A stretch of DNA of 64,000 bases, taken from Nostoc sp. HK-01 (GTDB taxonomy: Bacteria > Cyanobacteriota > Cyanobacteriia > Cyanobacteriales > Nostocaceae). The stretch spans positions 6,063,001 to 6,127,000 of the forward strand of contig AP018318.1 of NCBI GenBank assembly GCA_003990705.1, written 5' to 3'. The notes beneath the pieces are model-generated. The model was given only the letters and a program-made list of their open reading frames with translations. It did no database searches and was not told where the DNA came from. This document shows, one piece after another, positions 1 through 64,000 of this stretch (position 1 is its first letter; each line of letters opens with the position of its first letter). Both the position numbers and the translations under genes were made by a program.

Positions 1-561
1 GTCACTATGGCTCCCGCCGGCGATATGTTTGAAATGGGTGTAAAAGTACAAGTGCTAAAACGGGGTACGATGTTCCCGATGCGCGCGCAAAAATTGTATG
101 AATTGTACCGCACTTATAACTCAATTGAAGAAATTCCTGCGGCAGAAAGAGAGAAGTTAGAAAAACAAGTTTTCCGAAAAACTATTGCTGAAGCTTGGGA
201 AGGAACGGCTGCTTATTTATCACAGAAAAATCCTGAAAAATTGGGTAAGGCTGTGAATAATCCTAAGTTGAAGATGGCTTTGATTTTCCGTTGGTATTTA
301 GGATTATCTTCTCGTTGGTCAACTGCTGGTGAAAAAGGTCGAGAAGTTGATTATCAAATTTGGTGCGGCCCGGCGATGGGCGGTTTTAATGATTGGGTGC
401 GTGGTTCTTATTTAGCTGAACCACAAAATCGTCGAGTTGTAGATGTTGCTGACCATATTATGAAGGGCGCGGCATTTTTATATCGCATCCAAAATTTAAA
501 AATTCAAGGTTTGCAAATACCCGATTACTACACTCAGTATCGTCCAGAAGTTTGTCAATAA
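1..561 (+). CDS. PfaD-like enoyl reductase of the heterocyst glycolipid synthase, 5'-truncated
   Basis: Only the C-terminal ~186 residues are present; the frame is open from base 1, so the gene starts outside the window. The remnant has the conserved tail of the PfaD family (FMN-binding, 2-nitropropane-dioxygenase-like barrel): a FRWYLGLSSRW stretch, then YQIWCGPAMGGFNDWV, then an alpha-helical end with GAAFLYR. In polyunsaturated fatty acid and heterocyst glycolipid synthases this protein is the trans-acting enoyl reductase. It ends 15 bp before the HetM/HglB reading frame, so the two are very likely co-transcribed. Family assignment is from remembered conserved motifs; the exact hgl gene letter is uncertain and not given. 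Confidence 0.85.
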   Translation, partial: VTMAPAGDMFEMGVKVQVLKRGTMFPMRAQKLYELYRTYNSIEEIPAAEREKLEKQVFRKTIAEAWEGTAAYLSQKNPEKLGKAVNNPKLKMALIFRWYLGLSSRWSTAGEKGREVDYQIWCGPAMGGFNDWVRGSYLAEPQNRRVVDVADHIMKGAAFLYRIQNLKIQGLQIPDYYTQYRPEVCQ

Positions 562-565
562 TTTC

Positions 566-571
566 AAGAGG
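566..571 (+). promoter_or_regulatory. Ribosome binding site of hetM/hglB
   Basis: AAGAGG lies 5 bp before the ATG at 577 and fixes this start, inside the short gap after the PfaD-like gene. Confidence 0.6.
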
Positions 572-576
572 TAACA

Positions 577-2091
577 ATGTCTTATAGCGCAGCAGATATT
601 CAAGCGTGGATGGTGTCTCACCTAGCTGAGTTATTGGGTATAGAAACTGATGAAGTTGATATTCACGAAAATTTAGAAAACTACGGTTTAGACTCAGCGC
701 AAGCGATGACTCTGGTAAGTAAATTAGAGGAATTGCTGGGTTTCCAACCATCTCCTTTATTGTTGTGGCACTATCCTAATATTGCAGCTTTGTCAGAGCG
801 TTTAGCTGAGGAATTAGTAGAACAATCTGATGTGCAGGATACAGGGATTGTAAAACAAACAGGTGGGAATGCGATCGCTGAAATCCCCACTCTCGATTTA
901 CAAGCCGAAGTAGTTCTCGACCCCACAATTAATCCTGGTGGTGCTATTTATACCCCTATAGATAAACCCAAGAAAATCTTCTTGACGGGTTCCACCGGCT
1001 TTTTAGGCGCATTCATTATTCGAGAACTGCTAGAACAAACCGATGCAGAATTGTATTGTTTAGTACGCGCAGGTAGTTTGCAAGAAGGTAAAACCAAGCT
1101 GCAAAAAAACTTGGAACAGTACGGAATTGGTCAGGATGAGTTAAATCCTCGCATTATTCCCGTCATTGGTGATTTGTCGCAACCTTTGTTGGGACTTGGC
1201 GCAGAATTATTCCAAGCTTTGGCTACTAACATTGACACCATTTATCACAGTGGTGCCTTGTTGAACTATGTTTATCCCTACTCAGCACTGAAAACAGCTA
1301 ACGTTTTAGGTACTCAAGAGATTTTGAGATTGGCTTGTCAAATCAAGGTCAAGCCTGTACATTACGTTTCCAGCGTGGCTGTATTTGAATCACCTGTTTA
1401 CGCTGGTAAGGTGGTCAAAGAAGATGATGACTTTAGCCACTGGGAAGGGATTTTTCTCGGTTACTCTCAAACCAAATGGGTAGCGGAGAAGTTGGTGAAA
1501 ATTGCCAGCGATCGCGGTTTACCTGTTACAATCCACAGACCACCATTAATCGCCGGAGACAGTCAAACAGGTATCGGTAACACCCACGACTTCATCAACT
1601 TAATGGTCAAGGGTTGTCTACAAATGGGTTACTTCCCAGATGTGGAATATATGTTGGATATGTCTCCTGTAGACTATGTAAGTAAAGCTATTGTCTATCT
1701 GTCAATGCAAAAAGAATCGATAGGTAAAGCTTTCCACTTACAACATCCCAACCCTGTTTCTTTAAAAGTATTAGTTGATTGGGTTAGTTCTTTTGGTTAT
1801 CCAGTGCAAATGCTACCCTACGATGAATGGCAAGCAGAGTTAATTAAAAATGCGGCTTCACCAGATAATCCTTTATATACTCTGCGCCCATTTCTACTAG
1901 AACGCTGGTCTGAAGAACAACTTACCATTCCCGATTTGTATCTGCAAGCTAGAAGACCAAAAATTAGCTGTGAAGCAACTGTGAAAGCCTTAGCAGGGAG
2001 TTCTATTTCTTGTCCGCCAATCGATTCTAAGTTGTTTATGACCTACACAGCTTATTTAATCGAAAGCGGTTTCTTGAGTGTTGCTTTGTAA
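577..2091 (+). CDS. hetM: HetM/HglB: acyl carrier protein-thioester reductase of heterocyst glycolipid synthesis
   Basis: 504 residues, the usual size of HetM/HglB. Residues 5-80 are an acyl carrier domain with the phosphopantetheine serine in [10 protein letters not shown] (Ser40). After a linker, residues 133-500 form a thioester reductase of the extended short-chain dehydrogenase type: NAD(P)-binding TGSTGFLG at 137-144 and the catalytic YSQTK (Tyr296, Lys300). In Anabaena the protein is thought to release the polyketide chain as the long-chain alcohol of heterocyst envelope glycolipids. It follows the PfaD-like gene closely and is closed by a strong terminator. In Anabaena hetN and hetI follow; here they do not, and an unrelated convergent gene occupies that place. 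Confidence 0.92.
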
Positions 2092-2113
2092 TAATTTACA
2101 TTAATTAGATGAT

Positions 2114-2147
2114 AAAAACCCAGTTTCTGATAGAAGCTGGGTTTTTA
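2114..2147 (+). terminator. Rho-independent terminator after hetM
   Basis: AAAACCCAGTTTCT and AGAAGCTGGGTTTT form a 14-bp stem (one G-U pair) with a 3-nt loop, ending in a T-rich run, 24 bp after the hetM stop. Confidence 0.85.
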
Positions 2148-2190
2148 TTGTTAGATAACAATCGAAAAAATTTACATTAGCAATATCACT

Positions 2191-2222
2191 GAAATACACT
2201 GCAAACTACCGCAGTGTATTTC
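2191..2222. repeat. Perfect 12-bp dyad in the hetM / CHAT-fusion convergent gap
   Basis: GAAATACACTGC, an 8-nt spacer, then GCAGTGTATTTC. Neither side is followed by a T run, so it is not a standard terminator; it could still stop or protect transcripts from either of the two converging genes. The rest of 2223-2345 shows nothing recognisable. Confidence 0.6.
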
Positions 2223-2345
2223 CCAGCCAGGGAAGGGAGCAGAATTTGTAATTGAAATCTCTATTCAGCAGCCACAGGTTTGTAACACAGGCGTAGTCAA
2301 GCAAAGATTTTTAAGTTCTCCAGCACAACTTGACCGCAAACCCGC

Positions 2346-5300
2346 TTACCAAGGATTACCAATCATGGTAAAAGCTGACCAGAAATAGGGATGAGTTAGG
2401 TTTTTGTCTCCGAGTTCTAATAAAACGGGTGGTAGAGGTAAATCACCATGAGACGTTTTCAGTTTACCGTTTTCTAGGCGTACTTCTCCTTTGATCATGG
2501 CTATTTGTGCTTGGCGGAGAGCTTCAGCTTTTATGGGGGCTTGTTTCAGCTTTTCGTAAAACTCGGTCATTAAACTAAATGTACCTTCATCGGAGACATA
2601 CCATAAACTCGCCAATGCAGACTTAGCACCAGCTTGGACTGCAAAGCCAGCAAAACCTAGTTCTGCGTCTTCATCACCCAAGGCTGTGCGACAAGCACTC
2701 AGTACTACTAGTTCTACAGATGGGTTATTCCAGCCAAGTTGGCGCATCTGATCCATTCTCAGTTGGCTATCCCATAATTGAATATAAGAGTTACCGGGCG
2801 CACCTTTTCTAAATTCGCCGTGGGTGGCGAGGTGAACAATTCCGTAGGGCGTTTCTTGTCGTTGAGCTTTAAGATTTTTCAAAGTAAAGGCTTCGTTTAA
2901 AAAAGCTTTACCAGGCCAAATTTTCTCGATAGTAGTTAATTCTGTGGGGACTGCTGGTAATGGGTCTAAATTCATGAATTGAGATGCGCCCATTCCCAAA
3001 ACTTTAGCTTTTTTAATATCGACATATTTGGTGTCTGTCAGGCTGAGACTCGGCATTAAACCGACGCTATAACGTTCTACCAGATATTGTTGACCATCAT
3101 AAAGTGCGGCTACTGGCATAGCGCGTAATCCCGTATCCATGAGAAACACTAAATTATTGATTTCTCGTGTTTTGAGGTTAGATTCAATCGGTGCAATTAG
3201 CCAATTGTATAGTTGTTGAGCCGGCTTGATATAGGTGCGGCGCAGTGCTGGGTCTGTGACTGCACTAGTTAATTGGCGGCTGGCTGTGAGAACTTGCGAT
3301 CGCGTCACATTTGTTAATACTTGCCGAATTGGTTCACCTTTAGCTGTCACCACCACCAATTCTAAAACGTCATTATCTTGACCGATAATAGGTAATTGGG
3401 CAGTGGGTTTGATAGTTGCAGGTACAAAAGAAACGTAAATTAGGGCGGGTTTCGCACCTGTAGAAGATTCAATGTTAGTCAGAATCTCTCGCGCTTCCTT
3501 GATACCCTTAATTGGCTGTTTACCTTCTCCTAAGTATGTTCCTACCTGATCTGTAAACTTCTCATCAATCTTAGAAGAGGGATCTTTGATTAATGTTGGT
3601 GGTGGATCATTTACTATAGGTGGTTTTTCAGGAATTGGATCATCAACATTATGATCAGAAACAACAGTTACATTAACCTGTTGCGGATTTGACTGAGAAA
3701 CGCCATCGCTAGTTCTGACGGTGAAAGCCGGAATGACACCGCTAGAATTCGCTGGTGGTGTATACACTAATACTGTGCTGGAACTCAGCACACTGCCGGA
3801 AGTAACTGGTGTTCCATCTTGGAAAGTTAAACTACCTGATGAAATTGCATCAAAAATTATGGTGAGATTGTCATTATTTACATCACTGGTAATCGGGTTT
3901 AAAGACCCAAATGTAAAGGTTATGGATTGATTTGGAATGCTGGAAAACAGTGAACCTGCTGTAATAGTGGGTGGTGTGTTAATTGAGATAAAACGAGCGC
4001 CATTACCCGCATCTGTAACAGTCCCACCATTGGCTAATACAGGAAAAGAATTAACAGTTGTTGGCGTATCATCTCTAACAATTCTTCCTGCTGTACCATT
4101 AGTAGCAGAGTTACCAACAATAAATGGGACGTTATTTGGCCCACCATCATGTTGAATTGTAATTGAGCCAGATTGAGTGGAACCAGTGGTGTTAATGCTA
4201 TCTATACCACCACCTTCTCCCGGAATCACGCCTATACCTCTAACTAACCCATAAGCCAAAACATTAACATTTCCACCTTGGGCTGTACCTTCTTCGCTCA
4301 AATCAAAACTTTGAGTATTGATACTATTAAAAGTAATGTTATGCCCAAATGTGCCGCTAGTTCCAGCTTGGAGTGTGACTGCACCGGCAACTACATCTCC
4401 AAAACCTGTGGCAGATGTGTCAATATCACCTGTGGTAATGCTATTTCCGGCTGTCAGATTTACTTGACCTGCTGTACCACTATCCTCGTTATTAAATGAT
4501 GTATCAATATCACCTGTGGTAATGCTATCCCCGGCGGTTAATTGCACTCGACCAATAGGGCCACCGTAACCACTAAATGATATGTTTGCTGTAGCATTAA
4601 TATTATTAGTGGTGATGTTGCCTCCTGCTGTCAATTGAACTTGATCAGTAATTACGGGGCCACCGTAACCATTAAATAGTATGTTTCCTGTAACATTAAT
4701 ATTATTAGTGGTGATGTTGCCTCCTGCTATTAATTGGACTTGACCACTATTACCGCCAAAATTATCACTACCCGAAGTCAGAATATCTTGAGTCGTAATA
4801 TTACCTGTTGCACTAATAATTACAGGGCCACCATAATTACTAAATGAAATATCACCTGTGACATTCACATTACCCGGTGAAGATGTGCTGCCTGATGATG
4901 TGAATAAAGATCCGCTGGTAATAAAACTGGAGGGATTACCAGTAGTAACTTCTTGTAAGCTGCTCACACCTGCTCGTAAAATCAATGCTGGCTGACTGCT
5001 CAAAATTTGACCATCAGCAGTAGTACTAGAAAGGGCGGTATCTGCATCAGTAATCACAATTTCGCCAGTCGTGATACTACCACGAGATTCTACTTTTAAA
5101 GATGGGCCAGTATAGTTACCAAAGGTAACATCTTGGTTAGAACTAAAAATGGGGTCAACTAAACTGATGAAATCAGCACCTTGTCCTAAAGAGTTGAGAA
5201 TTGAAAATTTACCACCGCTGGCAAAATGTGAGTCTAAAGAAATATTGCCGTTACTAACTAAAGTCAAATCACCACCACTAACAAATGGTGTTTGAGCTAA

Positions 5301-7163
5301 GTGATTAATTGCAAAAATATCAATGCCTTGATTACCTTGAATTGTGAGTTTATTGCCAGCAGTAGCTGAGAAATTTTTAGCAACACTATCACGAACTCTG
5401 ACGGTATCTTTAGCAAGTAAATTTAAGTTGTTAGTGGCTGAAAGTTGACTTTCGGGTAGTGTTAAATTATTGTTGGCAGCCAGGGTAACATTTTTTCCAG
5501 ATGCTTGATTGACTACCACATCACCATTGCTAACCGTCAAACCAGAACCAGTTAACTTTACCTCGCCATTATTTACCACCAAACCAGAAGCATTCCCAAC
5601 ACCACCACCAGTCAACAATGCTGGTAAAGAAGTCCCTGGCAAATTATTATTAGTTGCATTCAGCGGTTGAATTTCTAAACTTAAAGGATTCCCCGCCATA
5701 CTCAATTTGAGTAAACTACTGCCAGGTACAGCCACAATTGTGACGTTACCATTAGGCGCTGACAAAGTTCCTGTACTGACGACTGTGCCGCCAAATAAAC
5801 TTAAATTATTCCCTGATGGCACTGCCAAATTACCTTGATTGAAAATAGCACTAGCGACACTGCTATCAAAAGCGAAACTATTGGGTGTGCCGATAAGTTG
5901 GCTGTAGTCGTTTGTCCCAACCGCATTTAACCAGTTATGATTACCAAAACCGAGGCGTGTGGCTGTGGTAGCGGTAAATGATGCAGGTACATTTAAACTA
6001 GAATTAGCACTAAAGATAATGCCTGCGGGATTGATTAAATATAAGTTAGAATTCCCGCCACTAACGCGAATGATGCCGTTAATTATTGATGCTTCACCAC
6101 CTGTAACTCTACCTAAGATGTTTTGAATGGATGGTTGCGATAAAAAGTTAGCTGTTTGGTTAGCATCTAGTCCAAATTTGCTGAAGCTATGAAAGAGGTT
6201 GGCTTTGTCGCTACTTAAACTACCACCACTAATATTAATATTGTTACCTTGAGTGTTAACAGTTGTGCCTGTACCATCGTTAGCAGGGGTGATAGTTTGT
6301 TGCGCTTTGACTGTTAGAGGTAGGAGGCATAACAGCAATGCTATGTTGCTTACTGCTAATGTTTTGATAGATTTTGAAAAAGTTTGCTTTTTTGCTTTGG
6401 AAATAGCAGTAAAATTTATCTTGCTGCCAGGAATGAGGGCTTTCTTTTGTAATTCTGGTTTGTGATGCTGTCTGCGTTGTCGTGCTTTGAGAATTGCTAG
6501 TTGGGAGTTTTTGATTTGCTCTTGTCTGCGTTGCTGTGATATCGTTTCGGGATGGGTGCGGTAGTAGTATAAGGGCTGATAGATATGCTCTACTTCCGCA
6601 ACTTCTGAAAGTCGCAAACACAAATCATAATCTTGTGCTGTTGCCAGTGCTTCGTCAATTCCTCCGGCTAATTCCAACACTTCGCGGCGAATTAGCCGAA
6701 AATGAAATGTCATAAACCGATTTAACAGTGCTTCACGGCTATAAGGTACCAGACAGCGATAGCCATAACTGAGAATTGTATTGTTTTCGTCAATGTCTAA
6801 ATAGTCGGTGTAAACCCAGCCGATATTGGGTTTAGCATCTAATACTGCTGCTGTTTGGGCTAGAGCAGTGGGGGCGAGTAAATCATCACTATCTAGCCAA
6901 CCAATATATTTACCATGAGTCTCGGCGATCGCATCTTTTAAAGCTCTAGTAAATCCCAGATTATCTTGGCTGGCTATTACCCGCACGCGGCGATCGCACT
7001 CTTCATACTCACGGGCAATTGCTAGAGAATTATCTGTGGAACCATCATCCCAAATCAGCAGTTCAAAGTCTTGCCGGGTTTGCGATAAAACACTTTCTAT
7101 AGCTAATCTGAGATAATTTTCTCGATTGTAAACTGTGATGATTAAGGAAATTACTGGCAGCAT
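2346..7163 (-). CDS. Fusion: family 2 glycosyltransferase - internal signal peptide - FHA/TPS secretion domain - repeats - CHAT protease
   Basis: One uninterrupted frame of 1605 codons. Residues 1-235 are a complete GT-A glycosyltransferase family 2 domain (LIITVYNRENY, DDGS, DSDD, AQDYDL). Near residues 265-286 lies a Sec signal-like stretch (KTLAVSNIALLLCLLPLTVKA) with an AxA-type end. After it comes a two-partner-secretion, filamentous hemagglutinin N-terminal domain (about 290-410; NPAGIIFSANSSLNVPASF), then beta-helix-like repeats including several copies of a QLTAGGNITTNNIN-type unit (about 780-920), a cadherin-like stretch, a proline-rich linker, and a C-terminal CHAT domain with its His-Cys pair (HLATHGEF near His1446; LSACRTALGD near Cys1490). 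FHA-CHAT proteins are known in cyanobacteria; the in-frame glycosyltransferase is odd. No ATG, GTG or TTG is seen just before the signal peptide, so separate translation would need a rare start. No TpsB transporter gene is in the window. Confidence 0.8.
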   Translation of the reverse strand: MLPVISLIITVYNRENYLRLAIESVLSQTRQDFELLIWDDGSTDNSLAIAREYEECDRRVRVIASQDNLGFTRALKDAIAETHGKYIGWLDSDDLLAPTALAQTAAVLDAKPNIGWVYTDYLDIDENNTILSYGYRCLVPYSREALLNRFMTFHFRLIRREVLELAGGIDEALATAQDYDLCLRLSEVAEVEHIYQPLYYYRTHPETISQQRRQEQIKNSQLAILKARQRRQHHKPELQKKALIPGSKINFTAISKAKKQTFSKSIKTLAVSNIALLLCLLPLTVKAQQTITPANDGTGTTVNTQGNNINISGGSLSSDKANLFHSFSKFGLDANQTANFLSQPSIQNILGRVTGGEASIINGIIRVSGGNSNLYLINPAGIIFSANSSLNVPASFTATTATRLGFGNHNWLNAVGTNDYSQLIGTPNSFAFDSSVASAIFNQGNLAVPSGNNLSLFGGTVVSTGTLSAPNGNVTIVAVPGSSLLKLSMAGNPLSLEIQPLNATNNNLPGTSLPALLTGGGVGNASGLVVNNGEVKLTGSGLTVSNGDVVVNQASGKNVTLAANNNLTLPESQLSATNNLNLLAKDTVRVRDSVAKNFSATAGNKLTIQGNQGIDIFAINHLAQTPFVSGGDLTLVSNGNISLDSHFASGGKFSILNSLGQGADFISLVDPIFSSNQDVTFGNYTGPSLKVESRGSITTGEIVITDADTALSSTTADGQILSSQPALILRAGVSSLQEVTTGNPSSFITSGSLFTSSGSTSSPGNVNVTGDISFSNYGGPVIISATGNITTQDILTSGSDNFGGNSGQVQLIAGGNITTNNINVTGNILFNGYGGPVITDQVQLTAGGNITTNNINATANISFSGYGGPIGRVQLTAGDSITTGDIDTSFNNEDSGTAGQVNLTAGNSITTGDIDTSATGFGDVVAGAVTLQAGTSGTFGHNITFNSINTQSFDLSEEGTAQGGNVNVLAYGLVRGIGVIPGEGGGIDSINTTGSTQSGSITIQHDGGPNNVPFIVGNSATNGTAGRIVRDDTPTTVNSFPVLANGGTVTDAGNGARFISINTPPTITAGSLFSSIPNQSITFTFGSLNPITSDVNNDNLTIIFDAISSGSLTFQDGTPVTSGSVLSSSTVLVYTPPANSSGVIPAFTVRTSDGVSQSNPQQVNVTVVSDHNVDDPIPEKPPIVNDPPPTLIKDPSSKIDEKFTDQVGTYLGEGKQPIKGIKEAREILTNIESSTGAKPALIYVSFVPATIKPTAQLPIIGQDNDVLELVVVTAKGEPIRQVLTNVTRSQVLTASRQLTSAVTDPALRRTYIKPAQQLYNWLIAPIESNLKTREINNLVFLMDTGLRAMPVAALYDGQQYLVERYSVGLMPSLSLTDTKYVDIKKAKVLGMGASQFMNLDPLPAVPTELTTIEKIWPGKAFLNEAFTLKNLKAQRQETPYGIVHLATHGEFRKGAPGNSYIQLWDSQLRMDQMRQLGWNNPSVELVVLSACRTALGDEDAELGFAGFAVQAGAKSALASLWYVSDEGTFSLMTEFYEKLKQAPIKAEALRQAQIAMIKGEVRLENGKLKTSHGDLPLPPVLLELGDKNLTHPYFWSAFTMIGNPW

Positions 7164-7390
7164 AAAAATTAGATTTTTTTAATTTATTTATAGAGAGCTT
7201 AAAGTTTTTAGTTATCTTTTGGATCAATAGAATATACATTAACTTATTAAGTTGCCTATAATGAAAAAAATTTGAATTTTCTTCTAATTCAGGATGTTAA
7301 TTTTTGCGAATGTTTGCAAAATTGACTCGTTATAGATGTATTTGCTAAAGTTAATGCCAAGTTAAATATTATTGACAAAGTTTAAAAAAT

Positions 7391-9172
7391 ATGAAATATT
7401 TTTGTGCTACTGCCAAGTCAAGACGAAGACAAGCTATTAATAACGGGTTGAGGAAATCAGCCAAATCCAGCGGTATTGTTGGGGGACTAACGGCGATTTT
7501 TTTATTAGCAAATTCGTTAGTCCCAACAACTTTGTTTGCTGAAGAAAAATTAGAAATCAAAGACTTTGACTACTGGGCAAATTTTTGTAAGTTGTTGGGA
7601 GAGGAAAAGAAATATGATGAAGCGATCGTCGCTTGTAATCAAGGAATTGCCATTAAGCCAGACGAACCAGAAATTTGGGTAACGCGCACAGAAATTTTAC
7701 TCAAGCAAGCCAAGTATAGTGAAGCGTTAGTATCATCTGATCGCACCTTACGTCTCCAACCAAAATATTCTTTAGCCTTGGCTCAACGATGTGAAGCATT
7801 ATTAAATTTAAACAAATATGCCGAAGCGATCGCTGCCTGTGATTTAGCGCTGCGTTCTGATGGCAACTGGGGCAGTACTACAGCAGTTGTGGCATGGTAC
7901 AATCGTGGTCTAGGAGAAAGTAAATTAGGACAACTAGACGCAGCGATCGCCTCATTTAATCGCGCCTTAGAAATTACTCCTGAGAATTCATTAGCTTTAG
8001 TCGGCAATTGTCAAGCATTAGCAAATTTAAACAGGTTCAGCGAAGCGATCGCAGCTTGCGACTCAGCAATTAAAGTTAATCAAAATTGGGGTGATACTAC
8101 GCCAGCAATTGCTTGGTACACTAAGGGCCTGGCACAGAAAAAAAATGGTCAATTAGAAGAAGCGATCGCCTCTTTTGATCAAGCAGTGGCGATGAATCCG
8201 AAAGATGCAGATATTTGGTTAGAACATGGTAGAGCATTAGCAGCAATCAGTAAACCAGAACAAGCTGTCGTTTCATACCAATTTGCCATCAAACTCAGTC
8301 CTAATTATGCCTTAGCCTTAGCCAGTCAAAGTGCGAGTTTGAACAAAATAGGTAAATTTCCAGAAGCACAAGCAGCCGCAGAACAAGCACTACAAGGCGA
8401 TAGCCGTTGGGGTGATATCAGTCCCGCCTTAGCTTGGGAACAGAGAGGAATCGCTTTAGCTGGATTAGGCAATTACGAAGAAGGATTAGCATCAATAGAA
8501 AGAGCGATCGCTCTCAATCCCAATTATGCAGAAGCATGGAATAATCGTGCTGCTACCCAATGGTATTTAGGCAGATATGCCGATGCAATTGCTAGTAGTG
8601 ATCGCGCCACCGAAATTAATCCGAAATATGCTCAAGCATGGTTTAATAAAGGCAGAATTCTCAAAACCTTAGACCGCTATTCAGCATCACTCGCAGCATA
8701 TAATAAAGCATTAGAAAATGTGGGCAAATTTGCCGATAAATCACTCTTAGCTAATATTTGGGCTAACCGGAGTGTTGTCTTGTGGCATTTATCCCGTAAT
8801 CAAGAAGCCTTAGTGTCTGTAGATAAAGCGATCGGCATTAACCCTAATTTATCGCAAGGATGGTACAACCGCGGCATCGTACTATTTAATTTAGCCAGAT
8901 ATGATGAGGCGATTAATGCTTACAACCAAGCTAGTACTTTGGCTCCAATGGATGCGAATATTTTAGCTGGTAAAGGAGTTGCCTTATTGAGATTGGGCAA
9001 ATTAGAAGACGCTGTAAAAACTTTTATGGCTACCTTAGCACTTGATCCTAAAAACGCATTAGCATTAGCAAATCAAACAATTGCTCAACAAAAATTAGAC
9101 GCACAAAAAGAACAACAAAAACTCAAATCACCAGTAATGCCAGATAGCACTACAATGCGTCAGGGTTCATAA
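7391..9172 (+). CDS. Exported TPR-repeat protein
   Basis: 593 residues. A basic start is followed by a hydrophobic segment (GLTAIFLLANSLVPTTLFA), read as a signal peptide ending near residue 50. The rest is about a dozen tetratricopeptide repeats (for example RYDEAINAYNQASTLAPMDA), ending in a charged Lys/Gln-rich tail. A larger unit recurs three times: a linker of the NWGSTTAVVAWYNRGL / NWGDTTPAIAWYTKGL / RWGDISPALAWEQRGI type, so the array grew by duplicating blocks of about three repeats. TPR arrays bind proteins; no enzyme domain is visible. It is divergent from the CHAT fusion across a 227-bp AT-rich gap, which may hold a shared promoter region. No strong ribosome binding site precedes the ATG. 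Confidence 0.8.
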   Translation: MKYFCATAKSRRRQAINNGLRKSAKSSGIVGGLTAIFLLANSLVPTTLFAEEKLEIKDFDYWANFCKLLGEEKKYDEAIVACNQGIAIKPDEPEIWVTRTEILLKQAKYSEALVSSDRTLRLQPKYSLALAQRCEALLNLNKYAEAIAACDLALRSDGNWGSTTAVVAWYNRGLGESKLGQLDAAIASFNRALEITPENSLALVGNCQALANLNRFSEAIAACDSAIKVNQNWGDTTPAIAWYTKGLAQKKNGQLEEAIASFDQAVAMNPKDADIWLEHGRALAAISKPEQAVVSYQFAIKLSPNYALALASQSASLNKIGKFPEAQAAAEQALQGDSRWGDISPALAWEQRGIALAGLGNYEEGLASIERAIALNPNYAEAWNNRAATQWYLGRYADAIASSDRATEINPKYAQAWFNKGRILKTLDRYSASLAAYNKALENVGKFADKSLLANIWANRSVVLWHLSRNQEALVSVDKAIGINPNLSQGWYNRGIVLFNLARYDEAINAYNQASTLAPMDANILAGKGVALLRLGKLEDAVKTFMATLALDPKNALALANQTIAQQKLDAQKEQQKLKSPVMPDSTTMRQGS

Positions 9173-9182
9173 TTTATATCTA

Positions 9183-9347
9183 AGAGGTTGTTTTAAAAGT
9201 CATAAAAGATACTAAAAACCCCTCTCCAAACCTCTCCCCGACGCGGAGAGAGGCTTTAAAACCCCCATTCCCTCGTAGGGAAGGGGGGCTGGGGGGTTAG
9301 GTTTTTAAGATTTTGATGTTCACAATAATACTTTCCAAACATCCTCT
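9183..9347. mobile_element. MITE-like element with 18-bp imperfect terminal inverted repeats
   Basis: AGAGGTTGTTTTAAAAGT (9183-9200) and ACTTTCCAAACATCCTCT (9330-9347) are inverted copies matching at 15 of 18 positions. Between them is a palindromic GC-rich core (CCTCTCC/GGAGAGG and CCCTCGTAGGG arms) of the same kind as at 38.1 kb and 54.4 kb. It has no coding capacity. Its right end supplies two bases of the TAG stop of the dihydroorotase-like gene. Confidence 0.7.
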
Positions 9348-10596
9348 AACACCAAGTTTGCAAAACGCGACCTTGTAATTCTTTGCCAAACCAAGGTGTA
9401 TTACTGGAAAGTGTATGTAGATTTTTCCTAGCAACTTTCCAAGTTTGTGTGGGATCAAATAAAGTTAACTCAGCTTTTTGATGGGGAGTCACTGTATTTA
9501 ATTTCTGTCCCAAACATTTCGCCGGATTAGCACTTAATGCTTGCCATAATTCTAATGCAGTAAATTCCCCAGTTTCGACCAGATTTTGCCACAGTAAAGG
9601 CAAGGCTAACTCCAAACCAATTGCCCCAGTTGGTGCTTCAGCAAAAGCTTGGACTTTTTCTTCATAAGTATAAGCTGCGTGGTCGATCGCGATCGCATCA
9701 ATTACCCCAGTGCGAACGCCTGCACGCAAAGCTTTCACATCGCTAGGATTGCCTAAAGGCGGGTCTAAATGCAAACTGGTATCATAACTTTGAATAGCTG
9801 CGGTATCTAATAACAAGTGCATCCAAGTAGTACTGGCGGTGATGGGTAAACCACCAGCCTTAGCAGCGGCGATTAATTCCACACTCCGCGCCGTAGAAAC
9901 ACGCATAATATGAACTTGTTGATTACCAGTAGCTGCAACTAATTCTAACAAAGAAGCGATCGCCGTTGTTTCCGCACTGGCGGGGACTGGTGATAAACCA
10001 AAACGCAGCGCATTGGCCCCTTCCCGCATAACACCATTAGAGGTAAGCTGGCGATCGCAAGGCCAAAAAGCTACAGGTTTATTCAACGGCTGTACATATT
10101 CCAGCACTCGCCGCACCAACCCCAAATTATCTAACGGATGACTATCAGTAAAACCAACAACTCCCGCTGCCGCCAAATCAGCCAATTCCGTCATCTGCTT
10201 TCCCGCCACATCTAAAGTAATTGCACCCCAGATATTCAGCAAAGGAGAAGCGCTGCTTTGCTTTTGCAACTGCGCCACAAGCGCCGGATGATCAATAGAT
10301 GGAGATGTATCCGGTAATATCCCAATTCTCGTAAAGCCGCCAGCAGTAGCAGCTTGCAACAGAGACGACAAAGTTTCCCGTTCTTCAAACCCTGGTTCGC
10401 CAGAGTGACTATATAAATCAACCAACCCAGTTCCTAGAATTAATCCCTGACAATTTCTCACTTGAGTATCAGCACTAATATTAGCAATTTGTGCCGCTAC
10501 AGCTTGAATCTGACCATCAGCAATCAAGACATCTCCTATTTGGTCAGTACCAGAAACCGGGTCAATTACTCGTACTTGTTGTAAAAGTTCAGTCAT
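9346..10596 (-). CDS. Dihydroorotase-like protein lacking metal ligands (probably non-catalytic)
   Basis: 416 residues with the overall amidohydrolase fold of class I dihydroorotase: N-terminal IDPVSGTDQIGDVLIADGQI, the EPGFEERETL segment, GGFTRIGILPDTSP, and a C-terminal beta-sandwich. The metal site is degraded. The family motif DxHxHxR reads D60-L-Y62-S-H64-S-G66, so the first His is Tyr and the Arg is Gly; the later double-His segment reads TTWMHLLL; the TDHAPH segment reads IDHAAY. Similar inactive partners (PyrC') support aspartate transcarbamoylase in other bacteria, so a structural role in pyrimidine synthesis is likely but inferred. Annotation pipelines would probably call this pyrC. 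Confidence 0.8.
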   Translation of the reverse strand: MTELLQQVRVIDPVSGTDQIGDVLIADGQIQAVAAQIANISADTQVRNCQGLILGTGLVDLYSHSGEPGFEERETLSSLLQAATAGGFTRIGILPDTSPSIDHPALVAQLQKQSSASPLLNIWGAITLDVAGKQMTELADLAAAGVVGFTDSHPLDNLGLVRRVLEYVQPLNKPVAFWPCDRQLTSNGVMREGANALRFGLSPVPASAETTAIASLLELVAATGNQQVHIMRVSTARSVELIAAAKAGGLPITASTTWMHLLLDTAAIQSYDTSLHLDPPLGNPSDVKALRAGVRTGVIDAIAIDHAAYTYEEKVQAFAEAPTGAIGLELALPLLWQNLVETGEFTALELWQALSANPAKCLGQKLNTVTPHQKAELTLFDPTQTWKVARKNLHTLSSNTPWFGKELQGRVLQTWC

Positions 10597-10635
10597 AAAA
10601 ATTATAAGTTAGGAGTGATGAGTCAGGAGTTATAG

Positions 10636-10666
10636 CAAGTGACAGGGGACAGGTGACAGGTGACAA
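10636..10666. repeat. Short tandem heptamer repeats (GACAGGT type)
   Basis: AGTGACAGGGGACAGGTGAC followed by AGGTGACAA gives four copies of a GACAGGK-like 7-bp unit between the DHOase-like gene and the phosphatase gene. Such short tandem repeats are typical of Nostoc intergenic DNA. Confidence 0.7.
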
Positions 10667-10798
10667 AATTAAAAGCCTTGTGGTGTCTAATGTTTCTCAT
10701 CTGTTAATGTCCTAAACTATGCTGTGATTGCTAATATTTAGGCTTTAATTTCACACTTAGCTTAATTCCTCACTACTTACTCTTCACTCCTCCTTGTT

Positions 10799-12148
10799 TT
10801 ATAATGCTCCAGCTGCGGTCTGATCAAGAACACCGCCACCCAAATGAGCCGTGATATTCATTGCTTGTAAAACGGGAAAACCATCAAGTCCGTTGGGGTA
10901 GTCAATAACACTCACTGCGCCATTACCTTGACGAAAATTCCAGAAGTTTTCGGCTGTTAAACCCAGAATATGACAAAGCAAGGTTTTATTAGTAGCATCG
11001 TGAGCCACTACTAATCCAGTTTTGAGTTGATTGTCTAATGCAGCTTGCACAATAGATTGCCAAGCAGCAACGCTACGTTCCCAAACTTGTTGTAAATTTT
11101 CTCCCTCTGGCATTTGTACCTCAGCGGGGATAGTTCGCCAACGGTGCAATTCCCCAGGAAATTCTTGTTCAATTTCTGCTTCTAACTTTCCTTCCCAAAG
11201 GCCATGACTAATTTCTCTTAAACCATCTTGCAGTTCTAACTGAATGTCTGGATGTTGACGCAATATAATTTCGGCCGTTTCTTGAGGACGTAGCATTGAA
11301 CTACTCACAGCAAAATCAATGGCTACATCTTTGAGAAATTCCCCGGCTTTTTGGGCTTGATTTCTCCCATTGTCATTCAAAGGAACGTCAATTTGTCCTT
11401 GAAATCTGGTTTGACGGTTCCACTCTGTTTCGCCGTGACGCACCAACAACAACCGCACTCCCTGATGACTGGGACGCAAGGATGGTAAACTTTCTCCTGT
11501 ATGTTGCGTCTGATTCATCGATTCTAGTTGGACTGGTTCATCCAATCCGCCAGCAAAGTTTAGTACAGTGACAGCACAGTTAGATTGCTGGATAGCATGA
11601 TAACGGCTGGGAGGAATGCCCAGCGCCGTGCTAATTAAGGCACGATTAATTCCGTTATGCCCAACGATGAGAATAGTTTTACCTTGATGTTGCAGCAAAA
11701 TTTCTTGCCAAAATTGCCTTGCTTGTGCATACAAAGCTAGAACCGGAAAATGCTCTCTAGTTCCCTCAGCATTGTTAACTAGCATGACCAATTCGTCGGG
11801 ATGTTCGTGCCAAATCCGATAGTCTTCAGCAAACTTCTGCTCGACATCAGCAGTTAGCATTGTTTCCCACAAAGGCAAATCGATTTCTAACAACTTATCA
11901 GAAGTCTGAACAACAGCAGACTCTGGAGTATTGGTTAACTCACCTTGAATAATCTCAGCGGTTAGTTTAGCTCGTTGCAGAGGACTGCAATAAATTGCAT
12001 TAAACGAAATATTACTGAGGGCTTTGCCTACTTTACTGGCATCTTGACGACCTTTTTCTGTTAACGTTGACGCATCCGTGCGTCCTTGAATACGCCGTTC
12101 AGCGTTGTAGCTACTTTGACCGTGACGCACAATGATGACACGAGTCAT
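10799..12148 (-). CDS. Tandem histidine phosphatase (phosphoglycerate mutase-like), two domains
   Basis: 449 residues holding two complete histidine phosphatase domains. Domain 1 (1-215) starts with RHGQSSYNAERRIQGR; domain 2 (about 232-440) starts with RHGETEWNRQTRFQGQ. Each also has the second catalytic His region (VGHNGINR and VAHDATNK). Family members act as phosphoglycerate mutases, phosphoserine phosphatases or sugar-phosphate phosphatases; the motifs alone do not choose between these. A GAGGAGGG ribosome binding site (complement of 12155-12162) supports the ATG at 12148. It is a single gene, 200 bp from its neighbours. Confidence 0.85.
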   Translation of the reverse strand: MTRVIIVRHGQSSYNAERRIQGRTDASTLTEKGRQDASKVGKALSNISFNAIYCSPLQRAKLTAEIIQGELTNTPESAVVQTSDKLLEIDLPLWETMLTADVEQKFAEDYRIWHEHPDELVMLVNNAEGTREHFPVLALYAQARQFWQEILLQHQGKTILIVGHNGINRALISTALGIPPSRYHAIQQSNCAVTVLNFAGGLDEPVQLESMNQTQHTGESLPSLRPSHQGVRLLLVRHGETEWNRQTRFQGQIDVPLNDNGRNQAQKAGEFLKDVAIDFAVSSSMLRPQETAEIILRQHPDIQLELQDGLREISHGLWEGKLEAEIEQEFPGELHRWRTIPAEVQMPEGENLQQVWERSVAAWQSIVQAALDNQLKTGLVVAHDATNKTLLCHILGLTAENFWNFRQGNGAVSVIDYPNGLDGFPVLQAMNITAHLGGGVLDQTAAGAL

Positions 12149-12210
12149 CGGCTTTGCCCTCCTCTATCTAAAGGATTAATTTTACTCTAAAGTGTTTGCA
12201 GAATAATCTA

Positions 12211-12245
12211 ATGCCGTGTGCAACTTTTTCAAACCTAACCCCCAA
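12211..12245. repeat. Solo left end of the GTGCAACT repeat element
   Basis: ATGCCGTGTGCAACTTTTTC followed by AAACCTAACCCCCAA matches the left end of the complete element at 38080-38200 with small differences. The palindromic core and right end are missing, so this is a truncated copy. Confidence 0.6.
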
Positions 12246-12359
12246 ATATACTTATTCATCCTGGAGATAGTTTGCTGGTTCTGCCTGTAGGTAGGGGTAT
12301 CCGATTATCCAGCCAAAATATGCTGGAGATTCGAGGCAGCTTCCCAGAAATTCCCACAG

Positions 12360-12941
12360 ATGGAAATTAATATGCAAACAGAAACAGAAGCAAAAACCTT
12401 AGCACCGTCGCTTCATGCAATTGGCAATACTATTCGCTGGACAGGTTGGATTACTTTCTGGCTACAACTAGGACTGGCTGTGGTTTCTGGTATAGCTGTA
12501 TTGTTTGCTTCAACTGGACGTGGCTTTGCTGACCAACCAAATGCAGGTTTGGGAGTTGGCATATTTTGGGCAGTCTGCGGGATTGTAGCTTTATTATTTA
12601 GCGTCTACTGGGATTTTCGCTATACTCGCCTTGGTAAACAATTAGAAAATCCTAATCACGCTTTACACCCTAGTAAAGCAGATACGATCGCCGCTATTAG
12701 ATTAGGCTTAGTTGTTAGTTTAGTCGGCATACTATTAACGCTTTTGGGGGCTGGCTCAACTTTAGGCGTTTTGGTCGCCAAATCAATTTCTCAACCACCA
12801 GGGGTAGCAATTACAGACCCCAACAAAATTATTCGGGCGTTAGATGTGTTTGTCGCAGTGGCAAATATTAATGGAATTACGGCTCACTTTTTTGGTGCTG
12901 TGGCTTCTTTATGGTTGTTGGAACGGGTGCATAAGCACTAA
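12360..12941 (+). CDS. DUF3611 family membrane protein
   Basis: 193 residues with four clear hydrophobic segments (near 25-50, 65-85, 115-140 and 168-188) and short charged loops, the layout of the cyanobacterial/plastid DUF3611 family. Function is unknown. Motif-like stretches include WTGWITFWLQLGLAVVSGI and SVYWDFRYTR. The start may be the ATG at 12360 or the in-frame ATG at 12372; neither has a strong ribosome binding site. Confidence 0.8.
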   Translation: MEINMQTETEAKTLAPSLHAIGNTIRWTGWITFWLQLGLAVVSGIAVLFASTGRGFADQPNAGLGVGIFWAVCGIVALLFSVYWDFRYTRLGKQLENPNHALHPSKADTIAAIRLGLVVSLVGILLTLLGAGSTLGVLVAKSISQPPGVAITDPNKIIRALDVFVAVANINGITAHFFGAVASLWLLERVHKH

Positions 12942-13067
12942 AAATTATAGAAATGACGCTAAAACACATGATTTTCTGTTTAATTGCGTCAGCCATTTGG
13001 AATTTAAACGCACATTGGGCATACTAAGGGAAAATTTAGGCAATCTTTTGCGCTACTCATCTCTGAT

Positions 13068-14999
13068 TTGGATGAGATGCTTAGAAGAAAGTCATTACTT
13101 GCAGGACTTAGCAAGATGGCGTTTTTCCCCTTTGTACAGCAACAATCTTCTCGGACTTTTCTGTGGAGTATTCTTAACACTATTACAGATCCCATATTTG
13201 TGAAAGATCGGCAACACAGTTGGGTGTTTGTTAATGATGCCTTGTGTCAGTTCATGGGTTATGAACGAGAATCACTAATGGGTAGATCTGACTATGATTT
13301 TTTCTGTAAAACAGAAGCCGATGTTTTTTGGGAGAGAGATGAACTGGTATTCGCCACAGGGGTGACGGATGAACATGAGGAATTAATCACAGATTGTCGA
13401 GGTGAAACCCATATTATATCGACGAAAAAAAGCCTCTTTTGTGACGAAGTTGGTAATTCGTTTTTAGTAGGTTCATTTCAGATAATTGCCTCCCAAGATA
13501 AAATTGAAGCTACTTTGCTGCTTCAAACAATCAATCAATTAAAACAAGAAATTCATGAACGCCAAGAAACAGAGAAGCGCTTTCGCAGACATAGTAATTC
13601 TCTACAGCAACTTGTGCAAAGCGAAAAACTACAACATGATGATTTTCAAATTGCCATTCAATATATAACGGAAGTAGCTAGTTTAGGTCTTGATGTTACA
13701 CGGGTTAGTGTTTGGTTATACACAGATAAACGTTTGAGCATTCAATGTGTTGACCTATATGAACAAGACAAAAATTGTCACAGTCATAGTTTAGAATTAT
13801 TTGTAGGCGATTTTCCTCAGTATTTTCAAGCTCTCAGGGAGGAACAAATAATTGCAGTTGCTGATGTGCATACTGATCCTCGCACTTCAGAATTTTCGGC
13901 AATTTATACAACCCCACTGGGAATTGCGGCGATGCTGGATGCAAGAATTTGGTCGAGAGGGGAAATAATTGGTGTAGTTTGTTGTGAACATTTGCTAACT
14001 CAGCGCCAGTGGACATTAGAAGAAGAAAGTTTTATCGGCTCAATTACTGACTTTGTGCGTCTAGCAATTGAATCACGCGATCGCAAAAACGCCGAAGCAG
14101 CACTGAGACAACAAACTCAACAATTAGAGGAGACACTCAAAGAACTACAACGCACTCAAACCCAAATGATTCAAAGCGAAAAAATGTCTTCTTTGGGACA
14201 GTTAGTAGCAGGTGTGGCTCACGAAATTAATAATCCAGTTAACTTTATTTATGGCAATATTACCCCGGCAAATAATTATATTCATGACATCCTCAATCTG
14301 ATTAATCTCTATCAAGAACACTATCCTTATCCTGTTGATGTGATTCGAGAAGAAATTATTGCTATAGACTTAGAATTTTTAATGACAGATTTACCGAAGT
14401 TATTATCTTCGATGAAAATAGGAGCCGATCGCATCAGGCAAATTGTCCTGTCTCTGCGAAATTTTTCTCGTCTTGATGAAGCAGAATATAAAGCAGTTGA
14501 TATTCACGAAGGCATTGATAGTACTTTATTAATTTTAGAAAATCGTCTGAAAGCCAAATCTGATTATCCAGGTATTAAAATTATTAAAGAATATGGACAA
14601 TTACCGCTTGTTGAGTGCTATGCAGGTCAACTCAATCAAGTATTCATGAATATTTTAACTAATGCTATTGATGCTTTAGAAGAACGAGATGAACAAAGAA
14701 CTCCCCAGGAAATTCAAGCATCTCCCAACACAATTAGGATTAGTACACAAATAATTAATCCAAATCAGATTGCGATTAAAATTGCTGATAATGGTCTAGG
14801 TATCCTAGAAGATATCAAAAAACGTATTTTTGACCCCTTCTTTACTACAAAACCCATTGGTAAAGGTACTGGTATGGGGATGTCTATTAGTTATCAAATT
14901 GTGACCGAAAATCATCATGGAACGATTGACTGTATTTCATTTCCAGGTAAAGGTACAGAATTTGTCATTGTTATTCCTTTAAAACAAGGTCAGGATTGA
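13068..14999 (+). CDS. PAS-GAF sensor histidine kinase
   Basis: 643 residues without transmembrane segments, so cytosolic. Order: PAS domain (about 30-145; ITDPIFVKDRQHSWVFVNDA), a coiled coil, GAF domain (about 195-345), a second coiled coil, HisKA-type region with VAGVAHEINNPVNF (phosphorylated His385), and HATPase_c with N, G1 and G2 boxes (NILTNAIDAL, DNGLGI, GKGTGMGMSIS). The GAF domain shows no phytochrome-type chromophore cysteine that I can recognise, so the signal is unknown. The start may be at 13068, 13077 or 13116. No partner regulator is adjacent on this strand; a NarL-type regulator lies 0.7 kb downstream in the opposite direction. Confidence 0.88.
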   Translation: MDEMLRRKSLLAGLSKMAFFPFVQQQSSRTFLWSILNTITDPIFVKDRQHSWVFVNDALCQFMGYERESLMGRSDYDFFCKTEADVFWERDELVFATGVTDEHEELITDCRGETHIISTKKSLFCDEVGNSFLVGSFQIIASQDKIEATLLLQTINQLKQEIHERQETEKRFRRHSNSLQQLVQSEKLQHDDFQIAIQYITEVASLGLDVTRVSVWLYTDKRLSIQCVDLYEQDKNCHSHSLELFVGDFPQYFQALREEQIIAVADVHTDPRTSEFSAIYTTPLGIAAMLDARIWSRGEIIGVVCCEHLLTQRQWTLEEESFIGSITDFVRLAIESRDRKNAEAALRQQTQQLEETLKELQRTQTQMIQSEKMSSLGQLVAGVAHEINNPVNFIYGNITPANNYIHDILNLINLYQEHYPYPVDVIREEIIAIDLEFLMTDLPKLLSSMKIGADRIRQIVLSLRNFSRLDEAEYKAVDIHEGIDSTLLILENRLKAKSDYPGIKIIKEYGQLPLVECYAGQLNQVFMNILTNAIDALEERDEQRTPQEIQASPNTIRISTQIINPNQIAIKIADNGLGILEDIKKRIFDPFFTTKPIGKGTGMGMSISYQIVTENHHGTIDCISFPGKGTEFVIVIPLKQGQD

Positions 15000-15008
15000 A
15001 TGAAACAA

Positions 15009-15037
15009 GCGTGTAAGGGTTTTGAAAACTTACACGC
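15009..15037. terminator. Hairpin between convergent kinase and small secreted protein genes
   Basis: GCGTGTAAG and CTTACACGC pair perfectly, and GTTTTGAAAAC between them can extend the stem. There is no long T run; its position between converging genes favours bidirectional termination. Confidence 0.5.
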
Positions 15038-15070
15038 CTATACCCCTTCATCCTATCCCAAACTCTTTAA

Positions 15071-15565
15071 TTAGTAATTACTAGCTCTTAAATCGTCAAT
15101 TACATCTTTACTAGCAGCGTTTTCAACATAGTGTTTTGCTTGTTCAATATTAACTTTGGCTCGATTACGCCAACCTACAGCAGAATGGTTATCTTCCTCT
15201 CTCTCTATATTCTTTTCTGCACTGCGTAAAAGTTTGTAAATACTGCGAAACTTATCTAAATGTTTCAATGAACTATCAATTGCTGGATAATTATTGATAT
15301 CTTTACGATCTAGGACAGCAGCTTTGTCAAGTTCGGCGATCGCTGTATGAACTTTAGAATATGCAGCTTTCTCTTCTTGAAGAACATTAGATTCATCGGC
15401 TTTTTGCAGAAGTAATTCTGCTTGTCGGAGGTCGCTGCGAGCATGAATATAATATGGATGTTTACCAGGGATATCAGCCGAGACTATACCATTACCTAAA
15501 GAAGCTGCAACTAATCCTAGCAACAAACTAACCGAAGTGATTCTATAAGTCATAACCTTGCTCAC
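15071..15565 (-). CDS. Small exported protein of unknown function with HPYYIHARSDLR motif
   Basis: 164 residues. Residues 1-30 are a signal peptide (VSLLLGLVAASLGNGIVSA). The mature part is alpha-helical and charged, opening with PGKHPYYIHARSDLRQAELL and carrying three more helices. I recall related periplasmic proteins in proteobacteria with a HPxYLxAxSDLRxA motif; their function is not known to me. The invariant His, Tyr, Arg and Asp could bind a ligand, but that is inference. Confidence 0.65.
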   Translation of the reverse strand: MSKVMTYRITSVSLLLGLVAASLGNGIVSADIPGKHPYYIHARSDLRQAELLLQKADESNVLQEEKAAYSKVHTAIAELDKAAVLDRKDINNYPAIDSSLKHLDKFRSIYKLLRSAEKNIEREEDNHSAVGWRNRAKVNIEQAKHYVENAASKDVIDDLRASNY

Positions 15566-15724
15566 CTAAATTCAGAATGAACACTTATCCTCTGATTTAG
15601 ACTGGTTTAATTCTGAAAAGTTTTGACAAATCCGTGTCAATGTTATGTCATTAATTCTTTTTAAATACGAGTGAAAAACGACATTCCGCCGAGTAAATTT
15701 TTAGCAACCGTCACATATTATTAA

Positions 15725-16402
15725 CTACACTAAACCCGATCGCAGTGCAACTACAGCAGCTTGAACACGATCATCAACTGCTAATTTGTTCATAATCCCG
15801 CGTACATGGGTTTTGACGGTGTTGGGACTGAGATAAAGTCTTTCGGCGATTTCTGGGTTACTCAAACCGTCTACCATCAGTTTTAAAACTTCTAACTCTC
15901 TTGTGGATAAGTTAGCAGTGTTTCCCGGCGTTGTGGGAGGTTTGAGGTTGTCAATTACTCGTCTGGCGATTTGCGGATCTAAATAGGTCGCACCATCAAC
16001 AGCAGCTGCGATCGCCTTTAATAATCTTTCTACACTCGCACCTTTGATACAATAAGCGTCTGCACCACTTGATAATGCAGCAATCACTTCAGTCTCGGTG
16101 GTGTGGGATGTCAACATCACGACATGAGTGTCTGGTAATGCGGCTTTAATTTGCTGTGTGGCTGCAATTCCATCCAGACGCGGTAAACCAATATCCATGA
16201 CTACCAAATCTGGCTTTAATTTTAAGGCGGCTTGCACGCCTAAATAACCATCTTCTGCTTGACCAACAATTTCTAACTGGGGTTGCGCCATTAATGACTG
16301 TTCTAGTCCCAGTTGCATCATTGGGTCATCTTCCACAATCAACACCCGCAAAACAGGTGTATCAGTCGGTAGATTCAAGGGATGGCTAGAATTGATAGAC
16401 AT
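15725..16402 (-). CDS. NarL/FixJ-type response regulator
   Basis: 225 residues. The receiver domain (18-135) has the acidic pair EDD (24-26), phosphoacceptor Asp70 in VVMDIGLP, Thr/Ser in MLTS and the conserved Lys in YCIKGAS. The C-terminal LuxR helix-turn-helix (about 160-225) has LSTRELEVLKLMVDGLSN and SPNTVKTHVRGIMNKL. It is a DNA-binding regulator activated by phosphorylation. It resembles the widely conserved cyanobacterial/plastid Rre1 (Ycf29) type, but I cannot prove orthology. No cognate kinase is immediately adjacent. Confidence 0.88.
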   Translation of the reverse strand: MSINSSHPLNLPTDTPVLRVLIVEDDPMMQLGLEQSLMAQPQLEIVGQAEDGYLGVQAALKLKPDLVVMDIGLPRLDGIAATQQIKAALPDTHVVMLTSHTTETEVIAALSSGADAYCIKGASVERLLKAIAAAVDGATYLDPQIARRVIDNLKPPTTPGNTANLSTRELEVLKLMVDGLSNPEIAERLYLSPNTVKTHVRGIMNKLAVDDRVQAAVVALRSGLV

Positions 16403-16412
16403 TTTTTTATAT

Positions 16413-16487
16413 AGTCAAGAGTCAAGGGTCAAGAGTCAACAGTCAACAGTCCAATAACTTTTGACTTTTGACTTTTGACTCTTGACT
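16413..16487. repeat. Heptamer repeats in inverted arrangement (AGTCAAG / CTTGACT)
   Basis: About five copies of AGTCAAG-like units (16413-16451) face four copies of the complement TTTTGACT-like units (16459-16487). The block can fold into a long hairpin between era and the response regulator gene. Confidence 0.75.
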
Positions 16488-16494
16488 AACTTCT

Positions 16495-17451
16495 CTATTC
16501 TTCCACGCGATAGCCAAACTCTGCCAAACTTAAGCGAGACTGTCGCCATTTTGGCTGGACTTTGACGAAAAGTTCCAGGTATACTTTGCCAGAGATGAGT
16601 TTTTGAATTTGTTCGCGGGCTGCACTACCAACGGCTTTGAGCATCGAGCCACCTTTACCAATTAAAATACCTTTTTGGGAATCACGCTCGACGTGAATGG
16701 TGGCGAGGACGCGGGTAATAGTTGCTGTTTCTTCTACTTTATCAATAGCGATCGCTACAGAATGTGGTACTTCTTCACGGGTTAATAACAAAATTTGTTC
16801 CCGAATTAATTCGCCCATAATAAACCGTTCTGGTTGGTCAGTTACCAAGTCAGGCGGATAATATAAAGGGCCAGTTTCTAAATTATCAATGAGTAATTGT
16901 TGCAGTTCGGGCAATCCTGTACCAGTCTTGGCGGAAATTTTGACTGTCGGCCATTGATTAGCTTCACCTAACTGCTGGTAACTTTCATCGATAAACTGGG
17001 AATTCTCTTGTTGTTGGTCGGTTTTATTCAGTCCCAAAATTACGGGTGTGTGGATGTTAATCAGTAACTCAGCAATATAGCGATCACCAGCACCACAAGC
17101 TGCTGTACTATCGACTACAAACAGCACCACATCTACTGATTCAATAGCCAGTTTGGCATTCCGTACCAATACTTCCCCCAATTGATGGTGGGGTTTATGA
17201 ATTCCCGGTGTATCGACGAAAATTATCTGTGCTTCTGTTGTTGTTAAAATTCCGCGCAAACGGTTACGTGTCGTTTGTGCTACTGGTGATGTAATAGCAA
17301 TTTTTTGACCTACTAATTGATTCATCAAAGTAGATTTACCGACATTTGGACGACCAATAATGCCGATAAACCCCGATTTGTATTCAGGAGGAGCTTGAGG
17401 AATTAATACTTCTCCTGAAAAAGAGAAGACGTGATTATCAATACTAGTCAC
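16495..17451 (-). CDS. era: GTPase Era, 16S rRNA maturation and 30S assembly
   Basis: 318 residues. The GTPase domain has G1 GRPNVGKS (33-40), G3 DTPGIHKPHH, G4 NKTD and G5 SAKTG; the C-terminal KH domain carries GILIGKGGSMLKAVGSAARE, which binds the 3' end of 16S rRNA. An N-terminal extension of ~25 residues precedes the usual family start, so a later start is possible. Single gene. Confidence 0.95.
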   Translation of the reverse strand: MTSIDNHVFSFSGEVLIPQAPPEYKSGFIGIIGRPNVGKSTLMNQLVGQKIAITSPVAQTTRNRLRGILTTTEAQIIFVDTPGIHKPHHQLGEVLVRNAKLAIESVDVVLFVVDSTAACGAGDRYIAELLINIHTPVILGLNKTDQQQENSQFIDESYQQLGEANQWPTVKISAKTGTGLPELQQLLIDNLETGPLYYPPDLVTDQPERFIMGELIREQILLLTREEVPHSVAIAIDKVEETATITRVLATIHVERDSQKGILIGKGGSMLKAVGSAAREQIQKLISGKVYLELFVKVQPKWRQSRLSLAEFGYRVEE

Positions 17452-17768
17452 CTTTTACTCCACCTTCATATTTTATAGATGAGATAAGTTAGTTCTGGGT
17501 TCAAACGCACAACAAACATATATTCACCCTGGAATTTTCGGGGTTTGTCATTGTTTCAGTTTAATCTACTACTAGAGATATTTGGCTACAAATATCTTAA
17601 AAATAGATGTTAAGAGCTAACAAACATCATGTTATCTCTCTTATATACAGTTGTGTTACATTGAAGCAGAGACTGTTATTTTTATGACAATCTTCTTTTA
17701 TTCTGAGTTGAAAATTAAATTTTTACCTTGCTGAAGATTTAAAACATCCTCTTATATTTTTTGATAAT
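17452..17768. other. 317-bp AT-rich gap, no gene seen
   Basis: Lies between era and the M48-like gene, both on the minus strand. I see no ORF, tRNA or strong hairpin; it probably holds the era promoter. Confidence 0.5.
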
Positions 17769-18674
17769 TTACCAAGAAGACATAAATTGCCAATCTTCAG
17801 AATCTGTCGCTGGAGGTTCTGCAAAATTTTCTATTTGCTCTAAATTTTCTGCTTGCATTAACTTGTCATATTCTCCAGAATCAACCCATTTCAACAATTC
17901 ACAAGCTCGCATCACAGACCAAGGAAAGCGGTATTCCATAAAACTTAATATCTTCGTGATTTGATCCAAATTATCAAGACTAATAGTCGAAAATTCTCGC
18001 GCTTGAGCTTGAAAATCAGCAATAGTCTCTGCATTGAAATATTCAGATGGTAAACCTGCTAATTTCATCAGTGCAGTGATGGCAATATTAATATCTTGAC
18101 ATGCTAATAAACCCACGCGATCGCCAGTGAATTTTGACATTATCATCCAATTAGCTAAAGCTATTTCTATTCCACCAGCCGCCAAGCCTCCCAAACCAAA
18201 AGTTGTACTGTTAATGACATTTTTTAACAGTGGCATAACATTTGCCATTTGCTGATAAGCAATATATTTACCTTTAATGCGGGCAACTTCACACCCAAAG
18301 GCAAACAATAATTCGTCGTGTGAATACCATTCCATCGCTTCCAAATTCGCACTGACCATTGGGTTTTCCACACCAACAGCATTGGTTTGAATATGTCCTG
18401 TACCACGAAATAAGTAAAGTTCTGGCTTTGGTGTTAGGTCAAGAATTTGGCAACTTTCTGTAAACGCATCATCTAATTTGGGAAAATTTTGCGGTGTTAC
18501 ACGAAATTCACCACCAATAATTTGCATTCTGAGTAAACGGTCAATGCCATACTCATTCACCTTTTTCAACAATAAAGGCAACCCTGGCATTTTATTCAAA
18601 TTAGCTAAGGCTTTTTGATCAAAGGGATGCTGAAATTTAACTATGTTGAGACCAGGAAATACTCTTCTTGTCAT
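17769..18674 (-). CDS. M48-family protein with lost HExxH zinc motif
   Basis: 301 residues resembling cyanobacterial M48 (Ste24/HtpX-like) peptidases: the N-terminal QKALANLNKMPGLPLLLKKV, the pre-motif region NPMVSANLEAM, and the helix following the active site. Where the family has a DELxxVLGHELGH-type zinc helix, this protein reads DELLFAFGCEVARIKGKY, so both zinc His residues are replaced (Cys and Arg) while the Glu remains. Peptidase activity by the usual mechanism is therefore unlikely. A weakly hydrophobic stretch (INSTTFGLGGLAAGGIEIAL) may contact membrane. The C-terminus is acidic. Role unknown. Confidence 0.65.
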   Translation of the reverse strand: MTRRVFPGLNIVKFQHPFDQKALANLNKMPGLPLLLKKVNEYGIDRLLRMQIIGGEFRVTPQNFPKLDDAFTESCQILDLTPKPELYLFRGTGHIQTNAVGVENPMVSANLEAMEWYSHDELLFAFGCEVARIKGKYIAYQQMANVMPLLKNVINSTTFGLGGLAAGGIEIALANWMIMSKFTGDRVGLLACQDINIAITALMKLAGLPSEYFNAETIADFQAQAREFSTISLDNLDQITKILSFMEYRFPWSVMRACELLKWVDSGEYDKLMQAENLEQIENFAEPPATDSEDWQFMSSW

Positions 18675-18709
18675 TATATTTTCATGAGTAATTCGTAATT
18701 AATAAAATT

Positions 18710-18802
18710 TAGGACGTACGCAAAACTAACGTATTTTCGTCATTGCGACCGTAGGGAAGCAATCTCAAGGCCTTTATTTGCGTGGCGAGTGTGTAAGTCC
18801 TG
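18710..18802. mobile_element. Short terminal-inverted-repeat element, 93 bp
   Basis: TAGGACGTACGCA at the left and TGTGTAAGTCCTG at the right are imperfect inverted copies (10 of 13). The interior includes CATTGCGACCGTAGGGAAGC, a sequence style I recall from dispersed cyanobacterial repeats. There is no coding capacity. Confidence 0.55.
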
Positions 18803-18807
18803 AAAAT

Positions 18808-19227
18808 TTATCCTTTTTGGATAAACTGCTTTAAAATCTCTCCTGGCTGTCTATCCCAGGTATCAATATGTTCATATATCAAATTATCTGAGTTAAATTT
18901 ATATGTTGAATAACCATTAAAAAATATCTTGGCTTGCCAAGGTACACGCAATACACCTCTGACTGTCCATTTAGCTAAAATCGTATCTTCTGCTGATTGA
19001 TAAACTTCATGTAAATCAAAGGCGATTTGGCTAAAAAATAATTGAGCGTGAAATCGCAATGTCCAAAAAATAATGCGATAGTTGAATTTATATTTAAATT
19101 TATTTACTGGGTCTTGAAAATAAATATCCTGTGTATATATGTTATATGAAATATCTTTTTCAAAGAGTGTAGGTAAATCTTGTTTGAGAATTTGAATTAC
19201 CTGTTCTATCTGTAAAATGTCAGCCAC
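18808..19227 (-). CDS. DUF2358 family protein
   Basis: 139 residues matching the remembered cyanobacterial/plant DUF2358 pattern: LKQDLPTLFEKDISYNIYTQDIYFQDP near the start, a long central beta region, and HIDTWDR near the end. The fold is expected to be NTF2-like. No catalytic role is known. It sits 12 bp after the stop of the GH10-like gene on the same strand, so the two may share a transcript. Confidence 0.8.
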   Translation of the reverse strand: MADILQIEQVIQILKQDLPTLFEKDISYNIYTQDIYFQDPVNKFKYKFNYRIIFWTLRFHAQLFFSQIAFDLHEVYQSAEDTILAKWTVRGVLRVPWQAKIFFNGYSTYKFNSDNLIYEHIDTWDRQPGEILKQFIQKG

Positions 19228-19239
19228 GCTCCCTGTCCT

Positions 19240-20421
19240 CTAAAAAAGATTTTTCCAGAATCTCTTGATTTTCTGCCAAAAAGATAAATAACGGCTATTG
19301 CTGGGTTGCTGTAAATCAGCCAAAGTTGGAAACGCCGCAGGTTTAGAGTATGCACCATTTCGTAGAACTTGAGCAAGAGCATTGTTATTCTCTCGCAAAC
19401 CTTCGTAAAAAAAGCAGACTTCGCCAGAAATTCCTAGTCGGCGGTTGTAGGCGATCGCCTGTACGAGATATTCTGGGCTGATGGAGTAACTACCCAACTT
19501 AATCAAAATTCCTGGTGCTAATTTGGGCAGCGTTGCATCTGTAAATTGACAGCTGGTTATTTGGTTGGCGATCGCTTTATAACTATGAAAATCACGGCGA
19601 TATATCTGGGGGTGAATTAGATCAACTATGCCCAGCTTCAACCATGTAGCAGAGTCTTGCAGATACTCTCGCAATCCCCAATCATAAATGTTTGGTGCCA
19701 TAGACACCAACAAGTTAGGGTTAACTCTTTTCACTTCACCATATAAACGTGCCAAAAAATCTGTCAGAATATCAGCACGCCACTGTAACCATTGTCTATC
19801 TTGATGGTTATGAGGTGGACTATAACCAAATTGCTGTTGATAACGAGCAATAGTTAAGGGATCATAACCACCTGTTGATGGTAAAGCCGGAAAGCGATCG
19901 TCTCCTTGAATTCCATCCACATCATAATTTTTCACCACTTCCAAAACCAAGTTCAACATAAAATCTTGCACCTGGGGATGAAAAGCATTCATCCACTCAA
20001 AGCCATTTTTCTGCAATAAATTCCCTTGATTGTCACGCGCCGCCCATTCTGGTTTTAGCTGTAACAGCATTCCCCCATTCAAGTTATAAGAACTCGCAAA
20101 GCCATATTCAAACCAAGGGATAACCTTCAACCCTACTCGTCGCGCCTCAGCTATCACCTCCGCTAAAGGGTCACGACCAACAGACATCGGGTCAATCTCC
20201 ACCCCGAAAGTCTGCTGCATAGTTTGACTAGGGTACATAGTCACGGCTTTATTCCACACCACAGGGAACACCACATTAAATCCCGTCTCTGCTAACAAGT
20301 CCATCGCTTGTGCAATTCGTTGCTTTGACCGGAAAACTTTACTATCTGTAGTGGTCAGCCAGACACCGCGAATTTCTTTTGTTTTCATAGCTTTGAGAAA
20401 AGTATGAACTATAAATTTCAT
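19240..20421 (-). CDS. Glycoside-hydrolase-like family 10 (GHL10) protein
   Basis: 393 residues. The GHL10 domain spans about 14-330: EIRGVWLTTTDSKVF, NVVFPVVWNKAVTMYPS, LKVIPWFEYGF, VDGIQGDDRFP and LLVSMAPNIYDW form the beta strands of a TIM barrel with acidic residues at strand ends. Substrate is unknown; relatives are linked with cell-wall or polysaccharide processing. The ATG at 20421 adjoins heptamer repeats; the in-frame ATG at 20388 (MKTKEIRG) fits the domain edge better and may be the true start. No signal peptide is visible with either start. Confidence 0.82.
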   Translation of the reverse strand: MKFIVHTFLKAMKTKEIRGVWLTTTDSKVFRSKQRIAQAMDLLAETGFNVVFPVVWNKAVTMYPSQTMQQTFGVEIDPMSVGRDPLAEVIAEARRVGLKVIPWFEYGFASSYNLNGGMLLQLKPEWAARDNQGNLLQKNGFEWMNAFHPQVQDFMLNLVLEVVKNYDVDGIQGDDRFPALPSTGGYDPLTIARYQQQFGYSPPHNHQDRQWLQWRADILTDFLARLYGEVKRVNPNLLVSMAPNIYDWGLREYLQDSATWLKLGIVDLIHPQIYRRDFHSYKAIANQITSCQFTDATLPKLAPGILIKLGSYSISPEYLVQAIAYNRRLGISGEVCFFYEGLRENNNALAQVLRNGAYSKPAAFPTLADLQQPSNSRYLSFWQKIKRFWKNLF

Positions 20422-20423
20422 TC

Positions 20424-20447
20424 TTCATACTTCACACTTCATACTTA
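20424..20447. repeat. CTTCATA/CTTCACA tandem heptamers
   Basis: CTTCATACTTCACACTTCAT then ACTT: three and a half 7-bp units directly upstream of the GHL10 gene. The same unit recurs at 34.06 and 34.16 kb. Confidence 0.65.
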
Positions 20448-20470
20448 ATATGAAAATTCTCTGACATTAC

Positions 20471-20521
20471 TACCACCTGCAAAACTGCCCTTTAATAGAT
20501 GTTTGCTCTAGGCAGGTGGTA
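20471..20521. promoter_or_regulatory. 10-bp perfect dyad between divergent genes
   Basis: TACCACCTGC and GCAGGTGGTA flank a 31-bp spacer in the 146-bp gap between the divergent GHL10 and epoxide-hydrolase-like genes. It could be an operator half-site pair or an RNA stem; no assignment is made. Confidence 0.45.
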
Positions 20522-20567
20522 CATAATTCTACAAAAGTTAGGTTATTTCTAGATACAAATCAAACAG

Positions 20568-21431
20568 ATGTCGGAAATAAAAAATTCCTGGGAACACAAA
20601 TATATAACGACTAATGGTGTCAAGCTACACTATGTCACCCAAGGAACAGGCCCTTTAATGTTGATGTTACATGGGTTTCCTGAATTTTGGTATTCTTGGC
20701 GGCATCAAATACCAGAATTTGCGGAAAATTTTCAAGTCGTGGCGCTGGATTTACGTGGCTATAACGATAGTGAAAAACCCAAAGAGCAATCAGCTTATGT
20801 TATGGATGAATTTATCAAAGATGTTGAGGGCGTAATTAAAGGTTTAGGTCACGAAAAGTGCATTTTATTGGGACATGATTGGGGCGGCGCTATCGCTTGG
20901 TGTTTTGCCTATGCCCACCCAGAAATGTTAGAGAAACTAATCGTACTTAACTTACCCCATCCCGCTAAATTCTCTCAAGGATTATCAACTCCTCAACAGT
21001 TACTACGTAGCTGGTATATGTTCTTATTTCAACTGCCAGTTATTCCAGAATTCTTATTACAAGCCTTTGATTATCAACCAATCGCCCAGACTATTCAAGG
21101 CACAGCAGTTAATAAAAATGCTTTCACGGCATCTGACCTAGAAGCTTATAAAAAAGCTGCCGCTAAATCTGGCGCTTTAACAGCAATGCTTAACTACTAC
21201 CGCAATATATTCTCCCACTTTTTACCCAATAAAAATTGGGGAATTTTAGATGTACCTACACTGTTGATTTGGGGCGAAAACGATACAGCCCTTGGCAAAG
21301 AGCTTACCTATGGCACAGATACATATATTAGAAACTTGCAAATTCAGTATATTCCCAATTGTGGACATTGGGTACAGCAAGAACAGCCTGAGTTAGTTAA
21401 TCGCTATATCAGTGAATTTACTGTAACTTAA
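20568..21431 (+). CDS. Alpha/beta hydrolase, epoxide-hydrolase-like
   Basis: 287 residues. The oxyanion motif HGFPEFWYSWRHQ (35-47) and nucleophile elbow GHDWGG (Asp104) are those of the soluble epoxide hydrolase / haloalkane dehalogenase branch. The acid is probably in WGENDTAL and the His in NCGHWVQQEQPE. Cap-domain Tyr residues such as NYYRN suit an epoxide hydrolase. The ATG is at 20568; the upstream region lacks a strong ribosome binding site. No signal peptide, so cytosolic. Confidence 0.85.
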   Translation: MSEIKNSWEHKYITTNGVKLHYVTQGTGPLMLMLHGFPEFWYSWRHQIPEFAENFQVVALDLRGYNDSEKPKEQSAYVMDEFIKDVEGVIKGLGHEKCILLGHDWGGAIAWCFAYAHPEMLEKLIVLNLPHPAKFSQGLSTPQQLLRSWYMFLFQLPVIPEFLLQAFDYQPIAQTIQGTAVNKNAFTASDLEAYKKAAAKSGALTAMLNYYRNIFSHFLPNKNWGILDVPTLLIWGENDTALGKELTYGTDTYIRNLQIQYIPNCGHWVQQEQPELVNRYISEFTVT

Positions 21432-21741
21432 TCTACTGTTTTCGCAATTACCTAGTGTTAATTCGTCAGAGAAAAATTCTGGTTAAGAACTAATGACAAA
21501 TCAAAATAAATACTTGAATTTCTTAAAAAGATTTAACAAGATAAAATTGGCTCATTTTCTGGAGAGTTTTTTCACTACAAACAGCCTAAAACCCGCCTCA
21601 ATACTCTTTTTGTGCTATCTACCAAACTATTAAATATCACTTGCATTTTGTGAGTTAAATCAACATCGTCTAGAAATTTAGTGAGATAATAGAATCGTGA
21701 GGAAAAGAACGGATGTTACTTCAACAAAAAGGGGAAAGATT
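21432..21741. other. 310-bp intergenic region, no gene seen
   Basis: AT-rich spacer before the pentapeptide gene. No convincing promoter boxes or ORF; only the ribosome binding site at 21731 stands out. Confidence 0.4.
21731..21738 (+). promoter_or_regulatory. Ribosome binding site deciding the pentapeptide-protein start
   Basis: GGGGAAAG lies 3 bp before the ATG at 21742 and directly precedes a good signal peptide; the in-frame upstream start at 21697 lacks one. Confidence 0.55.
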
Positions 21742-22203
21742 ATGAAACTTAAGCTATTTGCGGCTGTAGCCTTAGCAGCAACTCCCCTCATTTTTGCAAG
21801 CTCTGTAAAAGCAGGGAATTCGCAAGATTTACAAAGACTTATATCTACTGGGGAATGTCAGCGGTGTAATCTAGTCGGAGTTGACCTCAGTGGCGCTCAT
21901 TTAATTGGTGCAGATTTACGTGGTGCTAACCTTTCTCAAGCTAATCTTTCAGGCGCAAACCTAGAAGGAGCAGATTTCACCAACGCTAACCTGAAAGGAG
22001 CTAACCTAGCTTCAACTTTTGTTACCAACGTTAACTTCAAAAAAGCCAATCTTAACGGAGTTAATTTTAGCCGCGCTCAGATTATTGACTCAAATGTATA
22101 TGGCGCATCAATGGATAATCTGAATATTACTGATGCAGAGATTTTCAACACTGGTATTGGTGTTGGTGGTGAAGAAGGCGCACAAATGCCAGATTGGGAC
22201 TAG
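21742..22203 (+). CDS. Exported pentapeptide-repeat protein
   Basis: 153 residues. Signal peptide MKLKLFAAVALAATPLIFAS ending at VKA, then QDLQRLISTGECQRCNLVGV with a Cys pair, then about 14 pentapeptides of the A(D/N)Lxx type (LIGADLRGANLSQANLSGAN), forming a short right-handed beta helix. Many cyanobacterial genes encode this CxxC-plus-pentapeptide layout; function unknown, location likely periplasmic or thylakoid lumen. Start chosen by ribosome binding site and signal peptide. Confidence 0.85.
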   Translation: MKLKLFAAVALAATPLIFASSVKAGNSQDLQRLISTGECQRCNLVGVDLSGAHLIGADLRGANLSQANLSGANLEGADFTNANLKGANLASTFVTNVNFKKANLNGVNFSRAQIIDSNVYGASMDNLNITDAEIFNTGIGVGGEEGAQMPDWD

Positions 22204-22309
22204 TTCCACAAGGCGGAAGTTACAAGAAACACTCTTGTTTAAGTTTTGAGGCTCGTTATCAGGGTGTAGGGGTAGACACACATCTTGCACCAAGCTCCAA
22301 CGAATAGAA

Positions 22310-22420
22310 TTCGTGGCTATGCAAACTAAGTCCGCCTGCGCGGACTAACACAATATCAAGGTCTTGGAACCCGCGCAAGCGGGTTTTGCTCGTTTAGCTG
22401 CGACTTCAGTTGTTGGGACA
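22310..22420. repeat. Dispersed palindromic repeat with two hairpins
   Basis: Contains GTCCGCCTGCGCGGAC and ACCCGCGCAAGCGGGT hairpins followed by CTGCGACTTCAGT. A related unit (ACCCGCCTACGCGGGT then TACGACTTTAGT) occurs at 47.07 kb after hom. Confidence 0.6.
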
Positions 22421-22427
22421 AGATATG

Positions 22428-22532
22428 ATACCGTTTCACTTTAAGTTTGATACAAATACCGCAGGGGGCAGGGAGCAGGGGGAAAGAATGAAAAACCCAT
22501 AAATTTGTCTCATTTTTTTCGTGAAATGGTAT
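22428..22532. mobile_element. 105-bp terminal-inverted-repeat element
   Basis: ATACCGTTTCAC (22428-22439) and GTGAAATGGTAT (22521-22532) are inverted copies, 11 of 12 matching. The interior holds a GGCAGGGAGCAGGGGG purine repeat and no ORF. Confidence 0.6.
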
Positions 22533-22619
22533 TAGTAGAGGGTGTATGCGAATAAAATCCTTGTAGCCTTACACCCTTAAATAGACTTTATCTATTTTTG
22601 TATACAACTTGAGAGAGCC

Positions 22620-22654
22620 AAGTTGACCAAGCCCTTGCAAGGCTTAGTCAACTT
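22620..22654. terminator. Strong hairpin near the 3' end of the amidase gene
   Basis: AAGTTGAC-c-AAGCC ... GGCTT-a-GTCAACTT forms a 13-bp stem with one mismatch and a 7-nt loop. On the plus strand it is followed by TTTT; on the minus strand it lies 29 bp past the amidase stop. A second weaker stem (AGGGTGTA/TACACCCT) is at 22539-22577. Confidence 0.6.
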
Positions 22655-22682
22655 TTAACAGAAAAGTATTAGACAAAACTTA

Positions 22683-24512
22683 TTACTTCACTCCGTTAAA
22701 CCACTCAACAATCCCCTCAGCTAAAACTTTGGCTAACTTTTGCTGTTCTTGGGGATTTGTGACCCATTCAAATTCATTGGGGTTACTCATAAAACCCAAT
22801 TCCATCAATATTGATGGTGCAGCAGCCGGACGGGTGAGGGCGAGGTTATTCCAAAACACACCGTAAGAAGGTCTATTGAGTTTTTTGACTAAATAGTTGT
22901 GCATGAATACCGCTAGATTATGAGCTTGGGGATGATACCAAAACATCCCAACTCCTTGAGTCTTTTCCGCATCGCCATCATCGGGTAGAGAGTTGTAATG
23001 AATGGAAAGGGCGATCGCCGGTTTTTCTTGACTGATAATTGCTTGACGCTCTGGTAAAGAAACATCTTTGTCAGAGTCTCTTGTCATCACAACTGTTGCT
23101 CCAAGTTCTAGCAAATTCTCGCGCAGTAACTTCGATACCGCCAAATTCACATCTTTTTCCAGATATCCCGTCGGCCCAGATGCACCAGATTCTTTACCTC
23201 CATGCCCCGGATCAAGTAGAATCTTGATACCAGATAAAAGCTTTCGTCTCCGATTTTCAATGGCAGGCGGATGGCGCAAAGCTAAAACCAGGGTCGTGCC
23301 TTCATATCTCAGCTGATATCCCCACTGTTGCGCTTTTTTGAGGTTAAAGGTGTATTGCACCTGTCCCGGAGTCAGCTGCTGCCAATCTAGGCGAGAAATT
23401 ACCGGGTCATCATCCAAACGAATAATGTCTGTTTGGGCAGTGGTATTGTAAAGTGTCAAAGTGAAAGTTTGATCACTTTGCTGCACACTTACAGGTACAG
23501 GAAATTGTAAGGGAAAAACCATCTCTGTTGCACCAGAAAGCCGACGATATCCCACACTGCGAATAATTGCCTGTGGCGGAGTTGCCCCTGGTAAGATACG
23601 AGTTTCCTTACTATTAATCCAAGCACCGTAATCCAAACGCAACCACTCACCTTCTTTGCCTGTAACAGTAGCTTGTGTTCCTTTAGGTAGGGGGGTAAGC
23701 CGGGAATAATCGGTACTCGGCCCGGTGCGGGCTACGCCTGCATCTACTATCACCTCGGCAACAGATAACTTTGCAGGCGAGAGAATTGCTATTTTGCCAT
23801 TTCCTGGTTGAGTAATTGTCTTACCATTCAGCGTCAGTTTAAACTGAGGTTGACCTAAATTTATCTCTTGATTAGCATCTGGGACAACAGCACCAGAAAT
23901 GATGTTGTTACCGTAAATTAGGCTTGAAGATTGAGCATCAGGTTGTTGCACCGTCGTGCAACCCGCATACTTGCCAGCAATCGACTGGGCTGTAGGTTGG
24001 TTTCTGCCTGTCAAGGCTGCCAAATTACTTGGTAGTTGTACTTGTTGGGGTTGTGGTGCGAGGGCAACAGTTTGATTAGCGAGGTTTACGGACACGTTAG
24101 CATTGAGTGGGGCGATCGCACTGAAACAAATTAATTCCCCTGGTAGTCTGGCAATATCCACTGCTGGAGTCAGAGAACCTGGAGCAAATTCTAACCCCTG
24201 TGGGACAACAGGCACAGTTCCCAGCCTAGTTACTTTAATCTGAATGGTTTGATTTTTGTGACTTACTGTAAAAACATTTTCTCCCAACTGTAAAGGGAAA
24301 CTAGGAGAAAAATGACCGGATGGACTGCGGTTAACTACCTTACCATTAATTAGTACTTGTCCATTAGTTGGTGCTGTACCCAGAAAAAATATTTTTTCCG
24401 TACTGGTTTGGTAGTTAGGTGGTGGAAAAACAACAATAAGAGATGAATCTGCCAATGCGACAGAGGAGGTAGTAATTAAACTGAAGACGACTAATCCGAA
24501 AATTCTTTTCAC
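22683..24512 (-). CDS. N-acetylmuramoyl-L-alanine amidase (Amidase_3) with SH3 domain
   Basis: 609 residues. Signal peptide (RIFGLVVFSLITTSSVALA), two N-terminal beta domains, an SH3-like segment (VDAGVARTGPSTDYSRLTPL, about 258-305), an AMIN-like beta region (about 315-410), and C-terminal Amidase_3 (about 430-606). The zinc ligands are visible: His in LLDPGHGG, Glu in YLEKDVNL, His in LSIHYNS, and the catalytic Glu in ILMELGFMSN. It cuts the amide between MurNAc and L-Ala in periplasmic peptidoglycan. Related AmiC enzymes in Nostoc drill septal nanopores, but this SH3 layout is not proof of that role. It is divergent from pyrG across 89 bp. Confidence 0.9.
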   Translation of the reverse strand: MKRIFGLVVFSLITTSSVALADSSLIVVFPPPNYQTSTEKIFFLGTAPTNGQVLINGKVVNRSPSGHFSPSFPLQLGENVFTVSHKNQTIQIKVTRLGTVPVVPQGLEFAPGSLTPAVDIARLPGELICFSAIAPLNANVSVNLANQTVALAPQPQQVQLPSNLAALTGRNQPTAQSIAGKYAGCTTVQQPDAQSSSLIYGNNIISGAVVPDANQEINLGQPQFKLTLNGKTITQPGNGKIAILSPAKLSVAEVIVDAGVARTGPSTDYSRLTPLPKGTQATVTGKEGEWLRLDYGAWINSKETRILPGATPPQAIIRSVGYRRLSGATEMVFPLQFPVPVSVQQSDQTFTLTLYNTTAQTDIIRLDDDPVISRLDWQQLTPGQVQYTFNLKKAQQWGYQLRYEGTTLVLALRHPPAIENRRRKLLSGIKILLDPGHGGKESGASGPTGYLEKDVNLAVSKLLRENLLELGATVVMTRDSDKDVSLPERQAIISQEKPAIALSIHYNSLPDDGDAEKTQGVGMFWYHPQAHNLAVFMHNYLVKKLNRPSYGVFWNNLALTRPAAAPSILMELGFMSNPNEFEWVTNPQEQQKLAKVLAEGIVEWFNGVK

Positions 24513-24571
24513 AGCAAATCACAGAAGATTTCATGACAGTGCCTGTGGCACAATTACGGGATGTATTTTGA

Positions 24572-26239
<1,668 letters not shown>

Positions 26240-26344
26240 CTCATTCAAACTCAAACTGAGCTTGAAATTCACCCAAATCAACATTGACTTAGGACTGACA
26301 TATTTTGTTATACAGGGTTAGCATCATTTTTCCACATTGGACTT

Positions 26345-26350
26345 AAGGAG
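26345..26350 (+). promoter_or_regulatory. Ribosome binding site fixing a GTG start
   Basis: AAGGAG lies 5 bp before the GTG at 26356, which begins the duplicated small protein. Confidence 0.65.
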
Positions 26351-26355
26351 ATGTT

Positions 26356-26778
26356 GTGCCGTACTGGATGAAAATCTTTTACGAGAGGAAAGAATATGTG
26401 ATTAATTTTGACCGTGTAAATGCTTTTTGCTATGAAAAAAACGGCAGAGTTACCTTTTGGTTGCCCGATAGTGCAATTCCAATTGTAATTAATCCTCAAA
26501 ATAACTTAGAAGACTATCAAAAAGTTCTCAAATATCTCGAACAAGTGACTGATGTAGAACTAGACAGCGGTCACTGGGTGAAAATTATTGATGGCAAAAA
26601 TGAATATGTCGTTAACCTCCATTGCATCAGTTCTTTTTGTCAAGAACCCAATGGGAGGATAACTTTTTGGTTGCCAGATGGCACTATCCCAATCATTATT
26701 AACTCCTCAAATAATCCAGATTCTTATCAAAAAGTCTTGCAGTTTGTCAAAAATACAACAGGATATTCTTTGTCGTAA
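26356..26778 (+). CDS. Unknown 140-residue protein made of two copies of one ~67-residue domain
   Basis: Starts at GTG with a good ribosome binding site. Residues 3-70 and 71-138 are copies: YWMKIFYERKEYVINFDRVN aligns with HWVKIIDGKNEYVVNLHCIS; NGRVTFWLPDSAIPIVIN with NGRITFWLPDGTIPIIIN; EDYQKVLKYLEQ with DSYQKVLQFVKN. Each half is beta-rich followed by a helix. No signal peptide or membrane segment. I do not recognise the family; the motif NGRxTFWLPDxxIPIxIN would be a good search key. A convergent palindromic terminator follows. Confidence 0.75.
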   Translation: MPYWMKIFYERKEYVINFDRVNAFCYEKNGRVTFWLPDSAIPIVINPQNNLEDYQKVLKYLEQVTDVELDSGHWVKIIDGKNEYVVNLHCISSFCQEPNGRITFWLPDGTIPIIINSSNNPDSYQKVLQFVKNTTGYSLS

Positions 26779-26785
26779 GCTTACA

Positions 26786-26813
26786 GCAGGGAACAGGGAA
26801 TAGGTAACAGGGT
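26786..26813. repeat. Short GGGAACA-type tandem repeats
   Basis: CAGGGAACAGGGAATAGGTA and ACAGGG units, the same class of 7-bp repeat as elsewhere in the window. Confidence 0.5.
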
Positions 26814-26908
26814 TGAAAACTAAAATAGTTATCTAGCATATTCTCTCTAGCCGATAAGTAAATATTGAGTTATCTACAAGTTAAGAAACTATTATGATAT
26901 AAAATCAA

Positions 26909-26941
26909 AGATACCAGACTTCTTTAAGAAGTCTGGTATCT
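26909..26941. terminator. Near-perfect 33-bp palindrome between convergent genes
   Basis: AGATACCAGACTTCTT and AAGAAGTCTGGTATCT are perfect inverted copies around one T. It lies between converging genes and probably ends both transcripts. Confidence 0.7.
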
Positions 26942-26963
26942 GAACTATCAAGGTAAGTTTTAA

Positions 26964-28079
26964 TTAACTTTTGCTAATGTAATTTTCTTGATTTATTTCC
27001 ATTGGTGTAACTTTCACACCATCCTCATGAGGAATTATTTTTTGAGTAAGTTCTCCGGCTCGCCAACTATCAGCAATATCTTTAATAAAACTGGCGATGG
27101 GAATAGCAATTAACAATCCTAAAACTCCGCCTAGTTTTGCACCGATGAGTAAAGAAATCACCACCCAAACAGGATTTAAACCAGTTAAATTTCCTAAAAT
27201 TCTGGGTGCAACAATATTAGAGTTGATTTGGTCAAGAGCTACTGCTACACCTAAAACTTCCACGCCTAACCAGAAATTTTCTAAAGCAACTAATAAACTT
27301 ACAATGGCAATTCCTATCCCTGTACCAAAGGGAAATAATGAGAAAAAACCAATCGCAATCCCAAACAATAAAGCAAGGGGAATTCGGAGAGCGACAAATG
27401 CTAATGTCACCAACACAGCTAAAATAGCCCCCAATGTTGCCTGACCAATAAAATAATTTTGAAAATCTTCTCGGAGTAATTGCCTAACTTTTGTGCCGAT
27501 ATGTTCAGGAAACCATTGATAAATTCCATTCCACAAATTTTCACCATTTAAGATTAAGTAAATAGTCAAAACGGCGGCAATTAAAATATTAACGACAACA
27601 CCGATAGTATCAAAGGCAAAACCGAGAATTCTGCCTGTGAAAGATTGAAATTGATTAGATAATCTCTCTAAAAGTTGGAGAGCTAAACCTCTTAAATTAA
27701 CAGGAAGTTGTTGCGTTGCTGCCCAATTTTGAAAAGCTTCTAATTGTTGCAAGCCAGAATCTATCCAAGAAGGGAGAATATTAGCTAGTTCATTTAGCTG
27801 TTGCAAGATAACTGGCACTAAGGTGACACCAACACCCGCTAAAATCACCACAGCTAACAGCAAGACTCCAATAATCGCCAAGTTTCGGGGTACACCTCGT
27901 CTGTGAAAGAACTGGATGGGGTAGTTTAAGACAAATGCTAGTAGGATAGCGATCGCAACTACACTAACCAAGGGTTGAAAGTACTTGACAACCTGGATTA
28001 ATAACCAACCGTTGAGAATGACTAGCGGAAACGCCAAGCCATAACTTAACCATCGTGGTAGTTTGTTTGCTGATTGCAT
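26964..28079 (-). CDS. AI-2E family (PerM-like) transporter
   Basis: 371 residues with about eight hydrophobic helices in the AI-2E/PerM arrangement: two paired N-terminal segments, a soluble central part (LQQLEAFQNWAATQQLPVNL), then a helix bundle with IPLALLFGIAIGFFSLFPFGTG and the C-terminal VSLLIGAKLGGVLGLLIAIP. Family substrates range from autoinducer-2 to Na+/H+; substrate here is not known. Plasma or thylakoid membrane. Confidence 0.85.
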   Translation of the reverse strand: MQSANKLPRWLSYGLAFPLVILNGWLLIQVVKYFQPLVSVVAIAILLAFVLNYPIQFFHRRGVPRNLAIIGVLLLAVVILAGVGVTLVPVILQQLNELANILPSWIDSGLQQLEAFQNWAATQQLPVNLRGLALQLLERLSNQFQSFTGRILGFAFDTIGVVVNILIAAVLTIYLILNGENLWNGIYQWFPEHIGTKVRQLLREDFQNYFIGQATLGAILAVLVTLAFVALRIPLALLFGIAIGFFSLFPFGTGIGIAIVSLLVALENFWLGVEVLGVAVALDQINSNIVAPRILGNLTGLNPVWVVISLLIGAKLGGVLGLLIAIPIASFIKDIADSWRAGELTQKIIPHEDGVKVTPMEINQENYISKS

Positions 28080-28166
28080 GAGAATGACTTCACCACAATT
28101 CTTTAGTTTATTGTGGCATCAGATTAATTTCTTTCAAGGGGCTAGGGTTATAGGTTACAGGGTAAA

Positions 28167-28206
28167 GGTGACAGGTTACAAATAATTTTCTATCACCTGT
28201 CACTTG
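28167..28206. repeat. Inverted GACAGGT heptamers at the Nudix gene end
   Basis: GGTGACAGGT and ACCTGTCACTTGTCA face each other across ~17 bp and overlap the last codons of the Nudix gene; the fold could act as its terminator. Confidence 0.5.
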
Positions 28207-28640
28207 TCAGCACTTTGTTGATTGATAAAATCCAGCATAATTCTTTGGTGCATTGTTCCCAAAGGACGGATTTCGCCGGCTATTGCTGAGTAACAACTAC
28301 CGCTGCTAATATCTTCTAGTGTTAAAAGTCCCATATCCCAGCCTTCATTCAGTTCCAGTTGATTTATATCCACCAACAAGGGAGCCTGGAAAACATAGCG
28401 GATGACTTTTTCGTCGGGATAACAGCCAAATTCGGCAAATGTCGGCAATTCATAACCAATTTCTTCGATAAGTTCGCGCTTGACTGCTACCTCTGGCGTT
28501 TCGCCTGGTTCGATGTGTCCGCCGAACAAACCCCAGCAACCAGCCGCCGCAATGGTGGGGATGTTGTCGCGCAGTTGCATGAGATACTTGTTGTCTTGGT
28601 AAAGAATGGCGATCGCTACTTCTGGTAGTTGGTTAGTCAT
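28200..28640 (-). CDS. Nudix hydrolase
   Basis: 146 residues. The Nudix box is complete: GHIEPGETPEVAVKRELIEE followed by IGYE (residues 41-64), matching Gx5Ex7REUxEExGU. The enzyme hydrolyses a nucleoside diphosphate linked to another group; substrate unknown. It follows the small lipoprotein gene by 18 bp on the same strand, so the two are probably co-transcribed. Confidence 0.88.
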   Translation of the reverse strand: MTNQLPEVAIAILYQDNKYLMQLRDNIPTIAAAGCWGLFGGHIEPGETPEVAVKRELIEEIGYELPTFAEFGCYPDEKVIRYVFQAPLLVDINQLELNEGWDMGLLTLEDISSGSCYSAIAGEIRPLGTMHQRIMLDFINQQSADK

Positions 28641-28658
28641 AAAATTTAAACTTAAAAA

Positions 28659-29039
28659 TTACTCTTCTGTTATATATACTTCACCAAAATCTTGCCCAGC
28701 GATCGGAATACTTTTATAGCTCACTTTACCCTTTAAAACTACTTGAGTTCCCTGCTGCAAATTTTTTTGATTGGTAATTACCCAGATTTTGCCAGTCGAA
28801 TCATTAATTTGATATGCCCACTGCTTCATCAGCGGTACTTGCTTTTCTACCTTACCTTGGATATAAACCGTAGTTGGTTTGTCTGGTTTAGTAGGAATTT
28901 TTTCAATTGGTGTGACATTACTACCAAAGACAAAATTACTACCTTTGAGTTCTGGAAGCCTCCAAGTAGTACAACTAGCAAGTCCCCCCATTAGCAGACA
29001 ATTGCAGATTATGCGGTAATAATTTGACGATTTGTGCAT
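28659..29039 (-). CDS. Small lipoprotein with OB-fold-like domain
   Basis: 126 residues. A basic start, a short hydrophobic core and lipobox LASC (Cys22) mark it as a lipoprotein. The mature part (VYIQGKVEKQVPLMKQWAYQ, then DSTGKIWVITNQ, then GTQVVLKGKVSYKS) has the strand pattern of bacterial OB folds. Function unknown. First gene of a likely two-gene unit with the Nudix hydrolase. Confidence 0.75.
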   Translation of the reverse strand: MHKSSNYYRIICNCLLMGGLASCTTWRLPELKGSNFVFGSNVTPIEKIPTKPDKPTTVYIQGKVEKQVPLMKQWAYQINDSTGKIWVITNQKNLQQGTQVVLKGKVSYKSIPIAGQDFGEVYITEE

Positions 29040-29329
29040 GAGTTTTATCGGGAATAGAAAATGGAAAACTAAAAAACTTGTCTACTGTTCTACTATTACC
29101 TGTTGACTTTTAGCCCTTCCCTGTTCCCTGTCTCTTGTCACCTATACCTATCTCCTAATTTCATAGTTTTATCCGTAAGATTCGACAAGGGATCTGAGAA
29201 GATGAACAAGTATGGTCTTGTGGTAGGAGATATGTAACAGCAAATCAACAAACAACAATTTTTCCCGCTGTTAACTTCACTACAGACAACTAAAATTTGG
29301 GATTAGAGGCGAATCTTCTGAGGATTCTC

Positions 29330-30205
29330 ATGGAAACAACAACTGCCAAACTTCTTGATGGTAAAGCGTTAGCAGCAAAAATTCACCAACAACTACAAAC
29401 ACAAATTCACCAATTACAAGCCAAAGTAGGCCGTCCTCCCGGTTTAGCCGTGTTGATGGTTGGCGATAACCCCGCCTCAGCTGCTTATGTTCGCAATAAA
29501 GAAAAAGCCTGCGCTAAGGTAGGTATTGCCTCTTTTGGTAAGCATTTTCCTCAAGAAACTAGCCAACAAGAATTAGAGGCGGTTATTGCCGAACTTAACG
29601 AAGACGAAAGAGTTGATGGAATTTTGGTACAGCTACCCCTACCTGATCACTTGGATGCTGTGTCTTTGTTACATCAAATACATCCAGATAAAGATGCAGA
29701 TGGACTGCACCCAGTGAATTTAGGGCGACTAGTACGTGGTGAAAGCGGGTTACGTAGTTGCACTCCTGCGGGAGTAATGCACTTGCTGGCAGAATATAAT
29801 ATTCCTCTGCGGGGAAAAAATGCAGTGGTTATAGGACGCAGCATTTTAGTAGGGAAGCCAATGGCTTTGATGCTACTAGAAGCAGATGCTACTGTCACAG
29901 TTGCTCATTCGCGATCGCAAAATCTGGCTAACATCACCAAGAATGCCGATATTATCATCGCCGCAGTTGGTCGTCCAGGACTCATTACATCTGACATGGT
30001 AAAACAGGGTGCGATCGTGGTAGATGTGGGGATGAACCGCGTCACTGATGCCAATGGCAATAGTCGCTTAGTCGGCGATGTCGATTTGCAATCAATTGCT
30101 GGTGTGGCAGAATATTTCACCCCCGTTCCCGGTGGTGTTGGCCCTATGACCGTTGCCATCTTGTTGCAAAACACCTTTACCAGCTATTTACGCGCTACAA
30201 GCTAG
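29330..30205 (+). CDS. folD: Bifunctional methylenetetrahydrofolate dehydrogenase / cyclohydrolase FolD
   Basis: 291 residues from the ATG at 29330, chosen because the family starts here ([15 protein letters not shown]); a TTG at 29297 would add 11 residues. Motifs: [18 protein letters not shown] with the catalytic Tyr and Lys, [20 protein letters not shown], the NADP loop [11 protein letters not shown], and C-terminal [14 protein letters not shown]. It interconverts methylene-, methenyl- and formyl-tetrahydrofolate in the cytosol. Confidence 0.95.
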
Positions 30206-30333
30206 TTAAAAGTTATGAGTTATGAATTTTTTACTCCCGATTCATCCTGCATAACTTTTCAGCGCCAAAGCCCCGTAAAATTGTGACGTATAAGACAAAC
30301 AGCCAAAAGCCAAAAATTGAAGGAATTATAAGA

Positions 30334-31263
30334 ATGGTAGCAGCTGATAACCTTCAGAAGATGCCAGAAACAGCAACCTTTAACCTTGTCGCCTATCTCA
30401 AAGAGCGCCAAAAGCTTTGTGATACTGCTCTGGATACATGTATGCCAGTCATATATCCAGAAACGATTTATGAATCAATGCGCTACTCTCTCCTAGCTGG
30501 AGGAAAGCGTGTACGTCCCATTCTCTGCCTGGCTACCTGTGAAATGATGGGCGGCACTGTCGAAATGGCTATGCCTACAGCTTGTGCTGTCGAAATGATT
30601 CACACAATGTCATTAATTCACGATGACCTGCCAGCAATGGACAATGATGATTATCGTCGTGGTAGATTGACGAATCACAAAGTCTATGGTGACGATATTG
30701 CCATTTTGGCTGGAGATGGGTTACTCGCCTTTGCTTTTGAACTGGTTGCCACTCAAACACCAGAAAATGTTCCCAGAGACAAAGTTTTACAGGTAATTGC
30801 CCGCTTAGGCAGAGCGCTAGGTGCAGCAGGTTTGGTAGGTGGGCAAGTAGTAGATTTGGAGTCAGAAGGTAAATCTGATATTTCTCTCGAAACCCTCAAT
30901 TTTATTCACAACCATAAAACTGCTGCCCTACTGGAAGCTTGTGTGGTTTGTGGGGGTATCTTGGCAGGCGCATCCCCAGAAGATGTACAACGACTAACTC
31001 GCTACTCACAAAACATTGGTCTGGCATTCCAAATTATTGATGATATTTTGGATGTGACTGCGACTCAAGAACAACTAGGCAAAACAGCGGGTAAAGACCT
31101 CGTAGCAAAAAAAGTCACTTATCCTAGTCTGTGGGGAATTGAGCAATCACGCGCTAAAGCTCAACAGCTAATTGAGTCAGCTTGTGCAGAATTAGAGCCA
31201 TTCGGCAACCTGGCACAACCACTCCAAGCAATAGCGCACTTTATTGTGAATCGTAATAATTAG
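30334..31263 (+). CDS. crtE: Geranylgeranyl diphosphate synthase
   Basis: 309 residues from the ATG at 30334, preceded by AAGGA; an upstream GTG at 30283 is in frame but less likely. Trans-prenyltransferase motifs: GGKRVRP (57-63), first aspartate-rich DDLPAMDND (97-105), second DDILD, plus the family helix GLAFQIIDD. It makes C20 diphosphate for carotenoids, chlorophyll phytyl chains and quinones. Confidence 0.92.
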
Positions 31264-31324
31264 GACATACCAATTTGGATTGTCAATTTTGGAGCCACTG
31301 TCTTGTGGTAAATCATTACTACAA

Positions 31325-31341
31325 GAGGGTGCGCCACCCTC
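31325..31341 (+). terminator. Short hairpin after crtE
   Basis: GAGGGTG-CGC-CACCCTC, 61 bp past the crtE stop. There is no T run, so the terminator role is tentative. The rest of 31264-31524 shows nothing else. Confidence 0.4.
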
Positions 31342-31524
31342 AAGTGACTATTATGCAACAGTTAGATTCATAGTCTTGACTAACAGGCTACTCCAACAAC
31401 CCCAAACAATATCAAGTTTGCCAAATTGGCATCAGTTCCTTTTGAGATTTGGAATTTTGGGTTGTGTCTAATTTTTACTTACAAAATAATTACTGCTAAT
31501 TTTAACTAACTGAACCAAAACACC

Positions 31525-31980
31525 ATGCAGGACATAACCGATATTTTAGACAACCGGGTGCTGGTGGTAGCGCTGGTAGCTTGTTTTATTGCTCAAGCAT
31601 TGAAACTGGTTATTGAGGTAGTCAAAAATCAAAAACTGAATGTGCGTGTTTTAGTTACGACTGGAGGTATGCCCAGCGCTCATTCGGCTCTAGTCACAGC
31701 CCTAGCAGCTGGTATTGGACAAACTGTTGGCTGGGCATCGCCGGAATTTGCCTTAGCAACAGTATTTGCCATTATCGTGATGTATGATGCAGCCGGAGTT
31801 CGCCAAGCTGCGGGTAAACAGGCTCGAATACTCAATCAAATGATTGCTGAATTATTTGATGAAAAGCACGAGTTTAGCCAAGACCGCCTCAAGGAATTAC
31901 TGGGACACACACCGGTACAAGTGATAGCTGGTTCAGCTTTGGGGATCACTATTTACTGGTTGGCAAGGGCAGCTTATTAG
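31525..31980 (+). CDS. Divergent PAP2 family (DUF212) membrane protein
   Basis: 151 residues with four hydrophobic segments. The family signature GGMPSAHSALVTALA is present, with the DAAGVRQAAGKQA helix and HTPVQVIAGSALGI end. The His in SAH suggests a phosphatase relation, but the full PAP2 triad is absent, as in the family. Function unknown. Confidence 0.88.
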   Translation: MQDITDILDNRVLVVALVACFIAQALKLVIEVVKNQKLNVRVLVTTGGMPSAHSALVTALAAGIGQTVGWASPEFALATVFAIIVMYDAAGVRQAAGKQARILNQMIAELFDEKHEFSQDRLKELLGHTPVQVIAGSALGITIYWLARAAY

Positions 31981-32091
31981 TCAAGAGTCAATGGTCATTG
32001 GTCAATTGTCGTTTGTTAAAGATACTGAGTGAGAATTTCTCTAATTCTTTTTCTGCTCCCTTTGCTTGCTTACCTCCCTTGTCTTCTAGCA

Positions 32092-32745
32092 CTACTGTAC
32101 TTTGACGGCTGAACGTAGTAACACTACTTTGCGACTATCGACGAGGATGGCGAAAAAGCCACGCTCGTTGAGTTTTTGCAGTGTATTGTATGCCTGTTGT
32201 TGGTTGGTTGTATGAGTTGCTAACAAGTAAGGGCGCTGTCCATAAGAAGCAAAACCGACGTTACCTCCCACAACTTGTTGCACGCTATTAGCTAGTTCTG
32301 GACGGTTGTAGTAGTCTACTAGTACGGCGTAACCTTGTCCTAATGGTTGGGGATTATAGCTAACAGTTGGTACTGTTGCTGGTTGTTGAGCCACTTCGGC
32401 AGGCTTTGTTGTAATGATGGCAGATAACCCGACAATATTATTGATGTATCTTGCCCAACGATTTGCATATTCAATAGTGTTAAAACCACCTATCCGCGTC
32501 ACGGTGTCGGTGAGATATTGGCAGGTAGTAGTAGAAATCTCGTTTGGTAAAGCACTCCGCAATTGCCTTTGATATTCTGCTGTGGGAGTAATGACTAGTA
32601 ATAAATATTCTCCAGGATTGGGCGGTTGGCAGACAGGAATTTTTTGTTGGGCGTTCACAGAAATTGTAGTATTGATTAAACCTGCGATCGCTATTACAAA
32701 TGCACTAGATATAGTCTCAAATCTCTGCACAAAATTGGGACGCAT
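32092..32745 (-). CDS. Exported protein with two SPOR-like halves
   Basis: 217 residues. Signal peptide near 10-32 ending in SVNA. Two similar halves follow: YLLLVITPTAEYQRQLRSAL ... EYANRWARYINN and GYAVLVDYYNRPELANSVQQ ... AYNTLQKLNERGFFAILV, each with the beta-alpha-beta-beta-alpha-beta look of SPOR domains. SPOR domains bind denuded peptidoglycan; here that is inferred from pattern only. Confidence 0.65.
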   Translation of the reverse strand: MRPNFVQRFETISSAFVIAIAGLINTTISVNAQQKIPVCQPPNPGEYLLLVITPTAEYQRQLRSALPNEISTTTCQYLTDTVTRIGGFNTIEYANRWARYINNIVGLSAIITTKPAEVAQQPATVPTVSYNPQPLGQGYAVLVDYYNRPELANSVQQVVGGNVGFASYGQRPYLLATHTTNQQQAYNTLQKLNERGFFAILVDSRKVVLLRSAVKVQ

Positions 32746-32771
32746 AAGCTGGATTTTTTAAAAGATTTTAT

Positions 32772-32886
32772 TTTAGTAATTTGTCAATAGTCTATTGTCA
32801 AATGTCAATGGTCAAGCAAAATAATCGAGTATTTTGATGAACAAAAACTATTGACGATTGACTATTGACGATTGACCTTTGACTAA
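32772..32886. repeat. Inverted blocks of TTGTCAATAG-type heptamers
   Basis: TTGTCAATAGTCTATTGTCA and following copies (to 32818) face ACTATTGACGATTGACTATT copies (32848-32886). They could form a long imperfect hairpin between ycf54 and the SPOR-like gene; the right end overlaps the ycf54 stop. Confidence 0.65.
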
Positions 32887-33218
32887 GAAACACTAGTAAG
32901 AGATGCCAAAGGCTCTGGAATTGTTACTGAAGGTGCATTAAATTCCCCTGTAATTACGTACTCTAATCGTAGTTTCAGCCAGGTAATAAATTGGGGATTT
33001 GTAGATATAATCGCTGCTGCGGGTTTAGGACACTGAGCTTTAACTGCTTTCATTTCCGGCGCTTCTAAAAAGGCTGGTTGTTCAACTAACCAAAAATCGA
33101 TTTGTTTTTCATTTTCATGATAGTGACGAGTGCGTTCTTTCAGCACTTCCTCTAGGGGTTCTTCTTGGACTAGAAAGCGCTGGCTGGCTAAAACGTAATA
33201 ATATGTTTGCATTTTCAT
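32883..33218 (-). CDS. ycf54: Ycf54, accessory subunit of the Mg-protoporphyrin monomethyl ester cyclase
   Basis: 111 residues, normal for Ycf54. Conserved segments: YYYVLASQRFLVQEEPLEEV, LKERTRHYHEN, IDFWLVEQPAFLEAPEM and FITWLKLRLEYVITGEF. With AcsF it is needed to form the fifth ring of chlorophyll. It lies 58 bp after a SnoaL-like gene on the same strand with a long dyad between them. Confidence 0.92.
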   Translation of the reverse strand: MKMQTYYYVLASQRFLVQEEPLEEVLKERTRHYHENEKQIDFWLVEQPAFLEAPEMKAVKAQCPKPAAAIISTNPQFITWLKLRLEYVITGEFNAPSVTIPEPLASLTSVS

Positions 33219-33235
33219 CCTTTGGTTAATAATGG

Positions 33236-33277
33236 GTTAAATCAGGATACAGAATTAACTCTGTACCCTAATTTAAC
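33236..33277. promoter_or_regulatory. Long imperfect dyad before ycf54
   Basis: TTAAAT-c-AGG-a-TACAGA, loop, TCTGTA-c-CCT-a-ATTTAA: a 15-bp stem with two mismatches filling the gap between the SnoaL-like gene and ycf54. It has no T run; it may be an RNA processing or attenuation hairpin, or an operator for ycf54. Confidence 0.45.
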
Positions 33278-33996
33278 TAACTCTTACGAAATTTTGAGAA
33301 CCAAGAACTAAAGGGACAACTACTTCCTGTTGTTTCACTATTTGTTTGTTTGCCACCAGCTGTAAGTTTGTCTAAAAACAGCGTGTTGTCAAAATAGTGT
33401 TCTACGGAAATAATTTTTAAATCATCGGTGACACGAGCAACGCTCATACCGACAATTTCAATTGTCTCTCCAGTGGGTACATAGTCTTTGTATGCACCTC
33501 TAAAATGTCCCCAGTGCCGCCACTTGAATGTTACGTTTGGTGGCCCTGAAAACACTTCCAGCACTTCCCAAGGGAAACCTTGGGGAAATGTTGTGTGGAA
33601 GATTTTGGCTGATGATTCAAAACTTTCTTCTGACGCTTTGTAATGTTCAGAATCAGCCATAAACAAATTGTAAGTACCTTGGTTGCCTAACTCTGCGGCT
33701 GTGTAATCTTTTCCGCCATTGGTACTTACACGAAACTTGTCACTCACAACTGATAACCACTGCTGTGGGTTAGATTTGAATGATACCTCCATCTCGAAGG
33801 TTCTTACCAAATTCTGCACGATCGCTTCTAACGATCCTTCAACATGATGACATACACTTTCTTTGGCAAGATTTTCTTTGGAGCGCGAATAATCAGGAGG
33901 TGTTTGATAACGCCACTCAACATCTGTGCTGGCGGCGATAACTTTATCCCTATCCTGTACCCAAAGCGGTAGGTTGTGAGATTCTGTTGAGGTCAT
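33277..33996 (-). CDS. SnoaL-like (ester cyclase / NTF2-fold) protein
   Basis: 239 residues from the ATG at 33996 (MTSTESHNLPLWVQ); the frame extends upstream to 34068 but that part looks like translated repeat DNA. The C-terminal half has the NTF2/SnoaL pattern: FSGPPNVTFKWRHWGHFRGA, then GETIEIVGMSVARV and KIISVEHYFDNTLFL. Substrate unknown. The C-terminus ends in a Ser/Lys-rich tail with one Cys. Probably co-transcribed with ycf54. Confidence 0.7.
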   Translation of the reverse strand: MTSTESHNLPLWVQDRDKVIAASTDVEWRYQTPPDYSRSKENLAKESVCHHVEGSLEAIVQNLVRTFEMEVSFKSNPQQWLSVVSDKFRVSTNGGKDYTAAELGNQGTYNLFMADSEHYKASEESFESSAKIFHTTFPQGFPWEVLEVFSGPPNVTFKWRHWGHFRGAYKDYVPTGETIEIVGMSVARVTDDLKIISVEHYFDNTLFLDKLTAGGKQTNSETTGSSCPFSSWFSKFRKS

Positions 33997-34048
33997 AAAA
34001 GTCTGAGTTGAGATTTTAATCAACAAAGTCTGAAAGCTGAAGCTCAAA

Positions 34049-34185
34049 AGCTGAAACATTGATTTCATACTTCACGCTTCACACTTCATACTTTTTTCTG
34101 GATTTTGCAGTTACAACCCCTCTTGATATTGAAGTTTAAAGCTGAAACATTCATTTCATACTTGACACTTCATACTTCATACTTC
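34049..34185. repeat. Duplicated ~40-bp block with CTTCATA heptamers
   Basis: AGCTGAAACATTGATTTCAT (34049-) and AGCTGAAACATTCATTTCAT (34140-) are each followed by ACTTCACGCTTCACACTTCA-like heptamers. The second copy reaches into the last codons of pdxJ. Confidence 0.6.
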
Positions 34186-34895
34186 AGTATGGCTTGTTTC
34201 ATCTCTCGGACTGCTCTTTCTATGCCGACTAAAGCTGCCCGACTGATGATCGTATGACCGATGTTAAGTTCTTCCATTCCGGGAAGCGCGGCGACCGGAT
34301 AAACATTCCAGTAAGTGAGTCCATGACCAGCATTCACCCGCAGTCCGGCTTTAATTGCTTGTTCGCACCCTGTAGCCAATATGGCTAGTTCTTTTTGGCG
34401 AGTGGTTTCATTATTAGCTTCAGCATACTGGCCAGTGTGCAGTTCAATAAATTTTGCTTGTATTTTGACAGATGCTTCGATTTGTGCAGGTACGGCATCG
34501 ATAAACAAACTGACAGGAATGGCAGCGCTTTGCAATTTATCGACAATTTCTCCTATTCTAGCAATTTGCCCAACGATATCGAGTCCGCCTTCTGTGGTTA
34601 CTTCTTCGCGTTTTTCCGGGACTAAAGTGACATAATCTGGTTTAATGTCAAGAGCGATCGCCAGCATTTCATCTGTAGCGGCCATTTCTAAATTAAGATG
34701 TGTTCTCACTGTTTGCCGTAACAAACGTACATCTCGGTCTTGAATATGCCGCCTGTCTTCTCGCAAATGTACTGTAATTCCATCTGCACCCCCTAATTCT
34801 GCCAGTACAGCCGCCGCCACGGGGTCTGGTTCCACTGTCCGTCGCGCTTGTCGGATGGTGGCGATATGGTCGATGTTAACTCCAAGTGTAGGCAA
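34170..34895 (-). CDS. pdxJ: Pyridoxine 5'-phosphate synthase
   Basis: 241 residues. Family motifs: [17 protein letters not shown] at the start, [62 protein letters not shown] and [12 protein letters not shown]. It condenses 1-deoxyxylulose 5-phosphate with 3-amino-2-oxopropyl phosphate in vitamin B6 synthesis, so this organism uses the DXP-dependent route. The last codons lie in a heptamer repeat. Confidence 0.96.
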
Positions 34896-34959
34896 CCCTA
34901 GTCTCCTGATTCACAGTCCTCCGAACTAGATTTTAGCGGAAATCGGGGTGGTAAAGTGA

Positions 34960-35008
34960 GGCAGAAGGCAGAAGGCAGAAGGCAGGAGGTAGGAGGCAGA
35001 AGGTAGAA
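34960..35008. repeat. Seven tandem GGCAGAA heptamers
   Basis: Seven head-to-tail 7-bp units (GGCAGAA, with GGCAGGA, GGTAGGA and GGTAGAA variants) between pdxJ and the Roco gene. Confidence 0.8.
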
Positions 35009-35074
35009 GTATTACAACTATTTTTAGTATTCATGGTTTTTAGACGGCAATACAAACAAATCTACTGCTTCTCA

Positions 35075-37645
35075 TTACCGTTTATATTCGGCTGCATGGT
35101 GTTCGCACAGCCAAAGGTAATGTCCTTCTGGTGTTAAAACTTTCTTGAGTCCGCCCCAGTGTTGTTGGGGGTCTTTTTCTTCTAGCAGTTGACGCAAAGC
35201 ACGTAAGGCTGCACCGTCGGCACGTTCGGGATCTAAATCTTCACCTCTGGCAATTTTGTCTGCTAATTCTAAATCTGCGGCATCTTGAATTTCTGGTAAT
35301 TTTTCGGCTAGTTCTTTAAATAATTCCAAATCATTCTTATAAATTGCTTCGTATTCTTTAGGGTCTACCACACCCAGCCAAGGGCCAATTATGGGTGCGG
35401 CAAATCTTAAAACTTTAAATAATTTACCAATATAAGGTGCAGTTGCTCTCAGCCATTTAGCAGGTTCATCGATTTCATATAAACCGCCTGCTTGGGTGGG
35501 ATGCCAACAGCCTGGGGCTTGACAATAAAGTTGTAAATCTATTTTTTGTCCGGCTAGGGCTTTTTGCCAAGATTTGCCACCACGGGGACGCAAAACAAAA
35601 ATATTCGGACAATGAGAATCTATTTTTGCTTGTTCGCGGCGGAAGACATTAGTAAATTCCCGTTGAGAAAGTTCGCGCAGATTTTTAATTTCATTGAGAA
35701 TGATGGCTTGTTTATCAACAACTTTTGTTTCTAATTCATCAATGCGTTCTAATACTGCATTTTGTGTATTGAAAGTTAAACCATACAAAAGTTCGGCAAC
35801 TGAGACATCTTCTATGGCTTCGGGACATTCAATGGTTGCTTTGTTTTTTTCCCAGCGTTTGGATAATTGGTGATAGTCAAATTCGTGGGTGCAGGGTTCG
35901 CCATCATGACCAAGACAAGGGATGGTGCGTTGAATATCTAAGCCGGGGAACCTGGAGAGAGTTACTTCGATGCCATCTCGTAATAGGACAAAGAAATTCA
36001 AAGGGTTAGCACCGCGTACTGTTAGTTTAATATAGCGATCGCCTTTTGCAGCTTCCACCAAAGCTAAATGTTCTTGTTCATAAGCCAACACTGCCCCGTT
36101 TCGCCAATGGGTGTTAGTTGTAAAGCGGTGTTGACGCGCAATAAACCAAGTCGGAATCCCCGCCGGAATAGTATTGAGTTTGAATTTCATCGAGATTTCA
36201 TGGCAATTGGCTTTAGCTTTTATTTGCTGCCATTTTTGTTCATAATTCGGCGGGTCGAATGGTAAACGTTCAACAATTAAGCTGATATCTCGGTTTTCTA
36301 AAGTGCGGTAAGAAAGGTCAAAACGTTCCATCAGCCGGAGAAAATGGTCACGCATTGATGGGGCTAAATCTTGCCAGAGTTTATCCATTTCCTGGCGGGT
36401 GAAAATGCCAAACTTGTTAATTACTTCTTCGCTTTCCAGAACTTTGCTGATGTATTGAGTCACCCACTGCGGTTTGAGGATGACTGTATCGTTGAGTTCT
36501 TCATTGTCTTGGAAATAGAGAATTTCGCCTAATTCATGCAGCCATCGCGCCAGCACTTCTTTACTAATGTCCGCAACTCCAGACTCAGCCATGATTTTCC
36601 ACAATTGCTGCGGGGTGATGTATTTTTGTGGCTGGGAACGAATAGCGTTGGCAGCATTTAACCAAGTCGTAGGCCAGATTTCACCCATTAAGGGCAGTTT
36701 AGCAGCAGTGTCGGCAATTGTTTGGCGGAGTTCTTCAATGCCGAGGCTGGTTTTAGAACTAATTTTGCAGTGTTCGACTATTTGGGGGTACTTGTCGCGT
36801 AACTCTTTGAGGGGAAGGTCAGCGTCGCGTTCGTCGATATGGGTGGCGACCAGTAAAATGGGTGATTCCGGCGCTAAGGCTTTGATGGTATCTAGCCAAT
36901 AGTAGAGTTTACCTTGCTCAAATCCCAGTCGCGCATTCCAGGCAAGTAAGAATAGGGAACGGTTGGTGAGGAAGAATTGATGAGTGGCGTGATAGATTTC
37001 TTGTCCGCCAAAGTCCCAGGTGTTCAGTTGCATCGTGACATCTGGTTTTGCGGGATGGGTTAATTCGAGGGATTTAATTTCAATCCCGTGAGTGGTTGAT
37101 TCTTGGGTGTCAAATTCTTCACCGCGCAACGCTCTTAATAAGGATGTTTTGCCTACGCCGCCTTCACCAACTACTAGCAGTTTAGAAACCCATTGCTGTT
37201 CGCTATCTTCTAATTTTTCTCGCAGATAGGTCAAAATCGCCTGGGTTCCTTGCTCAACAATCTCAGGCGGTGGCGAAGTTAATGGATTTTTATCAAGGTA
37301 TAGCTCTGCCAAATTGGAAAGTCGACAGATTTCTGGCGGTAGACTCCTAAGTTGATTTTTATGGAGGTATAGCCATGTCAACTTGGAGAGTTGACTGATT
37401 TTCGATGGCAGGCTGCTGAGTTGATTGCTATGAAGGTTTAACGTTGTCAAGTTGGAGAGTTGACCGATTTCTGGCGGCAGGCTACTGAGTTGATTGTTAT
37501 GGAGGTATAGCAGCGTCAAATGAGATAGTTGGCAGATTTCTAGCGGCAAGCTGCTGAGTTGATGATTAGAGAGGTCTAAGTAAGTTACCTTGTCCTTGGC
37601 AGCTTGTTCAATAATTTGCAACAGTTCTTCGTTTGTCACCCGCAA
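35075..37645 (-). CDS. LRR-Roc-COR GTPase (Roco protein)
   Basis: 856 residues. Residues 18-130: five 23-residue leucine-rich repeats (LLYLHNNQLSSLPPEIGQLS type). Roc GTPase about 155-320: P-loop GEGGVGKTSL, switch-2 WDFGGQE, THID in the G4 position, SSKTSLG. COR about 330-560. The C-terminal 300 residues carry Cys/His groups (PCLGHDGEPCTH, CQAPGCWHP, WLCEHHAAEY) suited to metal binding, and a helix with IGPWLGVVDPKEYEAIY. Roco proteins are GTP-switched dimers; bacterial ones include relatives of LRRK2, and the output of this one is unknown. Single gene, beside a 21-bp minisatellite. Confidence 0.9.
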   Translation of the reverse strand: MRVTNEELLQIIEQAAKDKVTYLDLSNHQLSSLPLEICQLSHLTLLYLHNNQLSSLPPEIGQLSNLTTLNLHSNQLSSLPSKISQLSKLTWLYLHKNQLRSLPPEICRLSNLAELYLDKNPLTSPPPEIVEQGTQAILTYLREKLEDSEQQWVSKLLVVGEGGVGKTSLLRALRGEEFDTQESTTHGIEIKSLELTHPAKPDVTMQLNTWDFGGQEIYHATHQFFLTNRSLFLLAWNARLGFEQGKLYYWLDTIKALAPESPILLVATHIDERDADLPLKELRDKYPQIVEHCKISSKTSLGIEELRQTIADTAAKLPLMGEIWPTTWLNAANAIRSQPQKYITPQQLWKIMAESGVADISKEVLARWLHELGEILYFQDNEELNDTVILKPQWVTQYISKVLESEEVINKFGIFTRQEMDKLWQDLAPSMRDHFLRLMERFDLSYRTLENRDISLIVERLPFDPPNYEQKWQQIKAKANCHEISMKFKLNTIPAGIPTWFIARQHRFTTNTHWRNGAVLAYEQEHLALVEAAKGDRYIKLTVRGANPLNFFVLLRDGIEVTLSRFPGLDIQRTIPCLGHDGEPCTHEFDYHQLSKRWEKNKATIECPEAIEDVSVAELLYGLTFNTQNAVLERIDELETKVVDKQAIILNEIKNLRELSQREFTNVFRREQAKIDSHCPNIFVLRPRGGKSWQKALAGQKIDLQLYCQAPGCWHPTQAGGLYEIDEPAKWLRATAPYIGKLFKVLRFAAPIIGPWLGVVDPKEYEAIYKNDLELFKELAEKLPEIQDAADLELADKIARGEDLDPERADGAALRALRQLLEEKDPQQHWGGLKKVLTPEGHYLWLCEHHAAEYKR

Positions 37646-37732
37646 ACCTCACCAACTCTGTAGCGATATTTACCAGAATAGTTTAGCAGTGTGGGAAGTG
37701 AAGAATAGGGAGGCGTGTTTAAGTTAATTTAA

Positions 37733-37976
37733 AATCTCAATGAGTATTCAAGACTTGTTAACCGAGTTCAAAGACTCATTCACGAGTATCTAAGACTCAT
37801 TAAAGAAGTTCCAAGGCTCATTAATGAAGTGCCAATACTCATTAAAGGATTTCAAAGCCTCATTCACAAGTATCAAACACTCATTAAAGAAGTTCCAAGG
37901 CTCATTCATGAATTTCCAAGACTCATTAAAGGAGTTCCGAGCTTCACTAATGAAGTTCAAATCCTCATTCACCAGT
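37733..37976. repeat. 21-bp minisatellite, about eleven units, coding-compatible on both strands
   Basis: From 37754 units of exactly 21 bp follow without phase slips (starts 37754, 37775, 37796, 37817, 37838, 37859, 37880, 37901, 37922, 37943, then part of another at 37964); a diverged unit precedes. Typical unit: CTCATTAAAGAAGTTCCAAG+G. Being 7 codons long, it stays open on the minus strand over 37790-38017 (heptads such as FNEPWNF/INEPWNF) and on the plus strand over 37824-38051. No ribosome binding site supports either frame. Confidence 0.8.
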
Positions 37977-38079
37977 AAAGTTAGGTGTAGGTTGGATGGA
38001 GGAACGGAACCCAACATTATCGAGATTTTGTTCGGTTTCTTTATCGCTTAAACTAATCTACTATTCTCTATCTAACGCC

Positions 38080-38200
38080 GTGCAACTTTCTATCAAACCT
38101 AACCCCCAACCCCTTCCCTACGAGGGAAGGGGAGCAAGATTCAAAGCCTCTCTCCGCTGTGGAGAGAGGTTTGGAGAGGGGTTATAAAAATTAGTTGCAC
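38080..38200. mobile_element. Palindromic repeat element bounded by GTGCAACT / AGTTGCAC
   Basis: The 8-bp perfect terminal inverted repeat encloses AACCTAACCCCCAACCCC, the CCCCTTCCCTACGAGGGAAG+GGG palindrome and CCTCTCTCCGCTGTGGAGAG+AGG palindrome. The same core occurs inverted at 9.2 kb and inside the U32 peptidase at 54.4 kb; a solo left end is at 12.2 kb. No ORF. Confidence 0.7.
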
Positions 38201-38298
38201 ATCGCACTATCTACAATTTCATCAGCTTCAACTTACCAAAAAATTCGTCAAGCGATCGCTCTGTTGTAGATTTGATCACATACTTTGGCGAAAAAATA

Positions 38299-40023
38299 TC
38301 ATTCCCGCACAGTCAAAGGTAGGCGGACAGTAAAAGTCGAGCCTACGCCTGGCTGACTTTTGACAAAAATCTCACCGCCCATCATCTGACAAAAATGGCT
38401 GCTAATAGCTAAACCTAAGCCAGTACCACCATATTTCTTGGTGGTGGAGTTATCCCCTTGGGTGAAAGGTTGAAATAACTGTTGCTGTTGATGATGAGTC
38501 ATTCCAATACCTGTATCCGCTACCATAAACGAAATCATACCCAAGGGAGGGTCTGAAAGCGAATTGGGTTTTTCACTTTTAACAGTTAGTGTGACTTTGC
38601 CGTTAGTTGTAAATTTAGCTGCATTACTCAATAAGTTTAAAAGTACTTGCCGCATTCTTGTCTGATCAGCATACATTGTTCCTAGCTGTTCGTCGTAGTC
38701 TATTTCTAAGATGTTGCCATTTTTCTCAATGGAAGGCTTAATAGTCAAGACAAGATTATTAATTAGATTCCCAATTTCAAATGTCTCTGGATAAAGAGTC
38801 ATTTTCCCCGCTTCAATTTTTGACAAGTCGAGGATATCGTTAATTAATTCTAATAAGTGCCTACCAGCGGAATTAATGGTTTCTAAATCAGTAATAAAGT
38901 CTCCTGATAAATTTAAGTCTGTAGCGTCATCTTGCAGGAGTTGGCTAAGTCCAATGACAGCATTCAAGGGTGTACGTAATTCGTGACTGACGTTAGCTAA
39001 AAATACACTCTTAGCTTTGCTGGCGGCTTCGGCTAGTTCTTTGGCTTGTTCTAGTTGTTTGGTGCGTTCCGACACGCGCTCAATCAACCGATTAAGGGAT
39101 TTTGCTAACAAGCCAATTTCATCTTCAGTGGTGACAGGGGCGCGTAAATCAAAATTAGATTTGCGGGCGACTTGTTCAGCAACTTGGGTGACAGTAATTA
39201 CTGGTTCGGCGATCGCACGACTGGTGCGCCAGGCTATAATAGCGGCGATCGCTACTGACACCAGCATACTCACCATCACAATTAATCTCTCAACTCCTTT
39301 CGCCTGCTCTACGTCTATTTGCCTATCCTGTTCTTGATTTTCCGCAGTTTGCAAAATATTAGTTAACTTTTCGGAAAGATTATCTAACTGTATGGCAGTT
39401 TCACCACGCATTATTTTTAACAACTGCTCTCGAACTACAGCAATTTGTTGTGGTTGTAAAGGCTGCCGTTCGATTTCTTTTAAGACAGTTTCTATCTGGT
39501 CAACGTAGGATTTTAAATTAATCGTATAATCTTCTAATAAAGCCTGTAAATTAGCACTTGTTGCTGCTAATTGCATAGGCTTTCTTTCGATAAAACTGTC
39601 AATTTTCTGCTCTAAATCTTGAGCCTTATTAACATTCTTTAAAAATTCCGTTTTTCTAGTCAGCAGTTGTTGAGAATCTTCTAATACTGCAACTAAATTA
39701 GAACTATGTAATTGCGCTCCAACTACTGCATTTTTATAGTTAGTTAGTAGTTGGCGTTGTTCTTGAGCTTGAGTAAATTGCCTAATTTCTCGTCCTCGAT
39801 AATAGTTGGCAATCACCAAACCAGTAAGTGAGCCAAAAAAGCCAATACCTATAGCGACAAAGTAGCCATAGCCTATTTTCTGGTGTATCCGCCAAGAACT
39901 TGCCTTGAGTTTCCCACTGGAGGGAAATTCGATTGTTGGGAGTTCTTCGGTTGATGAATTTTCGGCTGGCACTTTTTTGCTTTCTGAATTACTGTCAATT
40001 GGGTTAGGCTTGTGAGTTTGCAT
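38299..40023 (-). CDS. Membrane sensor histidine kinase with HAMP domain
   Basis: 574 residues. A Pro/Ser-rich cytosolic start, first membrane helix (about 53-75), a ~170-residue helical periplasmic sensor, second membrane helix (about 245-265), HAMP (about 266-320), coiled coil, HisKA with [19 protein letters not shown] (His near 346) and HATPase_c ([25 protein letters not shown]). There is no receiver domain and no adjacent regulator. Signal unknown. Confidence 0.9.
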
Positions 40024-40598
40024 TCCTCAAATCTCCTCGCCCTTCCGCAAAAATCGCCACATCAATTCCATCTTTAAAATTAAATTAACTGGTGATTAAC
40101 ACCTACACAATTTTTTGTAAGAAGCAGCGTAAATAATTATTCTTTAAATAATTGTCATGACTTTATTGGATTTGGGGGATTTTGATATGAATGTATACAA
40201 AAACACTAGATAATTATAAAACTCTGTGTTTATATATAATCAATACTTGTCTAGAGTAAAGCTTATTCTAGAATTTTATCCTTATCGTTACTGTTTATGA
40301 AACCTGGTTAATAGCAGTTATCTTTTAACTATTAGCTACACTACTACTTTATTTTACTGTTGCCGTGGATGATACAAATACTTAGATTCCAGACATATTA
40401 ATTCATCTCGCATCTTAACATCAATTAGTAAGATTCTCCAACAAGTTTTTAATTCTCCCAGTTTTGAGCAATAAAAAACCTCTGTCTATTTACTACTTAA
40501 GCAATATCCAGACAGAGGAAATTTGATATATGAAGGGAGTATTCGCTGTTTTTTCCTCCCTAACCGACTAATACGGGAATTTTAATGCTACTAGAGTA
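40024..40598. other. 575-bp gap between histidine kinase and metK
   Basis: AT-rich. Apart from the metK terminator at 40473-40518 I see no ORF, RNA or repeat; the part next to 40023 probably holds the kinase promoter. Confidence 0.5.
40473..40518 (-). terminator. Rho-independent terminator of metK
   Basis: On the minus strand CCTCTGTCT and AGACAGAGG pair across a 22-nt loop and are followed by TTTTTT, about 80 bp after the metK stop. Confidence 0.8.
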
Positions 40599-41861
40599 CT
40601 AGGCGATCGCAGTTGAACGCAACTTGTCAACAGCTTGCTTCAACAATTCTGCCTTATCGGTTTGTTCCCAAGGCAAATCTAAGTCATTTCGTCCCAAATG
40701 GCCGTAAGCCGCGACGTCCTGATAAAAACGTCCGCCTCTTTCACTTGGTAACTTACGTAAGTTGAAAGCATGAATAATTCCGGCTGGACGTAGTTCAAAG
40801 TTTTCTTTGACTAATTCCAACAAAATTTCATCATCCACTTTGCCAGTCCCAAAAGTTTCTAGGAGAATACTGACTGGTCTAGCTACACCGATCGCATAAC
40901 TCAGTTGAACTTCACATTTTTCTGCCAACCCAGCAGCTACAATATTTTTGGCTACATAGCGAGCTGCATAAGCCGCAGAACGGTCTACTTTTGTGGGGTC
41001 TTTGCCAGAAAAAGCACCACCACCATGACGGGAATAACCGCCGTAGGTATCAACAATGATTTTTCTACCTGTTAAACCAGAGTCACCTTGCGGCCCACCA
41101 ATTACGAATTTGCCTGTAGGATTGACTAAAAAGCGGGTTTCTTGATCAGGCTTGATATTAATATCGCTAAAAACAGGTTCGACCACTGCCTTCCAGAGGT
41201 CTTGTTTAATTTTAGCTTGCACTGCTGCCTCATCAGTGATTTCCCCAATGCTGGCTGTATGTTGGGTGGAAATCAGGATAGTATCAATGCCTACAGGTTT
41301 ACCATCTTCGTAGACTACGGTTACTTGGGTTTTACCGTCGGGACGCAGGTATGACAACTCACCTGTTTTACGAACTGCTGCCAGTCGGCGAGCAATACGG
41401 TGTGCCAAACTGATAGGTAAAGGCATCAGTTCAGGGGTTTCGTTGCAAGCAAAGCCAAACATGATACCTTGGTCGCCTGCGCCGATTGTATCGAATAGTT
41501 CATCACTATCCTGTTGGCGAGTTTCTTGAGCGACGTTTACACCTTGGGCAATATCTGGCGATTGTTCATCTAAAGCAACGATGATGCTGGTACTGTTGGC
41601 AGAAAAGCCATTATCTGCATCAACGTAGCCAATTTCAGCAATTTTTTTGCGAGCCAGATTCACATAATTGACGTTAGCTTTGGTGGTGATTTCACCAGTA
41701 ATTAGCACTAAGCCTGTGTTAACTACTACTTCCGCTGCTACACGACTGCTGGGATCTTGTGTCAATAAGGTATCCAGGATTGTATCTGAGATTTGATCGC
41801 AGATTTTATCTGGATGACCTTCAGTGACTGACTCGGAGGTAAATAAATAACGTCGAGACAA
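40599..41861 (-). CDS. metK: S-adenosylmethionine synthetase, TTG start
   Basis: 420 residues. Starts [20 protein letters not shown], with [27 protein letters not shown] and [19 protein letters not shown]. It makes SAM from methionine and ATP. The start is taken as TTG at 41861 because AGGAGG lies 8 bp before it and the family begins here; an in-frame ATG at 41891 would place that ribosome binding site inside the gene. I see no SAM riboswitch in the 290 bp upstream. Confidence 0.95.
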
Positions 41862-41869
41862 AGAGATTT

Positions 41870-41875
41870 CCTCCT
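41870..41875 (-). promoter_or_regulatory. Ribosome binding site fixing the metK TTG start
   Basis: Perfect AGGAGG on the minus strand, 8 bp before TTG at 41861. Confidence 0.75.
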
Positions 41876-42087
41876 GTAATAGTATAATCACTAACTAAAT
41901 ATTAACTATTTAGTTCAACTAATTATTTCTAGAATCATACCAGTCTTGACACATTCGGTAGTAAGTGTAGTGCGATATTTTAAAAACACATAATCCAGTT
42001 GCGATATTTGTAAAGGAAGTAATAGTTAAATAGTTAGGAGAGCCAACAGTCAATGGTTTTTCTTGGGACTACTCTCTATTCCCCTAA

Positions 42088-42118
42088 ATAAAAAGGGGGT
42101 ACCCCCGGAAGCACCCCC
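42088..42118 (-). terminator. Terminator of prk
   Basis: On the minus strand GGGGGT ... ACCCCC with CTTCCGG in the loop, followed by TTTTTATTTA, 33 bp after the prk stop. Confidence 0.75.
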
Positions 42119-42150
42119 AAAAAATTTGACACAAACACTGCTGTTTAGTT

Positions 42151-43155
42151 TTAGACTTGAACTGCTAGTTTTGCTTCCTTTGATGTTAAACGCTCGTAGG
42201 TAGCACGCATTTTTAGACCTGTCAGTACTTGGAACAAACCAGTTCCATTATTGGAACCAGGATACTCACGGTGTTGGAGTAACAAGTGAGTCATTTCACC
42301 TTCGTACTTGGTGGAGGTGTTGCTGAGGTGGTTTTCGATGTAGATGATTTCTTCTAGGTTGTCAAATTGACCATCTACTTCTAGAACGGAGACGTAGCGG
42401 CCATAATAAACATCGGAACCATAGTACAGTTGCATACCTGGATAGGAACAGGTAAGCTTACGTCCACAAGGAGTCCAGTTAATAGTTGAACCTTCATCAA
42501 ACAGGTAAACTGGAGTAAAGCCTTCTTTACCTTCGCGCTGCAACATCCGTACCCGCAAAACTTTACGCTCTGTGTCGTTTTTAATGAGGTTTGTGGGCAA
42601 TACTTGGAGAACTACATCAGCGAATTCTCTTTGGGGTTCGATATATTTTGTAAAGTCAGGTTTGCGGGAGTTGATAGCAGCTAAGACATCTTCGTAGCGA
42701 TGACCTCTTTCTGCCATATCGCGTTGAATTTTCCAGGCAATTTTTACTTCATCGCTGATGTCAAAATAAACGCTGAAATCTAGCAGCGATCGCACCCGTT
42801 CATCATATAAAGGATGTAGACCTTCAACCACGATAATATGATTTGGTTCTACTATTTCTGGCGGATCAATCAGGCCGGTTTCGTGGTTATAAATCGGCTT
42901 ATTAATGGCTTGACCTTCTTTGAGCGCTTTAATTTGCTCATACATCAAGTCAAAATTATTTGCCCTGGGGTCAAGTGCAGTTATCCCAGTTTCCTTGCGT
43001 TGTTTGCGATCTAGGCAATGATAGTCATCTAAACAGATAACTGTCATAAACTCTTCACCAAACAAGTCGATCAAACGACGCAAAAAAGTAGATTTGCCAC
43101 ACCCAGAGTCTCCGGCTACTCCAATTAGTACCACGCGTTCCGGCTTATTTGTCAT
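42151..43155 (-). CDS. prk: Phosphoribulokinase
   Basis: 334 residues. P-loop GVAGDSGCGKST with redox Cys19, second regulatory Cys41 in VICLDDYHC, and the C-terminal pair WTPCGRKLTCSYPG that in this family helps dark inactivation with GAPDH and CP12. It phosphorylates ribulose 5-phosphate in the Calvin cycle. GAGGAG precedes the ATG. Its upstream region is the 1.07-kb gap shared with divergent petH and contains a dyad at 43277-43317. Confidence 0.97.
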   Translation of the reverse strand: MTNKPERVVLIGVAGDSGCGKSTFLRRLIDLFGEEFMTVICLDDYHCLDRKQRKETGITALDPRANNFDLMYEQIKALKEGQAINKPIYNHETGLIDPPEIVEPNHIIVVEGLHPLYDERVRSLLDFSVYFDISDEVKIAWKIQRDMAERGHRYEDVLAAINSRKPDFTKYIEPQREFADVVLQVLPTNLIKNDTERKVLRVRMLQREGKEGFTPVYLFDEGSTINWTPCGRKLTCSYPGMQLYYGSDVYYGRYVSVLEVDGQFDNLEEIIYIENHLSNTSTKYEGEMTHLLLQHREYPGSNNGTGLFQVLTGLKMRATYERLTSKEAKLAVQV

Positions 43156-43276
43156 AAATCTCCTCTAAATACTAAATGTGTCATTCAATAATTTTTCACA
43201 CAGCAGATTTTTGAAGCCAGGAGTCTACCCCATTGGTTTTTCCTGTGTTCTTGCTACTCAGCCACATAACGATTAT

Positions 43277-43317
43277 CAGACGGGCCGACAACCAAATTAA
43301 CGGTTGTTACTCGTCTG
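43277..43317. promoter_or_regulatory. Two-part dyad upstream of prk
   Basis: CAGACG ... ACAACC - AAATTAAC - GGTTGT ... CGTCTG: nested 6-bp arms. It lies 122-162 bp before the prk start, on a promoter or in its leader. It may be a LysR-type operator or an RNA stem; not assigned. Confidence 0.45.
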
Positions 43318-44049
43318 AGATTGCTTTATTTTGCAGCTAGTAAGTATTTAATCCTAGTGGTATACTTAATTTTAACAGAAGGGGTTATCCTATACAAGAT
43401 TTAATATCAGCAAGAATCTTGTGGTGCTACTGTCGGATTGATGATTTAATGGCAAGTTTTCTAGACACAGCACAAATTTTGTTTTTCACCTATCTTCCCC
43501 GTGATATAACCAGACTCTAAAGTCTTATTGGGCGTAATTTTGCTTAAAAAGGCAATATTTGCGTGTTGGTGCTGATTTATTGGTAGTTCTCAACACTTTC
43601 TACATTCATTGTGAAAATCTACCTAAAGAATGAGCAGATATTTGATGTTCATTATCATGAACTGAGCAGTCATTTTTGAAAAAGATTTCTAACACCAATA
43701 TCAACCTTATGGCAAACTTTTTATCACTGTTGACAGCAATTTCACGGCAGGTGAACTTGATTGTCATGGTTGATATTAGCTTGAAATTTCCATCATAGTG
43801 ATAGACATGTTCATCTTACAATGTATCCTGAGCTAGGAATAAATCATTAATTTAAATACCAGATAATCCTGAGTCAAAGTTGCCTTCATTCAGCATTAGT
43901 TGTATGTGCTAATAGCATTTGCATCTAGTTTTTTTAAGCTTGTCAGCAGCGATTTATCTGCCAGAGTATTCACGAAAAAAAGATTAAATTGACGCATGGT
44001 TAACATTCTGCCAGCGACTTATCCTCTATTTTAGAGGATGAACAGGTGT

Positions 44050-44063
44050 GTTTATTGCAATAC
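44050..44063. promoter_or_regulatory. Possible NtcA site before petH
   Basis: GTTTATTGCAATAC reads GTA-N8-AAC on the complement, one base from the NtcA consensus GTA-N8-TAC, 166 bp before petH. petH is NtcA-activated in Anabaena, but I find no clean -10 box at the expected spacing. Confidence 0.3.
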
Positions 44064-44204
44064 CTGCTTGTCTTAAGGTGAGTGTACTTAGCAAGGTATC
44101 ATTTTGTGATGCCTCTTTCCCAACGCGCTAGTTTTGGTACCCAAAAATCCGATACACTAAAATCTGGCTAGTGATGGGAAATAGTTTTTTTGAAAAACGG
44201 TTAA

Positions 44205-45551
<1,347 letters not shown>

Positions 45552-45617
45552 GTTGGTCAATAGTCATTAGTCAATAGATTAAGACAACTGACAAAAGACA
45601 ACTAAAACAGGATAATC

Positions 45618-45656
45618 TGTAGGGTGGGCGATGCTCACCCTACAATTGTTTTTTAT
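45618..45656 (+). terminator. Terminator of petH
   Basis: TGTAGGGTGGGC-GAT-GCTCACCCTACA, a 12-bp stem with one G-U, followed by AATTGTTTTTTA. The hairpin sequence resembles a dispersed Nostoc repeat. Confidence 0.75.
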
Positions 45657-45731
45657 ATATACTTACTGAGAAAAGAGTCTTGGTGGTTAAACACTCAGCA
45701 CTCAGCACTAAATATATTGGATGAAAAGTTT

Positions 45732-47021
45732 GTGGGTGTAAAGCTAGGAATACTAGGATTAGGTATAGTAGGTACGGGTACGGTGCAACTACTACAAGAT
45801 GCTGTTGGCCGTCATCCACTGTTAGAAGAAGTAGAAATATATCGGGTGGGTGTACGATCGCCCGACAAACCCCGTGCTGTAGAATTACCACAGTCAGCAA
45901 TAACTACCGATTTAGCGGCAATTGTGAATGATCCGGCGGTGGATATTGTAGTTGAGGTGATGGGGGGATTGGAACCGGCGCGATCGCTCATTCTCCAAGC
46001 TATTAAAAATGGTAAACACGTAGTTACAGCGAATAAAGCGGCGATCTCACGATTTGGGGCAGAAATTTTCAACGCCGCCAATGAAGCTGGTGTTTATGTA
46101 ATGCTCGAAGCTGCTGTGGGCGGGGGAATTCCGGTAATTCAACCCTTAAAGCAAGCCTTAAGTGTCAACCGCATTCATACTGTTATTGGTATTGTTAACG
46201 GTACGACTAACTATATCCTCACCCGGATGCAAACTGAAGGTAGCGACTTTAGTGATGTTTTGGCTGATGCTCAACGCTTAGGCTATGCTGAAGCTGACCC
46301 CACAGCCGATGTCGATGGCTTAGATGCAGCTGATAAAATTGCGATTCTAGCATCCTTGGGTTTTGGTGGACGCATTCATTTACAAGATGTTTATTGTGAG
46401 GGTATCCGTCAAGTTAGTAAGACAGATATTACCTACGCTGAAAAACTGGGCTTTGTGATTAAATTATTAGCGATCGCTAAATACCAAAACAAAGCTAACT
46501 CTCAGTTATCTGTGCGAGTTCATCCCACCTTTGTACCCAAAGCTCATCCATTAGCCAGTATTAACGGTGTTTATAACGCCATTCTTGTAGAAGGCGAACC
46601 CATCGGCCAAGTAATGTTTTTTGGGCCAGGTGCAGGTGCAGGTGCAACAGCCAGTGCTGTCACCTCAGATATTTTAAATTTAGTAGCAGCCCTCAAGAGT
46701 AATTCTGCTGTACCAAATCCCCTACTTAGCTGTAGACACGAAGATTACTGTCAAGTTACCCCCATTGCTGAATTAGTCACCCGTTTTTACGCCCGTTTCC
46801 TCACCAAAGACCACCCTGGTGTGATTGGCAAATTAGGAACTTGCTTTGGTAATCATGGTGTGAGCTTAGAATCAGTTGTGCAAACGGGTTTTCAAGGCGC
46901 ATTAGCAGAAATTGTGGTTGTTACCCATGATGTGAAAGAAGGCGACTTCCGCCAAGCTTTGGATGAAATTCGGAATCTAGAGGCGATTGATAGTATTGCC
47001 AGTATCTTAAGAGTGCTTTAA
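45732..47021 (+). CDS. hom: Homoserine dehydrogenase
   Basis: 429 residues from the GTG at 45732 (VKLGILGLGIVGTGTVQLL); a TTG at 45717 and longer frames are possible, but the family begins here. NAD-binding GLGIVGTG, the VTANKAAIS loop, GGGIPVIQPLKQ, GIVNGTTNYIL and catalytic GYAEADPTADVDGLDAADK are present, with a C-terminal ACT domain (HPGVIGKLGTCFGNHGVSLE) for feedback control by threonine. It makes homoserine for Thr, Met and Ile. Confidence 0.95.
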   Translation: MGVKLGILGLGIVGTGTVQLLQDAVGRHPLLEEVEIYRVGVRSPDKPRAVELPQSAITTDLAAIVNDPAVDIVVEVMGGLEPARSLILQAIKNGKHVVTANKAAISRFGAEIFNAANEAGVYVMLEAAVGGGIPVIQPLKQALSVNRIHTVIGIVNGTTNYILTRMQTEGSDFSDVLADAQRLGYAEADPTADVDGLDAADKIAILASLGFGGRIHLQDVYCEGIRQVSKTDITYAEKLGFVIKLLAIAKYQNKANSQLSVRVHPTFVPKAHPLASINGVYNAILVEGEPIGQVMFFGPGAGAGATASAVTSDILNLVAALKSNSAVPNPLLSCRHEDYCQVTPIAELVTRFYARFLTKDHPGVIGKLGTCFGNHGVSLESVVQTGFQGALAEIVVVTHDVKEGDFRQALDEIRNLEAIDSIASILRVL

Positions 47022-47069
47022 AAAGTATGAAGTAAATGTGTGTAGAGGATGTATAAAAATTAAGTTGTT

Positions 47070-47095
47070 AAACCCGCCTACGCGGGTTTTGTTTG
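47070..47095 (+). terminator. Terminator of hom
   Basis: AAACCCGC-CTAC-GCGGGTTT followed by TGTTTG, 48 bp after the hom stop; shares its sequence with the dispersed repeat at 22.3 kb. Confidence 0.6.
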
Positions 47096-47180
47096 TATAA
47101 TTACGACTTTAGTCACCCATACTTCCTCATTTTTTAGGTTAATTTCTCAGAATAAACTTGATTGCTTCCAGGGAAACACG

Positions 47181-48281
47181 ATGACCAATCTACCGCCTTC
47201 CGATCCTAAGTCATCTGACAAAACAGCCCTTGGCTTTGATGAATTTATTGCCATTTTGGTTGCCTTTGTGGCGATCGGGGGAATTCTGTTGTGGTCATTT
47301 TCTCGACGGGATAATAACTGGAACTTCAATATAGTTTTGTCGCCATCACCAAGTTCAACAAACAAATCTCAACCAAGTCCCGCCATTACTTCTCCCACTC
47401 CACAGGTGCAACCAAAGGCAGATCCTCAAGTTGAGGTTGTACCGTTACCACCCAAGGATGTAGTTCCTGAACCCAGCCCTCCTTCTCCTTTGATACTTCC
47501 AGCCGTTCCAGTAACTCCACTAAATTCATCACCTAGACCTGAACCTTTTTCTACATCTAGAAACTCAGACTTATCAATTCAATCATCGCCTTTACCTTTA
47601 GTTACCCCAACTGAACAAAAATCGATTATTCCACCCCCTATTGCCTTTAACGATGTACCCACTGATTTTTGGGCAACTCGGTTTATTAACGCTCTTTCGG
47701 CGCGTGGCATTATTAAGGGTTTTCCAGATTATACGTTTAGGCCAACTCAGCCTGTTAACCGCGCTGAATTCGCGGCTATTCTCCAGCAAGCTTTTGACAC
47801 AGAACTGAGTAAAAATTCTGTTTCTTTTAAAGATGTATCAACCAAATATTGGGCAACACCAGCAATCGATCGCGCTGTAGGTGCAGGATTTTTAAAAGGT
47901 TTTCCTGACAAAAATTTTAAACCAACACAAAAGATTACCCGTGTGCAAGTTTTAGTGGCGCTTGTGAGTGGATTGAATCTTAAACAATCAGCTAAACCAT
48001 CACAGGTGTTAAGTATTTATCAAGATACTAAAAATATTCCTAAATATGCTGTGGACAAAATAGCGATCGCCACAGCTAATGGCTTGGTAATTAGTGATGG
48101 TAATCCGCAATTTTTGGTTCCTAATCAAGCAGCTACCCGTGCGGAAGTAGCGGCAATGGTTCATCAGGCGTTAGTCAAATTGGGCAGGCTAGATAAAATT
48201 TCTTCTGAGAATATTGTGCGATCGCCTGGACAAAGTTCATTATCCACAGGTAAATTCACTAACGAATTATCATCACAGTAA
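47181..48281 (+). CDS. Membrane-anchored SLH-domain protein
   Basis: 366 residues. One N-terminal membrane helix (FIAILVAFVAIGGILLWSF), a Pro/Ser-rich spacer (about 55-155), then three S-layer homology repeats beginning FNDVPTDFWATRFINALSAR, FKDVSTKYWATPAIDRAVGA and YQDTKNIPKYAVDKIAIATA, each with a following GFPD/TRAE segment. SLH domains bind pyruvylated cell-wall polymers; this protein may tether envelope layers. No porin domain is present. Confidence 0.88.
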   Translation: MTNLPPSDPKSSDKTALGFDEFIAILVAFVAIGGILLWSFSRRDNNWNFNIVLSPSPSSTNKSQPSPAITSPTPQVQPKADPQVEVVPLPPKDVVPEPSPPSPLILPAVPVTPLNSSPRPEPFSTSRNSDLSIQSSPLPLVTPTEQKSIIPPPIAFNDVPTDFWATRFINALSARGIIKGFPDYTFRPTQPVNRAEFAAILQQAFDTELSKNSVSFKDVSTKYWATPAIDRAVGAGFLKGFPDKNFKPTQKITRVQVLVALVSGLNLKQSAKPSQVLSIYQDTKNIPKYAVDKIAIATANGLVISDGNPQFLVPNQAATRAEVAAMVHQALVKLGRLDKISSENIVRSPGQSSLSTGKFTNELSSQ

Positions 48282-48312
48282 GTCAGCCGCTAGATTAAAG
48301 TCTTTAAGAAGC

Positions 48313-48337
48313 GAGGGCAGTACAAACCACTGCCCTC
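48313..48337. terminator. Bidirectional terminator between SLH and CAAD genes
   Basis: GAGGGCAGT and ACTGCCCTC pair perfectly across 7 nt, between converging genes. Confidence 0.65.
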
Positions 48338-48376
48338 ACCTCTGTGTTTTAAATTAAATTGCAGCGAGAGTTGTTA

Positions 48377-48826
48377 TTATGCGCCAGGAGCGTTTCTGCC
48401 AACCACTTGTGATTTAAGAGTTGTAATTTCGTTAGTTAGCTCTTTCCTGGTTGAAGCTTTGAGTAAATAGCGATAAATAAACCAAGCAGAGTAACCAATA
48501 CCAATCAACTCAAAGGTAGGTGCTACCAAAGGAATGTCATTCAAAGAATCTAATATTGCCAAAAGTACCTTAACTGCGACAAGTGCTGTCAAAATTAAGC
48601 CAACACTAACCAAGGGCTGCTTGTATTTATTGAAAAAGCTACCAAGGTACTCAGGCAGGGTTCCTAAAAAGCCAGAAATCTGTTCTCCGTATTTTATCCA
48701 TTCCTCTTGGGGTTGAGCAGGAGGCTGGAGTTTAGTAATGGTTCCTGTTTGGCTGTTGATATCTGCCACTGCTGCTTCTGTGGATTTTGTTTCTGCGAAT
48801 TCCGGTTCTTGCATTTTAACTTCCAT
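48377..48826 (-). CDS. CAAD-domain (CURT1-like) thylakoid membrane protein
   Basis: 149 residues from the ATG at 48826; the ATG at 48814, 6 bp after GGAAG, is an equally good start. A charged start, then the CAAD domain: amphipathic helix (LPEYLGSFFNKYKQPL), two membrane helices (VSVGLILTALVAVKVLLAIL and APTFELIGIGYSAWFIYRYL) and a final amphipathic helix. The domain is shared with plant CURT1 proteins that curve thylakoids and with some cyanobacterial tRNA synthetases. Curvature or anchoring is likely. Confidence 0.85.
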   Translation of the reverse strand: MEVKMQEPEFAETKSTEAAVADINSQTGTITKLQPPAQPQEEWIKYGEQISGFLGTLPEYLGSFFNKYKQPLVSVGLILTALVAVKVLLAILDSLNDIPLVAPTFELIGIGYSAWFIYRYLLKASTRKELTNEITTLKSQVVGRNAPGA

Positions 48827-48899
48827 AAATTTGACAGTTGGGTTTTTTAATCCGGACAATTACAACCAAAAGGCTGTGATTAGACAAGGCACAAGTTTA

Positions 48900-49055
48900 T
48901 CAGACTTGACTGGGTAACACATTGTATTCCCTATAACCATAAATGCCTCTAATCTCTACTGCATCAACTCCAAGGTAGACAGTCAGTAAAAAGACAGAAG
49001 CTAGAAAACGGTAGGATGCGTTAGCCCAATCTATCTGAGTTTTGGGTTTGTCCAT
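48900..49055 (-). CDS. Probable 51-residue single-span membrane protein
   Basis: A short frame ATG-TGA in an otherwise empty 507-bp gap. AGAGG lies 9 bp before the ATG (complement of 49065-49069). The product starts MDKPKTQIDWANASYRF, has one hydrophobic span (FLASVFLLTVYLGV), and ends in VEIRGIYGYREYNVLPSQV. Polar start, one span and a good ribosome binding site favour a real gene. I do not recognise a family. Confidence 0.5.
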   Translation of the reverse strand: MDKPKTQIDWANASYRFLASVFLLTVYLGVDAVEIRGIYGYREYNVLPSQV

Positions 49056-49366
49056 CAACTGCAACCTCTAGGATGAGATTATCCTAAGCTGTATCAGTTG
49101 CTGATAATCGTACTCATTCAAGTACAAATCATGCAAAAATCAGATTACCTCTCATTTATACAAGGATAATCGCCGATTTTAACTGAATATTAAAGCTATC
49201 TTCAGCCGGATTCGTCAATGAATCTATTGCTCATTGATGTTAATACTTAATAAAAATTCTTCTCTATTCATGTATCTAGCTTTTATAGATATTTTGTGCT
49301 ATGCGTTTTTCGTTACTTCTTTAACTCTCTGTGTTTTGCTGCGTCAACCTTGGCGCTATTTTGCGT
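49056..49366. other. 311-bp gap, no gene seen
   Basis: AT-rich sequence upstream of the 51-residue frame and after the DUF2085 gene. GATAAT on the complement near 49079 might be a -10 box; otherwise nothing. Confidence 0.35.
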
Positions 49367-49894
49367 TTAGAGAAGCTGACTACGCTGCCCACCATGCAAA
49401 ATTGGCATCGTAAACAAACCCCAAGCCAAACCAGTCATTAACCCAAAGGGCGTAACTAAATAATTATTAAAATCCCACAAGCCAAAAATTTGTGCTGCTA
49501 ATTCTAACGGGTAAGCCATCATCAAAACACTAGCTAAAGCAGCACCATTCCAACCATATTGGCTTAACCAATAAAAACCTTTACCACCAGTCACAGCATA
49601 CAGTAGACGGGTCATTAACAGCCCTGTGACAGTACCATAACACCGCATACACACAGCCATGATAAATGGGGGTGCTAAATCTAAGCCCATCTCTGGTTGC
49701 GGACATACATGATTCCCCATGAAATAAATGATGTTCGCAATACCCCCAAGTAACCATACACCAGACGCAGCAAGAAAGGGGGCGACTGGCGGGCCAAAAA
49801 CCATCCCCGCCAGCAGAAAATCAGCAATTAAACTGACCCAATTAACTTGTAACTCTCTTGTGAAAGCGACTCTAGCCATTTCCTTTCTTTGCAC
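49367..49894 (-). CDS. DUF2085 membrane protein
   Basis: 175 residues, GTG start with AAAGG 5-6 bp upstream (alternative ATG at 49879). Four to five hydrophobic segments. The family motif is present: NHVCPQPEMGLDLAPP and VCMRCYGTVTGLL, with His-Cys and Cys-x-x-Cys that may bind metal or heme. Function unknown. It follows agrE by 10 bp and is probably in its transcript. Confidence 0.82.
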   Translation of the reverse strand: MQRKEMARVAFTRELQVNWVSLIADFLLAGMVFGPPVAPFLAASGVWLLGGIANIIYFMGNHVCPQPEMGLDLAPPFIMAVCMRCYGTVTGLLMTRLLYAVTGGKGFYWLSQYGWNGAALASVLMMAYPLELAAQIFGLWDFNNYLVTPFGLMTGLAWGLFTMPILHGGQRSQLL

Positions 49895-49904
49895 GAAACC
49901 TTTC

Positions 49905-52016
49905 TTAACCTACCACTGCACGATAAGGACTTGTCAACTTATCAAGCTGTTGAATCAACAAACTGAGGAATAAACCCACATCTGTAACTACACCCACTGA
50001 TTCAACCGAACCGCGATCGCTCAATTTAGTCACTACAGCCGGGTTAATATCCACACAAACCATTTTCACACCCGCTGGGGTCATATTCCCCACACCAATG
50101 GAGTGCAGCATGGATGACAGCATCAAAATCATCTCCGCACCTTCGAGATGTTTGGCATATTCTTCCTGGGCTTTAATCAAATCCATTTGGGTATCAGGTA
50201 AAGGCCCGTCATCTCGAATGGAACCAGCTAGGACAAACGGCACATTATTGCGGACACATTCATACATTACGCCGCTTTTAATTACCCCCGCCTCTACAGC
50301 TTTGGCTATACTGCCATGACGACGGATGCTATTAATTACCTTGAGGTGATGGCGATGTCCACCCCGCACGGCGACACCCCGTTTCATGTCTACACCGAGG
50401 GATGTTCCCATCAGATTTTGCTCGATGTCGTGGACTGCGATCGCATTTCCTCCCAGTAAGGCTTGTACATACCCTTCTCGAATTAGCTGTGAGAGGTGTT
50501 CGCCGCCACCAGTGTGAATTACCACAGGCCCAGCTGTGACAACTACTTTACCGCCAGCATCTCGGATTTTACGTAGTTCCCAAGCAACTTGTTCTACAAC
50601 TAACTCCACGCGGCGTTCGCTGGAAACACCCGCCGACATAAAGCTGAATTCTTGGGAGTTGCGTTGTTCGCGCGATTCGGTTTTGCGGATGGTGCGGATA
50701 CCCAGGACATCGACAACTACTTGTTCGCCAACTTCCAAATCACGGAGAATTTTACACCGTGCCACTATACCATTAGAGCCTTGAGTAATGGCGATCGCAC
50801 CATCCATCCGCTGATTTTCTACCTTCACCCATTCCCCGTTTATCCGTACTTCCGTCGGATAAATTGTGCTGACGTAGAAATCATCAGGTGCAACACCCGC
50901 CAAAGTTACAGGTTCCAGTTTGGCATCCCGTTCATCCTGGGGTAAGTCTACCGCACCCAAATCAATTAACAAGGAGATGATTTCTTCCATCACCTCGTGA
51001 GATGGTGCAGATACCTTCACTTCAGCCGCCGAAGTACTTTGGCGCTGTTCTCCCAAGTTGAAATTCAACACTTGGAAACTTCCGCCTGTATCGACAATCA
51101 AATCTAAGGCGCGGTTAATTAAACCAGAGTCCAGCAAATGTCCTTCTAGACGAATAATCCGACTTTCTACAGACACATTTGCATGAACTTCTTCACGGAC
51201 TGGTTCTGTTACACGCAAGGTGAGACACTTAGCTGCACCACCAGCCTTGAGAAATTCAGTTAACTGTGTTTCCAGGACTTGAAAACCAACTTCCGCCAAA
51301 CGAGATTTTAAAGCATCGCTGGCTTTATTCATAATTACGATACTGTCAACATTCACCGCATTACAAGCGAAATTGACTGCATCAGCTTCGGCTATGGCTA
51401 TGCGCTTTTCTGCGGCGACACGCATTTCAATTAAGCGGTTGGAGTAAGAATCAAACGCGCCGGGATAGTAAAGTAAATAGCCGTTAGCTAAAGGACAAAA
51501 GCAAGTATCTAAATGATAGAAACGCTCATCAATTAAACGCAGAGATAACACTTCAATATCCAGCCATTTGGCAAGATAGGGGTGAGAATCTAACTCAGAA
51601 CGGAAACCATAACCCGCCCATAACCAACGCCCTTCTCTATCTAGAAGTGCATCACCTGCGCCTTCAAAGGGTAAATCTTTTGGCAGTTCATAGACTGTAT
51701 AACCGTTTTCTTCAAACCATTGTTTAAAGTGTGGTTCTTCTCCCTGCCGTTCTTTATGTAAAAAACGACTCAGTACAACATTGTCACCGAGAACTAAACC
51801 CGCGTTGGCAGTAAAAACTAAATCAGGCCAACCTTTCTGGGGTGTGACTAAATTTACAATGGCGTGTTCTTTGAGAATTTGATATAAACCTTGCCACTGT
51901 TCGACGGCGCGATCGCGTGAGGATTTGTGAATATTCCCTTCCATCCAAGGATTAATCACATAGTCCACATCATAGTGGTCAGGAGGACACATTAAAAAGC
52001 GAATCCGGGAATTCAT
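49905..52016 (-). CDS. agrE: AgrE/ArgZ-type arginine dihydrolase - ornithine cyclodeaminase fusion
   Basis: 703 residues, the length of Anabaena AgrE. The N-terminal guanidino-group hydrolase domain (1-270) has PDLVFTANAGLV, FEGAGDALL, FYHLDTCF (His168) and the catalytic Cys264 in GGAAKCLTLRV; it converts arginine to ornithine, ammonia and CO2. A middle LOR/SDH-type domain (about 285-450) and a C-terminal NAD-binding domain (GPVVIHTGGGEHL, GTSLGVDMKRGVAVRGGHRH, ILMLSSMLHSIGVGNMTP) convert ornithine to proline. In Nostoc this route uses arginine released from cyanophycin, notably between heterocysts and vegetative cells. Confidence 0.95.
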   Translation of the reverse strand: MNSRIRFLMCPPDHYDVDYVINPWMEGNIHKSSRDRAVEQWQGLYQILKEHAIVNLVTPQKGWPDLVFTANAGLVLGDNVVLSRFLHKERQGEEPHFKQWFEENGYTVYELPKDLPFEGAGDALLDREGRWLWAGYGFRSELDSHPYLAKWLDIEVLSLRLIDERFYHLDTCFCPLANGYLLYYPGAFDSYSNRLIEMRVAAEKRIAIAEADAVNFACNAVNVDSIVIMNKASDALKSRLAEVGFQVLETQLTEFLKAGGAAKCLTLRVTEPVREEVHANVSVESRIIRLEGHLLDSGLINRALDLIVDTGGSFQVLNFNLGEQRQSTSAAEVKVSAPSHEVMEEIISLLIDLGAVDLPQDERDAKLEPVTLAGVAPDDFYVSTIYPTEVRINGEWVKVENQRMDGAIAITQGSNGIVARCKILRDLEVGEQVVVDVLGIRTIRKTESREQRNSQEFSFMSAGVSSERRVELVVEQVAWELRKIRDAGGKVVVTAGPVVIHTGGGEHLSQLIREGYVQALLGGNAIAVHDIEQNLMGTSLGVDMKRGVAVRGGHRHHLKVINSIRRHGSIAKAVEAGVIKSGVMYECVRNNVPFVLAGSIRDDGPLPDTQMDLIKAQEEYAKHLEGAEMILMLSSMLHSIGVGNMTPAGVKMVCVDINPAVVTKLSDRGSVESVGVVTDVGLFLSLLIQQLDKLTSPYRAVVG

Positions 52017-52187
52017 AAAAATCTTACTAGCGTTATAGATGCTACAGGCCTAATCTGGATATAATTTCAAATCCGCTACAAAACCTCTACCTTGAGATAG
52101 TTGAAGGATTTATAGAAGCTTCGCTCCTATTTTATGGGAAAGACAACTTTGTGACCGTGGGATTCCGTGATATTTTAGCGCCATTTA

Positions 52188-52628
52188 GTGCAAATGACTA
52201 AGATGACACATCTAAAAATTACAGTAGATGATCAACCTGATGCAAAAGATATTCATACTGTCATCAGCCATCTGGTGGAATACAACAATAGTCAAACACA
52301 GCCAGATGTCAACAAGCCTCTAGCTATTTGGGTACGGGATACTGATAGTACCATTGTTGCGGGGTTAATTGGCAAAACAAATTGGGAATGGCTGTATATT
52401 TCCCATCTGTGGGTATCTGAGACACTGCGCGGCCAAGGATATGGTAGCAAAATGATACTAGAGGCTGAGAAAGTAGCGAAACAACGCGGCTGTGGACACG
52501 CATATCTAGATACCTTTAGTTTTCAAGCCTTGGGTTTTTACCAACGTCTCGGCTATCAAATCTTTGGCGTTTTAGAAGACTTTCCCCCCGGACATCAGCG
52601 ATATTTTTTATCGAAAAAGTTGTTGTAA
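52188..52628 (+). CDS. GNAT N-acetyltransferase
   Basis: 146 residues. Acetyl-CoA-binding motif A is clear: ISHLWVSETLRGQGYGSKMI with the Q/R-x-x-G-x-G/A loop RGQGYG; then AYLDTFSFQALGFYQRLGYQ and FGVLEDFPPGHQRYFLSK. Acceptor unknown. Start may be the GTG at 52188 or an ATG at 52194 or 52203; no ribosome binding site decides. Confidence 0.85.
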   Translation: MQMTKMTHLKITVDDQPDAKDIHTVISHLVEYNNSQTQPDVNKPLAIWVRDTDSTIVAGLIGKTNWEWLYISHLWVSETLRGQGYGSKMILEAEKVAKQRGCGHAYLDTFSFQALGFYQRLGYQIFGVLEDFPPGHQRYFLSKKLL

Positions 52629-52726
52629 TATCATGTCCGGCTAATTAGTGATAATTCCCAAATCTATGCACAAAACCCAAAAACTCTTCCTCTGCGGTCT
52701 TAATGATAATTTGACCGGACACAATA

Positions 52727-55306
52727 TTACAACTTCCTCCCACCGCCAACTGTAGATAAACCCAAGGGGCCGCGTGTTACACCTAATTGATTTTGTAACT
52801 TCAATTCTCGCCAAAGTTGAGAACCAGAAATTTCGCCTTGGAGTAGCTGACGGTAACGCTGTATTGTTTTAGTCACCTGTTCTGGTGTTTCATTGACAAA
52901 TTCAATGCGGAAATGACGTAAACCCAATTCTATCAAACGCTGTACGTATTCTGCTCCGGTTTGGGCTGTGCCATTAAATACTGTGTTACGACAACCTGCA
53001 TCAGCTTGCAGAACATGTTCACTACCCACACGGTCGCGTAACTTTACTTCATGTTTTTCGCAGGGTCTACCACAGTTGGTATAGTCTATGCCTTCTGAAA
53101 GAAAGGCGCAAAAAACACAATGTTCCATGTGAAACATAGGGATATGCTGATGAATTGTCACTTCAAACCATTGGGGTGGACAACTGCTAAGTAAGTCTTC
53201 TAATTGAGCGATATTTAAATCGTAGGATGCCGTTAGCCTTTCTAAACCAAAGTGCTGCTGAAAGTAATCTGCGGTTAACGCATTAGCAACGTTAAGTGAG
53301 AAATCACCTACGCATTTGTCTGCACCAAAAAATTGTAACTGATCATAATTCCGCACTAAATAGCCGTCAGCATTTGCAGCCTGTACTTGCTGTAAAATCC
53401 AGTTTTCTCCAGGTTTGGTAATGCGGGGAGGTGCAACCCAGATTTGAGGTAGGGGCGAACGGCCATTCGCCCTCACTAGTTGTACGGCTTGGCGGTAGGT
53501 GCGGGGGTCTTCAAATTCGCAGTAGAGAGTCTCTACACCAGTATTTAGGGCGGCTTGGAGTTGCTTGAGGTTGCGGACTAGAACTATGAGTGAAGGAGAT
53601 GCGGGAGATGAAGAAGATTTAGCCGGAAGTAGGTCTTGCAAAGAAATATTAGAACGCAGTTCCCAGCGTTTGGGTTGAGTGCGTAACGCTTCTAACTGCG
53701 CGACGATTTCTCGACGCATCCGATTTAACTCACTCACGGGAAGCATCACAGCACCATTGAGATGATTAGTTAAAGTTCCTAAACAAAAGGGAGTGTTCCC
53801 CAAACGACCGAACTGTTCTTGCAAACGGTCTGTATCCAAAGGTTTAGTATGCGCCTCAGCCAGTGCGATCGCCGATTCTACTTGGACGATATTACCAAGT
53901 TCATCGCGGGCGATCGCCATCAACAATTCCCCAACTTCCCCATAAATTTCCAAAGCTATCGGACGTTGAAATTGTGGGTTCTCTCCAGCAAAACTCTGAC
54001 GCAGCTGTTTATCTAATTCTGGGTCACTGGTTTTCCAAACTTTATCACCGATATGCACTCGCTGAAAATTCAAGTTATCTTTACCAAAAGTGAGTACAAC
54101 TTCCTGACCTTTCTGCGTCACCGTATAAACTCGACCGCCTTCTTCCTTTCCCTCTGGATGACCGCAGTCAAAAACAATTCCATCTCCTGGTTTCACAGGT
54201 GCTTCTAACTTCATCGTCACCTGTTCGTTACGAATGCGGGTAACTTCGCCCAAATAAACCCCGCGTTTCTTCCCAAACCGTGCATGAACTAATTCTTGAT
54301 TATTAATCCCATTAAACCAGCCAGTATATAATCCACGAGAAAACGCCATTTCTAAGTTGTATTGTTCTTGACCTTTTCCCCAACCCCTCTCCGAAACGGA
54401 GAGGGGAGTTCTACTTCCCCCTTCCCTGCGAGGGAAGGGGGTTAGGGGGTTAGGTCTCTCTAACTCCGCCATCACCTTATCCAAAGCTTCTCGGTAAACA
54501 CGAGTAACATTCGCAACATATTCCGGCGCTTTCAACCGCCCTTCAATTTTCAAACTAGTTACCCCAGCCTTCACCAAATCAGGTAATACTTCTAACCCTG
54601 CTAAATCTTGCGGACTCAATAAATATTTGCGTTCCGGTAAATCGACAATTTCACCATCAACAATTAAATCATAAGGCATCCGACAAGCTTGGGCGCACTC
54701 ACCCCGGTTAGCCGAACGTCCACCCAAAGCTTCACTCGTCAAACACTGACCAGAATAAGCGACACACAAAGCACCGTGAACAAAAACTTCTAATGGTAAA
54801 GTTGTGGCTTGCTGAATTTTCTGAATTTCTTTAATAGAACATTCCCGCGCCAGCACTACCAACTGACAACCGAGAGATTTAGCAAATTCTACTCCAGCCG
54901 CGCTGGTGATAGTCATCTGAGTAGAAGCATGGATAGGAAAATCTGGTGAAAGGTGACGAATGAGACGACAAATACCAACATCTTGCACAATTACCGCATC
55001 TACCCCAGCCGCAATAATGGTGCGGAGATATTGCTGTGCATCTGTTAATTCTTTAGGAAATATCAGTGTATTAACTGTGACATAGCCTTTGACACCCCGC
55101 AGGTGTAAAAACTGCATCAATTGTGGTAAATCAGCTTCTGTAAAATTTTGCGCCCGCATTCTGGCGTTAAATCTATCCAACCCAAAATAAATCGCATCAG
55201 CCCCATTTTCGACAGCAGCTTTAGCACATTCCCAGTTACCTGCGGGCGCAAGTAGTTCAGGACGTTGAAAACAGGTTTGTAGGTTTTGTGTGCGATCGCT
55301 TTTCAT
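52727..55306 (-). CDS. Peptidase U32 family protein (RlhA-like) with in-frame repeat insertion
   Basis: 859 residues. N-terminal U32 barrel: RPELLAPAGNWECAKAAVEN, GADAIYFGLDRFNARMRA, then EVFVHGALCVAYSGQCLTSE and GECAQACRMPY; C-terminal U32 extension with HMEHCVFCAFLSEG and NCGRPCEKHEVKLRDR, cysteines suited to an Fe-S cluster. Relatives (E. coli RlhA, TrhP) hydroxylate rRNA or tRNA. Residues about 283-314 (RPNPLTPFPRREGG and on to RGWGKGQ) are encoded by a palindromic repeat (54370-54458) and have no counterpart I know in the family; the frame stays open across it. Start ATG at 55306. Confidence 0.88.
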   Translation of the reverse strand: MKSDRTQNLQTCFQRPELLAPAGNWECAKAAVENGADAIYFGLDRFNARMRAQNFTEADLPQLMQFLHLRGVKGYVTVNTLIFPKELTDAQQYLRTIIAAGVDAVIVQDVGICRLIRHLSPDFPIHASTQMTITSAAGVEFAKSLGCQLVVLARECSIKEIQKIQQATTLPLEVFVHGALCVAYSGQCLTSEALGGRSANRGECAQACRMPYDLIVDGEIVDLPERKYLLSPQDLAGLEVLPDLVKAGVTSLKIEGRLKAPEYVANVTRVYREALDKVMAELERPNPLTPFPRREGGSRTPLSVSERGWGKGQEQYNLEMAFSRGLYTGWFNGINNQELVHARFGKKRGVYLGEVTRIRNEQVTMKLEAPVKPGDGIVFDCGHPEGKEEGGRVYTVTQKGQEVVLTFGKDNLNFQRVHIGDKVWKTSDPELDKQLRQSFAGENPQFQRPIALEIYGEVGELLMAIARDELGNIVQVESAIALAEAHTKPLDTDRLQEQFGRLGNTPFCLGTLTNHLNGAVMLPVSELNRMRREIVAQLEALRTQPKRWELRSNISLQDLLPAKSSSSPASPSLIVLVRNLKQLQAALNTGVETLYCEFEDPRTYRQAVQLVRANGRSPLPQIWVAPPRITKPGENWILQQVQAANADGYLVRNYDQLQFFGADKCVGDFSLNVANALTADYFQQHFGLERLTASYDLNIAQLEDLLSSCPPQWFEVTIHQHIPMFHMEHCVFCAFLSEGIDYTNCGRPCEKHEVKLRDRVGSEHVLQADAGCRNTVFNGTAQTGAEYVQRLIELGLRHFRIEFVNETPEQVTKTIQRYRQLLQGEISGSQLWRELKLQNQLGVTRGPLGLSTVGGGRKL
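54370..54458. repeat. Palindromic repeat core inserted in the U32 coding sequence
   Basis: Two perfect palindromes: CCCCTCTCCG-AAA-CGGAGAGGGG (54384-54406) and CCCCCTTCCCT-GCG-AGGGAAGGGGG (54417-54441), then TTAGGGGGTTAGGT. It is the same core as the intergenic elements at 9.2 and 38.1 kb; here it is in frame and encodes about 30 residues. Confidence 0.8.
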
Positions 55307-55470
55307 CAGGCTGAGATAGATTTAAATATCACCATAGCGATTCTATCAATAAAAACTTGCAGCGATAGATTCCCAGATTGTACGGTATTTGGAGGGTTAA
55401 CCAGTTTTTATCCTGTGGCACAATCTCGCAGTAGCGATGATAAAGTCAAATATATGTGGAAGTGGGAATT

Positions 55471-56085
55471 ATGACTCAAACCCTACCCAAATTAGCAACC
55501 TTTGAACAATTTATTGATTGGTATCCCTCGAATGGGGTGCAATATGAGCTACATCAAGGAGTTATTGTTGAAATGCCGCCCCCAACTGGTGAACACGAAA
55601 ATGTTGTTGGATTTTTGGCAGCACAGATTACTTTTCAGTTTTTACAAATGGGACTTCCGTTTCGCATTCCCAAAACTGCCTTGATCAAAATTGAGGGCAA
55701 TAACTCAACCTATTCTCCCGACATTTTAGTATTAAATCACGACAATCTTGTTAATGAACCACTGTGGAGCAAGCAGTCGACTGTTATTCAAGCTGCGTCT
55801 ATACCAATCACAATTGAAGTCGTTAGCACCAATTGGCGAGATGACTACTACGACAAATTCAGGGACTATGAAGAAATGGGAATTCCTGAGTATTGGATTG
55901 TAGACTATGCTGCACTCGGTGGCAAAAGATTTACTGGTAATCCTAAACAACAAACCATTACCATTTGTAATTTAGTTGATGGAGATTATCAAATGACTGT
56001 GTTTAGGGGAGATGATGCGATTATATCACCTTTATTTCCCCAACTAGAATTGACAGCACAACAAATTTTTGATTCGGCTTTGTAA
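55471..56085 (+). CDS. Uma2 family (DUF820) endonuclease-like protein
   Basis: 204 residues from the ATG at 55471 (GGAAGTGGGA upstream; an in-frame start at 55456 is less likely). The PD-(D/E)xK pattern of Uma2 is present: YSPDILVLN and the later IEVVSTNW, with DYYDKFRDYEEMGIPEYWIVDY. Cyanobacteria carry many such genes; cellular role unknown. No toxin/antitoxin partner is adjacent. Confidence 0.85.
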   Translation: MTQTLPKLATFEQFIDWYPSNGVQYELHQGVIVEMPPPTGEHENVVGFLAAQITFQFLQMGLPFRIPKTALIKIEGNNSTYSPDILVLNHDNLVNEPLWSKQSTVIQAASIPITIEVVSTNWRDDYYDKFRDYEEMGIPEYWIVDYAALGGKRFTGNPKQQTITICNLVDGDYQMTVFRGDDAIISPLFPQLELTAQQIFDSAL

Positions 56086-56122
56086 GCTGGCGCATCACGC
56101 ATTATATTGTCACGCAAATTGC

Positions 56123-59100
56123 TCAATTTCTAGTTACAGTCGCATCCTTGTGACTAGCAGAAGGACGGCGAGTTGCATATTTTTTCATTAACTCTTTGAC
56201 TTGGGTGGCTACTAATGGATGTGTATCTTGTTGTAATTTTGGTAATAGCTCTAAAAGCACACGATGAGAAACTGCATTTAAATATGCGATCGCTGCTTCT
56301 CGTACAAAGCCTGTAGGATGACGCAAGGCTAGTAAAATCTCTTTACTAGTTAGGCGGATGCGGCTAATTTGCGCGAGATGAAAACAGCAGGCTAAACACC
56401 AATCAGACAGGAAATTATCCAAACTCAGCATTTTCTGTAGTCGCTCACTGACTGGCATTGGTTCATATTCTACTAATTCAGCTTCTACTAAATAATGCAG
56501 TTTTTCTTGGTGCGATCGCTTGTCTAAAATATTCAACAACAGAGATTTTACAGGCAGAGTAACTGTATGCTCTAAAATTTCTAAACCTCTGGCGATGTTT
56601 GTTCCAGAGGGCGATCGCAAGTTAAAGGCTGCTGCTTGCATTTTTTCGGGTGAATACAGCAGCTTCAATAGTAAAAGTAACCGTTCTCGTCCATCTATTT
56701 CTAGTTCTAGCAGCGATCGTTGCAACAATTCGCAGACAACCGCTGCTCTCTGCGATGTGGAATAATTGTCCAGAGTTGGTGGTTTTTGCAAGTCAATGTA
56801 AGCCGAGTAAATTTCTCCTAAAAACTTTAACTCTTGCTCAATTAAACTTTCTACCCTAGTTTGATGGAAGCGGTCTACTCGATTGCTGGTTTCTGGTTGT
56901 TTCTGCACTTTGAGTAAACTACGCAAAATTTGATATCTAGTTGCACCCCAAGATTTTTCTAAGTGTAGCCAGAGGGCTTCAATCGCTTCTAAGGTAGGAA
57001 TGTGCGCAATTGTTCGCCACGCATACATCCGCACTATTTCTGGCTTATAAGTATTGGTAGCCAACCGCAACAGCATATATAAAGCTTCATTCTCCAGTTT
57101 GGCTAAGGCACGCATAGCCGTGCTGCGAGTTGATTTATAGTAAAGTGCAGCAATCAAGGCTGAATAGTAATCTTCTAAGCGAGTCGCTGCAATCATTTCC
57201 AAAACAGCACAGCGCACACGCAAAGATTCATCCTGCAATAAATTGGGGATATGAATTCGCAGAGCTTGAAGATAAACTGTTTCTCTTAAGGCTTTGACTC
57301 CATTGATGCGTTCTCGTTCTTGTTGATGAGTCAACATCCTTTGCAGAGTTTTGGTAGCTGCTACTTTTTGTATAGGCGTTCCCTGACGCAAAATCAAAGC
57401 GGCGGCGGTGGCGCGAATTAAGGAATGGTGTCGCGTGTGCAAATATTCTTCTAATTGACTCAAATTAGGATTTTCCTCAGCCAGCCAAACATAGCGCAAC
57501 GCTAAAGCCAAAACTTCTGGATCAATTTTTTCTGGGAGTTGTTCAATTAACAGGCGCACATCCGAAATATAAGCAGGATTCGCCCCGCCCATAAACATAA
57601 CTTCCAAACTTTGGCGCTGTAATTCCGGTGGTAACTTCAACAGCAACGGTGCTAAAACTTCGGCGGCTCCTTGGGGATCAATTTGGGCTAAAAGTTCAAT
57701 ACAAGAGTGTTTATCTGTGGTACTACCTTTTTCTCCTAAAGCTTTGACTACCCCCTGTTTAAAGACACGCAAGCCGACGTTAGAAGCACTTAATTCGCCC
57801 CGTTCTGCGCTTAAAACTAACAAATCAACATAACGCGATCGCAATACCCAAACAACTCTTAAACAGGTAGCAGCCGCTAATACAGTTTCACCAACAAATA
57901 CCCACTCTTGTAATACAGTGGAAACAACTCGGTTACAAACAAACAAAGTCGCCAAAATTAGTAATCCAGATCCACCTGTGGCGATCGCTTCGGCTGTTCC
58001 GCCAGATAATGCCTGCATGTGGCTGCGTAGCCGTTCAGGAATGGGTTGATAAAGTACTGGCCCACTACTGACAACAAAGGTGTAGCGCAGCAATTCATCA
58101 CAAAATTTTAAACTGACTAATCCCCAAAAAATTCCATAAGAATGCAAAGCGGGGAATAAATTTAATAAAGCGATCGCAGTTGGGACAACAAAGCCAACAC
58201 TAATCGGTAACAGTGCGGCGGTGAAAAATACACCAATCCGTTCAATGAGTCGGCTGGAAACAAACCATTGAGTTCCTAATTCACATAGCCCGACAATCCC
58301 CCCAAATATACCTAAAAAACTAGCAAGGTCGCGATCGCCTAAATTAGATTTTAATTCCCGGAGATATTGAAAATCGACTAATAGTCCAATAACTTGTAAA
58401 AGACCAACAAACGCAAATAACTGCCATGTATAGCGGCGCAGTGGTGCTTGAATCCGTCGATATCGAGAAGCTTGTTCATGGGGAACTTGACGTTGTGGCG
58501 CATCAGGAAAGGCGGCTCGATATTGATTACTTAAATAAGCTAAAATTGCTGACCCTAAAACAATCAATAAACAAGCAATTAAAATGACTTTTTCTAGTTT
58601 GACAAATTGCAAAATCCACGGCAAACTAAAGCCACTAATGACATCTGCTACTAATAGTCCACTGCTAACTAATGGGTAAGTGCGTTTAATTTCCCGGATG
58701 TTAAATATTTGGTTAGCAACAATTGAAGTGTTGAGGTCGTTAACTACATAAAGTCCATCTACCCACAGTCGCAGGATGAATACCAAAATTACTGCTAGGT
58801 ACGAAAGATGTAATCCCTCACGCAATAATACCAAGAATATCAGCGGCACAACCATACAAGGTGCGATCGCCACCACTACCCAACGCAAAGGAAAAATCTT
58901 TTGCAGCCAAGAATAAACAAAAACCAACCCTGCACCCGTTGCTGCACTAGCAATGTACATCCAAGGCAACGGACCAGCCCCATATTCATCTAAAAACAGT
59001 GCTACTGTACTATCCTCTGCCCAGCGTAATCCAATAGATACAGTTGTGTAAAAGGCAAACATAATCCATGTACGTTCACCTTCCTCTGGTCGCAGATTTA

Positions 59101-59164
59101 CCCACTGTAGCAGTCGTGAGAGAACACCTTTATTGACAACCAACGAGTAATTTTTCAGTTCCAT
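56123..59164 (-). CDS. Nucleotide-translocase-like transporter with C-terminal HEAT repeats
   Basis: 1013 residues from the ATG at 59164 (MELKNYSLVVNKGVLSRLLQ); the frame extends to 59215. Residues about 30-450 hold about twelve membrane helices in an ADP/ATP-translocase-like (NTT) or MFS pattern (EEGERTWIMFAFYTTVSIGL, SVALFLDEYGAG-type loop, VSLKFCDELLRYTFVVSSGP). Residues 470-1010 are alpha-alpha repeats of HEAT type (HHSLIRATAAALILRQ, DESLRVRCAVLEMIAATRL, PTGFVREAAIAYLNAV). Transported substrate unknown. Confidence 0.7.
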   Translation of the reverse strand: MELKNYSLVVNKGVLSRLLQWVNLRPEEGERTWIMFAFYTTVSIGLRWAEDSTVALFLDEYGAGPLPWMYIASAATGAGLVFVYSWLQKIFPLRWVVVAIAPCMVVPLIFLVLLREGLHLSYLAVILVFILRLWVDGLYVVNDLNTSIVANQIFNIREIKRTYPLVSSGLLVADVISGFSLPWILQFVKLEKVILIACLLIVLGSAILAYLSNQYRAAFPDAPQRQVPHEQASRYRRIQAPLRRYTWQLFAFVGLLQVIGLLVDFQYLRELKSNLGDRDLASFLGIFGGIVGLCELGTQWFVSSRLIERIGVFFTAALLPISVGFVVPTAIALLNLFPALHSYGIFWGLVSLKFCDELLRYTFVVSSGPVLYQPIPERLRSHMQALSGGTAEAIATGGSGLLILATLFVCNRVVSTVLQEWVFVGETVLAAATCLRVVWVLRSRYVDLLVLSAERGELSASNVGLRVFKQGVVKALGEKGSTTDKHSCIELLAQIDPQGAAEVLAPLLLKLPPELQRQSLEVMFMGGANPAYISDVRLLIEQLPEKIDPEVLALALRYVWLAEENPNLSQLEEYLHTRHHSLIRATAAALILRQGTPIQKVAATKTLQRMLTHQQERERINGVKALRETVYLQALRIHIPNLLQDESLRVRCAVLEMIAATRLEDYYSALIAALYYKSTRSTAMRALAKLENEALYMLLRLATNTYKPEIVRMYAWRTIAHIPTLEAIEALWLHLEKSWGATRYQILRSLLKVQKQPETSNRVDRFHQTRVESLIEQELKFLGEIYSAYIDLQKPPTLDNYSTSQRAAVVCELLQRSLLELEIDGRERLLLLLKLLYSPEKMQAAAFNLRSPSGTNIARGLEILEHTVTLPVKSLLLNILDKRSHQEKLHYLVEAELVEYEPMPVSERLQKMLSLDNFLSDWCLACCFHLAQISRIRLTSKEILLALRHPTGFVREAAIAYLNAVSHRVLLELLPKLQQDTHPLVATQVKELMKKYATRRPSASHKDATVTRN

Positions 59165-59234
59165 GCAGTTTAACTTTCTGATATCACCCTGCAACAGTTC
59201 GAGCAAACATCGCACTCAGCACTTAAAAAGCAAG

Positions 59235-59281
59235 AGTCCTGAGCAACTGAGTATTATGTTTCCCACTCAGCTCTCAGGACT
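59235..59281 (-). terminator. Terminator of infC
   Basis: On the minus strand AGTCCTGAG-AG-CTGAGT ... ACTCAG-TTG-CTCAGGACT forms a 15-bp two-part stem, followed by CTTGCTTTTT, about 90 bp after the infC stop and before the HEAT transporter gene. Confidence 0.7.
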
Positions 59282-59367
59282 ATCAGTTTTTGATAAACTT
59301 CTGCGATTTATGGTCGCTATGCTATTTCTAGCTGTAAACTATGCGTTGTGTTCAGAAAAGTTAAAGC

Positions 59368-59901
59368 TTATTTCTTCGGCGAAATCAACATCATCATATT
59401 TCTTCCCTCTTTTTTCGGTGCTTGTTGCACTTCTCCAAAAGGTTCAAGATCTGTCGCCATACGCTTGAGTAAATCTTCTGCTAAGTCACTGTGTTGAATT
59501 TCTCGACCCCGAAACATAACAGTAGCTTTGACTTTATCACCATCTTTCAAGAAGCGCTCTGCTTGTTTCACACGCACGTTGTAATCGTGTTCTTCGATTT
59601 TGTAGCGCATCTTTACTTCCTTGACATCAGCCGTGTGCTGCTTTTTCCGGGCTTCCCGCGCCTTCTTCTCCTGTTCAAATTTGTATTTCCCGTAGTCCAT
59701 AATTCGGCAAACTGGCGGGTCAGCCTTATCACTCAGCAGCACCAAATCTAGCTCTTTTTCTTCTGCTAGTTGTAATGCTTCCTGAGGAGTGATAATTCCT
59801 AGTTGGGAGCCATCAGTATCAATGACTCTAATTTTCGGGAAGCGGATTCTCTCGTTGATTTGGGGCAGATCGCGAGTTCTTTTTTTCTCAATCACAGGCA
59901 T
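59368..59901 (-). CDS. infC: Translation initiation factor IF-3
   Basis: 177 residues. [22 protein letters not shown] at the start (N domain), linker [20 protein letters not shown]-type helix, and C domain with [37 protein letters not shown]. It keeps 30S subunits free of 50S and checks initiator tRNA. rpmI and rplT do not follow. ATG start. Confidence 0.95.
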
Positions 59902-60324
59902 TATGATTTATGGAAGCTCTCTTTTTAGAATATAGTTTGGTTTTGCTCGGTATGCCTCAGAAGTACAATACTTAAAATAACTGAGGACTTAACAATCAGT
60001 CTTTGATTCTAGAGTAACTAATCTATAGTCTAGTTACTAACGGCTGTATTTGTCATTCTACTCATAATGACAAAAATTTCTCTGCAATAGTTAACTTAAA
60101 TTACACAAGCAAAGGCAAAATTATTTATTGTAACAATTATTTTATTTACTGTTGACAAATACACGAAAATATATATTAGGGTTCGGGAATAGGGGAATCA
60201 GAATATTTTCCTTAGTCAATCGTGAGTTTTCCCATAACTGGCTGTCTAAAAATTTCAGACTTCAATAGACAGCTTTTATATTGGATGTATATAGTATGCA
60301 CATCTTCCAGCATCGGAGGTAAGC
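59902..60324. other. 423-bp divergent gap between infC and an alpha/beta hydrolase
   Basis: AT-rich. It contains a perfect 8-bp dyad AGTAACTA / TAGTTACT (60013-60038), which could be an operator near the infC promoter. Nothing else is clear. Confidence 0.45.
60315..60320 (+). promoter_or_regulatory. Ribosome binding site for a TTG start
   Basis: GGAGGT lies 4 bp before TTG at 60325, the only reasonable start for the following hydrolase. Confidence 0.65.
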
Positions 60325-61245
60325 TTGACCACAGCGGTACACTGGCAACAGCGAGTTGGCAATCAAAGAGACTGGGTTTGGCGGGGCTGGCAAACTCGTT
60401 ATACTTACATCCGCCCTAGCGCCAATTACAATAACTCAACGCCCTTAATTTTGCTACATGGGTTTGGTGCTTCTATTGGACATTGGCGGCATAATTTAGA
60501 AGTTTTGGGTGAATATCATACAGTTTATGCTTTAGATATGCTGGGTTTTGGCGCTTCGGAAAAAGCTCCAGCAAATTACAGCATAGAATTATGGGTTGAG
60601 CAGGTATACGAATTCTGGCGAGCATTTATCCGCCAACCTGTTGTATTGGTAGGAAATTCTAATGGTTCATTGATTTCCTTAGCAGCAGCAGCGGCTCACC
60701 CTGATATGGTGCAAGGCATTGTCATGATGAGTTTACCTGACCCATCATTAGAACAAGAAGCGATACCTGCTGTTTTGCGACCAATTGTGAAAACTATCAA
60801 AAATATTGTTGCTTCCCCGTTAGTATTGCAGCCAGTATTTCAGTTTGTGCGTCAACCCAGTGTCTTACGGCGCTGGGCGAGTTTGGCTTATGCAAATCCC
60901 GAAGCTATTACCGATGAACTTATAGAAATTTTGGCTGGGCCTCCCCAAGACAGAGGTTCGGCGCGGGCTTTTAGTGCTTTATTTAAAGCGGCGATCGGTG
61001 TTAATTTTAGTCCCAGTGTCAAAGCTGTATTGCCCAAATTAACAATTCCTATGCTGTTAATTTGGGGACAAAAAGACCGCTTTGTTCCACCTGTATTGGC
61101 TACTCGATTTGCTCAATACAACAACAAATTAGAACTACTCAACCTAGAGAATGTAGGACATTGCCCTCATGATGAGTGTCCAGAACAAATTAACCAAGCA
61201 ATTTTAGATTGGATGACTCGATGTTTTGGCGATCGCCAGTGTTGA
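60325..61245 (+). CDS. Alpha/beta hydrolase, TTG start
   Basis: 306 residues. Oxyanion segment LILLHGFGASIGHWRHN, nucleophile elbow VGNSNGS (Ser112), acid in WGQKDRFVPP and His in NVGHCPHDECPE. The pattern resembles plant pheophytinase / chlorophyll dephytylase relatives, but many hydrolases share it, so no substrate is claimed. The start is TTG, backed by GGAGGT. Confidence 0.85.
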   Translation: MTTAVHWQQRVGNQRDWVWRGWQTRYTYIRPSANYNNSTPLILLHGFGASIGHWRHNLEVLGEYHTVYALDMLGFGASEKAPANYSIELWVEQVYEFWRAFIRQPVVLVGNSNGSLISLAAAAAHPDMVQGIVMMSLPDPSLEQEAIPAVLRPIVKTIKNIVASPLVLQPVFQFVRQPSVLRRWASLAYANPEAITDELIEILAGPPQDRGSARAFSALFKAAIGVNFSPSVKAVLPKLTIPMLLIWGQKDRFVPPVLATRFAQYNNKLELLNLENVGHCPHDECPEQINQAILDWMTRCFGDRQC

Positions 61246-61346
61246 AGAAGAATTCACAAGTTAGAATTCAGGAGTCAGAATCAATCATTAAGCAATTTTG
61301 ACCCGCGACTAACTAATTGAAGACCACACTTCAAAAAGCTCATTAA

Positions 61347-61369
61347 CCACCAAATTGAAAATTTGGTGG
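61347..61369. terminator. Hairpin between convergent hydrolase and BON genes
   Basis: CCACCAAATT-GAA-AATTTGGTGG, a perfect 10-bp stem. No long T run. Confidence 0.55.
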
Positions 61370-61390
61370 GAGCCTTAAACTCGGTTATTC

Positions 61391-61482
61391 TGACGCTCGC
61401 GGACTCGCTCTAAGCGAAGCTATGTCGTTGGTAAAGCCTCTCGTTCGCGTTAGCGTTTCTGAAAGAGAAGAGAAGGCTTTAC
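61391..61482. repeat. Dispersed repeat with GACGCTCGCGGACTCGCTCT and a 12-bp hairpin
   Basis: GTAAAGCCTCTC (61431-61442) pairs with GAGAAGGCTTTAC (61470-61482) with one bulge. The preceding GCTCGCGGACTCGCTCTAAG is a style of repeat I recall from Nostoc genomes. Confidence 0.5.
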
Positions 61483-61524
61483 GCCACACTATCCGCCAGT
61501 CGTACAGAATTCATTCACGCAGAT

Positions 61525-61887
61525 CTAGCCTATTTGGACTTGTGCTGTATCAACTTCTGTAGCACCATTGACAGCGCGGGCTACAGAAACCATCTTGTTG
61601 AGAATCTCCTGGCTAGGAACTTTACCTTTGAGAACTACAGTTCCACCAGTCTGAGCAACCCAAAGTGTGTCTATGTCATCAAGCTGCTGATCTTGATCAA
61701 ATGCTAATGCTACCCGCTTGGCCAATCCACTTTGGTCATATTCGCCATTCAATCCGATCCGTTCTGGTGGCATAGATTGAGTTGCTGTAGGCGCAGCAGT
61801 AGCAGCTTGGGGTACTGCTTGCGGAGCCGGATTGACCTGTGCATTTTGTGGTTTTTCCAAACCGAATAATCTTTTTAACCAACCCAT
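61525..61887 (-). CDS. BON-domain protein
   Basis: 120 residues from the ATG at 61887, chosen for GGAGAG about 9 bp upstream; a longer frame reaches 61920. A short amphipathic start (GWLKRLFGLEK), a Pro/Ala/Gln linker (about 15-45), and a BON domain (about 55-120): VALAFDQDQQLDDIDTLWVA, GGTVVLKGKVPSQE, VNGATEVDTAQVQ. BON domains associate with membranes or cell wall; role unknown. Confidence 0.82.
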   Translation of the reverse strand: MGWLKRLFGLEKPQNAQVNPAPQAVPQAATAAPTATQSMPPERIGLNGEYDQSGLAKRVALAFDQDQQLDDIDTLWVAQTGGTVVLKGKVPSQEILNKMVSVARAVNGATEVDTAQVQIG

Positions 61888-62162
61888 AAATGCTGCTCTC
61901 CTATGAACATTCCATAACATTTTGAAGATAATGGTTCTTTGTCATTATTTTCATCTGTCAAGGAAAAGATCTACACTTCAGAAGGTTTCTACTTTCAGTA
62001 TGATTTGTCGAGAACTTCTGTCTAGAAAGTGTAATGAGTGCAGGTATAAGTTTAAAATAGAAAATAGCACTTATCAAAAAATTTAGTTTAACAGTACGTG
62101 TAAGGTAGCCATTAGCTAGTGTTTGCGTTAGTAATATGCTACCTGAGCCTGTGTTGGCAAAG

Positions 62163-62681
62163 ATGAAACATACCCTTTCTGTTCTAGTAGAAGACGAAGC
62201 GGGTGTTCTTTCCCGCATTTCTAGTTTGTTCGCCCGCCGTGGCTATAACATAGAAAGCCTTGCTGTTGGCCAAGCGGAGCAGGGAGGAGTTTCCCGCATT
62301 ACGATGGTTGTGGCTGGTGACGATCGCATAATCGAACAAATCACCAAGCAACTATACAAGCTGGTTAATGTGCTTAAAGTTCAAGATATTACAGAAACTC
62401 CCTGTGTAGAGCGAGAGTTAATGCTTTTGAAAGTGAATGCTAATAGCACTCACCGTTCTGAAGTTATTGAACTGGCTCAGATTTTCCGAGCGCGGGTTGT
62501 CGATGTAGCGGAAGATTCTCTTACTTTGGAAGTAGTGGGAGACCCCGGAAAGATGGTAGCGATTGTACAGGTGCTACAAAAATTTGGTCTTAGGGAAATA
62601 GCCCGGACTGGTAAAATAGCCCTGACTCGTGAGTCTGGTGTGAATACTGAGTTGCTCAAATCTTTGGAAGCAAAGGTCTAG
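62163..62681 (+). CDS. ilvH: Acetolactate synthase small (regulatory) subunit
   Basis: 172 residues from the ATG at 62163, where the family starts ([20 protein letters not shown]); an ATG at 62136 is in frame. The N-terminal ACT domain has [14 protein letters not shown] and ISRITMVV-type strands; the C-terminal domain has [20 protein letters not shown] and [16 protein letters not shown]. It activates the large subunit and gives valine feedback. Confidence 0.95.
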
Positions 62682-62752
62682 TCAAAGCAATCTCCTGGCT
62701 GTATTTTTGATAACTCATCCAGTGAAATCACTCCGAAATTGTCGCAGCTATT

Positions 62753-62779
62753 ACCCCGAAGACTTAACGGGGTTTTTTT
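62753..62779 (+). terminator. Rho-independent terminator of ilvH
   Basis: ACCCCG ... CGGGGT with a 9-nt loop, followed by TTTTTTT, 72 bp after the ilvH stop. Confidence 0.85.
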
Positions 62780-62954
62780 ATGGTTTTTTCCTACCTGCTC
62801 ACTGATTTTTTTCGTAAATATAAGAGTGCTTATTTTAACATTTTCATCAAAATTTTACAGGGAAACGTATATTTAAATCAAGAGTTCAGAGTACTAATAC
62901 TTAAAAAGCTTAAAAAACACCGCATACAATTCACACAATCAATATAAATTTACG

Positions 62955-63150
62955 GTAGTCATAGATGAAGATTTCACCAAGCTGGGTTTGTCAGGACTGT
63001 GATGACGAATGAGTTGAAAGCCGTTAAACTGTTTGCCTAGAGATTAGAGATTAGGTAAAGAGCTGAAGTTGTAAGATATCAGCTTTTCACATAAGGTTAG
63101 AGTTCAGTAATATACCTAGAAAACCGTAGCAGTTCCCCTACGGTTTTTTT
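62955..63150 (+). ncRNA. Possible small RNA (~195 nt) ending in an orphan terminator
   Basis: There is no ORF here, yet a strong intrinsic terminator closes the stretch (63121-63150). A TATAAA box at 62943-62948 would start a transcript near 62955. Inside, GAGCTGA ... TCAGCTTTT (about 63060-63087) forms a second hairpin. The class is not recognised; promoter and start are inferred. Confidence 0.4.
63121..63150 (+). terminator. Orphan Rho-independent terminator
   Basis: AAACCGTAG and CTACGGTTT pair across 8 nt and run into TTTTTTT. No gene lies between it and the ilvH terminator 340 bp upstream. Confidence 0.8.
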
Positions 63151-63351
63151 ATGATGTTAAATATTACGTAAAAAGACTTATTTTAGCTAATTTTAAATGT
63201 AACAAAAAAGTCTATTTAGTAACTAAAATCAGCGCAATTTTTCATAAAACTAGATTTGGATTCTTAAATTTTCCAGTGATTTTACCGCACCTAAAATCAA
63301 GTAAATATGAATACAAAAGAATATATAGTTCGACACATTTAAATAAAGCGT
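63151..63351. other. 201-bp AT-rich gap before a secreted-protein gene
   Basis: Very AT-rich; presumably promoter of the next gene. Nothing else visible. Confidence 0.3.
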
Positions 63352-63744
63352 ATGTTTTTAAAGAGCTTTAGTAGCGTTGTAGTAGTAGTGACATTGTTAG
63401 TAGGTAATACAGCCATAGCTCAAACTACTAATAACCAATTAGCATTTCATATACAAGTAGGTGCTGATCATGATGGTAATCCAATTATTTTAGATGCAGG
63501 CTCGGTGCAAGGAAGTAAGTATACTATCTTGCAAAAACAGGGTAATGGTCTCACAAAAACTACTTTTCGTGCTTCATGTACTGAAGGTCGTTTATTTTCT
63601 GAAACATCTTCTATCTACAGTGCAGATGGTCAGTTAGTTACTGAAAAACAAACCAAGCAAGAAATTACCCCTCAACCTGGAACCCCTGAAGCTAATTCTA
63701 TGGAGATTGTTTGTCAAACAGCCAGCAACGACAGTAATCAGTAA
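63352..63744 (+). CDS. Small exported protein of unknown function
   Basis: 130 residues. Signal peptide (SFSSVVVVVTLLVGNTAIA, cut likely before QTT), then a beta-rich domain with GADHDGNPIILDAGSVQGSK and two Cys (FRASCTEGRL, MEIVCQTAS) that could form a disulfide. I do not recognise the family. ATG start without a strong ribosome binding site. Confidence 0.65.
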   Translation: MFLKSFSSVVVVVTLLVGNTAIAQTTNNQLAFHIQVGADHDGNPIILDAGSVQGSKYTILQKQGNGLTKTTFRASCTEGRLFSETSSIYSADGQLVTEKQTKQEITPQPGTPEANSMEIVCQTASNDSNQ

Positions 63745-63889
63745 GTAACCGTAAAATGTTGATTAGTGAAAATTCTGTGTTCTGCTTAGTCAGTTAATCA
63801 GTATACAAGTAAAATACGTAGACATTGTTGGCGAAACTTTTGCGAAATTTCATCAGTCTGAGTTTTCAAATTCTGTAAAAAAAATATCC

Positions 63890-64000
63890 ATGTCTTCTTC
63901 TAATCAAGGTATTCCTGGATTACCTGATCTGACACATCCAATAGAACTGATTCAGTTTGGCAACCAACTACTCAAGGCTTCTATTTTATTAGTATTTTTA
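63890..64000 (+). CDS. Start of an unidentified gene, truncated by the window end
   Basis: ATG at 63890 opens a frame to the window edge (37 codons): SSSNQGIPGLPDLTHPIELI and then a hydrophobic run KASILLVFL. Too short to identify; no clear ribosome binding site. Confidence 0.4.
   Translation, partial: MSSSNQGIPGLPDLTHPIELIQFGNQLLKASILLVFL

Follow-up and report, generated by a model that had tools for sequence, protein, structure and literature searches.

In Haemophilus influenzae, the cytosolic glycosyltransferase HMW1C glycosylates the two-partner-secretion (TPS) adhesin HMW1 before its Sec export and passage through TpsB (PMC3983070). Set beside this system, a gene in a 64,000-nucleotide stretch of Nostoc sp. 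HK-01 DNA (hereafter the window) is similar in that a dedicated glycosyltransferase (GT), predicted to be cytosolic by domain order only, appears tied to a TPS exoprotein. Unlike HMW1C, which is a separate GT41 (GT-B) enzyme, the window GT belongs to GT2 (GT-A) and lies on the same chain as the exoprotein, before an internal signal, and unlike HMW1 the exoprotein ends in a CHAT domain. Since the transferase is GT2 rather than GT41 and the passenger carries no sequon signature over unfused proteins, the fused protein is not a member of the HMW1/HMW1C system; the two GT41 loci of the window's genome lie elsewhere than the fused gene.

Other systems share parts of this arrangement. SAVED-CHAT proteins, the TPR-CHAT protein Csx29 (Craspase) and caspases act inside cells, unlike the window CHAT domain, which is predicted to be exported. 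PknB-type transmembrane kinases have an N-terminal cytosolic catalytic domain, a single hydrophobic segment and an exported C-terminal part; unlike in these kinases, the hydrophobic segment of the window protein looks cleavable and the exported part looks like a TPS substrate. Chondroitin polymerase from E. coli K4 (2z86/2z87) holds in its GT2 domain at 374-600 the nearest solved structure among the matches listed, but it is a polymerase that has two GT2 stretches and lacks a secreted part. GT-less cyanobacterial TPS-CHAT proteins share with the fused protein its signal, its TPS domain, its passenger and the CHAT domain at the C-terminus, and differ in lacking GT2 and in having an N-terminal signal with its own start. 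No description of the GT2-TPS-CHAT architecture was found in the open-licence literature searched, and the word CHAT was not found in the available portion of PMC3482391.

We interpret the fused gene as a likely variant of two-partner secretion and propose for it a polyprotein model with glycosylation in cis, in which the mechanism of the GT2 step is drawn by analogy. The best overall explanation, with a probability of roughly 0.5, is a one-chain counterpart of HMW1A/HMW1C, that is, a GT in the cytosol linked to the TPS exoprotein that it probably glycosylates. If true, this would be a TPS exoprotein whose modifying enzyme, itself cytosolic, belongs to the same chain, with a signal peptide in mid-frame. 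The gene would then serve as a test case for how bacterial Sec deals with a cleavable signal that lies internally, after a folded enzyme, and as an entry to cyanobacterial surface-protein glycosylation and to the targets of exported CHAT proteases.

Domain architecture of the fused gene

The following features were assigned in the window:

2346..7163, minus strand: whole fused ORF, 1605 aa, GT2-linker-signal-TPS-passenger-CHAT (coordinates, strand and length exact)
6468..7163, minus strand: GT2 domain, residues 1-232, with D39-D40, DSDD 91-94 and D178 (Pfam, conservation, model)
6372..6467, minus strand: linker, residues 233-264, basic, coding and in frame
6303..6371, minus strand: internal Sec-type signal, residues 265-287, with cleavage motif VKA↓QQ (sequence)
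5691..6275, minus strand: TPS secretion domain, residues 297-491 (Pfam, NCBIfam, beta-strand-rich model)
3225..5690, minus strand: passenger, residues 492-1313, S-, T- and N-rich
2355..3224, minus strand: CHAT caspase-like domain, residues 1314-1603, with H1448 (2820-2822) and C1491 (2691-2693)
7164..7390, no strand: 227 bp intergenic region between the two divergent genes
7391..9172, plus strand: divergent TPR protein with a signal-like N-terminus, a recurrent partner gene in the window's group

The original prediction described a single frame joining GT2, a mid-frame Sec signal, a TPS domain and a CHAT His-Cys pair, and profile searches bear it out. Pfam places Glycos_transf_2 (PF00535) at residues 6-164 (112 bits, cut-off 23.3), the TPS secretion domain PF05860 at 297-491 (134 bits, cut-off 33.5) and CHAT PF12770 at 1314-1603 (250 bits, cut-off 24), and NCBIfam places adhes_NPXG at 324-402 (78.5 bits, cut-off 29.1). 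Structure matches were found for the caspase-like fold of CHAT, with H1448 and C1491 as the His-Cys dyad. The hydrophobic core LAVSNIALLLCLL is followed by the small-x-A motif VKA↓QQ just ahead of the TPS domain, a Sec-like arrangement.

An AlphaFold2 model of residues 1-575 (mean pLDDT 77.8, pTM 0.49) is mostly confident over GT2 (1-233), is beta-strand-rich with mostly high pLDDT over residues 290-500, and has low confidence at 237-287, where the linker is probably disordered. All 50 structure matches listed fall on the GT part, with no TPS fold match among them.

The fusion is widespread in cyanobacteria

The original prediction suggested a search for the same architecture in other cyanobacteria, and 68 distinct intact GT2-signal-TPS-CHAT proteins of 1523-3661 aa were collected from several cyanobacterial families. 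In every one of the 68 the GT begins no later than residue 47, and CHAT runs to the last residue in 67; the catalytic His and Cys of CHAT are invariant (68/68), and a hydrophobic core with small-x-A stands at the start of the TPS domain in 66. When 60 relatives were searched with the GT2 part, many close kin were placed in very long frames, in which domain checks found GT2, TPS and CHAT in identical order. Fused rows, some of them cut by contig ends, came from Nostocaceae, Leptolyngbyaceae, Microcoleaceae, Oscillatoriaceae, Coleofasciculaceae, Trichocoleusaceae, Oculatellaceae, Xenococcaceae and unnamed families.

Among genomes drawn from the order, 83 of 388 match the window GT2 at E 1e-50 or better. 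By hand count, 44 matches belong to frames 1000 aa or longer, with two GT41 fusions excluded, and all 23 of these that were domain-checked are GT-TPS-CHAT (the window by Pfam, the others by our own domain profiles). These profiles were built from 11 fused proteins and are thus not independent of those, and the window's own domains rest on Pfam. Across genomes drawn from the phylum, 23 of 386 match the window GT2. The window's genus contributed 11 genomes: eight with an intact fused gene, one with a copy cut by a contig end, one split copy and one with GT2 deleted in frame. Homologues are therefore not always encoded as two genes, an outcome that would have spoken against the original prediction: set against the 68 intact fused proteins, GT2 and TPS in separate but adjacent frames were seen only at L053 and L210 among the loci domain-checked. 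From these sequence comparisons, the GT2-TPS-CHAT fusion is almost certainly a genuine, long-lived protein family.

Close GT2 kin were also seen on contigs labelled as Gemmatimonadetes, Acidobacteriota, Caldilineae and Desulfatitalea MAGs (L174, L175, L177, L235).

Secretion route and gene neighborhood

In 28 of 72 fused rows, a TpsB homologue is encoded divergently within 600 bp, which points to the fused chain being a substrate of TPS. None was found in the 54 non-fused GT2 rows with up to 7 kb examined (49 of the 54 with at least 2 kb upstream). One representative of the divergent TpsB cluster contains ShlB and POTRA_2 by Pfam. The window gene has no adjoining TpsB; its genome, where the original prediction suggested looking for one elsewhere, holds three full matches and one partial match, all far from the fused gene. 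A divergent TPR gene is found within 600 bp in 15 fused rows including the window, as well as at one copy cut by a contig end and at the split copy in genome G005, and it lies downstream in two further fused rows. In 29 of the 72 fused rows, the 600 bp limit turns up neither a divergent TpsB nor a divergent TPR gene; this, like the missing TpsB beside the window gene, counts against the explanation proposed here. Outer neighbors beyond the fused gene and TPR gene differ between genomes. Recurrent neighbor clusters, for which only some representatives were scanned by Pfam, include TpsB, CHASE2, TPR, histidine kinase and C39-ABC exporter proteins.

The part of the protein after the signal is very probably a two-partner-secretion exoprotein that passes through a TpsB (FhaC-like) pore with CHAT at its far end. 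The Sec signal directly precedes the TPS domain but lies at residues 265-287, behind GT2 and not at the N-terminus; this position makes the protein less an ordinary TpsA without lowering the case for export like a TpsA. The fused protein is an unusual TpsA with an internal signal.

We also considered a CdiA-like polymorphic-toxin exoprotein, whose C-terminal domain would differ among close relatives; no such variation was seen: CHAT is in frame in 77 of 79 closed GT+TPS frames, some of which are the same gene counted in two loci, and in the remaining two (L071, L186) a same-strand frame with CHAT follows.

Elsewhere in the window's genome, two TpsB-like genes (L299:1405-6130 and 15819-18999) adjoin CHAT proteins in which the TPS profile found no TPS domain. 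Within the window, positions 1-2091 hold a neighbor of the fused gene with acyl-carrier and thioester-reductase-type domains (Pfam), which we take to resemble the heterocyst-glycolipid genes hglB/hetM; in the relatives compared, the fused gene has a different neighborhood.

What the GT2 domain may modify

Conservation of the GT2 domain is consistent with catalysis, since D91, D93 and D94 are invariant in the 68 fused proteins, D178 is kept in 67, and pN/pS within the genus is 0.21. We presume that these residues are the acidic metal/nucleotide-sugar motif and the catalytic Asp of GT2. The domain models as a GT-A fold, and its nearest solved GT among the matches listed is K4 chondroitin polymerase (34-35% identity, rmsd 2.2-3.3, ~227 columns), whose stretch 374-600 also matches the window GT2 by profile at E 6.7e-57. 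Further solved matches are a Leptospira GT, SpsA, heparosan synthase and a GT deposited as GalT1/CgT (5hea), and a viral structure search gave generic GT2 among the matches listed.

Domain partners of the same GT2 subfamily suggest what it may act on. At L147:2085-6794 and L148:5707-10392 it shares one chain with DUF4915, GNAT, TPR and a GT41 (OGT family) domain (E 6.7e-90 and 4.9e-88), possibly a two-enzyme protein glycosyltransferase. At L066:7174-8877, L070:5137-6882 and L139:9568-11280 its fusion partner is a sulfotransferase, of the Sulfotransfer_4 family once and of the Sulfotransfer_3 family twice. Some standalone kin adjoin large proteins that carry RTX, CARDB, Calx-beta or LamG domains. 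With loci having <3 kb on a side left out, large neighbors occurred at 15/42 standalone GT2 loci versus 2/20 ordinary GT2 control loci (p=0.038); the comparison became 13/40 (p=0.067) without L053 and L210, which are split members of the fused group, and 7/42 versus 1/20 (p=0.26) at 1500 aa, so that the excess is weak. Together, the partners of this subfamily point to sugar transfer connected with exported proteins.

A further GT41 lead, through the 721-aa neighbor of a solo GT2, was dropped: PF13844 scored E 5.7e-4, below cut-off, and members of that neighbor cluster gave two GT2 stretches or a weak methyltransferase plus GT2. The GT41 link now rests only on the L147 and L148 fusions.

In the model we propose, GT2 would fold in the cytosol and the internal signal would insert N-in; signal peptidase I would cut after VKA287, releasing the TPS-CHAT part, and the cut GT2 would stay tethered by the signal to the inner membrane face. 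We infer this sequence of events as a unit and judge it probable. With odds falling slightly short of even, GT2 would act before export, adding or extending sugars on the exoprotein as it passes or on other exported proteins, by analogy with HMW1C acting on HMW1. Being fused, transferase and substrate would always be made 1:1, with the transferase on hand at the point where the substrate crosses the membrane. At the surface, CHAT might process itself or cut a surface or secreted substrate; a candidate partner for it in the window's group is the TPR protein encoded divergently. Taken in full, a polyprotein cut by signal peptidase into a tethered GT and a surface protease-adhesin, glycosylated in cis at 1:1 and widespread in cyanobacteria, is a tentative proposal that we hold to be some way below even odds.

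The subfamily's fusions to GT41 or sulfotransferases, and its standalone copies beside large proteins, favor this glycosylation model, while the nearest solved GTs, which are polysaccharide synthases (chondroitin, heparosan), count against it. Sequon enrichment, tried as a sign of HMW1C-like N-glycosylation, was not found: observed/expected N-x-S/T in the passenger is 1.19 in fused proteins (n=68) versus 1.26 in GT-less TPS-CHAT proteins (n=27), and since it is not raised in the former, such a signature is absent.

In the strongest competing explanation, GT2 makes a non-protein glycan (a capsule or sheath oligosaccharide, or a glycolipid), and the fusion would couple synthesis of this sugar to the delivery of a surface protein that binds or trims the matrix. 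The best structural and profile match is K4 chondroitin polymerase, followed by others including heparosan synthase, and the sulfotransferase fusions in kin would also suit a sulfated polysaccharide. On the other hand, the GT41 fusions of the same subfamily point to protein acceptors, and the scanned neighbor-cluster representatives include no polysaccharide-assembly family, a weak argument as only some representatives were scanned. On balance we find a non-protein product unlikely, though it is the alternative that survives best.

One chain or two products

According to the original prediction, the frame is either translated whole, leaving GT2 in the cytosol while the remainder is exported, or a hidden non-ATG start lies near 6440-6300. 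The sequence evidence largely supports whole translation, which is favored by the 68 fused proteins, the in-frame coding linker and the divergent TpsB homologue at 28 of 72 loci. The hidden start has no sequence support, because a search of the window linker for ATG, GTG and TTG found none upstream of the signal core and, within this core, a single TTG (codon 276).

Separate translation of GT2 and TPS-CHAT by an internal start or re-initiation, with the shared frame incidental, does draw on some observations. Outside the window, the linkers of many fused genes do contain ATG, GTG or TTG codons, and for this reason the case against an internal start is strongest in the window's genus. GT-less TPS-CHAT proteins with their own starts exist, and G005 and L210 hold both parts in separate frames. 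The G005 split, a single-base length difference near codon 228, suggests a sequencing error, because the TPR neighbor of that copy is likewise in two frames.

Against two products, besides the position of the TTG, the linker in the genus is under protein-level purifying selection. Linker plus signal has a pN/pS of 0.44 compared with 0.21 for GT2 and 0.17 for TPS (28 pairs pooled, 8 same-genus sequences), and all eight same-genus linkers and all gaps are multiples of 3, with stops in the other two frames. Across 21 representatives, thinned at 70% GT identity from a set selected for being fused, linkers of 25-246 aa keep one frame. In G003 (L278:2969-7111), of the same genus, most of GT2 is deleted in frame so that its ~33 first residues run into the signal, and the TPS-CHAT part still begins at GT2's own ATG, which would be difficult to explain if that part had an internal start of its own. 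Two separate products are thus improbable, and one continuous chain is preferred.

That GT2 is a non-catalytic N-terminal module of this chain, serving as a membrane tether or as a pacing or chaperone element for export, is a shade less probable again: GT2 can be lost, as in G003 and the unfused paralogues, but this role sits poorly with the near-invariant acidic residues and the low pN/pS of GT2 given above. An assembly or annotation artefact has virtually no chance of explaining the fusion, since, although the two frame breaks in G005 show that such errors occur, the 68 distinct intact copies across many genomes already refute it, and the frameshift or assembly error between codons 230 and 265 that would have undone the original prediction did not materialize, with no stop there and no frame change in the window.

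GT-less relatives and the history of the fusion

Of 94 rows, 26 are TPS-CHAT proteins without a GT, a count that takes in the split copy of G005 and the deletion in G003, and because such proteins are common, GT2 is dispensable for secretion in these kin, a point against the explanation proposed here. In the GT tree (125 rows, with one row cut by a contig end dropped and GT matches of <200 bits or <200 residues left out), the fused label requires 6 changes compared with a shuffled mean of 40.3, and well-supported branches force 2; the fused rows thus form nearly one group, consistent with a single old fusion and later splits or losses. In the 94-row TPS+CHAT tree, fused and unfused proteins are interleaved, with 12 changes, 5 of them forced. 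Since GT-less TPS-CHAT proteins are common and one is a paralogue in the window's own genome, GT2 appears from these trees to have joined early and then to have been lost or re-paired several times. GT distances correlate with TPS and CHAT distances at 0.84 and 0.85 over the 68 proteins and at 0.24 and 0.44 over the 21 representatives, and because of this drop on thinning the correlation does not support long-term joint inheritance.

The own-genome paralogue (L046:1499-5026) is 94% identical to the window protein in TPS and 77% in CHAT, and in several relatives a counterpart of this paralogue follows the fused gene in tandem.

The fusion also misleads annotation. On a plasmid of Calothrix brevissima NIES-22 (L301:8001-8759, AP018208.1), a standalone GT2 of only 252 aa carries the deposited name 'filamentous hemagglutinin outer membrane protein', a label probably copied from a fused relative. 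Two genes away is a 'polymorphic membrane protein' of ~10,400 aa, and two other plasmid records carry the same hemagglutinin label under a GT2 match.
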